Positions 1 through 52,022 of a stretch of DNA of 52,022 nucleotides are shown here, one piece after another. Position 1 is the stretch's first letter; every line of letters starts with the position of its first letter. The stretch lies in contig JACQXX010000120.1 of assembly GCA_016208495.1 (NCBI GenBank), positions 1-52,022 of the forward strand. Direction: 5' to 3'. The notes below the pieces were generated by a model. That model was not told the DNA's origin. It did no database searches and worked only from the letters and a program-made list of their open reading frames with translations. Origin of the DNA: Acidobacteriota bacterium. GTDB lineage: Bacteria; Acidobacteriota; Blastocatellia; Chloracidobacteriales; Chloracidobacteriaceae. Made by a program: the position numbers and the translations under genes.

Positions 1-1
1 C

Positions 2-136
2 TCGGGTGTGATTCATCCCAAATGGAAACCCCGGACCCCAGGGATCGCCGCTGGGTTAACCGACCATGTCTGGACCTTTCGCGAGCTTTTAACCGCCAAA
101 TTTGAGCCGATTCAGAATCACAGTATTAGCCGATGA
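2..136 (+). CDS. C-terminal tail of a transposase, cut by the window edge
   Basis: An open frame enters the window at base 2 and stops at TGA 134-136. The 44 residues include the string AAGLTDHVWTFRELL, which resembles the C-terminal signature of IS1-like DDE transposases from cyanobacteria and other environmental bacteria. That family assignment is from memory of the motif, so the family is uncertain. The base composition is much richer in GC than the gene that follows. The frame overlaps the 3' end of the minus-strand cyclase gene by 11 bases, with no terminal inverted repeat visible after the stop. The element therefore looks truncated, or inserted right at the end of the cyclase gene. Confidence 0.5.
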   Translation, partial: SGVIHPKWKPRTPGIAAGLTDHVWTFRELLTAKFEPIQNHSISR

Positions 137-1841
137 GCACCATTGTTTTAAGGAGTTCTTTATTTTCACGATTTATTATAAGAAGTCTAAGTATTCCATT
201 TTTTTTAAATAAAAAATCTCTAAAAAAACTTTCAAAATTCTTTGTAATATAATTCAGATTGTGACCAATTAATAGGATGTTTTTTGCTTGTAAAGCTATT
301 TCCCACTCATCCATTTTAGGCAAATTGATACGAGAATTAATTGGGCAGATAATTTTTTCATGCTGATTTATTTTTTGTGGTGATTCTGAATTTATATATT
401 CATAATCTGAAGAGAAATATTGACGAACTTTTAATTTTATTCCAAATTTTACCTCGATCTCTATTGAATTTTTGAAATTATCAGTCAAAGTATGGTCAAA
501 ATCTACTAATTTCTGATATGCGTTTTCAGAAAAAAGAATTTGCATTCCATCAGCAAAGTCCATGATTCTTGAGGCCATGTTTATTGTAGTCCCGGCAAAG
601 TTATAGTTTCTATTTACATCTTTATATACAATGCCATTTCCTTCATTAATTCCAATTCTTAACTTAAAATGATTGTGGTCATTACACCAATTTTCACGTT
701 GAAATTGCACGCAAGCAAATTTCTTATTATTTGATTTTATTAGATGTAATAATTTTTGTGCAAACTGAAGTGGGAGTGTTGTAGTTTTATCTTCGATAAA
801 TGTAAAAACAATAGCTAGGCCATCTCCGGTTGGAATTTTTATAATATCTGTATCGAATTCGATACCATTATCAGTTGCATATTCAGCAAATTCGTTAATT
901 TGTTTAATTTCAGCTATTGCATTTTTGATAAGTTCTATAAATTTATCTATCACTTTTTTTTGGTTTGATGAATTGCGTTTTGAATATTTTTCAATATCCA
1001 TAAATATTACTTGTGCTGCTGTGCTTCCATTTTTATTTTTTATAATTTTATTCAAATGTTCTGATTCAAGTTTCATGTTTACCTCTTCTTTAATAGATGT
1101 TATATTATTTTTTGGAGCTTCTTCTTTAGGTGTATTGAATTTCCTGGCTACCTCTTCAGTAATTGGTTTGATTATATCATTTTCTACAAGGTTTTCTTTG
1201 GGGATTATAGGCTTAGTTTCAGATGATTTAATAATTTTTTGCTTCTCCGCAAAAAAAAGAATTCCTTTACATTTTGAAGGCTGATCGATTTCAGTTGGAT
1301 TAATAGTCCAAAAAAGAACCTTTTTATTACAATTTAAACAATTCGCACTGCTAGATACAGTGTTTCGTTTTTTGTCGTATTCTCCTAAGATCGATTCTCT
1401 GAATATCGTAGGAATATTACAATGAGGGCAGGTTATTCTAATATCTTCTGGATATTGTTTTTTATGATCTGTTCCTTTATGTTTACCCCATTTTTCAACA
1501 TCAGAACTAGAAATCATGTAGTCCTTTAAATATGAATTTTCTGAAAAAGTTATTGGAAAAAATAAAATTCCATCACAGTCTTTATTGTCAAAATCTTTTG
1601 ATGGGTTAATTATCCATAAATAAATCTTATTTCGACATTCAGGACATTTTGATTCACTTGTTAATGTCTTTTGGAAGCTATCAAACTCAGTTTCTAACTT
1701 TGGAATACTAAAGTTAACAGGATTATTCTCTATGTTGCTATTTAAAGAACAATTTGGACATATCATATTAAAAGAAATTGGACACCAATACCCTTTTACT
1801 ATATCCCAATTTCGCACTGAGCTTAAAGGAACAAATTTCAT
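126..1841 (-). CDS. Class III adenylate/guanylate cyclase with two N-terminal zinc-ribbon-like modules
   Basis: The 571-residue product has a class III nucleotidyl cyclase homology domain at about residues 272-465. Metal-binding aspartates appear in FMDIEKYS (D282) and in GDGLAIVF (D340), and a typical NFAGTTINMASRIMD helix follows. This family makes cAMP or cGMP from ATP or GTP; the substrate cannot be read here. The N-terminal third carries two similar modules with paired cysteines (C28/C31 with C66/C69, then a CPHC/CLNC pair), each ending in a [LF]W[IT]INP string. They look like duplicated zinc ribbons. The C-terminus (AKNILLIGHNLNYI) resembles the start of a PLD-like or signalling domain and ends abruptly at the transposase boundary, so it may be truncated. 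There is no signal peptide. The gene is far more AT-rich than its neighbours, which suggests horizontal transfer. Start ATG 1839-1841. Confidence 0.85.
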   Translation of the reverse strand: MKFVPLSSVRNWDIVKGYWCPISFNMICPNCSLNSNIENNPVNFSIPKLETEFDSFQKTLTSESKCPECRNKIYLWIINPSKDFDNKDCDGILFFPITFSENSYLKDYMISSSDVEKWGKHKGTDHKKQYPEDIRITCPHCNIPTIFRESILGEYDKKRNTVSSSANCLNCNKKVLFWTINPTEIDQPSKCKGILFFAEKQKIIKSSETKPIIPKENLVENDIIKPITEEVARKFNTPKEEAPKNNITSIKEEVNMKLESEHLNKIIKNKNGSTAAQVIFMDIEKYSKRNSSNQKKVIDKFIELIKNAIAEIKQINEFAEYATDNGIEFDTDIIKIPTGDGLAIVFTFIEDKTTTLPLQFAQKLLHLIKSNNKKFACVQFQRENWCNDHNHFKLRIGINEGNGIVYKDVNRNYNFAGTTINMASRIMDFADGMQILFSENAYQKLVDFDHTLTDNFKNSIEIEVKFGIKLKVRQYFSSDYEYINSESPQKINQHEKIICPINSRINLPKMDEWEIALQAKNILLIGHNLNYITKNFESFFRDFLFKKNGILRLLIINRENKELLKTMVLIG

Positions 1842-2098
1842 GAATTTCCCTTTTTACATTGAAGCATTTGATTAGATCTTAAGTAAGAGAATTTATTTGT
1901 ATTACTTATGATATCAAATCCTGACTGCTTACTTATTTAATCAATCGAAATAGTAAATTCGAGTTTGCTCGTAACCGACCAATGATTCACAGTATAGATC
2001 AATTTGCGTTAATTGTTAAATAGGAAAGTGTGCGGAAATAAAAAAATTTGACCTACGTGCAGGAGGAACTTTGGAAGGGAATAACCAAAAAGAAATAA
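1842..2098. other. AT-rich intergenic stretch upstream of the cyclase gene
   Basis: No coding frame or structured RNA is recognised. This stretch must hold the promoter of the minus-strand cyclase gene, but I do not see a convincing -35/-10 pair. Its base composition matches the AT-rich cyclase gene up to about base 2040, so the transferred segment probably ends near there. Confidence 0.4.
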
Positions 2099-2161
2099 TG
2101 CCATTTGCCAAACCAGCGAGTTCAGAAGTGAAGAGTGAAGTGGCTGGAAAGGCAAATGGCA
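2099..2161. repeat. Inverted repeat next to the composite palindromic element
   Basis: TGCCATTTGCC (2099-2109) is exactly complementary to GGCAAATGGCA (2151-2161). A second short pairing, CCAG with CTGG, lies just inside. The sequence can fold as a long interrupted hairpin and sits directly left of the larger repeat element at 2198-2650. Confidence 0.7.
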
Positions 2162-2197
2162 AGACTGGGGCGGAAGACTCGCAAGCTCGGGGCTGCC

Positions 2198-2650
2198 TTC
2201 ACGTGTAGGTTTTTTGGTTTTGCACCGCGAAGCGTTGCGGTTCGGATAGCCGGTCGGTTGGCCGCTTTGGGCCTACCACCGGACTCCAGATTATCTTCTC
2301 TTTTCTCCCCACGTCGCCTGCGCCCCGCAGGGGCGCAGGCGACGTGGGGAGGGTTGGAGGAACGAACCTTTTTCCGGTGGTAGCTCGCAAAGCCTTGCAA
2401 CCAACCGGCTATCCGAACGGCAGCCCTTCGGGATGCTCAATCCAATTCACAAGTGGTCGCTCGCTGTAGCTGAACAACCGACCAGCTATCTGAACGGTAG
2501 CCCTTCTGAATGCTCAATCCAATTCACAAGTGGTAGCTCGCTGTAGCTGAGCACCGACCAGCTATCTGAACGGCAGCCCTTCGGGATGCTCAATCCAATT
2601 CACAAAGTGTCTTGTCTCACTGAGAGGCAATCAAAAATCCTACACGTGAA
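2198..2650 (+). repeat. Composite palindromic repeat element, copy 1
   Basis: The outer ends are imperfect inverted repeats, TTCACGTGTAGG (2198-2209) and CCTACACGTGAA (2639-2650). Inside are a second inverted pair, TTCGGATAGCCGGTCGGT (2241-2258) and its near-complement (2400-2417), and a perfect 22-bp central hairpin with a 3-base loop (2305-2326 pairing with 2330-2351). Copy 2 at 22113-22406 is homologous end to end but in the opposite orientation. No coding potential is convincing. It behaves like a MITE or a non-autonomous dispersed repeat; no transposase with matching ends is present in the window. Confidence 0.75.
2421..2610 (+). repeat. Tandem subrepeats of about 77 bp inside the palindromic element
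   Basis: The string CAGCCCTTCGGGATGCTCAA and the following CCAATTCACAAGTGG recur, with substitutions, at 2421, 2498 and 2574, giving periods of 77 and 76 bases. The second element copy at 22.1 kb has only one such unit, so the extra units explain why copy 1 is longer. Confidence 0.8.
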
Positions 2651-2696
2651 AGGCTCAGGGCTTGGGGCGGAAGGCAACGGACTCGGAGCAAAGGAA

Positions 2697-2782
2697 GGGA
2701 TGAGGGATGAGGGGTGAGGGATGAAAGAAAACCAATTCTTCAGCCCCTAGCCCTCAGCCCGATGTCTTCCGCCCTCAGCCCT
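2697..2782. repeat. Heptanucleotide array GGGATGA / CAGCCCT
   Basis: Four units of GGGATGA (one as GGGGTGA) run at about 2697-2725. They are followed by AAGAAAACCAATTCTTC and then by AGCCCTC-type units at about 2741-2782. The two halves are nearly complementary and could fold back on each other. The same composite, including the AAAACCAATT spacer, recurs at 14553-14732. The G-rich half fits a G3-N3/4 quadruplex pattern. It lies just after the stop of the alpha-2-macroglobulin gene. Confidence 0.75.
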
Positions 2783-2801
2783 GGTTTTCTCAGCCGCTGG
2801 C

Positions 2802-5800
2802 TTATTTAGAAGTTACCACCATCTCGACCGGCACGGCGTTTCCGCCTTTCTGCGGGTTGTAATATTCATACACTCGCGACGAAACCGTTTTGGCTTTGAG
2901 CGGATATTTCGCTTTCAGTCTGAAATTGAAGGTCACCGTTTGCCGTGCTTTGAAGGCGTCAAAGTACAAAATAATCTGCTTGCCAGTGACGGTGAACTTG
3001 GTGACGTGGCCACCTTGTTGACCGGCGTTGAGCCCCATCAGTTCCTGGAGGTCTTCGGCCAGCGGTTCAAATCCGGGAGGAATTCCCAAATCCACCATCA
3101 CGAGTTCGGCATTCAAATTCTGATTGTTACGAACCGTTACTTTCGCGGTCGCGATGTCATCTTGCGCCAGTCGCGTGCGGTCATAGTCAACCTTGATGCT
3201 GAGCGGTTCGGCACCCGCGCCGTCACTGGTTTTTCTGGCCACCCACGGCATGTAATACCGTCCGACGATTTGATAGAGGAGGCTGCCCTGGCCGCTAAAC
3301 CGCAAATCAACCTGATGTGCCCCGGAGGTCTGCGTCCAGCGTTTGAGGTCAACCTGCTGCATCAGGTCCTGATTATCGGCGTCAATCGTGAAGCGATGCA
3401 CTGGCTGGCCGTTGACCAAAACTTCGACCGTTCCGCGAGTGTCACCCGATGAAGCGGCTTTTTGGGCCAGCAAAAATGCCTTGAGCGACAAAATCGTAGC
3501 CTGGGTGGATTGCCAGTTGCCGAATGAATCTTTCTTGCTCGTCAAATAGGCCAGTGCTTTGCGGGCCACGTCGCTGGCGCGTCCCCACTTGATAACGGCT
3601 TGCGTTGCCAGCGCGGTGGTTTCAATTGCGGCATTGTCTCCGCTGGCGTAAGTCGGGGTTTTGCCGCCGACTTCCCAAAACATCATGTCATTTTGCTGGG
3701 TGGCCGATTCGACCAGATTTCCAACCGTTCGATCTGCCCAGGTTTTATCGGTTTTGTAATCGGCGGCGAAGTTGGCAATTACGGCTTCGGTATAGGCGTC
3801 TTCTTTGCCCGTCGTGTGGCTTTCGACATAGCGTTTGGCTTTATCAATCGCCTCTCCCTGATACCCGGTGTAGGCCAATGCCCATCCGATGTAGGCCGTA
3901 ATCCGCACCACATCCGTGTTGAATTGATTGGTCGCGCCTTCGTTGATAAAGGACGTGTCCGGTTTGAAACTGCCGTCCGGTTGCTGTTGCGAAGCGAGCC
4001 ACTGTTGCGTCCGCGAAATCAAACGCGGGTCAACTTCGTGGACTTTGGACATGTCGTAAAATTCCATCAACCCGTAGGAAGTCAAAATCTTGTTGGCTGG
4101 CGCTTCGCCAAACCACGAAAACCCGCCGCCTTTGACTTCAAACGTGACCAGCCGTTGATAGCCAAGGGAGATATACCCTTCGGCCTTGACCTGGATTTCA
4201 GGCGCAATCTTCTTCGTGGTTTTCAGGTAATCCATCACCAGCACATTCGGATAGGTCGAAGATGACGTCTGTTCAAAGCAGCCGCCGGGCATCCGCAGAA
4301 GGCTGTCGAGTCCTTCGACCACCTGCGACAGCGGCCCCGGATAAATTTTCACCATCAGTTTGCTGGCATCGTCAATTGCGCCAACCGGAATCGTCAACGT
4401 GTGCTGTTTGTTGCCTTCGAGACGGTCATTGACGACCAGCGCCTGCATTTCGCCGTTTGGAATGACTTCGACCGTGCGCGACACCGCATCACCCGGCGAA
4501 CTGGTGTTCCCGCGCAGGTACGCCGTCACCATCAGTGGCTGGTTGCCGATCTTTTTGGCCTGGACACGATAATAGACGGCGGTGACTTCGTTTGGACCAA
4601 CGGTCAGGGTTTTCACTGGTGTATCATCAACCAGGATAAACCAGGCGTCTTCTTTCAATTTCAGTTCGATTTGCTGCGCCGTCGGCAGGTAGTTATACAC
4701 CGCTACCGGCACTGACACGATGTCGTCCTGAGTCAGCGAAACCGGCAAATCAAGATCAACGAAGAAATCTTGAAACACCCGCACGCCGCCTGTTCCCGAG
4801 CCAAGCTGTCCGCGCTGGGTTGAAGCCGTCATTGTTACGCGCCACGTCGTGATTGAATCGGCCATTGGGACGGTCAACTGGGCCTGACCATTGGCGTCGG
4901 TAATCAAACTTGGATTGGTGTAGAGCGTTTCCGGGAAGTACGACCTGACGCGGGGTTCTTCACCGCCGCCACCGCCGCCAGATTCCTTGCTCATAATGCC
5001 GTCATCCAAATCTTTGTTGGCGCGTTCATCCTCGCGGAAGCGGGCTTCTTTTTTGGCATCAGCCGGACCGTCAGCCTTGAAAAATGCTTCATTGGCGGGT
5101 TGAGCGGCAGCGGGCATTGGTGGCCGGGCGCCACCGACGGCATCACCAAACTGACCTTCCATCCCAGCCTTTGCCCGGCGCATGACCTTGTTTTTTTGTT
5201 GGACGCGGCCATTGGCCAGGGTGACGACTTCGCTTGAATCGCCACCATATGGATAATTCAGGCTGATTTGAAGCGGTGACGAAGTGTCATCCGTCAGCCG
5301 CGCTTCAATTGCTGCCTGTTGCTGATTGGTCAGCGTGAACGTTGTGGCCGTGCCGAGGAATCCAGCCGAGCGGACTTCAATCCGATATGTTCCCGCTGGA
5401 AGATTATAAACGGTGAATGTTCCACTTGAATCGGTTGCCATCGAGCGGATGATTTGTTTGGCCTTGCCTTTACTGTTCAATCGAGAAAGAACGACCGAAG
5501 CCTGGGCAATGGCGTTTCCGTTCGATTCAGTGACTTTGCCGACCACAAACGATTCGCCGTTGCGCAGATTGGCATTGGTCTCAATTTTGACTTTGCCGTT
5601 AAATCCATCACCTGTTTTGAGTTCTGACGCTGGACGCGTGAGATAATAGAGCATTGAAAAATCGGTTGGGCCGCCTTGTATCCCATCGTGGCCAAAGCTC
5701 TGGACATAGCCGTAACTGTAACGTTGCGCGCCGTAATTGTACGAATATTGATTTCCAAACTGGTACGGTTTTCCCCACGGGTCAAGCAAGTCGCTTTGCT

Positions 5801-8321
5801 TCAAGTAATGAGCTTTGACGGCTTTCGGTAAATCGCCGGGGAGTTCAAACCGGGTGACGCGTTGTTCGGTAAAGTAGCGGTTCAAGTTTTCAACCAGTTT
5901 CGTGGATTGTACATAGTTGATCTGGTAGTAACTCGACGCATATTCGTTTTGTTTGGCCGAGAGGAAATCACGCCCGGCATCGGTTTTGACCGTGTACGGG
6001 TTGATTTCGGTTGCAGCGGCGAGCAGCACTCGGGCGGCGGTTTCACGGCGCACCATTTGGACGGGTTCGGTCAGGTTGGCCGGAACAATTTCATCGCTCG
6101 AAAAGCTATGGATTTCATAGCGCGGCTTGAGGAGTTCCTGTTCGAGATAGAAGAAAATTTTCTCAAAGCCAGGCTGTTTTTCCGAGAGTGCAAACACCGC
6201 TTCGTCCACGATTTCAACCCCAATGACCGCGCGTTTCGGACGACCAGCCGCATCGGTCACGGTGAAGTTGAGCACGGCGCTTTCACCGGGTTTAAAGCTT
6301 TCTTTCGGCGTCGAAACCGCCACTTTTAAGTCATCCGCTGGATCCACGAAAATCAGCTTCCGGTCACTGATCGGGTCGGCGTTACGGCCAAAGGTGTAAG
6401 CCCGTAACTCCAGCGTTCCAAACAGATTGGTGGACAAATCGAGTGGAAATTCAGCTTTGCCGTTTTCAAGTTCGAGCGCCGTGGTGAGCACCGTCTGGCG
6501 GTCTTTGATGATGTCGAGATAGAGCGACCCTTTTTGTTTCGTGGAAATCCCGGTAATGGCCACGGTTTCACCAACTTTGTAGGTAGCGCGGTCGGTGCGC
6601 ACAAGCAGGCTGTCTTCGGTTGGTGCTTCAGGTGATAGTGAAAGCGTGGCCTTTCCGGTTTTGCTGCTCGCGTCGCGGGCTTCAAGGGCGAGTTCAACGG
6701 CCTGGGCTTTGGCCGAAACGGTGGCCATGCCAAATCCATTGGCGTCGGTCTGGATGACACCCGGCGTGAGCCCTTTGGCCGTCACCGTGGCCGAAACCGG
6801 CACGCCATCGGGTGATGAGGTCAAAATGTAGACCTTGTTTTCCAGATTCGGCACCAGTTTGCCGCTTTCCGGAACGGCCAGTATCAGAATCGGATTGGAG
6901 GAAACCAGCAATTGTTCGCTTTTCGATTCGGTGTGATTGGCGGTGTCGCTGACCGAAATTTCACAGGCTACGGGGGCGCTCCCCTGGGTAAAACTGCTTC
7001 CGGCAAAACTGGCGGGTAACTGGCTGCTGAAATGGGCTTTTCCGTCGGCATCGGTCTGGAGTTCAAGGTTGCCGAGTTCAACTGCCGACACGTCAAACGT
7101 GGAAAGTTTGAGCGTTACTTTGCCGTTTGAAACCGGTTTGCCAAACAAATATTTGGCGGTGATTGTACCAGCAACCGTCTCACCAGGGGCGTAATAACGC
7201 CGTTTTTGACCCTGGGCATCACCGTCAAAGGCGATTTCGATTTTGAATTTGGGCAACACGTAGCGATCAACTGTGACGGTTCGTTCCTGGGTGATGCTGT
7301 TCGGGTCGTTTTCCGCACCCAAAATCACCCGGAGTTTGTATGCACCCATGTTGACTTCATCCGCCAGTTGAAAATCGGCAAAGGCAACGCCAAAGGCATC
7401 GGTTTGCGTGCGGCGCTTGAAGACTTTGTTGCCTTTGGCGTCTTCGATTTCGATGATTGCCTGACGATTGTTGGCGGCGGCACGAGTAAACCGATCAAGC
7501 GCCAGTGCGCGGAGGTGGATCATCTGGCCGGGTTGATACATCGGTTTATCTGTCGTAATGAGAATGCTTTCGCGGCGAACCAGCGTGATTGGTTGCAGGA
7601 GTTCTTGAGCGCCGACGGGTGTGTCTACGTTAATTTTCAGACTGGCTTTGCCGACGGTTTCGGCTGGGAAATTGAGCGGTAGATTGACTGTTCCGTGGGT
7701 GTCGAGATCGGCTTTGCCAAGCTGAAATTCGGTTTTGTCAGTCTTGAGTGCCAGTTGCAACGTGCCCTCGGTCAGCGGCGAGCCATCGAGTCCGTCAACG
7801 GCCACCAGTCGAACGGCAGAGGGACTTCCGACGCCATATTGTTGCTGACCCAGGACTCTGACGACCGGGTAGCGCAGAATGGATGAAATCGCATAAATCC
7901 CGGCGGGCTCGGCATCAGCGGCAGATTGGGGGCTTGAAAACCGGTACTGGAGACGATGCCAGACGATGTCTTCGCGCTGGAGTGTGGCTGGAATCGCAAG
8001 CTTGAAGTTCCAGACACCCTGTTCACCGGCGCTCAATTGATCACTTTCAGAATGGCTGGCAATCACTTTATTGTCTGGGCCGAGAATTTCTACGTTGAGC
8101 GTGCCGCGCCCAAGTTTCTGGCTGGTCAGGTAGGGAATGGTGACTTCGAGCGTTCCCGGTCGAAAAACGGCTGACAGTTTGGCCGGAGCATCTGCCTGCG
8201 ACGTGTTGTTAAAAAACCAGAACCCCAGTGTTCCAAATAAGATAAGTCCGAGTGCAAAGAGTCGGTTGCGAACGGCAAACCCGACAGGTGCGGTGCGACA
8301 AAAAGCAGCCTGTGCAGACAT
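2802..8321 (-). CDS. Alpha-2-macroglobulin family protein with intact thioester motif
   Basis: The product is 1839 residues, within the usual range for bacterial alpha-2-macroglobulins, which trap proteases in the periplasm or at the cell surface. Residues about 15-42 form one hydrophobic segment (signal anchor or signal peptide), with no lipobox. Repeated MG-type beta-sandwich domains follow (for example TDKPMYQPGQMIHLRALALD near residue 255). A carboxypeptidase-regulatory-like insert (about residues 945-1005) contains GTFTVYNLPAGTYRIEVRSA. A glycine-rich linker precedes the A2M domain, with DSITTWRVTMTAST. The thioester motif is CFEQ, with C1348 and Q1351, inside an alpha/alpha-toroid complement-like domain. 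The C-terminal part is a receptor-binding-like beta domain. The usual partner gene for penicillin-binding protein 1C is absent nearby. Start ATG 8319-8321 gives the membrane segment. Confidence 0.93.
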   Translation of the reverse strand: MSAQAAFCRTAPVGFAVRNRLFALGLILFGTLGFWFFNNTSQADAPAKLSAVFRPGTLEVTIPYLTSQKLGRGTLNVEILGPDNKVIASHSESDQLSAGEQGVWNFKLAIPATLQREDIVWHRLQYRFSSPQSAADAEPAGIYAISSILRYPVVRVLGQQQYGVGSPSAVRLVAVDGLDGSPLTEGTLQLALKTDKTEFQLGKADLDTHGTVNLPLNFPAETVGKASLKINVDTPVGAQELLQPITLVRRESILITTDKPMYQPGQMIHLRALALDRFTRAAANNRQAIIEIEDAKGNKVFKRRTQTDAFGVAFADFQLADEVNMGAYKLRVILGAENDPNSITQERTVTVDRYVLPKFKIEIAFDGDAQGQKRRYYAPGETVAGTITAKYLFGKPVSNGKVTLKLSTFDVSAVELGNLELQTDADGKAHFSSQLPASFAGSSFTQGSAPVACEISVSDTANHTESKSEQLLVSSNPILILAVPESGKLVPNLENKVYILTSSPDGVPVSATVTAKGLTPGVIQTDANGFGMATVSAKAQAVELALEARDASSKTGKATLSLSPEAPTEDSLLVRTDRATYKVGETVAITGISTKQKGSLYLDIIKDRQTVLTTALELENGKAEFPLDLSTNLFGTLELRAYTFGRNADPISDRKLIFVDPADDLKVAVSTPKESFKPGESAVLNFTVTDAAGRPKRAVIGVEIVDEAVFALSEKQPGFEKIFFYLEQELLKPRYEIHSFSSDEIVPANLTEPVQMVRRETAARVLLAAATEINPYTVKTDAGRDFLSAKQNEYASSYYQINYVQSTKLVENLNRYFTEQRVTRFELPGDLPKAVKAHYLKQSDLLDPWGKPYQFGNQYSYNYGAQRYSYGYVQSFGHDGIQGGPTDFSMLYYLTRPASELKTGDGFNGKVKIETNANLRNGESFVVGKVTESNGNAIAQASVVLSRLNSKGKAKQIIRSMATDSSGTFTVYNLPAGTYRIEVRSAGFLGTATTFTLTNQQQAAIEARLTDDTSSPLQISLNYPYGGDSSEVVTLANGRVQQKNKVMRRAKAGMEGQFGDAVGGARPPMPAAAQPANEAFFKADGPADAKKEARFREDERANKDLDDGIMSKESGGGGGGEEPRVRSYFPETLYTNPSLITDANGQAQLTVPMADSITTWRVTMTASTQRGQLGSGTGGVRVFQDFFVDLDLPVSLTQDDIVSVPVAVYNYLPTAQQIELKLKEDAWFILVDDTPVKTLTVGPNEVTAVYYRVQAKKIGNQPLMVTAYLRGNTSSPGDAVSRTVEVIPNGEMQALVVNDRLEGNKQHTLTIPVGAIDDASKLMVKIYPGPLSQVVEGLDSLLRMPGGCFEQTSSSTYPNVLVMDYLKTTKKIAPEIQVKAEGYISLGYQRLVTFEVKGGGFSWFGEAPANKILTSYGLMEFYDMSKVHEVDPRLISRTQQWLASQQQPDGSFKPDTSFINEGATNQFNTDVVRITAYIGWALAYTGYQGEAIDKAKRYVESHTTGKEDAYTEAVIANFAADYKTDKTWADRTVGNLVESATQQNDMMFWEVGGKTPTYASGDNAAIETTALATQAVIKWGRASDVARKALAYLTSKKDSFGNWQSTQATILSLKAFLLAQKAASSGDTRGTVEVLVNGQPVHRFTIDADNQDLMQQVDLKRWTQTSGAHQVDLRFSGQGSLLYQIVGRYYMPWVARKTSDGAGAEPLSIKVDYDRTRLAQDDIATAKVTVRNNQNLNAELVMVDLGIPPGFEPLAEDLQELMGLNAGQQGGHVTKFTVTGKQIILYFDAFKARQTVTFNFRLKAKYPLKAKTVSSRVYEYYNPQKGGNAVPVEMVVTSK

Positions 8322-8532
8322 TGGATTTTCTCCCCGAATTGAATTGATTCTGAAATGGACGCGCTCTGTAGATTTCGTTTCGGGGCTGTTGACGCGATGG
8401 ATAGGAAATGGTTCCTGAAGAATTGAGAATTGAGAATGAAGAAACTGGTTTCAATCTCTTCTTTGCTCCATGCTCCATTCTTTGGCCTGCTCCATCCTGG
8501 TTACGTGGGCAAGGTGACTCTATCTTATGGGC

Positions 8533-10059
8533 TTATTTGAAGTTAACGGCTGACAGATTCTGGCGCGGAATGGCTTTACCGGAAATCACCACGGTTTCAA
8601 TTTCGCCATAAGCGGTGATTGTTTTGAGCGGATTGGCTTTTAAAATCAACAAATCAGCCAGTTTTCCCGGTTCAATCGAGCCAAGTTTTTTCTCCAACCC
8701 AAAGGCTTTGGCATTGCGGGTGGTTGCAGCCAGGAAGATTTGTTCGAGACTCAGGCCAGCAGCGTGGAGTTCCTTGAGTTCCAACTGACCGTTGAACCCA
8801 GGCACATTACCGACACCTTCTTCGGCGGGAGTGTCAGACCCAAAAATAAAGTTCACTTTGGATTGAATTGCCAGTTTCATGGCCTTGAAAAAACGCTTTT
8901 GAACCGTGTGGAGGTAGGTTTCAAGATCAATAGTCGGGTCTTTCCGGTTTTTAGTGTAGGTCTCAATCAAAAACCGTTGCGAGGCTTTGCCTTTTTCCGA
9001 CTTCAGGTGTTCGATCAGCGCACTGGGCAAGGCGTTTTTCAATTCCGGATGGCTTACCAGCGACCACGTGTATGTGTCAATTTCACCCGAAATCACACGC
9101 ATGGTGGCCTGGACATATTTGCCAGAGTTACCAAGTTGCTTGAGTGTGGATTTGACTTCCGGGCCTGGCTCTGTATCAAGCGGGGAAGTGGTGTTCCAGT
9201 ACCAGAGCCCGTGGGCGAAAATATCAACTCCGGCGTTCAATCCCTTCTGATAGCCTTCGGCTGATGGAGCATGAATAATAACTGGCAGGTCCAGCGCATG
9301 CGATTCATCCACCAGTTGCTTTAATACGTCATCGTTTGGAACCGGAAGCTCGGATTTAGACCAGGTGCCACGTTCAAAATAGGTTTTAATACCGATCATG
9401 CCGGTTTGTTTCAGTTTATTGGCGAGAAATTTGGGCGTATGCTGGGTCAGGTCAGTGTTTTCCGGGACATCAGCCAGTTGCTCGGGGTTGTACACCCAAT
9501 CGGGAAACATTTTGTATCTGAGCGGTTTGGGAAAGAAATTGGGTCCATAGCCATCCAAGACACGAATGCCTCCCACGCCGAACAAGCGTGGCTTGATTTC
9601 GGCTGCTTCAAACCGCTTTCTTGAACCGCTGGTCAAATTCAGATCAATGAGTGATGTAAACCCATAATACAGATATGTTCTTGGTAGTTGCCGATAATAG
9701 CTGTTGACCAGCTCTGGGTTATTTTCAAAGTCGTCGTCAGTTAATCCAACTGGTGTGTTGACGTGAACATGTGAGTCAATCAAACCCGGCACCAGGTATT
9801 TGCCCTTGCCTTCGATGATCTGGACGTTGCCTTTGATCATCGGGCGTTTTTTTCCAGCATACAGGATTGTACCCTCATCAAGGATGACGTGTCCGACAAA
9901 GGTTTTTACTTTTTGTTCCGATGCCGAAATTACTGTGATATTGGTGATGAGGACTCCGTTTTGAAGGATAAAGTCCTTTGTTGTCTGGGCTTGAACAATT
10001 GGAGATATAACCAGGAACAACAAGACAATACACCACCTGAAAGCGAATAGTTGTTTCAT
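8533..10059 (-). CDS. Secreted metal-dependent amidohydrolase (imidazolonepropionase-like subfamily)
   Basis: I chose the ATG at 10057-10059, which gives 508 residues beginning with a clear signal peptide (MKQLFAFRWCIVLLFLVISP...VQAQ). The longer frame adds an unlikely leader. Amidohydrolase hallmarks are all present: HVH at H97/H99 in GLIDSHVHVNTP, a conserved K in GIKTYFERG, then histidines in VIIHAPSAEG and DIFAHGLWYW, and a late aspartate in FIFGSDTPAEEG. The C-terminus GSIEPGKLADLLILKANPL is the usual small beta domain. Such enzymes hydrolyse amide or ester bonds in cyclic compounds or peptides; the substrate cannot be told. Upstream, 200 bases separate it from the alpha-2-macroglobulin gene on the same strand, so cotranscription is possible but not shown. 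Confidence 0.9.
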   Translation of the reverse strand: MKQLFAFRWCIVLLFLVISPIVQAQTTKDFILQNGVLITNITVISASEQKVKTFVGHVILDEGTILYAGKKRPMIKGNVQIIEGKGKYLVPGLIDSHVHVNTPVGLTDDDFENNPELVNSYYRQLPRTYLYYGFTSLIDLNLTSGSRKRFEAAEIKPRLFGVGGIRVLDGYGPNFFPKPLRYKMFPDWVYNPEQLADVPENTDLTQHTPKFLANKLKQTGMIGIKTYFERGTWSKSELPVPNDDVLKQLVDESHALDLPVIIHAPSAEGYQKGLNAGVDIFAHGLWYWNTTSPLDTEPGPEVKSTLKQLGNSGKYVQATMRVISGEIDTYTWSLVSHPELKNALPSALIEHLKSEKGKASQRFLIETYTKNRKDPTIDLETYLHTVQKRFFKAMKLAIQSKVNFIFGSDTPAEEGVGNVPGFNGQLELKELHAAGLSLEQIFLAATTRNAKAFGLEKKLGSIEPGKLADLLILKANPLKTITAYGEIETVVISGKAIPRQNLSAVNFK

Positions 10060-10174
10060 AAATTGAGAATTGAACCAGTGACGGAATTTGAAGTGACAGG
10101 CAGCAATATCAGGGCAGAGTGGTTGGTTGTCAAGGTAAGGGCCTTTCCGCAACGGAGTGAACTGGCATCGCTGA

Positions 10175-10662
10175 TGCCAGGATCATGTCCAGATGTCTCA
10201 TTTTGGCCAGTGGGTGCGCCAGATTGCCAACCGTCAGGTGGTATCCCTCCTGGTGAAGACATCTGACATATTGGAATTTCTTGAAGGCTACTCGCGCCTG
10301 CTTGTGGTCTATGCCTGGCTGGCGCGGCACTACCCGGAGTTGTGCGAATCAGACGGGACCATTCAGGCGCTAAGGGAGTCGGATGGAAATATCATACCAC
10401 CAGGGTTCAGGGTTCAGGGTTCAGGGTTCAGGGCCAGATACTCCACGTTGAGTGGTACCCGCCAGTTCCCCATGGGATTTTATTTTCTTCTGGGTCCCTA
10501 AGTACCCATACCAGCTTGCGAATCAACGAGTTGCTTCGGCAAAAGACCCCACGCCGGCGGTGTCGTGACTGCGCAAAAGTGCTTCCGATTGGCCACCGCT
10601 ACCCGCTGTGCGATCCCTGTTTTCTGGCGCAACGGGAAGACAGATATTTTGATGAGTATTGA
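10175..10662 (+). pseudogene. Remnant of a SUV3-like RNA helicase C-terminus
   Basis: Two pieces in different frames suggest one broken gene. The first (frame of ATG 10193) contains LEFLEGYSRLLVVYAWLARH, like the helical C-terminal region of SUV3-type DEAD/DEAH helicases. The second, in another frame, reads RINELLRQKTPRRRCRDC and then LCDPCF, a four-cysteine zinc-finger-like tail seen at the end of some bacterial helicases of this type. Between them lies a heptamer array (10401-10426) that coincides with the frame change. No start or helicase motifs remain. The last codons run into the left end of the TnpB element. The family assignment rests on motif memory only. Confidence 0.4.
10401..10426 (+). 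repeat. CAGGGTT heptamer array inside the helicase remnant
   Basis: CAGGGTT is repeated with exact 7-base period, giving GGG-TTCA-GGG-TTCA-GGG-TTCA-GGG. This fits the classical intramolecular G-quadruplex pattern. It sits at the point where the helicase-like reading changes frame. Confidence 0.85.
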
Positions 10663-12152
10663 ATTCAGTCTTATTTTTTATACCTATCTCTAACCAAACA
10701 CCACCAGTTACGTCAAAAGCAACTTCTTTATAACCGATGAAAAAAGACTTGCCATTTAATACCAGGTAATTTAAACTACTGCCATGATTCGAGTTGAAAA
10801 ACATCACATCAAACCTGATTGCCCATTCTTCGCCGAAGCGGATGACCTCTGCTTTCGATCAAAGAACCTCTACAACTTGGCGCTCTATGAACAGCGACAA
10901 CGGTTTTTCGAGGTGGGGACGGTGTTTTCATATGAACAACTCGATGTCCGATTGAAAACGAGCGACGCGTACCGGGGATTGCCGGCCAAAGTGAGTCAGC
11001 AGGTTTTGAAACAGGTGTGCCAGGACTGGACCAGCTATTTTGCCGCCACTGCCGAATATGCCCGCGACCGTGACAAATTCCTGGCTGAACCAAAGATCCC
11101 GAAGTACAAACCCAAAGCGACGGGCCGGAACGTGGTGGTGTACACCACTCAGGCCGTCAGCCGCAAAGCCTTGAAACGGGGTGTGATCCACCCCTCCCAA
11201 ACCAACCTATCCTTCCCAACCCGGATTCCCCGAAACCACATTCAGCAGGTGCGAATCGTGCCGGAACTCACTTCGTATGTGCTGGAAGTGATGTATGAAC
11301 TCCCGGATGTGACGGAACCCAGTTCCTCCAACCGAATCGTCGGGATTGATCTTGGTATTGAGAATCTGGCCACGATAGCTTCAAACTGTCCGGAAGTGAA
11401 ACCGGTGCTGGTTAACGGTCGCCCGGTCAAGGGTCTCAATGCGCGCTACCATCAACACAAAGCCCGACTCCAATCGCAACTCCCAAAAGATCAATCAACT
11501 TCAACCCAAATCAAAATTCTGACCGCCAAACGCAACCGCCGCATCGAGAATGCCCTGCACCAGAGTTCGCGGATGATCGTCAATCTGTGCCTCCAGTATC
11601 GGATTGACACGGTGGTGATCGGCAAAAACGACCTCTGGAAACAAAATGTCGCCCTCGGAAGCGTGGTCAATCAACAGTTTACGGCGATTCCACATGCCCG
11701 GTTGATCGAGATGCTAACCTATAAATGCCAGTCGGTCGGGATCAAAGTCGTGACGATTGAGGAAAGTTACACCTCGAAATGTTCCTTCCTCGATGGCGAA
11801 GTGGTTGAAAAACAAGCCAGCTATGTCGGAAAACGAATTCATCGCGGGTTGTTTCGGACCGGTCGGGGGTTGCTCCTCAACGCCGATGTCAATGCCGCAC
11901 TCAACCTTATCAAAAAAGCATTCCCGGATGCCTTCGGACCAGGACCGGACGCACGAGGCCACGGGATGGCGGATTGGGTAGTCAATCCGGTACGGGTGAC
12001 TCCGTTTGGAAGGGCCGGTTCAGGGACTTCCAAACGGGAAGCCACGTGCGAACACCAAATGTATTGGTCAGTCAGTCAGACACAACCTCCAGTCCCGATT
12101 CTTGGTCTCGGGACGAAGGTCTGTCAGATTTGATTATATTTTTGGTAACTAT
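10656..12152 (+). mobile_element. IS1341-type (IS605 superfamily) element with tnpB only
   Basis: The boundaries come from comparison with the deleted copy at 13298-13752: homology starts at GTATTGAATTC (10656) and ends at GGTAACTAT (12152). The element has no tnpA (Y1 transposase), so it would rely on a transposase supplied elsewhere. Ends of this superfamily carry imperfect hairpins rather than inverted repeats. The left flank is the helicase remnant. The right flank is directly inside NHL-repeat coding sequence, which shows that the insertion, or a deletion next to it, removed the start of that gene. Confidence 0.85.
10784..12133 (+). CDS. tnpB: TnpB-family RNA-guided nuclease (IS1341/IS605 OrfB)
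   Basis: The 449-residue protein has the split RuvC core of TnpB: D189 in GIDLGIENLA, E326 in VTIEESYTSK, and D368 in LNADVNAALN. TnpB proteins cut DNA next to a short motif under guidance of an omega RNA made from the element's right end, which helps the element persist. The usual CxxC...CxxC zinc finger between the second and third catalytic residues is missing; the segment reads YTSKCSFLDGE...YVGKRIHRGLFRT. This matches a known zinc-less branch of the family. The last 60 residues or so run through the right end of the element, so the reading there may serve RNA structure more than protein. Start ATG 10784. Coding appears intact. Confidence 0.9.
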   Translation: MIRVEKHHIKPDCPFFAEADDLCFRSKNLYNLALYEQRQRFFEVGTVFSYEQLDVRLKTSDAYRGLPAKVSQQVLKQVCQDWTSYFAATAEYARDRDKFLAEPKIPKYKPKATGRNVVVYTTQAVSRKALKRGVIHPSQTNLSFPTRIPRNHIQQVRIVPELTSYVLEVMYELPDVTEPSSSNRIVGIDLGIENLATIASNCPEVKPVLVNGRPVKGLNARYHQHKARLQSQLPKDQSTSTQIKILTAKRNRRIENALHQSSRMIVNLCLQYRIDTVVIGKNDLWKQNVALGSVVNQQFTAIPHARLIEMLTYKCQSVGIKVVTIEESYTSKCSFLDGEVVEKQASYVGKRIHRGLFRTGRGLLLNADVNAALNLIKKAFPDAFGPGPDARGHGMADWVVNPVRVTPFGRAGSGTSKREATCEHQMYWSVSQTQPPVPILGLGTKVCQI

Positions 12153-12168
12153 CCGAGGATTTAGCGGT
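11985..12168 (+). ncRNA. Candidate omega RNA (right-end guide RNA) of the TnpB element
   Basis: In TnpB elements the guide RNA covers the 3' end of tnpB and the right end, and its guide is the flanking sequence. Here two hairpins are visible: CCGTTTGGAAG (12002-12012) with CTTCCAAACGG (12027-12037), and GTCCCGA (12092-12098) with TCGGGAC (12108-12114). The guide would start at 12153, in the NHL gene. The extent is inferred from the conserved region shared with the deleted copy; transcription is not shown. Confidence 0.4.
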
Positions 12169-13098
12169 GATGGCGGTGCTGCCGTTCAAGCCCAGTTGGT
12201 TGATCCAACCTCGCTGGTTTTCGATCAGGCAGGGAACTTATTTATTGCCGATCAGGGGAATGGGCGCGTGCGCCGGGTTGATGCGCAAACCGGGAAAATT
12301 TCGACCGTTGCTGGTGCTAAATCCGGGCAACCCGGAGTGGACGGCATCCCCGCGATTCGGGCCAAACTTTTTGTGAGTTTTATTGCGATTGATCTTTCCG
12401 GGAACCTTTATCTGGTTGATGATGGGACAAAAATTCGCCGCGTTGATGGCAAAACAGGCATCATCACAACTGTGGCTGGAAATGGGTGTCATCCTGATTT
12501 TCCTGACTGCTCGTCTGATGGCGAAGGCGTACCAGCCACACAGGTGAGCCTGTCAATCACCGGAATGGCCGTGGATGCCCAGGGAAATCTCTTTGTGGCC
12601 ACACAAGGAGTCTCTCTTGAAACGATGAGCCGGTTGAACCGCATCCGTCGGGTGGATGTTTCAACGGGATTGATTACGACTGTGGCCGGGATGCCCCAAA
12701 CCGGGTCAAACGGAGATGGTGGCCCGGCAGCTCAGGCTTCCTTTGTCAATCCGGGCAGTCTCAGTATTGACAGGGATGGCAATTTGCTGTTGAGCGATGG
12801 CAATGCTGTTCGAATCATCAAAGGAATTGCCAAAGTTGCTCCATCTCAATCCGAACTGAAGATTACCAACGCCTCGTTTGCTGACCGGACTTTAACCATT
12901 GACGGAACAGGTTTTACCCCAAATGACCTCGATGTTGTGATCAATGATCGGAGTGTTCGAAAATTTATTACCCGGTCTTCGCCAGCCCAAATTTCCTTGA
13001 CCAAAAGTGAAAAGAAACTCAACCTGAAGCCTGGAGAAAACCAAATCACAGTCAGGGCCGGTGGGCGCACCTCAAATGTATATATAATGAATCGCTAA
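12153..13098 (+). pseudogene. NHL-repeat protein, 5' end removed by the TnpB element
   Basis: The coding sequence begins abruptly at the element boundary with RGFSGDGGAAVQAQL, which is the interior of an NHL beta-propeller repeat. Three further repeats follow, with the pattern GNLFIADQGNGRVRRVD and ITTVAGNG. The last roughly 80 residues (LTIDGTGFTPNDLDVVIND) look like an IPT/TIG-type Ig fold. Such proteins are normally exported, but no signal peptide remains. An open frame extends back into the element to 11974, but those residues are element sequence in another frame of tnpB and are not native. The gene is probably dead, unless it is read from within the element. Confidence 0.75.
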
Positions 13099-13163
13099 AC
13101 TGGAATCTCGGCGTAACCGGGTGATCCAGATAACCTCAAGATACTTTTATTGCTTGAGGTCAA

Positions 13164-13213
13164 AAAAAGGTTAAATCGTTGAAAGTTTTATTTCTCAATG
13201 ATTTAACCTTTTT
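13164..13213 (+). terminator. Hairpin terminator after the NHL gene
   Basis: AAAAAGGTTAAATCGTTGA (13164-13182) pairs with TCAATGATTTAACCTTTTT (13195-13213) over 19 positions with one G-T pair. The flanking A and T runs make it a likely bidirectional Rho-independent terminator. Confidence 0.75.
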
Positions 13214-13297
13214 CAACTTGGGAAATCCTTCCAAATTGGATGAGCACGAAAATGTACCGGTGAAGTCCAGGTCGTCCAAATCGTCCGTAGACCGGCC

Positions 13298-13752
13298 ATA
13301 GTTACCAAACATATAATCAAATCTGACAAACCTTCATCCCGAGACCAGGGATCGGAATTGGAGGTTGTGTCCGACTGATTCAAACATATGATTGGTGTTC
13401 GCACGTGGTTTCCCATCTTGGAGAGGCTGAAACAGTCCTTCCAGACGAGTCACCCGTACCGGATTGACTACCCAATCCGCTATCCCGTGGCCTCGCCGTT
13501 CAGGTCCTGGTCCGAAGGCATCCGGGAATGCTTTTTGAAGGTTCTTTGATCGAAAGCAGAAATTATCCGCTTCGGCAAAGAATGGTGAATCAGGTTTGAG
13601 GTGATGGCTTTCAACTCGGATCAGGGCGGCAGTCTAAATCACAAAGTATTAGAAGGCAAGTCTTTTTTCATCAGGTATAAAAAATTTACCTCTGACATAA
13701 CTGGTTATGGTTAGTTAGAGATAGGTATAAAAAATAAAACAGAATTCAATAC
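13298..13752 (-). mobile_element. Internally deleted copy of the TnpB element
   Basis: Read on the minus strand, this 455-bp segment matches the left end of the 10656-12152 element, from the GTATTGAATTC boundary up to AAAGAACCT. It then jumps to the equivalent of base 11912 and follows the right end up to GGTAACTAT. About 1.04 kb is missing, including most of tnpB. The junction (near 13535-13541) carries the shared string AACCT, which suggests microhomology or slippage. Substitutions relative to copy 1 are spread throughout, so the copies are not recent duplicates. The presumed guide-RNA region is retained, with a different flanking guide. Confidence 0.85.
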
Positions 13753-13816
13753 CCGTCAGTCAAGTCTCACAAATTCCTGCAAAAAATAGGCTCCACTCAG
13801 TTTCATCAACCTTGCT

Positions 13817-14551
13817 ATGAATGCCATTGAATGTGCCTTGCTCAGCAAAGTGTACGGTTCGTTTCGTGCCGTGAACGCCATCTCACTTGAGGTTCAACCG
13901 GGAGAAATCTTCGGGTTTCTGGGTCCAAACGGCGCCGGGAAAACGACTACCATCCGGATGTTGATGGGCATGTTGATTCCATCCCAGGGGCAGGCCCGAA
14001 TCCTGGGACTTGATTGCCAGAAAGATCGAGTCGAAGTCAAACGTCGGGTCGGGTATCTGCCAGATAATCCGGTGTTTCAGGACTATTTGCGCGGGGTTGA
14101 AATTCTGCAATTTGTCGGAGAAATGCACGGCCTTGCAGGCCAGTCTCTGGTTACACGCGTCACCCAGCTCCTGGAACAATTTTCCCTGACGGATGCTGCC
14201 TACGAATTTGCGGTTAATTATTCAATGGGCATGAAGCGCAAGCTGGGATTGGCTTGCGCCCAGATTCACAACCCTGATGTGTTCATTTTGGATGAACCAA
14301 CCAACGGTCTGGACCCGATTGCCCAGCGCGAAGTTCAAAACTGGATCACAAGCTCCGCTCAGGCTGGGAAAACTATTTTTCTTTCCACCCACCTGCTCGA
14401 TATGGCCGAAAAGTTGTGTCATCGGGTGGCGATTATTCACCGGGGTGAAATTCTGACGGTTGGGTCACCTCAACAGCTCAAAGATCAGCTTTCGGCAGGT
14501 GGTTCGCTTGAAGAAGTCTTTTTTGCCGTCACCACGACTGAGGACAATTGA
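13817..14551 (+). CDS. ABC transporter ATP-binding protein (ABC-2 / CcmA-like)
   Basis: The 244-residue protein shows Walker A GPNGAGKTT (residues 36-44), signature YSMGMK (135-140), Walker B VFILDEP (155-161) and the switch histidine H192 in LSTHLLDMAE. It powers ATP-driven export by a membrane partner at the cytoplasmic face. The C-terminal GGSLEEVFFAVT tail is typical of ABC-2 ATPases. The permease gene follows 190 bases later on the same strand, separated by a heptamer array, so the two probably form one exporter. The substrate is unknown. The start ATG at 13817 gives the normal length. Confidence 0.95.
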   Translation: MNAIECALLSKVYGSFRAVNAISLEVQPGEIFGFLGPNGAGKTTTIRMLMGMLIPSQGQARILGLDCQKDRVEVKRRVGYLPDNPVFQDYLRGVEILQFVGEMHGLAGQSLVTRVTQLLEQFSLTDAAYEFAVNYSMGMKRKLGLACAQIHNPDVFILDEPTNGLDPIAQREVQNWITSSAQAGKTIFLSTHLLDMAEKLCHRVAIIHRGEILTVGSPQQLKDQLSAGGSLEEVFFAVTTTEDN

Positions 14552-14552
14552 A

Positions 14553-14732
14553 GGGATGAGGGATGAAGGATGAGGGATGAAATAAAACCAATTTTTCGGC
14601 CCGAAGTCTTTAGCCCTCAGCCCTCAGCCCAATGCCCTCAGCCCCAAGCCCTTAGCCCCAAACCCTTAGCCCCAAGCCCTCAGCTCCAAGCCCTCAGCCC
14701 AATGCCTTCAGCCCGAAGTCTTCATCCCAAAG
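14553..14732. repeat. Long heptanucleotide array between ABC ATPase and permease genes
   Basis: GGGATGA units (14553-14580) are followed by AAATAAAACCAATTTTTCGG and then by about 18 degenerate units alternating AGCCCTC/AGCCCAA types to 14732. The order and the spacer match the array at 2697-2782. The array fills almost the whole 190-bp gap between two genes of one transporter, ending about 10 bases before the permease start. Confidence 0.85.
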
Positions 14733-14741
14733 GTTTCACTT

Positions 14742-17123
14742 ATGCCTCCTCGTCTTTCTGCCTTCCAGATTTTCTGCGTTGTATCAAAGTACAGGTTTCT
14801 CCAACTGCGAAATATTCTGGCCGCCACCCTCAATGCCCAGCGAAAGGGAACTCAGCCTGAGGCGAATCGAACCGGCACGGCCCGTAAAGGTCAAATGTCA
14901 GTCTCACGGGTAATTTCAAGCCTGGTGTTGATCTGGATTCTCTTCGGAGGGATGTCACTGACAACGATGAGCGGTCTGGTCATCAACTTCAAAAAAACCC
15001 CCCAATTGATAGGCTTTAAACTTCCAAATACTGGCCAGCAGCTCAGCTTTGATCCAGGGGTTTCTGAAGCTGGGAAAAGCATTGTGCGATCCCGTCCGTT
15101 TCTCCATCAGGTCTCATTCCTTGCCTTGATAACTTTTGTCGGACTCATTGCCGTGTCAATGGGGTTTCAGGGCCGCAATCTGGCCCGACTCGATATGGCG
15201 GTTGAGCAATTACTCACGCTGCCAATTTCAATCCCACTCATTTTTTATAGCCGACTGGTCGAATATATTGTGTTTGGTTTTGGCTGGGGGGTGTATTTCC
15301 CGTTTTGTACTGTTTTGCTCTTTGTTTTGGGATATCGGTGGAGCGTCATTCCGCTCGCCCTTGGTCTGACGCTGGTTTTCAACTGTGTTTTGGCCATTGT
15401 GCAATTTGTCCTTGAAATCCTCCTGCGACGGTTTTTTTCTCTTTCCAGTATTTCCAATTTTCAAATCCTGGCCACGCTCAGCGGAAGCCTCTTTGTTTCG
15501 GTGTTTGGGATGTTTCCGATCTTTGGGGAATTTTACCCGGCTCTGTTCCAGTGGTGTGATCGGGTTGGCCGGGTCGCCTGGTATTTGGTGCCTTCCCTGG
15601 GGTTCAATGTGCTGCAGGGAGGTGTATCTGTACAAGATTTCGGTGCTCTGGGCATTCAACTGGCTGGTGTGGTGGTGACTGGGTTGATGGGGTGGACGAT
15701 CATTGGGTGGGCGTCACGCGCTGGGCTCGAAGCCGTCTCTGGTCGGGAAGCTGGTCAGCGGAAGCAAAAATTGAAACTTTCGCAAAGCCGCATTCCAGGA
15801 TTTTTCCGCCACGAGTTCATTATCCTTCGACGTGACAAACGGGCCTGGATATCAATGCTTTCACCACTGTTGATGCTGATGCCGATGCTTCTGGTTCCCA
15901 ACATGGCGAGCAGCATGCTTTCTGATCCGCTCAAATCAGGCGCGCTGGCTTTTGGATATGGAATGCTGCTGCTGGTGACGGTGTCAATCAACATCGTGAT
16001 TTTTGAAGGCGAAGCCTTCTGGATTCTATACACGGTGCCGCAATCACTGCTTCGACTCTTGCTCCAACGGACCGCTTTTTGGCTCCTCCTGGCCTGGGTG
16101 ACATCGCTGGCCATCTGGATAGCTGGCTTTAGCTATCGCCATCGGTTTGAAACTGGCGATCTGGTGGGGCTGGTGTGGATTGTCGCGGGTCTGCCGATCC
16201 TGGGTGTGTTGGGGATGGCGATGGGCGTCCTCTTTACTGATCCGCTGGCGAGAGAGTCCAATCAGCAAATTCGGTCGGACCTGGCAATCTTACCGCTGGC
16301 CTTTGGCGGATTATTTGCCGGAGGCATGTTTTTGCCGGGTATCTGGTTGAAACTGAACTGCCTCTTTTTGTTTGGAATGCTGGCGCTGAGCTGGTTGCAG
16401 AAAGCCAGCCAGCAAATTGAATATCTGCTTGATCCAACCGCCCTGCCACCTCGAAAAGTCCACGTTGCCGATGGGTTTTCCATCGGGGTTTTATTTCTGG
16501 TAGTCCTCATTTTTCTGATAGCCGGGTTTACCTTTCCCACCGCAATGAAGCCGCAGGTGGCCTTTTCCTTGAGCTATTGCGTCGCCGCGCTGGTAACGGT
16601 TTGTGCCATGGCAGCCTATGCGTCGAGCGAACAGCTTCCGCTCAAAGAAACCTTCTCGTTGTGGCAAAGTGGAATCGAAGAATCCCGCGAGACGGTTCTG
16701 GTGATGCTCAAAGGGATCGGGCTGGTGCTGGTGATTGTTGGGGGAAGTTATTTTTTGCCAGTTTCAAGACCGCCGCTGCCAGCCGGGCCATCAGGCGTTG
16801 GCGAAAGACTGGTTCTGACCATTCTCGGACCGGTGATTGCCCTGGGCATCAAACCGGTTTGGGAAGAAGTCTTGTTTCGGGGATTTATCTATCAGGGGTT
16901 GAAGACGTCAGTGAGCCCAGTGTGGGCGGGAATTCTATCTGCCTGTGTTTTTTGCCTGTTTCAGCCGCCCTGGAACGCGCTTCCAGTGTTTTTGCTGGGA
17001 CTGGTGACGGCCTGGACGTTTGAACGATCTCAAAGCCTGATCGCTTCGATGGTCGTCCATGCGGCCTATAACGGGGGGCTGATCGGAATTCAGTTGCTCA
17101 TCTACACGCGGTATCCGGGATGA
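14742..17123 (+). CDS. ABC-2 type permease fused to a CPBP (CAAX) intramembrane protease domain
   Basis: The 793-residue protein is highly hydrophobic, with about fifteen or more membrane segments. The first 600 residues resemble large ABC-2 permeases. The C-terminal part has CPBP protease motifs: EEVLFRG with E708, E709 and R713, and HAAYN in the last motif. The second motif, normally FxxxH, reads FCLFQ here, so one metal ligand is replaced by glutamine. CPBP proteins include CAAX-prenyl endopeptidases and bacteriocin self-immunity or processing proteins. The fusion suggests that exporter and protease or immunity function are linked, but the altered motif may mean loss of catalysis. The ATPase partner lies just upstream. 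ATG 14742 is chosen; no strong ribosome-binding site is seen because of the heptamer array. Confidence 0.8.
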   Translation: MPPRLSAFQIFCVVSKYRFLQLRNILAATLNAQRKGTQPEANRTGTARKGQMSVSRVISSLVLIWILFGGMSLTTMSGLVINFKKTPQLIGFKLPNTGQQLSFDPGVSEAGKSIVRSRPFLHQVSFLALITFVGLIAVSMGFQGRNLARLDMAVEQLLTLPISIPLIFYSRLVEYIVFGFGWGVYFPFCTVLLFVLGYRWSVIPLALGLTLVFNCVLAIVQFVLEILLRRFFSLSSISNFQILATLSGSLFVSVFGMFPIFGEFYPALFQWCDRVGRVAWYLVPSLGFNVLQGGVSVQDFGALGIQLAGVVVTGLMGWTIIGWASRAGLEAVSGREAGQRKQKLKLSQSRIPGFFRHEFIILRRDKRAWISMLSPLLMLMPMLLVPNMASSMLSDPLKSGALAFGYGMLLLVTVSINIVIFEGEAFWILYTVPQSLLRLLLQRTAFWLLLAWVTSLAIWIAGFSYRHRFETGDLVGLVWIVAGLPILGVLGMAMGVLFTDPLARESNQQIRSDLAILPLAFGGLFAGGMFLPGIWLKLNCLFLFGMLALSWLQKASQQIEYLLDPTALPPRKVHVADGFSIGVLFLVVLIFLIAGFTFPTAMKPQVAFSLSYCVAALVTVCAMAAYASSEQLPLKETFSLWQSGIEESRETVLVMLKGIGLVLVIVGGSYFLPVSRPPLPAGPSGVGERLVLTILGPVIALGIKPVWEEVLFRGFIYQGLKTSVSPVWAGILSACVFCLFQPPWNALPVFLLGLVTAWTFERSQSLIASMVVHAAYNGGLIGIQLLIYTRYPG

Positions 17124-17167
17124 GGAAAGAAACGAAAGCGGCGTCACGTGAGCCGCACTCCCAAAAG

Positions 17168-17200
17168 AAAAAACTGGCGGTTGGTCGCCGCCAGTTTTTT
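17168..17200. terminator. Bidirectional hairpin terminator between converging genes
   Basis: AAAAAACTGGCGG (17168-17180) and CCGCCAGTTTTTT (17188-17200) form a perfect 13-bp stem with a 7-base loop. A and T runs on both sides fit Rho-independent termination for the permease gene and for the converging LRR gene. Confidence 0.9.
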
Positions 17201-17263
17201 GGCCGTTTTGGGTAGAGAAAGGGAACAGTGATTTGGAATCAAACCGGTTCCCCGTTCAAACGG

Positions 17264-17986
17264 TCACTTGAACACCTGAAATGGTCCATAGAGTTTATCA
17301 ATTTCAATCTGTTTCTCGGGTGAAAACTGATTGTTTTCATAGCTCATGGCTTTCAATTTGGGCAGGCTCTTGATTTCAATTGGCAGGTCCGTCAACTGGT
17401 TGTTATTGATCTGGAGGTTTTCCAGCTTCTTGAGCTTGCCAACGCCTGCCGGAATCGCCGTGAGCAGGTTGCTGTTTACGCGGAGCGTAACGAGCATGGT
17501 GAGTTTTTCAATTTCATTTGGCAGGACGGTCAGTTGATTGACTGAAAGTCCCAATGTTTGCAGGCTGGTCAAATTCCCAATTTCGGCTGGGATGGCCGTG
17601 AGCTGATTGGCGGCCAGATACAGTTCCTGCAAATGTTTTAAATTGCCAATTTCAACCGGTAAGGTGGTCAGTTCATTGCTGGCGAGGCTGAGCCATTCAA
17701 GTTTTGTCAATTTTCCGATTTCCGGCGGCACTGATGTCAACGAATTGCCGGCCAGATTTAATCGGCGAAGGTTTGGAAAGTTTCCAATTTCAGGTGGAAG
17801 AGTGGTCAGTTGTTTGCTTCGGAGATCTAGATTAAACACCGCTTCGGGTTGTGCCAGGGCCTCTTCGAGGGTGGTGAAAACTCTGTTTTCAGCGTCCTGT
17901 TGGGGGGTGGCAGCTTTGGTCATTGGAGCGGCGAATAGCAGAACTGAAACCAGAATGCTTGAAAACAGCAAAGCGATGGATTTCAT
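17264..17986 (-). CDS. Secreted leucine-rich-repeat protein
   Basis: The ATG at 17984-17986 has a strong ribosome-binding site (GAGAGGGGG) and gives 240 residues with a signal peptide (MKSIALLFSSILVSVLLFAAP). The longer upstream frame lacks this support. About seven 23-residue LRRs of the form LPxEIGNLxxLxxLxLxxNxLTxLP fill residues 50-225. This is the bacterial 'small LRR' type, usually a protein-binding solenoid. A linker after the signal peptide (ATPQQDAENRVFTTLEEALA) leads into the first repeat. No enzymatic domain is present. It is a single gene with its own promoter region and ends against the shared terminator. Confidence 0.9.
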   Translation of the reverse strand: MKSIALLFSSILVSVLLFAAPMTKAATPQQDAENRVFTTLEEALAQPEAVFNLDLRSKQLTTLPPEIGNFPNLRRLNLAGNSLTSVPPEIGKLTKLEWLSLASNELTTLPVEIGNLKHLQELYLAANQLTAIPAEIGNLTSLQTLGLSVNQLTVLPNEIEKLTMLVTLRVNSNLLTAIPAGVGKLKKLENLQINNNQLTDLPIEIKSLPKLKAMSYENNQFSPEKQIEIDKLYGPFQVFK

Positions 17987-18511
17987 AATTCCCCCTCTCA
18001 ACGTAAAGCTTGCCGGTCGTGGGTAGGCCAAACAAGTAAAAGAAATTTTTGTTGATGTGTACTGATTGCACTGCTTGAGGAGAGCAAGAATTATGCCATG
18101 CTTTCATTGAGACTGAAATGAAAATAACTATATGTTTCGCCTTGTTTTGAAAATGGCATAACTTGTTTTATTTGAATGTTTTATAGTGAGCACTGAGTCA
18201 GAGTTTCTGGGGTGACTGATAGCCGGTGTTGGGAGCGAGTTAGTCAGGGGGAAAATTACCAGGAAAATGACCAAAAAATTGGGGAAAGATACGCGGGAAA
18301 TTCAACCTGAAATTGCGGAAAATTACCGGATATCAAATCCACCTTTGCCAGATTGGTTTTCAGGTAATATCCGAAATTCTGGATTGTCTCTTTCGCCCGG
18401 CAAGGCTATAACCAGTTGATCAACCCAACCCAAAACGAGTTTCCGCTGAAGTGGTTGATTCCACAACGGTACTGATTTCTTTTTCTTCAATGTCATCCTG
18501 GTTGAATATTT
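17987..18511. other. Divergent intergenic region
   Basis: The space lies between the start of the LRR gene (minus) and the start of the CHAT gene (plus) and should hold both promoters. It has mixed AT-rich and purine-rich tracts and some weak inverted similarity around ATTACCGGATAT and GGTAATATCCG (near 18325-18375). I see no coding frame, RNA gene or clear operator. Confidence 0.4.
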
Positions 18512-21500
18512 ATGAAAAACATCCGAACCTTGTTGAGTGGAGTCTGTTGTCTTGGATTGAGCCTGGGGCTGGTCCCCGAAGTATCAGCGCGGCAAACTTC
18601 TGACATCCTGAAACTTGAAGTCGGGCAAACCCAAACCGTCCAGGTATCAGGCGGTCAGAAATATCGGCTGTCGTTCAAAGCCAAAGCCAGTCATTATATT
18701 CACCTGAGCGTCAATCAGCAGGGAATTGATGTTGCCCTTCGGTTATTTTCCCCAGATGGGAAAGAAGTGGATATGTCAGACGAACCCAATGGAAACCAGG
18801 GGTTTGAACGTGTGAAATGGATTTCAACCGAGGCTGGAATGTATGAACTTCGAATTGAAGCCACCGACCCAGCCGCGGCTGTCGCACGTTGTGTGGTGCG
18901 ATTTGAATCACTGCGTCCAGCTACTGAACTCGACAGGTCGGTCATGGAAATTGACCATCTGAATGAACAGGTTCAGAGCCTGTTTCTTGAAGGGAAAATT
19001 GACACGGCTCTGGAGGTCATGCTGAAAGGGCTGGCATTGGCTGAAAAAAACCTGCCGCCGGATTCCGAAATGCTGGCTCAATCATTGAACAATCTGGCGT
19101 CGCTGTATTTTACCAAAGGCGAGTTTGCCAAAGCCGAGCCAGTGTATGAGCGCGCGCTGGCCGTCTATCGTCAAGCTGGTTTGCAGGAGTCACAAGATGC
19201 CCTGACCTTGTTGCAGAATCTGGGCACCCTGTATCAGGAACTTGGGAAATACAATCTGGCCCAGCCTGCCTTTGAACAACTCGTTGACCTGCGCAAAAAA
19301 GTGCTTGGCCCGGACCATCCCGAGGTGGCCCTGGCGCTCAACCGGTTGGCGATGTTGTACCGTGTCCAGGGGCAACTCGATAAGATTGAGCCGTTGTTGC
19401 AACAGGCGCTTTCAATCAATGAAAAAGCACTGGGGCCTGAGTCTGTCGGGGTTGCCACCAGCTTCAATACATTGGGAATGTACTATTTCTCGCGAGGGGA
19501 TCTGGTGCAGGCCGCCCAGGTGTTTGAACGATCTATTGCGATCATGCGCAAAGGGTTACCAAAAAATCACCCTGACTTTTTGACTTCCTACAACAACCTG
19601 GCGATTGTGAATGACCAGTTGGGGAACTTCAAAATCGCAGCCGACTATATCAATCAGGCACTGGCGCAGGCTGAAGCCCAGTTTGGCCCCGACCATCCCG
19701 CCGTGGCGTTGCTGCTCAGTACACTGGCCACCAATCGTCGAACCGTGGGAGATTTTCATCAGGCGCTCCTCTATGATCAACGGGCGTATGAAATCCGACT
19801 GAAACTCTTTGGCGAGAACCACAAAGAAACCGCCACCAGTTTGAATAACATTGGCTTTACCTATTACAAACGAGGTGATTATGAGAGTGCGGAACCGTAT
19901 TATCGTCGGTCCCTGGCCATCCGGGAAAAAGTCCTCCCAGCCAATCACGTTGAAATTGGCCAGAGTTACACCAATCTGGCGGCCTTATTGATCGCCAAAA
20001 AAGACTATCCACCAGCCAAAATCTGTCAGGAAAAAGGGTTACAGATTCTTGAGGCGGCGCTTGGCCCAACCCATCCGGATGTGGCCAACAGTTTGAACAA
20101 CCTGGGGATCCTGTATCAGGAAGTAAATCAGCTTGACCTGGCCAATGAGTGTCTGCGTCGGGCGCGTGACATCCGGGTCAAAGTGTATGGTCCGGAACAC
20201 CCAGGGGTGGCTTCCAGTGACAACAATCTGGGGATTGTGGCCCTTGATCGAAACCAGGTGGATGAAGCCCTCGCCCTGACTCAAAATTCGCTCAAACTGC
20301 GTCAGCACATCTTTGGCAAAGATCATCCTGAAGTGGCGATTAGCTGGAATAACCTGGCGTTGATTCGATGGACCACAGGTGACCTGAAAGCAGCCGTTGA
20401 CTGTCAGCGGACGAGCAATAACCTGATGGAGCGGCAGTTTGAACGCAATTTACTGGACGGTTCAGAGCGCCAGAAGCTCCAACTGGTCAAAGTCACCGCC
20501 AATCGTCTTGACCAGACCGTGACGCTGCATACACAGGCATTGCCGGGCGATGTCTCGGCGACCGAAATGGCGATGGAATTGATTGTACAGCGCAAAGGAC
20601 GGGTTCTGGATGCGATGGCCGAGGGCGTGGAGGCCCTGCGCCGTCGGGCAACACCTGAAGATCAAAAATTGCTCGATGACCTGACCAGTGCCCGGGCCCA
20701 GCTTTCGGCACTGTCGCTGCGTGGGCTTGGAAAACTCAAGCTGGAAGACTTTCAGACCAAATTGCAGACCCTCGAACGTCAAATTGACGAACTCGAACGC
20801 GCCATTAGTACCCGGAGTGCCGAATTTCGAGCCCAGGCGCAACCGGTCACACTCGAAGCCATTCAACAGGCAATCCCGAAAGACGCGCTGCTGGTGGAAT
20901 ATATTGCCTATCGAAAGTTTGACCTCAAGACACGAAAAAGCGGCGCCCAAGCCTATGCCGTGTATCTGCTTGGTCACGAGGGACCACCCCAGTGGGTATC
21001 ATTGGGGGATGCCGCGCCGATTGATGCCGCCGTGACAGAGTTTCGCAAAGCGCTTAAAACTCGAAAAACAGATTTGAAGAAAGTCCTCAATCCCGTTTCG
21101 CAGAAACTGGACCGGCTGATTTTCAAACCGGTTCGCCAGCTTACAAAAGACAAAAAGCAATTGCTGATTTCCCCGGATGGCGCACTGCAACTGATTCCAT
21201 TTGCCGCGCTGATGGACGATCAGGGGCAGTATGCGGTCGAACGATATTCGATTTCTTACCTGACCAGTGGCCGGGATTTGCTACGACTCCAGGTCAATAT
21301 TCCATCAGTTGAACCGCCGTTTATTGTGGCCGATCCAGATTACGGTACGGGGGCTGGCCCGACGTTGTCAGGGACGACGTTCCAGCCTTTGGAACGATTG
21401 GCCGCCACGGCCATCGAAGGCCAGCACATTCAGACGCTCTTTCCAGATGCGGCGCTGAAAACGCAGGGTCAGGCGGTTGAAAAAGTGCTCAAGTCAGTCA

Positions 21501-22060
21501 AATCACCGAAATTACTGCACATTGCCACCCATGGCTATTTTCTGCCGGATCTGGTTCCGACAGATCAAGACACCAATGACTCTCGAACCCTGACCAAAAC
21601 CCAGGATCTGGAAGCCGTCAATGTCAATCAACTCCGATTGGCGAATCCATTGCTGCGGTCAGGGTTGTTTCTGGCTGATGCCAACCAGCGTGGGGCAACT
21701 GGGGAAGACGCCACGCTCACGGCGCTTGAAATGACGGGACTTCCGTTGTGGGGCACAAAACTGGTGGTACTGTCGGCCTGTGAAACCGGCGTTGGGGAGG
21801 TCCGCAACGGAGAAGGTGTGTTTGGACTCCGACGGGCGCTGGTTCTGGCTGGCAGCGAAACCCAGATGATGAGCCTCTGGTCAGTCTCTGACCGTGGGAC
21901 ACAGGAACTCATGGCCCAGTACTATCAGCGGTTGAAAAACGGGGAAGGCCGGGCCGAAGCGCTCCACAATGTGCAGCTTGCCATGCTGAAAGACGCGCGG
22001 TGGGCACATCCTTTTTACTGGTCAAGTTTTATTATCTCTGGCGAATGGAAGCCGTTGTAG
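18512..22060 (+). CDS. TPR-CHAT protein (caspase-like protease domain), exported
   Basis: The 1182-residue protein starts with a signal peptide (MKNIRTLLSGVCCLGLSLGLVP...SARQ). A PPC-like beta domain follows at about residues 30-135. A long array of kinesin-light-chain-type tetratricopeptide repeats (about 160-640) shows LGPDHPEVA and SLNNLGxLYxxxG patterns. A coiled-coil-rich linker comes next (about 700-790). The C-terminal CHAT domain has the catalytic pair H1007 in LHIATHGYF and C1090 in VVLSACETGVGE, both intact. CHAT proteins are caspase-like cysteine peptidases. In Craspase a CHAT protein acts in CRISPR defence, but most family members are of unknown role. No CRISPR or gasdermin gene is nearby, so a defence role is not supported here. 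The start ATG follows an AT-rich leader. Confidence 0.93.
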   Translation: MKNIRTLLSGVCCLGLSLGLVPEVSARQTSDILKLEVGQTQTVQVSGGQKYRLSFKAKASHYIHLSVNQQGIDVALRLFSPDGKEVDMSDEPNGNQGFERVKWISTEAGMYELRIEATDPAAAVARCVVRFESLRPATELDRSVMEIDHLNEQVQSLFLEGKIDTALEVMLKGLALAEKNLPPDSEMLAQSLNNLASLYFTKGEFAKAEPVYERALAVYRQAGLQESQDALTLLQNLGTLYQELGKYNLAQPAFEQLVDLRKKVLGPDHPEVALALNRLAMLYRVQGQLDKIEPLLQQALSINEKALGPESVGVATSFNTLGMYYFSRGDLVQAAQVFERSIAIMRKGLPKNHPDFLTSYNNLAIVNDQLGNFKIAADYINQALAQAEAQFGPDHPAVALLLSTLATNRRTVGDFHQALLYDQRAYEIRLKLFGENHKETATSLNNIGFTYYKRGDYESAEPYYRRSLAIREKVLPANHVEIGQSYTNLAALLIAKKDYPPAKICQEKGLQILEAALGPTHPDVANSLNNLGILYQEVNQLDLANECLRRARDIRVKVYGPEHPGVASSDNNLGIVALDRNQVDEALALTQNSLKLRQHIFGKDHPEVAISWNNLALIRWTTGDLKAAVDCQRTSNNLMERQFERNLLDGSERQKLQLVKVTANRLDQTVTLHTQALPGDVSATEMAMELIVQRKGRVLDAMAEGVEALRRRATPEDQKLLDDLTSARAQLSALSLRGLGKLKLEDFQTKLQTLERQIDELERAISTRSAEFRAQAQPVTLEAIQQAIPKDALLVEYIAYRKFDLKTRKSGAQAYAVYLLGHEGPPQWVSLGDAAPIDAAVTEFRKALKTRKTDLKKVLNPVSQKLDRLIFKPVRQLTKDKKQLLISPDGALQLIPFAALMDDQGQYAVERYSISYLTSGRDLLRLQVNIPSVEPPFIVADPDYGTGAGPTLSGTTFQPLERLAATAIEGQHIQTLFPDAALKTQGQAVEKVLKSVKSPKLLHIATHGYFLPDLVPTDQDTNDSRTLTKTQDLEAVNVNQLRLANPLLRSGLFLADANQRGATGEDATLTALEMTGLPLWGTKLVVLSACETGVGEVRNGEGVFGLRRALVLAGSETQMMSLWSVSDRGTQELMAQYYQRLKNGEGRAEALHNVQLAMLKDARWAHPFYWSSFIISGEWKPL

Positions 22061-22090
22061 GGCTGAGAAAACCAGGGCTGAGGGCTGAAG
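22061..22090 (+). repeat. Short GGGCTGA heptamer array after the CHAT gene
   Basis: GGGCTGA units appear right after the stop codon, in the order GGGCTGA-GAAAACCA-GGGCTGA-GGGCTGA. They include the AAAACCA spacer seen in the other composite arrays. Confidence 0.7.
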
Positions 22091-22112
22091 AAGACGGGTT
22101 GGAGAACTTCTT

Positions 22113-22406
22113 TCCCGTGTAGGTTTATTGATTATTTCTCTGTCAGACCTGACATTTTGTGAATTGGATTGAGCATCCTGAAAGGCTGCAGTTCGGATAG
22201 CCGGTCGGTGCGAGGCTTTGCAAGTTACCACCGGAAAAAGGTTCGTTCTCTCCCTTTTCTCCCCGCTTCACCCGCGCCCCAAGGGCGCGGGTGAAGCGGG
22301 GAGAACCAAAAAGTGGCATTCGTATCCGGTGGTAGGCCCAAAGCGGCCAACCGACCGGCTATCCGAACTGCAGCTCTTCGAGGTGCAAACCCAAAAACTA
22401 CACATA
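22113..22406 (-). repeat. Composite palindromic repeat element, copy 2 (inverted)
   Basis: This is homologous to 2198-2650 in reverse orientation. A perfect 24-bp inverted pair, CTGCAGTTCGGATAGCCGGT and four further bases (22186-22209) with its complement (22350-22373), encloses a perfect 23-bp hairpin with a 3-base loop (22257-22279 and 22283-22305). The hairpin arms differ from copy 1 in about half of their inner bases, yet pairing is perfect in both copies. Outer ends CCCGTGTAGG and CTACACAT are degenerate. It lies in the gap between the CHAT gene and the next minus-strand gene. Confidence 0.75.
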
Positions 22407-22477
22407 AAATGGCATATGGATGTTTCCAATTCAGCCGCGGCATGGGTGGGAAATAGCCTCAATCTTTGAGCTTGAAA

Positions 22478-22966
22478 CTACGCCTCGACGCTGAGCTGGC
22501 ACTTCATACCTTGTTCACACATTCGGCTTCGCAGCGATTCCGCCCGGTCCGGATGAACCCGAGATTGCAAAAGGTGAGGCGTTCCATCACAAAATTCTGA
22601 TCGAAGCGCTGGTCCCGGCTTTTGCAAGTCAAATGCCCGCGAAAGAAACGCAAGCTGGGAATCAGTGAGGGCAAACGTTGGCTCCAGCGTGAGAGTGAAA
22701 AACGGCCCGGTGTAATCAGGCACTTCCGGATGTCCCAAAACAACCCAGCTTTCGTCAAAAGCGGGTTGCGGTTCTGGTAAGGCGACACAATGCAGTCGGC
22801 GTGCATGATCGCGGAGTTCGGTTTCATCCCGGCAAAGGAAGACAAACTCATTGCAGACTGGGCAATGCCTGACCTGTTCATTGACGGTTGGGGTGAGTTC
22901 AGCCCATTCACTCGGGCATTTGAACGTGAACTGACAGCGTTGAATCTGGGTTGGTTGACCAGTCAT
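22478..22966 (-). CDS. Small protein with an N-terminal zinc-finger-like module
   Basis: The product is 162 residues with no signal peptide. The first 55 residues hold C11, C17, C35 and C38, then C45 and an H..H..C pattern (RDHARRLHCVAL). This resembles a small zinc-binding domain seen in many environmental bacterial proteins with the sequence CPxxWxxLxPT...VRxCxxCxxxVYxC. The rest (about residues 60-162) has no recognised domain. Its function is unknown; a protein-interaction role is only a guess. It is followed on the same strand by two further small genes further right, not in a tight operon. Confidence 0.7.
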   Translation of the reverse strand: MTGQPTQIQRCQFTFKCPSEWAELTPTVNEQVRHCPVCNEFVFLCRDETELRDHARRLHCVALPEPQPAFDESWVVLGHPEVPDYTGPFFTLTLEPTFALTDSQLAFLSRAFDLQKPGPALRSEFCDGTPHLLQSRVHPDRAESLRSRMCEQGMKCQLSVEA

Positions 22967-23103
22967 CGGTTACACCCGTAGTTTCAACTTGGGAAACGCT
23001 TTCCGAGAAACAGGTAAATATTTCCTCATATGGATAAAGCTCGTTTGTGCCCTACGAGCAAGAACTCCAGCTCGCAACAGCCTTTTTGTTTCAAATCTGT
23101 GAG

Positions 23104-23610
23104 TCAGGCATTCCTTTGAAGAAACTTGATTGAGTAAAAAATTTTAACAGCCGTTTTTTGACTTTCAGAATCTTTGCATCTCACTGACATTGTCAACTTA
23201 CCAGTTGGATTTTTTTCAGATGGAAAATGGACGCCAGCAAAATAATTATATTCTGTTTGGCTCTGTGGAGCAGTATACAAAACAATTTTGGCTGGCTCGT
23301 GATTGATTTCTGTAACAAGTTGCTGAAATTGAGGTTGAGATGAGTCATCCAGTGAATTGGACCACATCCCAAAATCGAAACTCAGATTCATGCTCTGGCT
23401 TTTGTACTCTCCGACATAAGAATCAATACCTTGAACCGCTCGCTCCTGCAAATCTTTAGGAACAGAGAAGCTGAAGATTCCTCTTGCATTCACTATTTTC
23501 CAATCAGTTGGGGTTGTGTGGTCAGGCTGTATTTTATTTGTAGAACATCCAAAAAGCAGACCGAATCCCAGGAGTGAAAGAAAAACTATTTTCAGCCCTT
23601 TTATTTTCAT
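23104..23610 (-). CDS. Predicted lipoprotein of unknown function
   Basis: The 168-residue product begins with a lipoprotein signal, MKIKGLKIVFLSLLGFGLLFGC, with the lipid-accepting cysteine at residue 22. The mature part contains WKIVNARGIFSFSVPKDLQE, typical of small secreted proteins with a 'psbP-like' beta sheet, but I do not recognise the family. It is more AT-rich than its neighbours. It is separated by only 6 bases from the stop of the ATC-hydrolase-family gene upstream on the same strand, so the two are likely cotranscribed. Confidence 0.8.
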   Translation of the reverse strand: MKIKGLKIVFLSLLGFGLLFGCSTNKIQPDHTTPTDWKIVNARGIFSFSVPKDLQERAVQGIDSYVGEYKSQSMNLSFDFGMWSNSLDDSSQPQFQQLVTEINHEPAKIVLYTAPQSQTEYNYFAGVHFPSEKNPTGKLTMSVRCKDSESQKTAVKIFYSIKFLQRNA

Positions 23611-23616
23611 ACAAGC

Positions 23617-24306
23617 TTACTCTCCCGCTGCAACTCGGATCTTGTCCGGATACTGTTCGGCCAGTCGGAGTGGTTCGCCGCCCTTTTTGAACCGAAAATC
23701 ACACTGGCTGGCACCGAGGGCAATCGAGCCGGTTCTCCGAAGTCCCTGGTTGCCTTTGTCGCTCATCACGTCATCCGCGCCGCACATGTAGGGCACTAAA
23801 TCCTGGGCATCATACTTTGAGCACTGGGTGTAAATCGCGCAGGACTTGATATTGTGGCCAAAGTCGAAATCCGTCCCGTTTCCAGGGACAAATTCAAATA
23901 CATCTTCGCCGGGTGCCGGATGTCGTTGCGAAGCTTCAGCGGCTGCCAGGAATTGAACATAGCGTTCGTGGGCGGCGGCTTCATTCTCTGGTTCGGTTGG
24001 GGCCGGAACAGGTGCTCGGGCCAGGCCGTGGAGCATGGCGCTCCCGAAATCATGGACAGCTACACCACGTTCTTTCAAGGCTAAATAAGCTGCGAGATTG
24101 ACCGTGCAGACAAAAAGCGCTGACGCCAGTGGATGAAATGGTTTCTCAACGTAGGCCAGCTCCGGAAGCATCTCATCAAAAATCACTTCCGCCCTGGAAA
24201 CAATGGTTTGCGGGTCGTCTACAAATCGTCCGGTCAGTCGAGCCAGCCGTGGTTTGGCCTGTTCAAAGAAGCTTTTCACAAATTGTTCGCCTTCGTGTCG
24301 TGTCAT
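23617..24306 (-). CDS. L-2-amino-thiazoline-4-carboxylate hydrolase family protein
   Basis: I chose ATG 24304-24306 because AAGGA lies 6 bases upstream. It gives 229 residues and removes a 33-residue leader that overlaps non-coding sequence. The C-terminal half has the family pattern: FGHNIKSCAIYTQCSKYDAQ, then VPYMCGADDVMSD, then LRRTGSIALGASQCDFRF. The named enzyme opens thiazoline rings in L-cysteine synthesis from ATC, but most members of the family have no proven substrate. No signal peptide, so cytoplasmic. It is followed directly by a lipoprotein gene. Confidence 0.75.
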   Translation of the reverse strand: MTRHEGEQFVKSFFEQAKPRLARLTGRFVDDPQTIVSRAEVIFDEMLPELAYVEKPFHPLASALFVCTVNLAAYLALKERGVAVHDFGSAMLHGLARAPVPAPTEPENEAAAHERYVQFLAAAEASQRHPAPGEDVFEFVPGNGTDFDFGHNIKSCAIYTQCSKYDAQDLVPYMCGADDVMSDKGNQGLRRTGSIALGASQCDFRFKKGGEPLRLAEQYPDKIRVAAGE

Positions 24307-24378
24307 GTATTTCCTTGAGAATGCTTTATGGTTGGTGTTGAAATGAATCCCTTCGAAAACCCGGAAGCGTGGAACACT

Positions 24379-24459
24379 GACAAGGTGACAAGGTGATTTT
24401 TTCATCCCTCATCCTTCAGCCCTCATCCCTTCCGAAAACCCTGAACCCTGAACCCTGAA
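24379..24459. repeat. Mixed short tandem array (TGACAAGG, CATCCCT, AACCCTG)
   Basis: Two TGACAAGG units, then CATCCCTCATCCTTCAGCCC, then three AACCCTG units fill the gap between the metalloprotease stop and the ATC-hydrolase gene. The CCCTGAA heptamer is the complement of the GGGTTCA heptamer at 10401. Confidence 0.8.
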
Positions 24460-24462
24460 TGC

Positions 24463-27400
24463 TTACTTCGAAACCAGCGTAAACACCGGGCTTGTGCCCG
24501 TTCCACTGTTTCCGGCGGCATCCCGTGCTGTAATTCGAAGGCGAGCCGTTTTGCTCTTTTGTTTTCCAATCAGCGCTGAATTCAATTCCAATGATTGAAC
24601 CGTCCCCGCGAGTCCAGTTGCCAGTGTCGTTGGGAAAGTCGTCCCGCCATCAAGTGACAGCCCGACATCCTGTGAACTGACGCCGACATTGTCACGTGAT
24701 TGCCACGTGATGGTAAATGACTTGCTGGCAGACACTTTGACTTTGCCTCCAGTTGGACTGGTCACCGTGACCTGAGGTGGTTCGGTATCGTTTGGCGTAG
24801 CCCGAACAATCGCAAAATCAGCATCTGACGCATCAAGTCCTTTATTTCCAGCGGCATCCTGGGCGGTGATTCGCACCCGCGCCCGCATTGAGGCAAATTG
24901 ATCGGTGGCGGTAAAGGTAAACGCCTGGGCCGAACCGTCAAGCGCCGCCGCTGCTGAAATTGGGAAGGTGCTGCCGCCATCCAGCGAGAGTTCAAGTGAA
25001 TGTGACGCCACGCCGGAATTATCCGTGGAATTCCACCGCACCGGAACACCTGATCCAATTGTGAATGATTCTCCGCCGTTGGGCGCCAGCAGGGTAACGG
25101 TTGGTGGCTGTGTGTCAGTTGTCGTGCCAGGTTTGACTTCAAAGTTGGTGTTGGAAATGTCAAAGAAGACATTGCCGACTGCCTCGACCTTGATGCGGCC
25201 AGCCTGGGTGGTCAGTTGGGGGACGATGATGGTGTGGGCGCCGTCATTGGCGGCCCGGTCGGCCAGCACGGTTGGAAAGGTTCGCCCGCCATCGGCTGAA
25301 AAAAGAATTCTGACTTCGGCGCAGTTGATTGGGGCGACATCAGTTTGGGCGACTTTCCAGGTCACGGTTTGAACCGTGCCACCTTCAAAGGTTTGGGGTT
25401 TGCCCTGTGAGGTAATTTCAAATGGTTCGCTGGTTGCGACCACACGCACGTGTTGCCGGGCAAAGTTGACTCCGCCGCCTCCGGCGTGATTGTCACGCAC
25501 CGTCACCTGGAATTTGAGCACCCGGTTTTGGGTGGGCAGGGTTTCACCAAGCTGGGTTTTGTTTTGCAGAATGTTGGTTACCTGCGGAAATGTCCGCGTG
25601 GGTGATGTGGTCGGAGGAAATGATCGAAAGAGCGGTCGGATGCGTCCATCTTCATCGCTGTTGGGCGGACTTGGGGCAAAGGAAACGTCAATTTCTTCCC
25701 AGCCGTAGGTGAGCGGGTCGCCTTCGGGGTCAGTCGCGGTTGCCGTGAGCGCAAATGGTGTTTTGGCGGGAATTGCCAGATCCGGCCCGGCGGTCACCTG
25801 TGGCGGCTGGTTCCCGGTCGAGACGGGTGCCGCACAGCTTCCAGGGGTGGCCTCGGTGGCGGCATTGAGCATCTGGGTCAGGCTAAAGGCATGAAAATAA
25901 ATATCTTCTGGTTTGAATCCAAGGTCTTCCTCACCGCAGCCGCTTGGACCGTAGGCCATAATCGTGGTCCCGCTGGCCGGCTCAACCGCCGCGACTCCCT
26001 GCCGATTTCCATTGCCGCAGGTTCGGGTTGCGGCATTAAAAGTATGATTGGCAAATTGCTGGTGACCCATTTCGTGGACCAGCGTGTAGGTCGAAAGCGG
26101 CGTGTCTTCCGCAACACCAAAGCAGGTGGCGCCCAGTGCTTTGAAATTCGGATCACACAAGCCAAAAAAAGCCGTTCCAAAGGTGCCGCCTTCGCCAACG
26201 GTTCCAAACGCATGGCCCAGGTCATAGGCTGTCGCGCCGACCCTTCCATTCAAAACATCCACGTTCTCAAAATCCATTTCGCGGGGATTGCCATTGGTAA
26301 ACGGGTCGCTTGAGCCGCTTGTGAAAATGGCATCCTGATCGTTGACCACCAGAAAGCGGACCGACATTTCCCGTTCATAAATGGCATTGGCAAAGTTGAC
26401 GCGCTGGACAATGGATTCAAAAGTTCGAGTCACATTGCCATTGCCAAAGCGCTGGGTATATTCGCCCGTAGCCGAGACCGCCAGCCGGTAGGTGCGCAGG
26501 GTGTTTCCAACCGGAAGCGGCGGTGCCGCGGCCAGAATCACCCACCCGTTGCCATCTGCCGTCAATGTGGCGCTCCGAAAATTGCGGTTTTCCTGGCTAA
26601 ACTGGGCGAGTTTGGCCTGCAGACTGGATGAAAGGGAAACGGAACTGGCTCGAAAGAGCGAATTGCCATACACAATCACCCATTGATTATTTGAGGTGAA
26701 GGCAATGCTTTTGAGTTCTTCGCCGCCGCCAGCCAACTCAGTAAGAGCTGCCTGGGCGTCGGCTGGAATGCCATCAGAAAAAAACTGGTTGTAATCTGAA
26801 AGGATGATCCAGCCGCCAGTTGCGGTAAAGGCGATATGCTTGACGATCCGATTTTCATTCGCCAGTGTCTGGAGGCGATTTTGCATCGCGGTTGGAATGC
26901 CCTGGGCCGCAAACTGGTTCTCTCCGTGGAGGATAACCCAGCCGTTGGACGGCGAGAAATACACACCAAAGAGTTCGTTTCCGCTGTTGTTGAGCGAAAG
27001 CGCCCGGTCAAAAGCTGCCTGCGGAATGTTGCGAGCAAAGAACCCGCTGTAGCCATAGACGATCATCCAGCCGTTGTTGGCTGTGAACTGGGCTGTTTTC
27101 AACGTGTAAGCGGTATTTGAAAAGGACTGGAGCCGCGTTGCCATTTCTGCCGGGATGGACTGAGCCGCATACCGGCGATCTTCAGCGGCTTGCCGTAACC
27201 CAGGAGCCGCGGTTGAACTGGTTGGGTTAGAACTGGAGTTGAAAACTCCACCGGAGGCGAGTCCATCCGGTTCGATTGTATATTCCTGAATGCTGGGGAA
27301 TTTCTGGTCAACGACTTCCTGTGGCATCGTTCCGCACTGGAAGTGACCCGGTTGCCAATCGGCGTCTGTTCCAAATGAACTGACATAGATCTGTGGGTGG

Positions 27401-27888
27401 TTTGGGTCGCCGGCTGGACGTACAAACACTGAACCCTGACTGGTCAAGAGCAAAGCGTGCAGGCCATCGGAATTCCAGTCAAAGCGTAGCGTGGCGGTTG
27501 GGTCTTCGATGCCCTGACCAACAAAGGTTCGAATGTGGATATCCGCTGACGGCGGCGACACAATCGGAGACTCGGCAATCCGCGCTGACAACCATGTTCC
27601 ATCCGGCAAGGGAAATTGAAGAATCGTCTGGCTCTGGCGGAGCGGTATGCGACCTTCGTTGGGAGCGCGGTCGAGTGTCTGTTTAACCAGACCAGTATTG
27701 AGTTGAAACCGGCGCTCGTTTTTGGCTGTCGCTTGAATCGTGTTTGAACGAGCCGGTGGGGAAATCGCAACCCAAAGCGGATCGGCTGAAACCGGCCTGA
27801 TGAGTTCCATATTGCCCCATCTGGAAAGAAACAGACTGCTGAGCAACACACCACAAACGGCAATGGACCAAACCCAAACTCGTCCCAT
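24463..27888 (-). CDS. Secreted reprolysin-like zinc metalloprotease with Ig/PKD-like C-terminal domains
   Basis: The 1141-residue protein starts with a signal peptide (MGRVWVWSIAVCGVLLSSLFLSR). The catalytic site HEMGHQQFANH is complete (H605, E606, H609, H615), as in metzincins of the M12B reprolysin type. Residues about 262-452 hold four and a half copies of a 44-residue repeat with a G/Q-W-[VMI]-I-[VL] core and a following FF...IP, which I do not recognise. After the protease come a PKD-like domain (ATDPEGDPLTYGWEE) and three related Ig-like modules with SLDGG[ST]TFP strings. These are surface-binding or secretion modules. It probably acts outside the cell on protein substrates. A monocistronic gene is suggested by the divergent start and flanking repeats. 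Confidence 0.92.
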   Translation of the reverse strand: MGRVWVWSIAVCGVLLSSLFLSRWGNMELIRPVSADPLWVAISPPARSNTIQATAKNERRFQLNTGLVKQTLDRAPNEGRIPLRQSQTILQFPLPDGTWLSARIAESPIVSPPSADIHIRTFVGQGIEDPTATLRFDWNSDGLHALLLTSQGSVFVRPAGDPNHPQIYVSSFGTDADWQPGHFQCGTMPQEVVDQKFPSIQEYTIEPDGLASGGVFNSSSNPTSSTAAPGLRQAAEDRRYAAQSIPAEMATRLQSFSNTAYTLKTAQFTANNGWMIVYGYSGFFARNIPQAAFDRALSLNNSGNELFGVYFSPSNGWVILHGENQFAAQGIPTAMQNRLQTLANENRIVKHIAFTATGGWIILSDYNQFFSDGIPADAQAALTELAGGGEELKSIAFTSNNQWVIVYGNSLFRASSVSLSSSLQAKLAQFSQENRNFRSATLTADGNGWVILAAAPPLPVGNTLRTYRLAVSATGEYTQRFGNGNVTRTFESIVQRVNFANAIYEREMSVRFLVVNDQDAIFTSGSSDPFTNGNPREMDFENVDVLNGRVGATAYDLGHAFGTVGEGGTFGTAFFGLCDPNFKALGATCFGVAEDTPLSTYTLVHEMGHQQFANHTFNAATRTCGNGNRQGVAAVEPASGTTIMAYGPSGCGEEDLGFKPEDIYFHAFSLTQMLNAATEATPGSCAAPVSTGNQPPQVTAGPDLAIPAKTPFALTATATDPEGDPLTYGWEEIDVSFAPSPPNSDEDGRIRPLFRSFPPTTSPTRTFPQVTNILQNKTQLGETLPTQNRVLKFQVTVRDNHAGGGGVNFARQHVRVVATSEPFEITSQGKPQTFEGGTVQTVTWKVAQTDVAPINCAEVRILFSADGGRTFPTVLADRAANDGAHTIIVPQLTTQAGRIKVEAVGNVFFDISNTNFEVKPGTTTDTQPPTVTLLAPNGGESFTIGSGVPVRWNSTDNSGVASHSLELSLDGGSTFPISAAAALDGSAQAFTFTATDQFASMRARVRITAQDAAGNKGLDASDADFAIVRATPNDTEPPQVTVTSPTGGKVKVSASKSFTITWQSRDNVGVSSQDVGLSLDGGTTFPTTLATGLAGTVQSLELNSALIGKQKSKTARLRITARDAAGNSGTGTSPVFTLVSK

Positions 27889-28089
27889 AGCTACCTCACA
27901 TTGAAGGGATTATGAATTCTCTGGTTATAATCTTTCGTCACTGAGAAGCAAACAATTTTATGTCTCTCTCAAGCAGGGATCTTGTTCAAGTGATGGCTCT
28001 TCTGGTGCTGTAAAAGAAAAACTTAGGTGAGTGCAACAATTTGATATATTGCCAAAAAAGATAGCTTCGCAGAGAGGAAATTTTGACGA
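27889..28089. other. Divergent promoter region
   Basis: This 201-base gap separates the starts of the metalloprotease and acetyltransferase genes. It is AT-rich with no visible repeats. Promoters for both are expected, but I cannot place boxes with confidence. Confidence 0.35.
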
Positions 28090-28623
28090 ATGGATTTTCA
28101 ACCCGCTCAATCAACTCTCATTCGGCCAGAACAACCCGATGATGCCGCCAGTGTGCGTCGTGTCAATGAACTTGCTTTCAATCAACACGATGAAGCCAAT
28201 CTGGTCGAAGCCTTGCACAAGGTGGCTGTGGGGCTGATTTCACTGGTGGCCGTGATTGATGGCCAAATTGTCGGTCATATTTTGTTCAGTCCGGCGACAA
28301 TCCAGGGGGCAGGCGGTGACTTTCACGTCATCGGACTGGCACCGATGGCGGTCTTGCCTGAATATCAAAATCGTGGGATTGGCTCGCAACTGGTTCGGGC
28401 CGGGCTGGCCGAATGCCACCGTCAGGGGCACCGGATGGTTATTGTTTTAGGGCATCCGAATTTCTATCCGCGATTTGGTTTTGTTCCCGCCCGGCCCAAA
28501 GGGATTACCTGCGAATATGATGTTTCGGATGATACCTTTATGGTCGCTGAACTCGAACCCGGCGCCCTGGCTGGCTGCACCGGACTGGCCAAATATCACC
28601 CGGCGTTTGCCATGGTTGGGTGA
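28090..28623 (+). CDS. GNAT-family N-acetyltransferase (YhbS-like)
   Basis: The product is 177 residues. The acetyl-CoA binding motif A reads PMAVLPEYQNRGIGSQLVRAG (about residues 87-107), with the R/Q-x-x-G-x-G/A signature QNRGIGS. A motif-B-like VLGHPNFYPRFGFVPA segment is typical of the YhbS subgroup. These enzymes transfer acetyl from acetyl-CoA to an amine; the substrate is unknown. No signal peptide. The ATG at 28090 gives a complete domain. The gene stands alone, 94 bases before the 3' end of the converging regulator gene. Confidence 0.92.
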   Translation: MDFQPAQSTLIRPEQPDDAASVRRVNELAFNQHDEANLVEALHKVAVGLISLVAVIDGQIVGHILFSPATIQGAGGDFHVIGLAPMAVLPEYQNRGIGSQLVRAGLAECHRQGHRMVIVLGHPNFYPRFGFVPARPKGITCEYDVSDDTFMVAELEPGALAGCTGLAKYHPAFAMVG

Positions 28624-28716
28624 ATCGCTGAATGAAGAATGCAGAATTGAGAATGAGGAATGAGGAGAAAGCAGTTGTATCCATTTTCCCCAGTCTCCAT
28701 TTTAGCCACGAATGTG

Positions 28717-30726
28717 TCAGGAAACTACGCGCCGGATCAGGTCGTCATATCGTGGATCTGAACGCAATGGGAGTAACTCTGGGTCATACTGGAGATAGCT
28801 CAGATAAACCGAATGGGCCTGATATGCCTGTTCCAGCCATTTGAATGCCTGATCTTTCTCATTGAGAGCGACATAAATAAGCGCCATAAAATAAGCTGAG
28901 TCCGGTGTTTCCTTTTGGTGTGGTAAGATACTGCTCATTAAATGCTGTGCTTCAGCTTTGCGGCCTGACCGAATCAACAAATAGACACGATAAAAATCCA
29001 TCAATCCATCAGGTGGAATTTTGTCCAATTCAGCCAGTGCTTGCGGATATTTTCTCTGGTATGAGTAAACCAGCGCCCGCAGGCTTACCAGTTGATAATC
29101 CTCTGGGTGCATTGCCAGGGCTTCCTGAATTTCGCGATGGGCGAGATTAAATTGACCATTCAGACTATAAGAAAATGAGAGAAACCCTCGAACCGGACTG
29201 AGCACTGGATCCAGTTCCCTGGCTTTGATCAAGATAGGAATGGATTCTGGCGGATTGAATGTTTGATAGTATTCCCCAAACCACATCAACGTGGTGGCTG
29301 AGTTTGGGTTCAGCTCAAGAGCCTTTTGGAGATCCTGTCTGGCCGTACGATCCCATAAATGCACCTTGGCGTGTCCTAACGCTGCATATGCTTCAGGTAA
29401 TGAATTGTCGAGCGACAATGCTTTCTCGGCCATGGCTTTGGCTTTTGGAAGCGCTTCATTGGACGGCAAAAACATACCGGCCCCGGTACAGTAGGCGTCG
29501 GCCAGCCCGGCGTAGGCCAGGGCATACCCTGGATCAAGTTCAATGGCATGGTTGAAATATCGAATTGCAGCTTCCAGCCCGTCTTTTGTAAACAGGAGGG
29601 TGTAGTAGCGGCCTTTGACATATTCCTGATAGGCCAGGGTATTTTCAGTATAGTGTTTGGTGAGTCGGCGCTGTTCCTCATCTGAGAGTTTGTAGGAAAG
29701 AGCCTGTGTCACCTGTTCTGAAATATGATCCTGGAGCTGAAAGTAATCTGAGCAGGTTTCATCACATTGAAATGCCCAGACGGTTTGACTGTTACTGACC
29801 TGAATCAGTCGCACGGTTACCCGTACCTGATCACCCATCTGTTGAATGCTGCCGTCAAGGACTGTTTCCACCTGGAGTTCCTTGCCGACCTCGGCTGCTT
29901 CTTTTGATGAACTGGCAAATGGTAAAACGGACCGCGTTGGGCGAACAACCAGTTGCTGCAGGTTGCTCAATCGGGTAATCAGCACATCGGTCAGCCCAAT
30001 GCTCAAATATTCATCATTTCCCTGAGGCTGCAGCACTTTAAACGGCAAGACCGCAAGTGACCTGGTTGCAGATTGCGGTTGCGGCGGCGACGGGTGACGC
30101 CAAACCAGGAATCCCCCACATATTCCAATGGCCACGATACTGAGAACGAGAGCGATCCGAAAGGAAAGCCACCCCAGGCGATTGGGGGGAGCGGTTTCTA
30201 ATTGGGCGGGCGGCACGGTCTTCACTGGATGAGGATGCTCTGAGAAATAATTGGGCGCTGAATCAACTGAGGTTTCGTTGTCATCATTCAAAGTCGGAAC
30301 GTCACACGACTCAACCTGGGCTTCTGAATCCTGTACTGATTCAATCACCTGGACGGCCTGAACCGGAGCTTCAAGCGGGAGCGCTGGTGGTTCTTCAACC
30401 ACTTCGGTGACTTTGGCAATAAACCGATACCCGCGACGTGGAATGGTTTGAATAAACCGACTGTTTTTGAAATCGTCGCCCAGGACTTTGCGGAGCTGCG
30501 AGATATTAAAGGCCAGGTTTACGTCTTCAACAAAGCTGTCCGGCCACAGTTGATGCATCAATTCTTCCTTCACAAGCACCCGCCCACTATTTTCAACCAG
30601 GATCAACAGCGTATCAAAAGCTTTCGGCGTCAGTTGGATGAGCCGGCCTTCCTGCTTTAAAACGCGCTGGGTGACATCCAGACAAAATTCTCCGAACGCA
30701 TATAAGTGCTTCTCCTGATTGTACAT
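28717..30726 (-). CDS. Membrane-anchored winged-helix regulator with TolB-like and TPR domains
   Basis: I chose ATG 30724-30726 (669 residues); the longer frame begins with TTG. Residues about 6-103 form an OmpR/PhoB-type winged helix (RLIQLTPKAFDTLLILVE...NISQLRKVLGDD). A proline-rich acidic linker and one transmembrane helix (about residues 187-208) follow. The outside part has a TolB/FlgO-like domain (RSLAVLPFKVLQPQGNDEYL) and then tetratricopeptide repeats. The layout is that of CadC-type one-component regulators: sensing outside, DNA binding inside. The target genes are unknown; the divergent secreted-protein gene at 31072 is a candidate because it shares the intergenic region. Confidence 0.92.
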   Translation of the reverse strand: MYNQEKHLYAFGEFCLDVTQRVLKQEGRLIQLTPKAFDTLLILVENSGRVLVKEELMHQLWPDSFVEDVNLAFNISQLRKVLGDDFKNSRFIQTIPRRGYRFIAKVTEVVEEPPALPLEAPVQAVQVIESVQDSEAQVESCDVPTLNDDNETSVDSAPNYFSEHPHPVKTVPPAQLETAPPNRLGWLSFRIALVLSIVAIGICGGFLVWRHPSPPQPQSATRSLAVLPFKVLQPQGNDEYLSIGLTDVLITRLSNLQQLVVRPTRSVLPFASSSKEAAEVGKELQVETVLDGSIQQMGDQVRVTVRLIQVSNSQTVWAFQCDETCSDYFQLQDHISEQVTQALSYKLSDEEQRRLTKHYTENTLAYQEYVKGRYYTLLFTKDGLEAAIRYFNHAIELDPGYALAYAGLADAYCTGAGMFLPSNEALPKAKAMAEKALSLDNSLPEAYAALGHAKVHLWDRTARQDLQKALELNPNSATTLMWFGEYYQTFNPPESIPILIKARELDPVLSPVRGFLSFSYSLNGQFNLAHREIQEALAMHPEDYQLVSLRALVYSYQRKYPQALAELDKIPPDGLMDFYRVYLLIRSGRKAEAQHLMSSILPHQKETPDSAYFMALIYVALNEKDQAFKWLEQAYQAHSVYLSYLQYDPELLPLRSDPRYDDLIRRVVS

Positions 30727-31071
30727 AGGTCTTCTCAAAACTTTCTAATAACTTTCTTAACCGGGTTAAAAGATTTCCAGAGTGGGTTTCAGTACAGTTG
30801 GGCTCAAGTTCAGACAGCAAGGCCAGGGAGAGAAACTGAACGGATAAATTTTGGGAGTTTGGCTTTCTGGCTGCTTGAAATTCTTAACGAGATTGAGGCT
30901 ATGCCGATGGAACAAGCCATACCTACGACAAGGTCACGGGAATTGGTTTGAATTCAGCCGGATCTTTTTCTTGAAAATTCGATATGAAAAGACAGATCCG
31001 TTTTTACGAAAAGTTTATTGAAGTGAGTATTCAATACACCTTAAACTATTTAAATCTTAGGAGATATATCA
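30727..31071. other. Divergent intergenic region
   Basis: The region holds the promoters of the winged-helix regulator (minus) and the small secreted protein (plus). The segment near 31005-31070 is AT-rich and precedes a good ribosome-binding site (TTAGGAGAT, about 31058-31066). I see no coding frame or strong palindrome. Confidence 0.4.
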
Positions 31072-31599
31072 ATGAAAAGCGTTCAAAAAAATATCAATGT
31101 GAAGACTATTTTCCTGGTTTTTGCTTTACTGCTGGCTGTTGGCTTGCCAATACCAGGCGTTGCTGATGGCGTTTCAGTAGGATTGCTGGCCCAGGTTCGT
31201 GCCCAGGGAAAATCAAAGGTCAAAGATAATCGCTTAAAATCATTTACTATCGCTGATTTGATCGGGCGGTATGCTGTACTGGCATTAGAAAACGACACTA
31301 CTCCGGATGGAGCACCCTACCATGCGGCCTGCGTGGGCATGATCACTTTTGATGGGAAAGGGGCTTTCATCGATAAAGAAACCCATAGTTTTAATGGTCA
31401 GATTGTCGTTGCTGAGTTAACCGGTACCTACACCATGAATCCAGATGGCACCGGGGTGTTGACCTTTCATGGAACTGGTCCAGATGGTCAACCCCTGACT
31501 TTTGAAGAACCGTTTGCTCTCTCAAATGGTGGGAAAGAAATTACCGCGCTCGTTTCTATCGAAGGGGTGGTTTCCTACGCAACGATGAAGAAGCAATAA
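31072..31599 (+). CDS. Small secreted protein of unknown function
   Basis: The product is 175 residues with a signal peptide (KTIFLVFALLLAVGLPIPGVA). The mature protein has a lipocalin-like or beta-barrel-like rhythm: IGRYAVLALEND...GMITFDGKGAF...VVAELTGTYTMNPDGTGVLTF. Such GxxTFDGxGxF and GTYTxNxDGTGxL patterns are common in small exported proteins from soil bacteria. I do not know the function. RBS AGGAGA precedes ATG 31072. A clear terminator follows at 31784-31829. It is divergent from the winged-helix regulator. Confidence 0.75.
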   Translation: MKSVQKNINVKTIFLVFALLLAVGLPIPGVADGVSVGLLAQVRAQGKSKVKDNRLKSFTIADLIGRYAVLALENDTTPDGAPYHAACVGMITFDGKGAFIDKETHSFNGQIVVAELTGTYTMNPDGTGVLTFHGTGPDGQPLTFEEPFALSNGGKEITALVSIEGVVSYATMKKQ

Positions 31600-31783
31600 G
31601 CTTTCAACTCTACTAACGGATTGTTTTTTGGGTTTGATTGATGGGGTAGGTTCAGAATTTTTATAGGCTCCCAGTAAGCGGGCAATTCACCAGAAGGTGC
31701 CACTGATCTTTCCTCCATTGGCAAAATGGGTAACGTGGTTTTTGGAAAGAACAATCAACCGTGGTTGTCCTGCTTTTTTTTGG
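31600..31783. other. 3' intergenic region
   Basis: No gene is seen between the secreted-protein gene and its terminator. A small T-rich run (TTTTTTTTGG at about 31774-31783) precedes the terminator hairpin. Confidence 0.4.
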
Positions 31784-31829
31784 GGTAGTCGTGTTTTAGA
31801 TATGGAAACACGGCTACCTCTTTTTTTTT
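31784..31829 (+). terminator. Rho-independent terminator
   Basis: GGTAGTCGTGTTT (31784-31796) pairs with AAACACGGCTACC (31806-31818) over 13 positions with one G-T pair, and a run of T follows from 31819 to 31829. It most likely ends the transcript of the small secreted protein. Confidence 0.9.
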
Positions 31830-31977
31830 GGTATCAGGAAACAGAAAAATCTCCGGTAAACTTGTTGGAGTTGTAAACTCTGGCGCGCTTTGTGCCGAAA
31901 AGCGATGTCTTCTGGTTCAGGCCGGGTTGCGATCAACCTGATTTCCAACCTACGATACCCATTCCTTGAGAATTTAT

Positions 31978-32412
31978 ATGAGTACGCTCGAACACGCGAT
32001 TGCGCTGGCTGCCAAAGCCCACGAAGGACAGGTTGACAAAGCCGGTCAACCCTATGTGTTGCATCCATTGCGGATGATGTTACGGTTAACCACACCCGAA
32101 GAACGCATCACGGCGGTTTTACACGATGTGGTCGAAGATTGCGGCTGGACGCTTGACCAGCTTCGTGCCGAAGGCTTTTCCGAGGCGGTCATTGATGCCG
32201 TGGCGGCGGTGACGCGTCAACCAGACGAGACCTACGAGGCGTTTGTCCTGCGGGCTGCCGCCAACCCAATTGGTCGCCGGGTGAAACTGGCTGATCTGGC
32301 TGACAATAGCGATCTGAGCCGGATTGCCAACCCGACTGAGCGCGACCGAAAACGGCTTGAAAAATACAAGCGAGCGATCAAAACGATTCGAGAGCACTAC
32401 CCTGAAGCCTGA
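31978..32412 (+). CDS. HD-domain phosphohydrolase (MESH1 / RelA-SpoT hydrolase-like)
   Basis: I chose ATG 31978 (144 residues); an upstream TTG at 31966 is in frame but less likely. Motifs of the ppGpp hydrolase HD fold are complete: AAKAHEGQVDKAGQPYVLHP, then AVLHDVVEDCGWTLDQL, then RVKLADLADNSDLSRI. These correspond to the metal ligands H, HD and D of small alarmone hydrolases. The protein lacks the synthetase, TGS and ACT domains, so it is the stand-alone type. It likely degrades (p)ppGpp or a related nucleotide in the cytoplasm. It sits alone between two regulators; no toxin-like synthetase gene is adjacent. Confidence 0.9.
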   Translation: MSTLEHAIALAAKAHEGQVDKAGQPYVLHPLRMMLRLTTPEERITAVLHDVVEDCGWTLDQLRAEGFSEAVIDAVAAVTRQPDETYEAFVLRAAANPIGRRVKLADLADNSDLSRIANPTERDRKRLEKYKRAIKTIREHYPEA

Positions 32413-32595
32413 TTGATCCAAAAAACAACTGGTTGTGCACGCAACTTGCACTTGTTCTCAACCGGCCTGCCCAAACAGGCAGGTTATATCGTGCATCTTC
32501 CGGCTGGAAGGACGGATGCCTGATGAGAACCAGAAATAGAAGGAAAGGATGACTATCTTTTCGGATAGTTTCAACTATCCAAAAGGTTTGTGTGT

Positions 32596-34554
32596 ATGAC
32601 TGAGACGATATGGTATCCACAGTTGATTGCTGTAACCGGACCTTTGCGAGGGGCAACCATTCAGCTTTCAGATGAGCAGACATTCTTAGGTCGCGGAACG
32701 GCCAATCAGATTTGTATTGCTGATCCGTTGCTTTCCCGAAAGCATTGTTCGCTGACGCGCATTGATTCACGGCAATTTGCCATTGAAGACGGCGGCAGCA
32801 TCAACGGCACCTATGTCAACGGCTGCCCAATCAAAAAACAAATTCTGAAACACGGTGACTGGATTGGGGTCGGAGAATCATTCCTGCTTTTTGTTTGTAC
32901 CGACCAGCACGAGCAACATCCCAATTCACCATCCGTCCAACTGGATGACAGCCAGATTGCCACCAAAGCCCCGATTTGGCTCAACCCCAAGGAAGCTGTC
33001 TATTTGAACCTGGACCGTGAGCTGACCAACCTGGTCCAGAATCAGCAACTGGCACACAACCTGCAGACATTGTTGAAATTCAGCCAGTCGTTGATTGCCT
33101 CCCAAAGCTTGCCAAAGCTATATCAGCGAATTGTCGGAGCTGCTTTTGAGATTGTTCCAGCCCAGCGAGGCATACTTTTGCTTGTAAACTCGCGAACCAG
33201 TGAACTTGAAACAGCCTTTGCCCAGGAAAAGGGTGAGGTTGCTCCAGCCCAGACGATCAATGTGAGCCAGACCGTGATTCGACAAATTCTGGATAAACGA
33301 CAAGGGCTGGTGATTTCGGATGTCAAAGCGGAAGAACATCTCCATCAGGCTCAGAGTCTGGTTCATACCGAGGTCAAGGCGGTACTCGGCGTGCCGGTCA
33401 TTGCCTTTGACCGACTTTTGGGGGTGCTGTACCTCGATAGTTTTCAGCCAGATGCCAGTTTTCACCTGGAGCAGTTACAACTCATTACCGCACTTGCCAG
33501 CATTGGCGGTATGGCGATAGATAAAGCCCAGCAGGTTGAGTCATTGATTCAGGAAAATCAGCGACTGCAGGCAGATGTGATGTTTTCGCACAGTATGGTC
33601 GGTGAAAGCCCAAAAATGCAGGCGGTGTTTCAACGGATTGCCAAAATTGCGCCAACACCGTCAACCATTTTGATTTTTGGGGAAAGTGGAACCGGAAAAG
33701 AATTAGCTGCCCGGGCAATCCATTTGAATAGTCCCCGCTCAACCAAACCGTTTATCGCGATCAATTGTGCGGTGCTCAGTGAGCATTTGCTCGAAAGTGA
33801 TTTATTTGGCCATGAGAAAGGTGCTTTTACCGGTGCCATCGCGCTCAAAAAAGGGAAGTTTGAGATTGCCGACGGCGGCACGCTGTTTCTTGATGAAATC
33901 GGAGAACTTGGGCCGGGACTTCAGGCGAAATTATTGCGATTCTTACAGGAACGAGAATTTGAACGGGTCGGCGGTGTCAACACCCTCAAAGTAGATGTTC
34001 GAATTGTGGTCGCCACCAACCGTCAACTGGAAGAAGCCGTGACCCAGGGCACATTCCGTCAGGATTTGTATTATCGGCTCAATGTCATTTCGCTCACCAT
34101 GCCGCCGCTGCGCGAACGCCAGGAAGATATTTTGGTATTGGCCAACTACTTTACCGCCAAATACAGTCGGGCCATCAACTGGCGGGTCAACCGCATTTCA
34201 CCTGAAGCCAGCCAGCGACTCCTCGGATATGAATGGCCGGGAAACGTTCGTGAACTCCAAAATGCCATCGAACGAGCCGTGGTGATGACTAACTCTGACG
34301 TCATTCTAGCTGAAGATCTGCCGGAAAATATCATTGAATCGGTCCAGAGTGCCGACCCTGGAGAGGGTCCGGATGGCTATCACGATGCGGTTTCGGAATT
34401 TAAGCGAAAGCTGATTATCAAAGCCATGGTTGATGCCAGGGGAAATTATACTGAAGCCGGCAAATTACTCGGGATCCATCCAAATTATCTACATCGGTTA
34501 ATTCGCAACCTGAATATCAAGGATCAGTTAACCCGCCATAGTGGGAAATTGTGA
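32596..34554 (+). CDS. FHA-GAF-sigma54 interaction-Fis transcriptional activator
   Basis: I chose ATG 32596 (652 residues); a GTG at 32590 is also in frame. Residues about 8-100 form an FHA phosphothreonine-binding domain ([23 protein letters not shown]). A GAF domain follows (about 165-315; [18 protein letters not shown]). The AAA+ sigma54-activator domain has Walker A GESGTGKE near residue 362 and an intact GAFTGA loop near 409, so it can contact sigma54. A Fis-type helix-turn-helix ends the protein ([21 protein letters not shown]). It probably activates sigma54 promoters in response to a phosphoprotein and a small ligand. No kinase gene is adjacent. Followed by a heptamer array. Confidence 0.95.
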
Positions 34555-34560
34555 GAAAAC

Positions 34561-34608
34561 CGGGTTCGGGGTTCGGGGTTCGGGGTTCGGGGTTCGGGGT
34601 TCGGGGTT
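34561..34608 (+). repeat. GGGGTTC heptamer array
   Basis: Six or more units with exact 7-base period follow the stop of the sigma54-activator gene. The strand pattern GGGG-TTC-GGGG-TTC can form a G-quadruplex. A second 7-base period (CTACTGA) appears near 34708-34725. Confidence 0.9.
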
Positions 34609-34745
34609 TTCGAATTGGGTACAGTTCAACGCGACTATGTTATACCATTTTGCCATGAACTGATCATATTAGAGAGTAGTCAAATAATTCAAGCAGATGA
34701 ACTTAGCGAACTACTGACTACTGACTACGAACTGGTATAAAAAAT

Positions 34746-34776
34746 CCCCGGATGAGGCGCCACGCTTCGTCCGGGG
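34746..34776 (-). terminator. Terminator-like hairpin facing left
   Basis: CCCCGGATGA (34746-34755) pairs with TCGTCCGGGG (34767-34776) over 10 positions including one U-G pair. Read on the minus strand, the stem is followed by ATTTTTTATA. It would therefore end a transcript coming from the right, where no clear minus-strand gene is known. Confidence 0.6.
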
Positions 34777-35007
34777 CACTGAGCAATTTTGCGATCTCAG
34801 AGAAAGTACAAGCACAATCAGATAGTTCCTTAAAATCTTATCATTGATGAATGATTATTCGGGGTGATGGTCACCTCCTGTACCTGTTCATCACAGGCGA
34901 TTTTTCGGTTTGACGTGGCTGAGCGGTCTATCACAACTGATGAACGACATCTGGCCACGAGGATGCACTACGGGCAACCTCCTGTGAAGGAAGACTGACA
35001 CCTACAA
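34777..35007. other. Intergenic region with several complementary segments
   Basis: No ORF is supported. Complementary strings are GTTCATCA (34887-34894) with TGATGAAC (34938-34945), CGTGGC (34914-34919) with GCCACG (34954-34959), and CACAGG with CCTGTG further right. The first two pairs cross, as in a pseudoknot. On the minus strand a strong ribosome-binding-like AGGAGGTGA occurs near 34872-34880. The region could hold a small RNA that ends at the left-facing terminator. Confidence 0.3.
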
Positions 35008-35148
35008 TCACAAGAACTTGACTGCCAACAGTTGAATTGCCTGTTTCAACCGCAGAACGTCTGGGTTAATCGAAGCTAGTTGGATGTCATGGGTGTAGCA
35101 CCGACTATAATCCTCTATTAGGCTCTGGGCAAGCTCTCTAAAAAAACC
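35008..35148 (-). pseudogene. Possible fragment of a lost gene
   Basis: A minus-strand frame without a start codon reads RELAQSLIEDYSRCY...LASINPDVLRLKQAIQ and stops at 35008-35010. The helical, charged composition looks like real protein, but I do not recognise the family and the frame is only 46 codons. It may be a relic, or chance. Confidence 0.2.
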
Positions 35149-35570
35149 TCAAGAAACGTATAAATATAAGAAAGTAAAAGGAAGAATAAAAATGATCAGG
35201 TTTGGCACGCAGGCTTCAGGACAAAAAATTGTAGGGAAATTCATCTTCCCGATTGGGAGTAGCGCCGCCCAATTTGTGACAAGACTGTACCCTATCAGGG
35301 CGTAACCCCAAAACCAACCCTTGACAAGCAAGGCAGTTTATCTCACCCAAATAACACATTTGCACCGGATTTGGAAAATAGTTTTGCTTGACAGCCGGAA
35401 TTGAAATGTTAAGCTTTATCCGCACCGCAACTGCGTGTAAAATGTACTTCATTCAATCAAACAACTTATCTGAATCTATCATTTCTGGGGAATTGCGTTT
35501 TTTGAAGACTCCAACCGGTGGTTGGAGGAACACCGATCAATTGCCCGAACTACACGGGGAGCGCCGCTGC
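35149..35570. other. Intergenic region before the NHL/Calx-beta gene
   Basis: This AT-rich leader must hold the promoter of the large secreted-protein gene. An in-frame extension of the gene reaches back to 35388, but it has no signal-peptide or ribosome-binding support, so I treat it as non-coding. I see no repeats here. Confidence 0.4.
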
Positions 35571-38060
35571 ATGGTGATACGGTTGAGTCAAAGTCGAATT
35601 GGCTGGTTGGGTATTTTATTGTGCCTGACTGTGATTGGGAGCGGGTTGGGATTGTCCTTCCGGCTTGTCAATCAAACCCAGGCTCAAGCTGGACAGGCTG
35701 GCGGGAAATCAACCACGTCATCGAGCTTCCCAATCAAAGCTCACCTCAAACAATCCAATCCGCTGCCGTGCGAACGGCCATTGTTGAATGCCCCACGGTG
35801 TCTGGCGTTTGATTCAGCCGGGAATCTGTATGTGGCGGACGCCTTCAACTACCGAATTCGGAAAATCACTCCAGATGGCCTTCTTTCGACGGTTGCCGGA
35901 ACTGGTGAAAACGGTCACACGGGAGATGGCGGACCAGCCGTGGAAGCTTCGGTTTACGGCACCTATCTGTTGACGGATATGGAGGTGCATAACAACCAGC
36001 TCTATTTTTCAGGATTGACCGATTCCGCTGGAGGTCAACAGGAGGGGGACGCCATTCGGGTGATTGATTTGGAAACCGGAATCATCAACCGGTTTGCTGG
36101 AAATTACGTCAACGGAAGCGATGGCAATGCCGGCAATGGTGGGCCCGCCCTCGATGCTCACCTGTATTATCCCGCTGGATTGTCATTTGCTGGAAATGAT
36201 CTCTATTTCACGGAAATCGGAACGGGAATCCGGGTTGTTTCAAACGGAATCATATCAAGTGTTGTGCCGTTTAGCGGGTATGCCTGGGGGATGATGTATG
36301 ACGGGACGAATTTAGCCGGGTTCGTCCAGGATGAAGTAAATTCACAGCAGTTTAAATTAAGGAAGGCAGCGACTCCATCCGGTGAATTCACCGATGTCGA
36401 AGTAAACCTTATTTTTCCCTATGATGTTGCGTTTGACCCAATGTCAGGCGACTACTTTACATTCAATGCTTATAGAGACGGCGGGGTTATGTCACCCCAA
36501 ATCTATCGGGTTTCGTCAACTGGGGAAGTAACATTATTCGCCGGAAATGGAACCGAAAGCTACAGCGGGGATGGTGGCCCGGCGATCAATGCCGGATTCA
36601 GGTTTCCGTACAACACGCCTCCAAGTGCGTTGAGGGTGCATAATGGTTATCTCTATGTGTCTGATACTGGGAACGAGTGTGTCCGGCGAATCAATCTGAC
36701 CACGGGAATTGTCACTCTTTATGCTGGAACGCCGGGGGTTGCTGGGTTTGAAGGCGATGGCGGACAGGCCGTTGTTCCAGAAGTTGCCGGGCCGGGCGTG
36801 TTTGAGTTTTCAGCCGCTGAATACACGGTCGAAGAAAACGCCGGAGTCGCCACGATTGAAATTACCCGCACGGATGGCGGATGCGGAGAGCTGTTTGTCG
36901 AGTTCACGACGCATCCGGGAACGGCAACCGTGCCCGAAGACTTCACCGAAATCACGACCGGCGTCACGTTTGCCGACGGCGAAACCGGGAGCAAACAAAT
37001 TCTGATTCCAATCACGGACGACACCAACGCCGAACCGCCCGAGTCCTTTACCGTGGAAATCATTGATTGGCTTGGAAATTCGGAAATCGGAGAGAATTTC
37101 CTGGCAACCGTCGTCATCACCGACAACGATGGTCAACCGGCGCCGGTCATCACTTCAATTGACCCAAACAAAGGCGCTGCTGGGACGTCGTTCTGGGTGA
37201 GCTTGAAAGGGACAAACCTGGGAGGTTCACCAACAATTGAAATTTTGGACGGCGGCGGCATCACGGTTTCAGAACTGACAGTGCGGTCAAGTGAAGAACT
37301 CGTCGCCCGGTTTGCCATTGCCGCAAATGCTCCGGTTGGTTTCCGTCAGATTCAGGTTCGCAAAGCGAATGGTCAGGTGAGCAACACGGTGCCGTTTGAA
37401 ATTCGGCCTGCTGGGAGCGCGCCAAGAATTCTCACCCAATCCCAAAACACGACCATTGAGTATGCCGAGACGGCCAGGCTTGAAGTCTTCGCGGCTGGAA
37501 CGGGTTCGTTGACCTATCAATGGTATGCCGGTTTTGCCGGATTGACCGATGTCCCGATTGTCGGTGCCACGAGCCGGACCTACCAGACGGACCAGTTGAC
37601 GACGACGACGAGTTTTTGGGTTCGGGTGCGCAACACAAACGGCGTTGCCGACAGCCAGACGATTACCGTCACGGTCAACCCACCTGAAGCCGCGACCTTC
37701 GGCTTTTCGCAACTGCTCTACATTCCCGGAGTCGAACAACTGCTGGTGTTTTCGGCGACGGACGCGCTCTATCTGGCGCAACTCTATTATGACCCGATTG
37801 TGTCGGTGAACGTCAAAGACCAGACCGGAGCGACCCTGATCAACAAGTCCGATTTGCACTTTGCGTACTTTGGCTTTTTGCCTGCCGAACAAGGGTCAAC
37901 CTACACGCTCAAATCGCACCATTGCCTGGACATGTTCTACACGGTGATCGTTACACCACCGAACGATTTCAGATATGACGATGAATTCAACTTCTCGGAG
38001 ATGCAAAGCGACCAGGTCTATAGCGTTTGCACCTGGAAACTCTGTGGATGTTCAGTTTGA
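35571..38060 (+). CDS. Secreted NHL / Calx-beta / IPT / Ig-like protein, probably the front part of a split gene
   Basis: ATG 35571 gives 829 residues with a signal peptide (SRIGWLGILLCLTVIGSGLG). NHL beta-propeller repeats follow (NLYVADAFNYRIRKITPDG, STVAGTGENGHTGDGGPA) to about residue 405. Then come a Calx-beta domain (VEENAGVATIEITRTDGG), an IPT/TIG domain (PVITSIDPNKGAAGTSFWVS) and an Ig-like domain (SLTYQWYAGFAGLTDVPIVG). These are extracellular binding modules. The last residues after about 38010 (VYSVCTWKLCGCSV) look unlike coding sequence, whereas the +1 frame there reads SIAFAPGNSVDVQFEGQCFG. A frameshift near 38010-38035 therefore probably separates this ORF from the next. Confidence 0.88.
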   Translation: MVIRLSQSRIGWLGILLCLTVIGSGLGLSFRLVNQTQAQAGQAGGKSTTSSSFPIKAHLKQSNPLPCERPLLNAPRCLAFDSAGNLYVADAFNYRIRKITPDGLLSTVAGTGENGHTGDGGPAVEASVYGTYLLTDMEVHNNQLYFSGLTDSAGGQQEGDAIRVIDLETGIINRFAGNYVNGSDGNAGNGGPALDAHLYYPAGLSFAGNDLYFTEIGTGIRVVSNGIISSVVPFSGYAWGMMYDGTNLAGFVQDEVNSQQFKLRKAATPSGEFTDVEVNLIFPYDVAFDPMSGDYFTFNAYRDGGVMSPQIYRVSSTGEVTLFAGNGTESYSGDGGPAINAGFRFPYNTPPSALRVHNGYLYVSDTGNECVRRINLTTGIVTLYAGTPGVAGFEGDGGQAVVPEVAGPGVFEFSAAEYTVEENAGVATIEITRTDGGCGELFVEFTTHPGTATVPEDFTEITTGVTFADGETGSKQILIPITDDTNAEPPESFTVEIIDWLGNSEIGENFLATVVITDNDGQPAPVITSIDPNKGAAGTSFWVSLKGTNLGGSPTIEILDGGGITVSELTVRSSEELVARFAIAANAPVGFRQIQVRKANGQVSNTVPFEIRPAGSAPRILTQSQNTTIEYAETARLEVFAAGTGSLTYQWYAGFAGLTDVPIVGATSRTYQTDQLTTTTSFWVRVRNTNGVADSQTITVTVNPPEAATFGFSQLLYIPGVEQLLVFSATDALYLAQLYYDPIVSVNVKDQTGATLINKSDLHFAYFGFLPAEQGSTYTLKSHHCLDMFYTVIVTPPNDFRYDDEFNFSEMQSDQVYSVCTWKLCGCSV

Positions 38061-40230
38061 AGGCCAATGTTTTGGAACTGACCCAACCCGAATTCAGTTT
38101 GCTTTTCTCGGGCCGGATGGAAACCCGACCGACAAAGTGAAAATTCAGGGCTCACCGATGATTGGGCCAGGAGGTCGTACCTTGAAGGTGAAGTTCATTG
38201 TGGATATGTTCGCCCCGCTGAGTACTCCGGTCACTCCTTATAAAGTATTGCTTGATGTTGATGAGTATCCGCTTCAATGGCCGTTCCAGGTCATTGCACC
38301 AACCGTCAAAATAAATTTCTTTGAAATTGTTCCACTCGGTGGTGTGACGACGGTTACCGTTGAAAGTCAGGCGTTAACGCCGGGTCAGGCTCTGACGGTT
38401 GAATTGATCATCAAGTCGCTTGGCGCCACCGCTGGAGGGGCTGTTTTTCACACTGACGGAACTCCAGTCACTGGAAATGGACCAACCTCAAAATTGATCA
38501 CCTTTCAGGGAAATCAGCAAATCAAAGTGAAATTGGAAGGTGTGAAGGTGAGTTCAGACACCTATGATGTGATATTGGAAGCCAGAGAGAAAACTTCCGG
38601 GTCTGGAGATGGGTCGCCTGGAGAAGACCCGCTGTTGGATGACAACCAGTTTACGGTTTTTCAATATATTGTTGACTCAGTTGGTTTTGTTGGAGGCCAC
38701 CAGCTCTATTCCTGGGAAATGCCTGGGAATCCAGCGATTGTCAACAACGGCGTCACCGTCAACTGGAATCGGGATAAACCAGAAAATCCGAATTCAAAAG
38801 CCGCTTACAATTTCCAAAATCTGGCGAAAGACCCAAACCAGGAGGTACGGGTTTTTGCCAATATCAGCGTAGTGCCGATTGATATCTTCCAGGCACTCAC
38901 TGAAACGATTCCAGTCAAATTTAGAGTGGTTGCCCAGGAACAGACGGGTGTGGGATTGTGTCCGCCACAGGATGGGATGTTGTCTGCCTCAGATTTTATA
39001 ACCCCCCGCCTTGTTTTAGATCGGACGAAGTTGGAGACCTCAGGTCAGGGTGTCAAAGTTGGACGATATACCCTGGTCTGGCAGGCTTCATATGAAAAGG
39101 CGAATGGAACTGACATTTGGACGCCACTCAGTGGCCCAGCCGGAGTAACCCAATCCACCACCGGGCCGCACACCATTTACTGGACCTTCACCAATCCGAT
39201 TGCCAATCCGTTTTTTGACCCGTTGGGAACTGGTTTGGTAAAAAACTATCTATTTGACAGAGCATTAGAGTGGGGGTGTGGGTTAGTGGCCGGAGGAATC
39301 AATGGCGAAGATAGTCCTGGTGACCAACCGGTCAACAACCCGGTTGAGATTGCAAATCGCGTCACTAAAGGTATCGGGGCGAAAATATCTCTTCAACTAG
39401 CTGATCAGGAAGAATTAGACCACCCTCTAGAAATAACTGACGATTCATCAAGTTCCTTGTTGGGAGGGTCATCAAATCATGCTGTCTTTTTGACAGGTCT
39501 TTTGAAAAGCATTGGGATCGGCGCAACAACCAAATATTACTGGAGCGGCAACCAGCAAGGATATTATTCTTTTGTCTATATCAAGGACCCTGATACTCCA
39601 GATGGAGGGAAGCAGGTACGCTCATTTCAGGTCATCAGGCCGTCAAATGATCAGGTTGAGACCAATCCCCACTTTATTTACTACGCGGTTGTTGCTGTGA
39701 ATGGTATTCCGGGGGTATATGATCCCTCCTATGGAAATCATTCACTCTTTTTCAAATATGCACAGTTTAGTTTTGGTGAATGCGTTGATGAAAGAGGCAA
39801 CTTCTTGCAAGGGGCGAATAAGGTTGAATCAACCAAACCACCTGGACGCCCCCTGGGGGTTGACCAATCAACGTGTGATCATGGTGAAAATGCAACGATC
39901 ATACCAGAGACATTGAAAGCTCCAGTAAAAGCAAACGCTGAGTTTTTAATTAAAATCACAATTACCAATACTGGTTCAATCACATTACCTCAAGGGTCAA
40001 TTGTAAAGTTAAAACCATCAGAATCATTGAATCAAAGTTGGGGAGTTCCAGAAGGATTTGATCTGGCTATTCCATTACCTCCCAAAGAATCTTTCACCAG
40101 CGTATACAAGCTAAAAGCACCATCTGATCCAGGAATACATGGTTTACAATTTCTGCTTTTTGATAACCGCCAGGGAATCCAATCCTTTGGAGAAGGAAAA
40201 ACTATAGAGGTTGTAGTCCGTCCAGACTGA
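37975..40230 (+). CDS. Large extracellular-type protein with a degenerate transglutaminase-like domain (rear part of the split gene)
   Basis: The frame overlaps the previous gene by 86 bases. The first residues (MTMNSTSRRCKATR) are the shadow of the upstream frame, so real coding starts near 38010. There is no signal peptide of its own. Beta-rich domains fill the first half. Residues about 430-590 look like a transglutaminase-like cysteine-protease fold (SSNHAVFLTGLLKSIGIGA, then HFIYYAVVAVNG...YDPSYG), but the cysteine expected before the helix is an asparagine or serine. The domain is therefore probably non-catalytic. The C-terminus is a CARDB-like or Ig-like beta domain (AEFLIKITITNTGSITLPQG). 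Six paralogous genes start 37 bases downstream, so an operon is likely. Confidence 0.7.
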   Translation: MTMNSTSRRCKATRSIAFAPGNSVDVQFEGQCFGTDPTRIQFAFLGPDGNPTDKVKIQGSPMIGPGGRTLKVKFIVDMFAPLSTPVTPYKVLLDVDEYPLQWPFQVIAPTVKINFFEIVPLGGVTTVTVESQALTPGQALTVELIIKSLGATAGGAVFHTDGTPVTGNGPTSKLITFQGNQQIKVKLEGVKVSSDTYDVILEAREKTSGSGDGSPGEDPLLDDNQFTVFQYIVDSVGFVGGHQLYSWEMPGNPAIVNNGVTVNWNRDKPENPNSKAAYNFQNLAKDPNQEVRVFANISVVPIDIFQALTETIPVKFRVVAQEQTGVGLCPPQDGMLSASDFITPRLVLDRTKLETSGQGVKVGRYTLVWQASYEKANGTDIWTPLSGPAGVTQSTTGPHTIYWTFTNPIANPFFDPLGTGLVKNYLFDRALEWGCGLVAGGINGEDSPGDQPVNNPVEIANRVTKGIGAKISLQLADQEELDHPLEITDDSSSSLLGGSSNHAVFLTGLLKSIGIGATTKYYWSGNQQGYYSFVYIKDPDTPDGGKQVRSFQVIRPSNDQVETNPHFIYYAVVAVNGIPGVYDPSYGNHSLFFKYAQFSFGECVDERGNFLQGANKVESTKPPGRPLGVDQSTCDHGENATIIPETLKAPVKANAEFLIKITITNTGSITLPQGSIVKLKPSESLNQSWGVPEGFDLAIPLPPKESFTSVYKLKAPSDPGIHGLQFLLFDNRQGIQSFGEGKTIEVVVRPD

Positions 40231-40267
40231 ATTGAGAACAGTAACTAACAAAGTAGTGAGGTGAATT

Positions 40268-40876
40268 ATGAATAACTACAAATGGGTAATTCTATTTCCA
40301 GCGTTAACTGTCATCCTACATCTGGTTGGAATTCGATCTCATTTGGTTCAAGAACCAATAAAACTTTCTTCTTTGAAACAGTTAGAGGCACAATCGGACC
40401 ACCTCGCTGTTTTTATTCAGAGCAAAGAGCAAAATTATGTTGTTTCTCATAAGAGAACCTCAGAAGGTGCTGGGTACTCTTATATGAGGCAAATCTATAA
40501 ATCAGAAAAATATTCGGTAATCGCCAATATTCGAATCTGTGAAAGTCAAGAAGTTGCTGAAGAGAGATTTAAGCGACTTGGGTCAAATGGGGCGGTAGGA
40601 ATGCGATTGGCAGAGATTGGGGATAAGGCTCACGGGTGGTTTGATGGGACACTCTATGTCAGAAAAGGAAATGTTTTGGTGCTTATCTACGTCAACCCCC
40701 GACTAAGTAAAGATGAGCAACAACATCAAAACCAAGCTGAACAAAGTGCTGGAGTAAACCAGCCGAACTCTCAAGAAGAACCAATAAATCGAAACCCTAA
40801 TACTTCGACAGAACTTGAAATCGCCAAACGGTTTGCCCGGCACATCGTCGGTTTTTTTGAAGAACAAGCCCAGTAG
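40268..40876 (+). CDS. Tandem secreted paralogue 1
   Basis: The product is 202 residues with an N-terminal hydrophobic segment that fits a signal peptide or anchor. It has the family core: GAVGMRLAEIGDKAHGWFDG, then LYVRKGNVLVLIYV, then a variable Q/N-rich linker and the invariant tail EIAKRFARHIVGFFEEQAQ. The core resembles domains of exported proteins in which a GD.A......VRKGN strand pair forms a small alpha/beta fold, but I do not know the family. It is the first of six tandem copies. The tail shares nucleotide identity with copy 3 rather than copy 2. Function unknown. Confidence 0.85.
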   Translation: MNNYKWVILFPALTVILHLVGIRSHLVQEPIKLSSLKQLEAQSDHLAVFIQSKEQNYVVSHKRTSEGAGYSYMRQIYKSEKYSVIANIRICESQEVAEERFKRLGSNGAVGMRLAEIGDKAHGWFDGTLYVRKGNVLVLIYVNPRLSKDEQQHQNQAEQSAGVNQPNSQEEPINRNPNTSTELEIAKRFARHIVGFFEEQAQ

Positions 40877-40938
40877 AGAGGCTGAAAATGATAGTGACTC
40901 TGATTTGGAATCTGGAAGTTTTACACGAGAGGTGAGTT
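40877..40938 (+). repeat. Conserved 62-bp spacer, copy A
   Basis: The spacer after paralogue 1 contains GACTCTGATTTGGAATCTGG and ends in CACGAGAGGTGAGTT with the ribosome-binding site of the next gene. Nearly identical 62-bp spacers follow paralogue 2 (41545-41606) and paralogue 4 (42877-42938). The spacer after paralogue 3 is deleted to 37 bp. Confidence 0.9.
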
Positions 40939-41544
40939 ATGGGTAACTACAAACCTTTGATTTTGATACTGATTATAGTCCTTGTTTGGTTCCAGCCTTG
41001 CTTAGCCCAAGAACGGGTCAAAGTTCATTCACAAGAGCATTTGAATCTGATATCTAATCAACTTGCCACCTACGTTCAGAGTTTAGAAGGTCGGTATTTG
41101 ATCATGTATAAACGGGGTTGGGCGGATTCCGGATCAATTAGTTCGTTAAGGCAAATTTATCAATCAAAACAATATTTGGTTACAGCGAACATTTTGATTT
41201 GTGAAAATCAAGAGGCTGCTATAAAAGGATTTAAGGAGTTGTTTCCACGATCTGATGGTGCGGTAGGAATGCGATTGGCAGACATAGGAGATAAAGCCCA
41301 CGGGTGGTTTGATGGGACGCTTTATGTCAGAAAAGGAAACGTCCTGGCATTGATTTATATTGATCAACAACCTGATACGGGCAAAGAGGTACAGCAAAAC
41401 GAAAACCAGTCAGGGCAAACTACAGAAGCCAACCAGTCTGATGAAGAGCCAGTCAATCGGAATCCAAATTCCTCAACCCGGCTAGAGATTGCCAAGCGGT
41501 TTGCCCGGCATATCGTCGGTTTCTTTGAAGAACAAGCCCAATAG
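40939..41544 (+). CDS. Tandem secreted paralogue 2
   Basis: The product is 201 residues with signal peptide MGNYKPLILILIIVLVWFQPCLAQ. The core DGAVGMRLADIGDKAHGWFD and the tail EIAKRFARHIVGFFEEQAQ are as in copy 1. The linker and tail coding sequence (from ACAGAAGCCAACCAGTCTGA onward) is almost identical to copy 5, not to its neighbours, which points to gene conversion. RBS GAGAGGTGA precedes the ATG. Confidence 0.87.
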   Translation: MGNYKPLILILIIVLVWFQPCLAQERVKVHSQEHLNLISNQLATYVQSLEGRYLIMYKRGWADSGSISSLRQIYQSKQYLVTANILICENQEAAIKGFKELFPRSDGAVGMRLADIGDKAHGWFDGTLYVRKGNVLALIYIDQQPDTGKEVQQNENQSGQTTEANQSDEEPVNRNPNSSTRLEIAKRFARHIVGFFEEQAQ

Positions 41545-41606
41545 AAAGGCTGGAAATGAAAGTGACTCTGATTTGGAATCTGGAAGTTTTACACGAGAGG
41601 TGAGTT
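41545..41606 (+). repeat. Conserved 62-bp spacer, copy B
   Basis: Nearly identical to 40877-40938; it carries the ribosome-binding site of paralogue 3. Confidence 0.9.
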
Positions 41607-42212
41607 ATGGGTAACTATAAGTATTTGATTTTGATACTGATTATAGCCCTTGTTCGGTCCCAGACTTGCTTAGCTCAAGAGCTGATCAAAATTAATTCAC
41701 AAGATCAGTTGACTCAATACTCAAAGCAGCTAGTTATACATATTCAAAATCAAGAAAGGAGGTATTTACCAACTTACCAGCGAGCTTCAAAAGGGATTGA
41801 ATCGAGCTTTATCAACCATGCATATCAATCAAAGAAGTATTCTATATTAATTGATATAGAAATTTGTAAAGATCAATTAGTTGCAATAGAAGGGTTTAAA
41901 CACTTATTTCCACGATCTGATGGCGCTGTTGGAATGCGGTTAGCTGAAATCGGAGATAAAGCCCATGGCTGGTTTAATGGAACGATTTATGTGAGAAAGG
42001 GAAATGTCCTTGCTTTTATCTATGTGAGACCACGGGATCAAGGCAATCAGGGACAGCAAGCACAAGTCCCCCCCAACCCTGGACAACCTGCAGAAACCAA
42101 CCAGTTTGATGAAGAGCCAGTCAATCGAAATCCTAATACTTCGACAGAACTTGAAATCGCCAAACGGTTTGCCCGGCACATCGTCGGTTTCTTTGAAGAA
42201 CAAGCCCAATAG
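41607..42212 (+). CDS. Tandem secreted paralogue 3
   Basis: The product is 201 residues with signal peptide (MGNYKYLILILIIALVRSQTCLAQ). Its middle (AHGWFNGTIYVRKGNVLAFI and YVRPRDQ) matches copy 5 nearly base for base. Its front is closest to copy 2, and its tail matches copy 1. So at least three source copies contribute to one gene. Function unknown. Confidence 0.87.
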   Translation: MGNYKYLILILIIALVRSQTCLAQELIKINSQDQLTQYSKQLVIHIQNQERRYLPTYQRASKGIESSFINHAYQSKKYSILIDIEICKDQLVAIEGFKHLFPRSDGAVGMRLAEIGDKAHGWFNGTIYVRKGNVLAFIYVRPRDQGNQGQQAQVPPNPGQPAETNQFDEEPVNRNPNTSTELEIAKRFARHIVGFFEEQAQ

Positions 42213-42249
42213 AAACGTTGGAAATGATGGGGACCGAATAAGGTGAGCT

Positions 42250-42876
42250 ATGGAAAACTCCAAATTGTTGATCTCAATACTATTTATGTTTCTTTGGCCT
42301 ATTTGTTGTCTACAACTCGGTTTAACGCAAGACCTGATCAACGTTGGCTCACATCAACATCTGCAGGTTCTTTCAGACCAATTGTTAATAAAGATAAAAG
42401 CCCAAGAAGAGGGGTATCAACTAAGATCAAAAAATATTATTTTTGATACTGACTCACAGTCCGGTGAGATAATCCACGTCTATCATTCTGAACAGTTTGA
42501 TGTTAGATGTGATATCTCTTTCTGTTTGAATCAAGAGCAAGCAAGGGATGGGTTGAAGATGGCGATCCTTGGCGCTAATGGTGTACAGGGAATGCGTTTA
42601 GCTGATTTGGGAGATGAAGCTTATGGTTGGTGGACAGGGCCGGTATATGTCAGGAAAGGGAATTTACTTATCCTTGTATATATATATCCTTCTGACTCTT
42701 TCCAAAAGAACCTTGAAATAGACGAGACAAAGATACTAAAGGACCTTAGTTCCTCCGAAAAAAACAAAGATTCGCATAGTATGAAAAAACAAGATCTAAC
42801 CCGCCCAATTTTGCGTGACTTAGCAAAAGATTTCGTCAGACACATACTAGCTTTCTTTGAGGAGCAAGCACAGTAG
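42250..42876 (+). CDS. Tandem secreted paralogue 4, diverged
   Basis: The product is 208 residues. The signal peptide (SKLLISILFMFLWPICCLQLGL) and the family core (MRLADLGDEAYGWWTGPVYV, then RKGNLLILVYI) are kept. The linker and the tail (LAKDFVRHILAFFEEQAQ) have diverged. The gene is more AT-rich and does not share the mosaic blocks of copies 1, 2, 3 and 5. The upstream spacer is shortened to 37 bp. Confidence 0.85.
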   Translation: MENSKLLISILFMFLWPICCLQLGLTQDLINVGSHQHLQVLSDQLLIKIKAQEEGYQLRSKNIIFDTDSQSGEIIHVYHSEQFDVRCDISFCLNQEQARDGLKMAILGANGVQGMRLADLGDEAYGWWTGPVYVRKGNLLILVYIYPSDSFQKNLEIDETKILKDLSSSEKNKDSHSMKKQDLTRPILRDLAKDFVRHILAFFEEQAQ

Positions 42877-42938
42877 AGAGACTAGAAATGATGGTGACTC
42901 TGATTTTGAATCTGGAAGTTTTACACGAGAGGTGAGTT
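42877..42938 (+). repeat. Conserved 62-bp spacer, copy C
   Basis: Nearly identical to 40877-40938 and 41545-41606, although the genes on either side differ more. This suggests recent duplication or conversion across the spacer. Confidence 0.9.
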
Positions 42939-43655
42939 ATGAAGAATTACAAATGGTTGATTTGGTTGATAATGATGATTGGAACCTGCCTGCAACCTTG
43001 TTTGGCTCAAGAACCACCTAAGGTTTACTCACAAAAAAAATTAGATTTGCTTTCTGATGATCTTGCTCGTTATATCCATAGTAAAGAAGAGCGATATCTA
43101 ACGGGTTTTCATCGAGGTTCAGAAGGAATTGAATCGGGATTTATCAATCAAACCTATCAATCAGAGAAATATTTTATTGTTATTGATATCAACCTTTATA
43201 AAAGCGAAGCTGCCGCTGCCGAAGAATTTAAACAAGCCTTTTATGGGTCAAATGCTGCGGTAGGAATGCGATTGGCAGAAATTGGAGATAAAGCCCACGG
43301 CTGGTTTAATGGAACGATTTATGTGAGAAAGGGAAATGTCCTTGCTTTTATCTATGTGAGACCCCGAGATCAAGACACCCAAAGTCAGCAAACACAAAAC
43401 AAAGACTCTCAACCTGGACAAACTACAGAAGCCAACCAGTCTGATGAAGAGCCAGTCAATCGGAATCCAAATTCCTCAACCCGGCTAGAGATTGCCAAAC
43501 GGTTTGCCCGGCACATTGTCGGTTTTTTTGAAGAACAATCGGCTTGGAACCAACTTCAACCGTCAGGAAAAGGTCAAGAGTCCCGCCTTCAGGCGGTTCC
43601 AGTGCCTTTCAATCCAAATTTCGAATTCCAAACCCGCCTGAAGGCGGAACTCTGA
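42939..43655 (+). CDS. Tandem secreted paralogue 5, with a replaced C-terminus
   Basis: The product is 238 residues. Signal peptide MKNYKWLIWLIMMIGTCLQPCLAQ. The core and linker match copies 3 and 2, respectively. Instead of the usual ending FFEEQAQ plus stop, the frame reads FFEEQSAWNQLQPSGKGQES and continues through a palindromic repeat pair (43578-43652) for about 35 more residues. The ending is thus encoded by repeat sequence. The protein may still be functional because the whole family core precedes it. Confidence 0.85.
   Translation: MKNYKWLIWLIMMIGTCLQPCLAQEPPKVYSQKKLDLLSDDLARYIHSKEERYLTGFHRGSEGIESGFINQTYQSEKYFIVIDINLYKSEAAAAEEFKQAFYGSNAAVGMRLAEIGDKAHGWFNGTIYVRKGNVLAFIYVRPRDQDTQSQQTQNKDSQPGQTTEANQSDEEPVNRNPNSSTRLEIAKRFARHIVGFFEEQSAWNQLQPSGKGQESRLQAVPVPFNPNFEFQTRLKAEL
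43578..43652. repeat. REP-like palindromic pair at the end of paralogue 5
   Basis: GAGTCCCGCCTTCAGGCGG (43578-43596) and CCGCCTGAAGGCGGAACTC (43634-43652) are inverted copies with one mismatch; each core (CCGCCT-TC-AGGCGG) is itself a palindrome. The layout resembles bacterial interspersed mosaic (BIME) pairs. The pair replaced the native stop region of paralogue 5. Confidence 0.85.
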
Positions 43656-43685
43656 ACTTTTTGAGCACGAAACGGAGGAAAAATC

Positions 43686-44291
43686 ATGATCAGGTTTCGC
43701 ATAGTTGGATGGATAGCAGTCCTGTGGCTGTTGGGAAGCGCTCCCGCGTTTGCCCAGGCAGAGTTGGCTCCAGCAGATCCAAACAACCCAATTCAGGTCT
43801 TGGGATGCCGACTCGCCAACCGCATTCATGACCTGGAACGACTCTATTTGCTTCATTCCTGGGATGATCGGAAGGATAAGGGTGTTGAATACTGTGTCGG
43901 GCAAGCCTATAGCTCCGAATACCATTATGTTTCGGTTCATGTCTGTGTGTATAAAGACAAATATCGGGCTGAAGAACAATTTAGTATTTACTGGGGACAG
44001 GCTGGAAAAGCAGCCACCTACCTGCTTGATTTCGGAGACCAGGCGTTTACGGCGGATGATCGCTACACCTATGTCAGAAAGGACAATGTACTGGTCTTTA
44101 TCAACGTCAGTTTTAAGGAACCCTGGAAAGACCCGGATGATACCTCGAAGAAACCAGATGACGCTCCCGAATTGAGTCAACAAGAAAAGCAAAAACAACG
44201 GTTTGATGCCCGTGTGGAAATCAGCAAGCTATTTGCCGGGCACGTGTTTGCCTTGATCGAAGCCGACCCAAAACTGACTGCACCACGATGA
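43686..44291 (+). CDS. Tandem secreted paralogue 6, most diverged
   Basis: The product is 201 residues with signal peptide MIRFRIVGWIAVLWLLGSAPAFAQ. It keeps the order of family elements: HDLERLYLLHSWDDR, then QAYSSEYHYVSVHVCVYK, then LDFGDQAFTADDRYTYVRKD and NVLVFINV, and ends in EISKLFAGHVFALIEAD. GC content is higher than in copies 1-5 and there is no shared spacer, so it is an older member. RBS CGGAGG precedes the ATG. It may be the ancestral type of the array. Confidence 0.85.
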   Translation: MIRFRIVGWIAVLWLLGSAPAFAQAELAPADPNNPIQVLGCRLANRIHDLERLYLLHSWDDRKDKGVEYCVGQAYSSEYHYVSVHVCVYKDKYRAEEQFSIYWGQAGKAATYLLDFGDQAFTADDRYTYVRKDNVLVFINVSFKEPWKDPDDTSKKPDDAPELSQQEKQKQRFDARVEISKLFAGHVFALIEADPKLTAPR

Positions 44292-44356
44292 CTGGTCAGG
44301 AGAAATCAGGGAAGTACGCTTTTCTCAATCAGTTAACTTCTTCATGAGAGGACCCT

Positions 44357-44971
44357 ATGCGCGGAAATACAGGTCTTATTTTTGTTACAATGATCGGTCT
44401 AACCTTCATTGATAGTACAATTCCCAGGTTGGTCACAGTCTGCGAAGCTTCCTCGATACAGCAAAGGCAAACAGCATCCAAAAAACAGACCCAAACGATT
44501 CCCTCGCAAGCGGTGTATTTTCAACTCTTTCGGCAGGTAGCGGCGCTGGAAGCCAAAGCGGTTGAGTCTCCGGCCAATGCCGACAAGTACCGCGCCGTTT
44601 ACCGCAATCTTGCCGGACTGACCGACGCCCAAAACGCCGTTCTGCTCAAAACCGCCGTAGACTGCACCCGACAGGTAAACTCCCTCGACGCCCGAGCCAA
44701 AACCATCATTGCCAGTTTCAGGGCCCAATTCCCAAACGGGCAGGTTCCACAAGGGAAGACGCTTCCACCTCCACCTCCGGAATTGCTGCAATTGCAGAAA
44801 GACCGGGACGCCACGATTTTGCGTTTCCGGGACCAGCTTCGGACTGCTTTCGGAGAAGCCGCATTCGCCCGGTTTGATGCGTTTGTCCAGGGAAACATCG
44901 GCAGCAAAATGACGGTTTCCAGGCCCGTACCCTCAACTCATTCGACCGGCAGCCTGGATTTTCAGAATTAA
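44357..44971 (+). CDS. Small exported helical protein of unknown function
   Basis: The product is 204 residues with an N-terminal hydrophobic stretch (GLIFVTMIGLTFIDSTIP). The mature part is mostly helical: VYFQLFRQVAALEAKA, then AVLLKTAVDCTRQVNSLDAR, then ASFRAQFPNGQVPQGKTLPPPPPEL and LRTAFGEAAFARFDAFV. I have a sense that this pattern recurs, with paralogues, in acidobacterial genomes, but I do not know a function. It follows the six-paralogue array by 65 bases on the same strand and may belong to the same transcript. Confidence 0.75.
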   Translation: MRGNTGLIFVTMIGLTFIDSTIPRLVTVCEASSIQQRQTASKKQTQTIPSQAVYFQLFRQVAALEAKAVESPANADKYRAVYRNLAGLTDAQNAVLLKTAVDCTRQVNSLDARAKTIIASFRAQFPNGQVPQGKTLPPPPPELLQLQKDRDATILRFRDQLRTAFGEAAFARFDAFVQGNIGSKMTVSRPVPSTHSTGSLDFQN

Positions 44972-45311
44972 CTTGATATCCTGCTTCGAAGTGGTGGATT
45001 GGAACGCGAAATAAGGAATCGTTGAGCTTGATACCAGGGTCATTCTCAAATGATCGCCTTGTTTTCAAATATGACTAAACGACTGAAAAACTTATACATC
45101 CATAAGACCAAAAGAGTACTGTTGAATTTGCTTTAAAAGATCCGCAGGAAGAGGCGGAATGAAGCTCAATTTGAAATAAATCTGAATTTTTTCTAAATTT
45201 TCCTTGCTCAATTTTTTTTGTCCGGTATACTTGCCGGCGTTTTTGGCCATCCCAATATATTCGACTTTCTCTCGTCATTTTTCTACAACGTATCTACCTG
45301 CGGAGAGTCTC
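44972..45311. other. Intergenic region upstream of the M15 peptidase gene
   Basis: The region is AT-rich with no coding frame I can support. It probably holds the promoter for the peptidase gene. Confidence 0.35.
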
Positions 45312-45339
45312 CGGTTGAGGTGTCACTTCACCTCAACCG
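45312..45339. promoter_or_regulatory. Inverted repeat in the leader of the M15 peptidase gene
   Basis: CGGTTGAGGTG (45312-45322) and CACCTCAACCG (45329-45339) form a perfect 11-bp inverted repeat with a 6-base gap, 57 bases before the start codon. A smaller palindrome, CGGAGAGTCTCCG (45301-45313), touches it. It may be an operator or a leader-RNA hairpin; no T run follows, so termination is unlikely. Confidence 0.45.
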
Positions 45340-45396
45340 ACGTCGCGCGGAACAACAACTTGTGGGTAAATTCTGTTTCCAATTCAAGGGGGATGT

Positions 45397-46197
45397 ATGT
45401 CTACGCCGCTTGTTCCAATTCAAATCCCTTCGATTTACAAGAAAAACGGAATCCGGGTACCGCTTCCGGCTCGCATGGCCAAATGTGCCCCTGATATGCT
45501 GGCTGCCATCCGGGCTACCGAAAAGGAGGTTGAACAGGCGGGAGGGAACCTCTACCTGTCAGACCTTTTTCGCAGTTATGAAATGCAGCTTGGCTCGCAT
45601 CTGGATTATGTGAAAGGTAAGAAGTCAGCCTTTAGCCCTCCACCGGGTGGAAGTATGCACGAAGCCGGGCGCGCGCTGGACCTGGATCTGGACGCGCTCA
45701 ATATGAAGCTCTCCACGTTTTGGGAGATTGCCAGCCACTCGGGACTCGTCCCTATTATCTCAACGCCCAACGCCAGCAAAAGCGAAGCCTGGCACTTTGA
45801 TTGCCGGGGCAGCCACGACCGGGTGTATCAGTATTATTCGACGGGAAAAGCGTCCAATATGAAACCCTATACGGCGATGGCCGTGAGTGGTATTTTGGCG
45901 ATTGATGTTCAAGTGGACCGGTTCAAATCCAAACAAACCGAGGCCAAAATCCAGGCGGCGCTCATCCGACTCGGCTTTGATCCGGGGGCGATTGATGGCG
46001 ACCTTGGCAATCGTTCAAAAGCCGCCCTCAGTACGGTTGGGATTGCCTTTACCACTCCGGCTGAAGTATACGCGGCGCTCGATACCAAACTCCGGGAAGC
46101 CTTTCCAACGGAGTTTGCCATTGATTCAGATGGTGATGGCATACCTGATGCCGACGACGAGTTTGATCATTCGCTGCCGGGGCATATCATTCAATAA
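45397..46197 (+). CDS. M15-family peptidase with peptidoglycan-binding domain and calcium-binding tail
   Basis: The product is 266 residues with RBS AAGGGGG before ATG 45397. The M15 zinc site is complete: H88 and D95 in GSMHEAGRALDLD, and H133 in EAWHFDCRG. Such enzymes cleave D-Ala-containing peptides of the cell wall. A PG_binding_1 domain follows (about residues 180-232; QAALIRLGFDPGAIDGDLGN). The C-terminus has DSDGDGIPDADDEFD, a thrombospondin type-3-like calcium motif. There is no signal peptide (MSTPLVPIQIPSIYKKNG), so secretion, if any, must use another route or the enzyme acts after lysis. It is the first gene of a set of three that continues with a 1043-residue protein and a phospholipase. 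Confidence 0.88.
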   Translation: MSTPLVPIQIPSIYKKNGIRVPLPARMAKCAPDMLAAIRATEKEVEQAGGNLYLSDLFRSYEMQLGSHLDYVKGKKSAFSPPPGGSMHEAGRALDLDLDALNMKLSTFWEIASHSGLVPIISTPNASKSEAWHFDCRGSHDRVYQYYSTGKASNMKPYTAMAVSGILAIDVQVDRFKSKQTEAKIQAALIRLGFDPGAIDGDLGNRSKAALSTVGIAFTTPAEVYAALDTKLREAFPTEFAIDSDGDGIPDADDEFDHSLPGHIIQ

Positions 46198-46248
46198 TAC
46201 CCGTCAGGAGTCAGAAGTTCTTCAAGTTTATTCTTTGGAAGTTCCTTA

Positions 46249-46735
46249 GAGACTGTTTGGAAATTCCTGGAATTTCCATAAGGCATTGATTTGAAAGAAA
46301 ACTGCTTCTACCGGATTTTGTGTTAGGTCAGGCCGGTGTTGGAAATAAAGGGCTTGTCAGTACCACCTGCGTGAGCGGGTTGGGTTGGAAAGCAAACAGA
46401 CCCACCCACTCACGCGGGTGGTACTGACTCATTGGTTCTTTTGATTCGTCTCCAACACAAAATCCGGTAGAAACAGAAAGAAACTCGTTCTTGAGCCCGC
46501 GAAGCGGGTGGCCGGCTCGTAGCCCCGGATGGAGCGCAGCGGAGTCCGGGGAACCGAATTTCGCCTGGTTCAAACCCGCGCAGCGGGTGTCGGCAACCAG
46601 AATCGAAGACTGCCGGCGCCTCCTTCGGAGGCTCACTTCGGAACGGCACGTGGCCCCAGGGTTCGAAGACTCACCCTGGGCTACGAGCCTTCCACCCGCT
46701 TCGCAGGTTCAAACACTGAATTTCCAAACAGTCTC
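46249..46735. mobile_element. IS5-like MITE with TTA target duplication and nested palindromes
   Basis: Terminal inverted repeats GAGACTGTTTGGAAATTC (46249-46266) and its exact complement (46718-46735) are flanked by the direct repeat TTA (46246-46248 and 46736-46738). A GAGACTGTTT end with a 3-bp TNA duplication is characteristic of part of the IS5 family. The 487 bp contain no transposase. Inside are several hairpins: CAGTACCACC...GGTGGTACTG, CCCCGGATGGAGCGCAGCGG...CCGGGG, GCCCGCGAAGCGGGT, and GGCGCCTCCTTCGGAGGC. It lies between the M15 peptidase gene and the large gene that follows, and may supply a promoter. Confidence 0.85.
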
Positions 46736-46782
46736 TTAAAGATTTTCAGTTACACGTGTGCCAGTCGCATCAAGGAAGACTT

Positions 46783-49700
46783 ATGACCGAATTGATTCTA
46801 TTTGAAAAAAATCGGCCTTTGCTGGAGGGAAACAGCGCCCTGGGGATTGAGATTGGAATCAATCAGGAGCCAACCCTTCTGCTGGCTTTTCGCAATGACA
46901 CCCCGCCAGACCGGCAAATCGAACTCGGTTATATCTCGGTCAGTACGTCCGGCGGATCAGATATTCAGTTTGCCGGTGACAAGGGAATGGTGACTTTTAA
47001 GGCTGGGGCTTCGGCGGGAGCTGGAATGGGGATTTACTGGAACAGCCCAAATGTTATCAACGCTCTTGCGCTCGATGAAAAATCACTCGCTGGATTTTCA
47101 TTACCTTCAGCGGCGACTCATTACTATTCATTGTTGCGATGGGGATATGACGTCAATGCTTCATTTGACGCCAGCGTCGGGCTTGGGTATGGAACGGTCT
47201 CTTTTGGCGGTGATGGGCACTTTGAGCGAACGTTTGCGGTGCTCCGGCGCTTTCCATTTCAAACCGGAATCCGCACTGCCTTTACCGGAACGGTCAATAG
47301 CTGGAAACTTCCTAAAAGTGTTCAGTCAGAAACAGATTTAGAGCCTGGCACCTGGCTCATTTCAGCCGTTGACGGCTCACTGGGGCTCAACGTTGGGGCT
47401 CAATTCGGCTTTGATTTCAACTGGGTTCGTGAAGCCCAACTGGGCGGATTAACCGGGGATATTGGACTCCGGCTGCAGCTTGGCGTGGGGGTGGTGCTTG
47501 GGTTTTCAGCCAGTGGACAGTTTGCCATTGTGGTCAGCCGCGAATCCCTGGACGCAACCGATCAAAAAATTCAGGTCCGGGTATACAAGCTCAAAATGCG
47601 CGGCTGGGATTTTGCCTTTAATGCCGGGGCACGCGTTGAGCCCAGATTTGAATTGCCGAAATCCGCGGATGATTTGATTGCGGCAGTGTTTGGCGTCCAG
47701 GCGGAACAGGTGCTCAAAGGACTGGAAGAATGGACAAATCCAGGTCATAGATTAACCGAATTGCTTGGCGACCAGGTTGATGAATATGCCCGGACGTTAT
47801 TAACCCGGCTCACTGGCCTTGATACTGTGACGGATGCCCGCGGGAACTTACTGGAATTCCTCGAAGCCTGGCAAATTCTGCCGCACCCGGTTGCCACTGT
47901 CATCTGGAAAATTGCCCGAGATGAACCAAAGAAGGGATCCGACTCACGCCTGGGCGAATTTCAACACTTTCTGGCTGCTTTGTCTGAAGGGAACGAAGAA
48001 GCCATTCAACGTGAATTGGCCGCCTGGCTCGAACGGGTTGATTTTCTGGATACGCCGATTGGCCAGTGGCTCAGTGCTTTTGGCACCGACGGCATTTTGA
48101 CGGTGCTTGATAACATCCCAGCACTTCAGCAACTTGCTCGGGCGACAGTCCGAGTGTTTGGTGGAGGGGAAACGAACCGGCTCCTGGGTGGTATTTTCCA
48201 ACTGGTTCAAAAATTTATTGAAGATACACTCAAAATTGACCTTGGAAAGTTGAAAGAGATCAGTACAAAGGCTGACTTTGACAATCTGGACCTGTTCCTC
48301 AAAGGAAAACTGGCTGAGTTTCTCGGTGTCAAACTCGATCAGGTGTTTGGAAAACTTGGCGATATTCAGAAAACGATTGAATTTTTATTGAGCAAGCAGG
48401 AAGAGCTTTACACCAAAACCCTCAACACACTTCGCCAGAGCTATGATTTTAACATCCAGGCCGTTGTGCAGCGGAGCACAACCCGAACGGCACTCATTGA
48501 TGTTGAATTTGATTTTGGGGCTGGTGACCCGGCTCTGCTTCGTCAATGGCTCCACAAAGCGATTGCCGGAGATTTCACTGAAATAGTGTTGAATCCAAAG
48601 CCCGGAGTCCGGTTGCGCAAAGGCGTGTTGACTCACGAAATTACCCGCAGTTCATTTGTTGAGGTATCGCTCCCGTATTTTTCAAGCCGAACCACCAACC
48701 TTTCCAAATCGCTGGCCAGCCTGAATGCAGTGGATGAAGCGAATGGTCGGTTGTTGCTGTATACCCTGGATGCAACAAATCAAAAAACAGCCAGAATCAA
48801 TGCCCATGCGGTTCGCCAAAGCAGCCTGACCGTTGGGTTGAGCCTCGCTTCGACGGGTGGTCAACTCGTTCGACATTCTCAAACGTCTGCCAGGTATGGC
48901 TACAATTACCGCCAGTTTGTCAAAGATATGAAGCGGGTGGATTTCGAACGTCTGCTGGAGCCCTGGATTGAGGCATACTTTCCCAGGGCGTTTGGCGTTG
49001 AAGGAAAAGCTGATTTTCCAGAATGGGTGAGTGTGGTTGATGACCTGTTGGAAAAACAACTGGACAATGGCCCTGGTATTGTGGGCGATACACTGATTCA
49101 TCTGGAAGTCTCGCTCCCCGGAAACCTGGTTACTGCCTGGCTCAATACCAGACCCGACAAAAACGATCCTCTCTATGAACGGCTCTCCATCCGATTGCAG
49201 CGCAAAGTCAAAGAAGTCCTGGCGTTTTACTTTTTGATGGATCCCAAACGCTATGAAACCAAAGTTCCAACCCAGACCCTGCTGGTGTTTGCCTCGATGC
49301 CGCCCATTGCAACGAATGACAAAAACTACTGGGATTGGCGGAAAAGTACGAGCCCGGTGGTTCAGCATCCAACCACAACTGAACAATTGAAAAAACGCCT
49401 GGCCGTGGTCAAGCCAATGCTCCAGAAGTTTGACAAACTCAAGGATGATGCTGAGTTTTATGACCCGAAGCAGGCTGAAGTGTTACAATTACAGGCGACT
49501 TCGGGGATTGGCGCCGAGTTTCTCAGGCAATTGCTGCACTTTGAAGAAACAATTGTTTTTGGCGCCATCAATGCCGCGATTGAGTTAGCCAGCTTCAAAA
49601 ACGACGCTGACCAGAAACCTGAAGACGCCATCGAAAGCCTGGCAAAGTTTGGGGTGAAAGTCGTTGAAACCTTTCACTCCAACGTTGGCAAAGCGTATGG

Positions 49701-49914
49701 CGGCATCGAAATCAATGCGCTTCAGAGCCTCATTTTTATCGAAGCCGCCGCAGTCCTGGCGGATCTCCCCAATCCACCACGACCAAATGCTCTGTTGAGC
49801 CTGTCGTTTTTGAATCGAAACGCCACCATCACCGCCGAACAAATCGCTGCCGGAGAAAACCCCACATCTGAAGAGCTGGCCCTGGCCGAACGCCTGATTC
49901 ACATCGAAGGCTAA
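46783..49914 (+). CDS. Large (1043-residue) protein of unknown family
   Basis: I chose ATG 46783 because AAGGAAG lies 6 bases upstream; a GTG at 46756 is also in frame. There is no signal peptide or obvious transmembrane helix. Residues about 60-290 are glycine-rich with alternating hydrophobic residues (FDASVGLGYGTVSFGGDG, LRLQLGVGVVLGFSASGQ), which suggests amphipathic beta strands. Residues about 295-560 are helical (LTELLGDQVDEYARTLLTRL). The rest mixes beta strands and helices (TLLVFASMPPIATNDKNYWD). I do not recognise the family. It lies between a peptidoglycan peptidase gene and a phospholipase gene on the same strand. A pore-forming or envelope-acting role is only a guess. Confidence 0.75.
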   Translation: MTELILFEKNRPLLEGNSALGIEIGINQEPTLLLAFRNDTPPDRQIELGYISVSTSGGSDIQFAGDKGMVTFKAGASAGAGMGIYWNSPNVINALALDEKSLAGFSLPSAATHYYSLLRWGYDVNASFDASVGLGYGTVSFGGDGHFERTFAVLRRFPFQTGIRTAFTGTVNSWKLPKSVQSETDLEPGTWLISAVDGSLGLNVGAQFGFDFNWVREAQLGGLTGDIGLRLQLGVGVVLGFSASGQFAIVVSRESLDATDQKIQVRVYKLKMRGWDFAFNAGARVEPRFELPKSADDLIAAVFGVQAEQVLKGLEEWTNPGHRLTELLGDQVDEYARTLLTRLTGLDTVTDARGNLLEFLEAWQILPHPVATVIWKIARDEPKKGSDSRLGEFQHFLAALSEGNEEAIQRELAAWLERVDFLDTPIGQWLSAFGTDGILTVLDNIPALQQLARATVRVFGGGETNRLLGGIFQLVQKFIEDTLKIDLGKLKEISTKADFDNLDLFLKGKLAEFLGVKLDQVFGKLGDIQKTIEFLLSKQEELYTKTLNTLRQSYDFNIQAVVQRSTTRTALIDVEFDFGAGDPALLRQWLHKAIAGDFTEIVLNPKPGVRLRKGVLTHEITRSSFVEVSLPYFSSRTTNLSKSLASLNAVDEANGRLLLYTLDATNQKTARINAHAVRQSSLTVGLSLASTGGQLVRHSQTSARYGYNYRQFVKDMKRVDFERLLEPWIEAYFPRAFGVEGKADFPEWVSVVDDLLEKQLDNGPGIVGDTLIHLEVSLPGNLVTAWLNTRPDKNDPLYERLSIRLQRKVKEVLAFYFLMDPKRYETKVPTQTLLVFASMPPIATNDKNYWDWRKSTSPVVQHPTTTEQLKKRLAVVKPMLQKFDKLKDDAEFYDPKQAEVLQLQATSGIGAEFLRQLLHFEETIVFGAINAAIELASFKNDADQKPEDAIESLAKFGVKVVETFHSNVGKAYGGIEINALQSLIFIEAAAVLADLPNPPRPNALLSLSFLNRNATITAEQIAAGENPTSEELALAERLIHIEG

Positions 49915-49976
49915 TACCATTTTGGAAGGAAGCCCTCATACTATGGGAAGGCTAAAATATTGAAAGTATTGTATTT

Positions 49977-50010
49977 CCCTTAGCCCTTAGCCCGATACCC
50001 TTAGCCCAAA
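49977..50010. repeat. CCCTTAG heptamer array before the phospholipase gene
   Basis: CCCTTAG units (one as CCCGATA) repeat with a 7-base period. The array is bracketed by TACCATTTTG (about 49917) and AAATTGGTATA (about 50006-50016), a weak inverted pair also seen around the arrays near 34.6-34.74 kb. Confidence 0.8.
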
Positions 50011-50054
50011 TTGGTATAACTCAACCTGTCCCCTTACCTGGAAAAGGAGGCGCT

Positions 50055-51590
50055 ATGTCGTTGTTTGATACCCGGTTAAGCCGTGTGAATACAGAGATTT
50101 GGAAAACAACTGGTCCACTGGTCCTTCCTGAACGGCAGATCCCAGAAGTCTCAGGCCGAAAAAATGTTGGGGTGACCTTTTCAGGCGGAGGAACGCGCTC
50201 AGCTTCGGCGACGCTCGGTCAGCTTCGAGCACTCAATGCACTCGGATTGATTTCAGGCATCCGATACCTGTCCTGTGTTTCAGGCGGTTCCTGGGCAAGT
50301 ATTCCGTTTCTGTATCTGCCTGAAAATTACTCGGATGAATTGTTTTTAGGACCAGTCATTGAGCCGCAGAACATTACCCTGTCAAACCTGGTTTCAGCAC
50401 CGCCCGGAAGTTTATCCCACACGATTGCCAATTCTGAGATTGTCCGTTCGTTTCTCGATGCATTGTTTAATCTGGGTGGATTTGAAGCCTTTTCCCGAGC
50501 ACTGGGGAAAATATTTCTGGACCCGTTCGGCATTGGCTCGGTTGAAAAGTTTTTCACCTATTCAGCCACGACCCGAAGCGGTATTCGCCAGACGAATCCA
50601 AAAATGCGCGACGAAGATTTCTATCTCCAGAAATCAAATCGGCCATTCTGGATTGTTGGCGGAACCTTGTTTGAAGAAAGCGAGAAAGATTCAAACTATC
50701 ATTTTGAGTTCACACCACTGTATGCCGGTATTTCAACCCTGCATCAGGGGCAGGGAATCAATGGCTTGAACATTGGTGGTGGCTATGTCGAACCATTTGC
50801 CTTTGATTCTGAATCTCCAGGTGATCAAGGCGGCCCTGGAATGACTTTTACGTGCAAACTTGGTGGAAAAGCACACTGGTTGACGCTCAGTGACGTGATT
50901 GGAACCAGTGGCGCTGCCCCAGCCAGAGTTTTGAACGAAATGGGGTTGGATTGGATTGGTTTTCCAGAGTTCCGTTACTGGCCTCCGGCGGATATGCCAC
51001 GCGCCAATTTGGAGAAAAGCTACCCATTTGGAGATGGTGGTTTTCTGGAGAACCTGGGATTGATTGCGTTGCTCAAGCGCAAAGTTGAGCGGATTGTCTG
51101 CTTTGTCAACACGCGTGACCGACTTGAAAAACGATCTAACGGCTCGCTTTCCATCAATACGTCACTGCCGCCGCTGTTTGCTCGGGCCGGAGACTTTACA
51201 CTCAACCATGTCTTTCCTGAGGTGGGATTCCAAAAACTGGTTGATGGTCTGCTTGCAGCCCAATCAGCCGGTGGACCGGTGATGTTCCAGGATCGCTATC
51301 AGGTACTTGAAAATGCGTTTTATGGTGTGCCGGGCGGGTGGGAAGTTGATGTCCTGTGGGTGTACAACAACCGTGTCCCGACCTGGGAAGCCAGATTGAC
51401 ATCCCAGGTCCGGGAACTGCTGAAAACTTCAAAATTCGAACGGTTTCCGCACTACAAAACCTTTGGTGAAAACCTGCCGCACATCATTGATTTAACGCCC
51501 GAACAGGTTGAACTGCTGGCCCACCTTTCGTGCTGGAATGTGCTGTCACACGAGGCGGTCTTTGACGCCTTTTTGAATGGAGCCACCTGA
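50055..51590 (+). CDS. Patatin / cPLA2-phospholipase B-like lipase
   Basis: The product is 511 residues with a strong RBS (AAAAGGAGG) before ATG 50055. The oxyanion loop FSGGGTRSAS, the nucleophile elbow CVSGGSW with S76, and the catalytic D327 in FGDGGFLENLG are all present. The elbow resembles fungal phospholipase B and cytosolic phospholipase A2 (GLSGGSW) more than plant patatin (GxSxG). It should release fatty acids from phospholipids. There is no signal peptide. It follows the 1043-residue gene by 140 bases, and the three genes from 45397 could serve a shared envelope-degrading function; that is inference. It ends 3 bases from the end of a converging WG-repeat fragment. Confidence 0.92.
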   Translation: MSLFDTRLSRVNTEIWKTTGPLVLPERQIPEVSGRKNVGVTFSGGGTRSASATLGQLRALNALGLISGIRYLSCVSGGSWASIPFLYLPENYSDELFLGPVIEPQNITLSNLVSAPPGSLSHTIANSEIVRSFLDALFNLGGFEAFSRALGKIFLDPFGIGSVEKFFTYSATTRSGIRQTNPKMRDEDFYLQKSNRPFWIVGGTLFEESEKDSNYHFEFTPLYAGISTLHQGQGINGLNIGGGYVEPFAFDSESPGDQGGPGMTFTCKLGGKAHWLTLSDVIGTSGAAPARVLNEMGLDWIGFPEFRYWPPADMPRANLEKSYPFGDGGFLENLGLIALLKRKVERIVCFVNTRDRLEKRSNGSLSINTSLPPLFARAGDFTLNHVFPEVGFQKLVDGLLAAQSAGGPVMFQDRYQVLENAFYGVPGGWEVDVLWVYNNRVPTWEARLTSQVRELLKTSKFERFPHYKTFGENLPHIIDLTPEQVELLAHLSCWNVLSHEAVFDAFLNGAT

Positions 51591-51593
51591 TTG

Positions 51594-51899
51594 TCACTCT
51601 TCAGATTCCAATCTGCACATTACACCCGGAGGGCATTTCCAGACATACTTGCCAGTGGTGTCAATGTACCCAACGTCGTCAGCCGCCAGTCCGTGGCGAA
51701 ATCTGGAAAAGTAGCCGTTGCTGCGAGGTTCCTTCTCAGGAACAATCGCTTTCTTTCCTTTTTTATCAATAAAATAGCTTTCAAGACCGACCGTGACGTA
51801 GGCAAACCCTTCGGAAAATGGAAACGCTTCGTCAAAGACAGCCGGAATTACAACCTTACCGGTTTTATCAATAAATCCATATTCTCGTGTTTTACCAAT
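51594..51899 (-). pseudogene. Fragment of a WG-repeat protein
   Basis: On the minus strand the frame reads EYGFIDKTGKVVIPAVFDEA, then AFPFSEGFAYVTVGLESYFI, then HGLAADDVGYIDTTGKYVW and ends at TGA 51594-51596. These are typical WG repeats (KWGFID..G..VI....F). The frame has no start codon and begins after an in-frame TAA at 51900-51902. The sequence upstream to the window edge in this frame (VLDASIILFSEVALKG...) is not WG-like. The gene is probably broken, or its 5' part was replaced. Confidence 0.65.
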
Positions 51900-52022
51900 T
51901 TAAGCAGCAGGTTTCTTCTGTAACTTATTGAAAATACAGCGGAGTGGGTTTTTTCGATAGTTTCTCAAAACCACGCCTTTGAGGGCAACTTCCGAAAAAA
52001 GAATGATCGAGGCATCCAGTAC

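Follow-up and report, generated by a model that had tools for sequence, protein, structure and literature searches.

The two copies of a palindromic element found in the window (the whole 52,022-nucleotide stretch of DNA that was analyzed) belong to a multicopy repeat in which a pair of GTAG-type REPs, arranged tail to tail, typically encloses a central hairpin, and the perfect pairing of this hairpin, within what appears to be a REP dimer of mobile type, is probably maintained by arm-on-arm copying, i.e., by template switching. The original prediction, which had missed the REP-dimer nature of the element, offered two readings of the pairing, namely that the hairpin is under selection or that repair rewrites one arm from the other; it is the second that the data favor, in particular over selection for an RNA, and selection on the hairpin may act as well.

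The two window copies and the genomic family

Copy 1 (2198–2650) and copy 2 (22113–22406, in the opposite orientation) lie where the original prediction had placed them, and their central arms of 22 and 23 bp are indeed perfectly paired around loops of three bases, the loop of copy 2 being CAA as read on the + strand (Table 1). Also as described, they share CACGTGTAGG-like outer ends, inner inverted repeats (GTTCGGATAGCCGG and CTACCACCGG) and flanks, except that the outer ends of copy 2 have diverged. Copy 1 is the longer of the two because it carries two extra Q-type REP units, with 90% and 70% identity to the first Q-side unit. Both copies are intergenic. The neighbors of the first are a gene encoding a guanylate cyclase domain and one for alpha-2-macroglobulin, and those of the second are a CHAT/TPR gene and an ORF with no Pfam family. 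The two copies are of class B, i.e., without the class A outer ends described below.

Table 1. Coordinates, in the window, of the parts of the two copies
Feature	Position	Strand	Details
Copy 1, outer end, P side	2198–2219	+	TTCACGTGTAGG...; 91% complementary to 2629–2650
Copy 1, P mini-hairpin	2222–2238	+	GCA-C-CGC-GAA-GCG-T-TGC; pyrimidine mismatch, GNA loop
Copy 1, P-side REP	2240–2282	+	core GTTCGGATAGCCGG and inner part GGCCGCTTTGGGCCTACCACCGG; outward, GTAG and short palindrome
Copy 1, central hairpin	2305–2351	+	arms 2305–2326 and 2330–2351, 22 bp, loop GCA, 0 mismatches
Copy 1, Q-side REP, inverted	2374–2436	-	CCGGTGGTAG...; core 2405–2418, mini-hairpin 2420–2436
Copy 1, two more Q-type REP units	2475–2627	-	direct repeat, spacing 76–77 nt
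Copy 1, outer end, Q side	2629–2650	+	
Copy 2, outer end, Q side	22113–22134	-	diverged (CCCGTGTAGG)
Copy 2, Q-side REP	22173–22235	-	mini-hairpin 22173–22189, core 22191–22204, inner part to 22235
Copy 2, central hairpin	22257–22305	-	arms 22257–22279 and 22283–22305, 23 bp, 0 mismatches
Copy 2, P-side REP	22326–22386	-	inner part 22326–22348, core 22355–22368, mini-hairpin 22370–22386
Copy 2, outer end, P side	22387–22406	-	diverged

What had been taken for a two-copy element is in fact present at no fewer than 78 sites of the host genome, a draft of 8.38 Mb in 177 contigs. In this genome the core TTCGGATAGCCGGT has 248 matches with at most two mismatches, compared with 70 for the reversed control, and the inner P motif GGCCGCTTTGGGCCTACCACCGG has 133 matches with at most three mismatches, compared with none for its reversed control. 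The family under study was defined as the 78 sites with at most one mismatch to GGCCGCTTTGGGCCTACCACCGG and, since no site of the reversed control corresponds to them, it cannot be attributed to chance. The remaining 55 matches include a further member with two mismatches and no central hairpin (L011) and 11 sites (L131–L141) belonging to a sister REP subfamily that is TGCCGCTTTGGGCATACCACCGG-like; this subfamily makes up most of the listed sites with two or three mismatches and has an inverted repeat of its own, more widely spaced. The family pattern was found in none of nine other genomes of the host's family, a DNA search for the element gave nothing in 13 other genomes of the host's order (the former nine included), and its exact 38-base pattern was found in none of the named genomes searched. 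Thirty-six copies are flanked by 600 bp or more of sequence to either side; 24 of them lie outside the picked ORFs of at least 110 aa, and the other 12 overlap such ORFs, which may be spurious.

Degenerate short tandem text (AGGGATGAGGGATG, GGTTAGTGGTTAGT, GAACCCCGAACCCC) occurs at 2696–2723 and in the flanks of several copies (e.g., L009, L040, L041, L088). Elsewhere in the window, 40268–44971 holds seven consecutive ORFs of ~200–240 aa on the same strand, spaced by ~670 bp, which are perhaps tandem paralogues (they were not aligned); none of the seven matched a Pfam family.

Architecture of the unit

The two ends of the unit, P and Q, by which the orientation of each copy was assigned (orientation by the AAAGGTTCG wing proved unreliable and was replaced), have the same order from the outside inward, namely a mini-hairpin, one hypervariable base, the core GTTCGGATAGCCGG, GTAG with a short palindrome, and a wing. 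The GTAG beside the palindrome reads outward as GGTGGTAG and is followed, as expected of a GTAG REP, by GGCC...GGCC or, in some Q ends, by a palindrome of the CTCGC...GCGAG type; in many Q ends the palindrome is broken (GCGAGGTTTTGGGAGC). Between the two wings, the spacer of ~90–100 bases separating the REPs holds the long central hairpin. The outer P and Q hairpins are as expected on both sides at 56 of the 78 sites and swapped at four (one of them uncertain), one or both sides being unrecognized or unclear at the rest. As is also expected of a REP dimer, a long hairpin is formed by the single strand, with folding z values of −13.6 (RNA) and −13.1 (DNA) for copy 2 and of −12.2 (DNA) for segment 2198–2470 of copy 1. 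Inversion extends to the entire core enclosed by the REP arms in L014, L017 and L029 when these are compared with L060.

The mini-hairpins have the form GCA-x-NNN-GNA-NNN-y-TGC, and their inner triplets change jointly (CGC/GCG, CTC/GAG, CCT/AGG, CCC/GGG, TCC/GGA), with one clear case of an unmatched triplet (CAC/GAG). A pyrimidine mismatch at x·y was read in 57 of the 61 P mini-hairpins and in all 57 Q mini-hairpins, a few of the hairpins being out of register; no loop is flipped among those read in register. Since mini-hairpins with matched changes nevertheless retain both the mismatch and a single loop direction, selection on single-stranded shape appears to act somewhere in the unit; it is likely in the mini-hairpin part and may help to keep the central hairpin. 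The base at the junction of mini-hairpin and core is hypervariable within conserved surroundings (C 34, A 18, G 7 and T 2 among 61 P ends; C 38, A 17 and T 2 among 57 Q ends) and is the same in P and Q in 31 of 51 copies; in the window it occupies positions 2239 (copy 1) and 22190 (copy 2).

The family is thus of a known class, the REP dimer, which is here partly fused to MITE-like ends. Class A copies have additional outer ends, GGGASYGTNAAAAAA, that constitute terminal inverted repeats and are present on both sides at 36 of the 78 sites when up to four mismatches are allowed, two of the matches (L037 and L123) looking spurious. The target duplications that it had been proposed to look for were found here, the TTA or TAA flanks being identical in 25 of these 36 copies; of the 30 with TWA on either side, 25 have the same middle base in the two flanks (P = 0.00016). 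Several of the TTA duplications sit inside GGTTAG runs. A search of the genome for an autonomous DDE partner in the DDE_Tnp_1 family gave two matches, one of them at a contig end, and neither has the class A terminal inverted repeats. Six elements of ~200 bp (L065, L072, L076, L078, L081 and L086) are MITE-like, with class A ends and no visible REP core.

The associated Y1 transposase

The host genome has seven near full-length and two partial Y1_Tnp matches. One of the seven near full-length genes (locus L096) sits among REPs of this family that all point the same way, an intact mini-hairpin and REP being present to the left and to the right of it. The mini-hairpin was found at none of the other six near full-length loci (L097 has a different GTAG repeat), and neither mini-hairpin with REP nor GGTGGTAG was found at the seven Y1 loci scanned in relatives. 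The L096 protein scores 62.3 bits with the NCBIfam IS200 model (cut-off 55) and 26.3 bits with the RAYT model (cut-off 80), and the REPs to either side of its gene share one strand, whereas inverted ones would be expected of a RAYT. Because the IS200 cut-off is reached and the RAYT cut-off is not, L096 is predicted from these scores to be an IS200-like, REP-flanked Y1 transposase and is not filed as a RAYT.

Pairing and covariation of the central hairpin

The original prediction had proposed to collect all copies genome-wide and to test their hairpin arms for covariation, with randomly mismatched arms in other copies speaking against it. That outcome did not arise: in the copies counted, the arms covary and mismatches are few. 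Central arms of at least 15 bp are present at 63 sites, and pairing is perfect in 45 of these, with 24 mismatches in 1412 pairs, a figure biased toward perfect hairpins by a finder that takes the best one; the other 15 sites, left uncounted, are truncated, deleted, bulged, imperfect, chimeric, at contig ends or contain N. The inner 15 bp of the 63 copies contain 20 mismatches; when the second arms were swapped among the copies (5000 shuffles), the number averaged 320 and never fell below 247. Unmatched arms can nevertheless exist, as indicated by L026, whose central hairpin is poor, and by L043 (1531–1708), one of the 15 uncounted sites and a probable recombinant whose mismatched arms resemble those of two different subfamilies.

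Covariation was analyzed in the 58 copies with loops of 3–4 bases (48 distinct rows, some short-armed ones being out of register beside the loop). Here 98.3% of 879 cells are paired, 114 cells are changed on both arms compared with at most 21 when the partners are slid, double changes occur at 15 of 20 pair positions, and the covariation score is 0.397 as against at most 0.089 for slid partners. The arms thus differ widely among copies yet stay paired, so that a change on one arm is matched on the other, as had been claimed from the two window copies.

The way in which matched changes arise can be approached from close copies, 22 of which were picked from a tree of the copies and the copy list; L067, which is out of register, short-armed and at a contig end, was dropped. 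In the inner 17 pairs of the remaining 21 copies (357 pairs, changes further out such as those of L040 and L041 being excluded), five are changed and unmatched and four changed and matched. Each matched change is private to one copy (L035, L038, L056 and L059); L004 and L039 have one unmatched change in common, and the single change in L051 is the unmatched version of the matched change in L059. The near equality of matched and unmatched changes favors arm-on-arm copying, by which matched changes would arise in one step.

Selection for a paired single-stranded DNA hairpin in transposition, with mismatched copies failing to multiply, is rather unlikely as the explanation of the pairing. The mini-hairpins, with almost only matched changes and with their pyrimidine mismatch and GNA loop kept, do suggest recognition of a single-stranded shape, and compensatory changes in REPIN hairpins have been published and interpreted as indicating that it is important for the element to be able to form a hairpin (PMC3116915). 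On the other hand, private matched changes as frequent as unmatched ones would demand two independent mutations in each case, which we judge unlikely, and such selection by itself would not invert the loop in half of the close copies, as is described below.

The outer arms point in the same direction as the close copies. In the REP core arms, which are ~150 bases apart, 26 of 770 pairs are changed in 55 copies (8 of the 63 were skipped) and none of the 26 changes is matched, compared with 101 matched of 123 changed pairs in the central hairpin, where unusual arms were placed in the best of three registers; the inner CTACCACCGG arms have two changed pairs in 53 copies, neither matched. The lack of matched changes in distant arms favors arm-on-arm copying, in a suggestive way only, since the outer arms are constrained in sequence and the 26 changes are clustered in 15 copies, several being multi-base (those of L016 and L059 may be indels), which makes this control a weak one.

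A selected RNA should tolerate G·U better than A·C. Among the 24 central-arm mismatches, G·T and A·C are equally frequent (10 each); there is therefore, within these small numbers, no signature of RNA wobble, which again favors arm-on-arm copying. It is highly improbable that the hairpin is selected as a transcribed RNA, be it a regulatory RNA, an RNase barrier or a terminator: the very stable folding of copy 2 as RNA would suit such a role, but no Rfam family passes its gathering score in the window, the central hairpins of the two window copies have no T run after them on either strand, and the orientation of the loop is random.

Orientation of the loop

Loop direction (GCA, CGCA or GCAG versus TGC, TGCG or CTGC) could be assigned in 40 of the 63 copies. 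Among the 50 pairs whose flanks are 95% or more identical, the loop is the same in 24 and flipped in 26; on a tree of 38 copies (two were dropped as lying at contig ends, and many branches are weak) loop direction changes 14 times, compared with 13.0 ± 1.6 (mean and s.d.) after shuffling; and of the seven motif-defined arm groups with two or more members, five contain both orientations. The orientation of the loop is thus randomized relative to the flanks, a result that favors arm-on-arm copying and that, if the assembly is right, adds to the homogenization of the arms the second property expected of a template-switch target.

The centers of hairpins are hard to assemble, and the loop result is provisional as it rests on a draft assembly, no second assembly having been found among the nine other genomes of the family. 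It is very unlikely that the arms are real while the orientation of the loop and some of the arm matches were scrambled by short-read assembly. The genome is a draft, N runs at or beside the hairpin in L084 and L118 are a sign of the assembler's difficulty there, and a coin toss of the assembler between near-identical copies would also yield loops in a 50:50 ratio. However, many perfect arm sequences are found in a single copy each and could not have been produced by shuffling between copies, and loops of both orientations are present in several of the arm groups, the commonest being only one of these.

Origin of the perfect pairing

Arm-on-arm copying, the reading that we prefer, may be pictured as follows. 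Both window copies are members of a mobile-type repeat, a dimer of the BIME/REPIN kind, whose single-stranded unit folds into one long hairpin and which was probably spread by the IS200-like Y1 transposase encoded among the same REPs; the 36 sites with terminal inverted repeats, mostly with TTA or TAA duplications, have the look of elements mobilized by a DDE transposase. As the DNA is replicated, the new strand may fold back or switch strand, copying one arm onto the other, thereby erasing or spreading single mutations and also inverting the loop, and the central hairpin would remain perfect mainly because its arms are only 3–4 bases apart in most copies. The computations show the copy number, the anatomy, the covariation, the inversion of the loop in the assembly, the absence of matched changes from the distant arms and the association with one Y1 gene; that the Y1 enzyme moves the element, that switching takes place during replication, and how much selection contributes are inferred from these.

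A further possibility, which we consider quite unlikely, is that inversion of the hairpin is part of the life cycle of the element, copying or moving as a single strand entailing re-synthesis of the hairpin from one arm. Were this so, pairing would be reset to perfect and the orientation of the loop redrawn at each copying, the hairpin would be a recorder of copying events, and the absence of a tree signal in the loop would be their direct trace.

Covarying base pairs are usually taken as proof of a selected structure. The coexistence of covariation and random loop inversion, for which one genome here provides dozens of parallel trials, implies that the copying process itself can produce covariation, and constitutes an unusually clear sign of perfect pairing being maintained by copying between arms. 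RNA function should consequently not be read from covariation in REP-like repeats; furthermore, it would become possible to measure, in a natural bacterium, how often template switching occurs at short inverted repeats.

Relation to known systems

Like REPINs and BIMEs (Bertels and Rainey 2011, PMC3116915), the element is multicopy and consists of two inverted REPs, the ends being conserved and the spacer between them varying and forming a hairpin; unlike those described there, it has a separate spacer hairpin of 15–30 bp that is perfect in most copies, a loop found in either direction and, in many copies, transposon-like terminal inverted repeats, and among the 14 genomes of its order that were searched it is confined to the host. 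It also resembles the GTAG tail-to-tail dimers (BMC Genomics 2013, PMC3733652), in which GTAG likewise stands by a short palindrome and the tails point inward; their spacers are mostly of 20–100 bp, some with stem-loops, and some families lie inside longer palindromes, but the passages of that paper dealing with the dimers mention neither covariation of a spacer hairpin nor inversion of a loop. A 2025 paper on a REP tool tabulates Chloracidobacterium thermophilum among its genomes (PMC12306157).

With IS200/IS605-like Y1 transposases and RAYTs (PMC2817692) L096 has in common the Y1_Tnp domain and a gene flanked by REPs of the family; it differs from RAYTs in that these REPs are direct instead of inverted and in that the NCBIfam cut-off for RAYTs is missed. 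The same source takes the view that selection for complementary mutations preserves REP palindromes.

Template switching is described as homogenizing the arms of inverted repeats and inverting the loop or spacer between them in rRNA genes and yeast genes (PMC8794818, PMC8604942). The likeness to the present hairpin lies in exactly these two effects; the sites there are rRNA genes and yeast coding sequence, whereas here they are dozens of dispersed copies, and the present repeat keeps no tree signal in the direction of the loop. In the open literature, none of the matches listed joined REP elements with template switching. REP dimers, compensatory changes and template switching are each known, and it is their combination, together with saturated inversion of the loop, that looks new.
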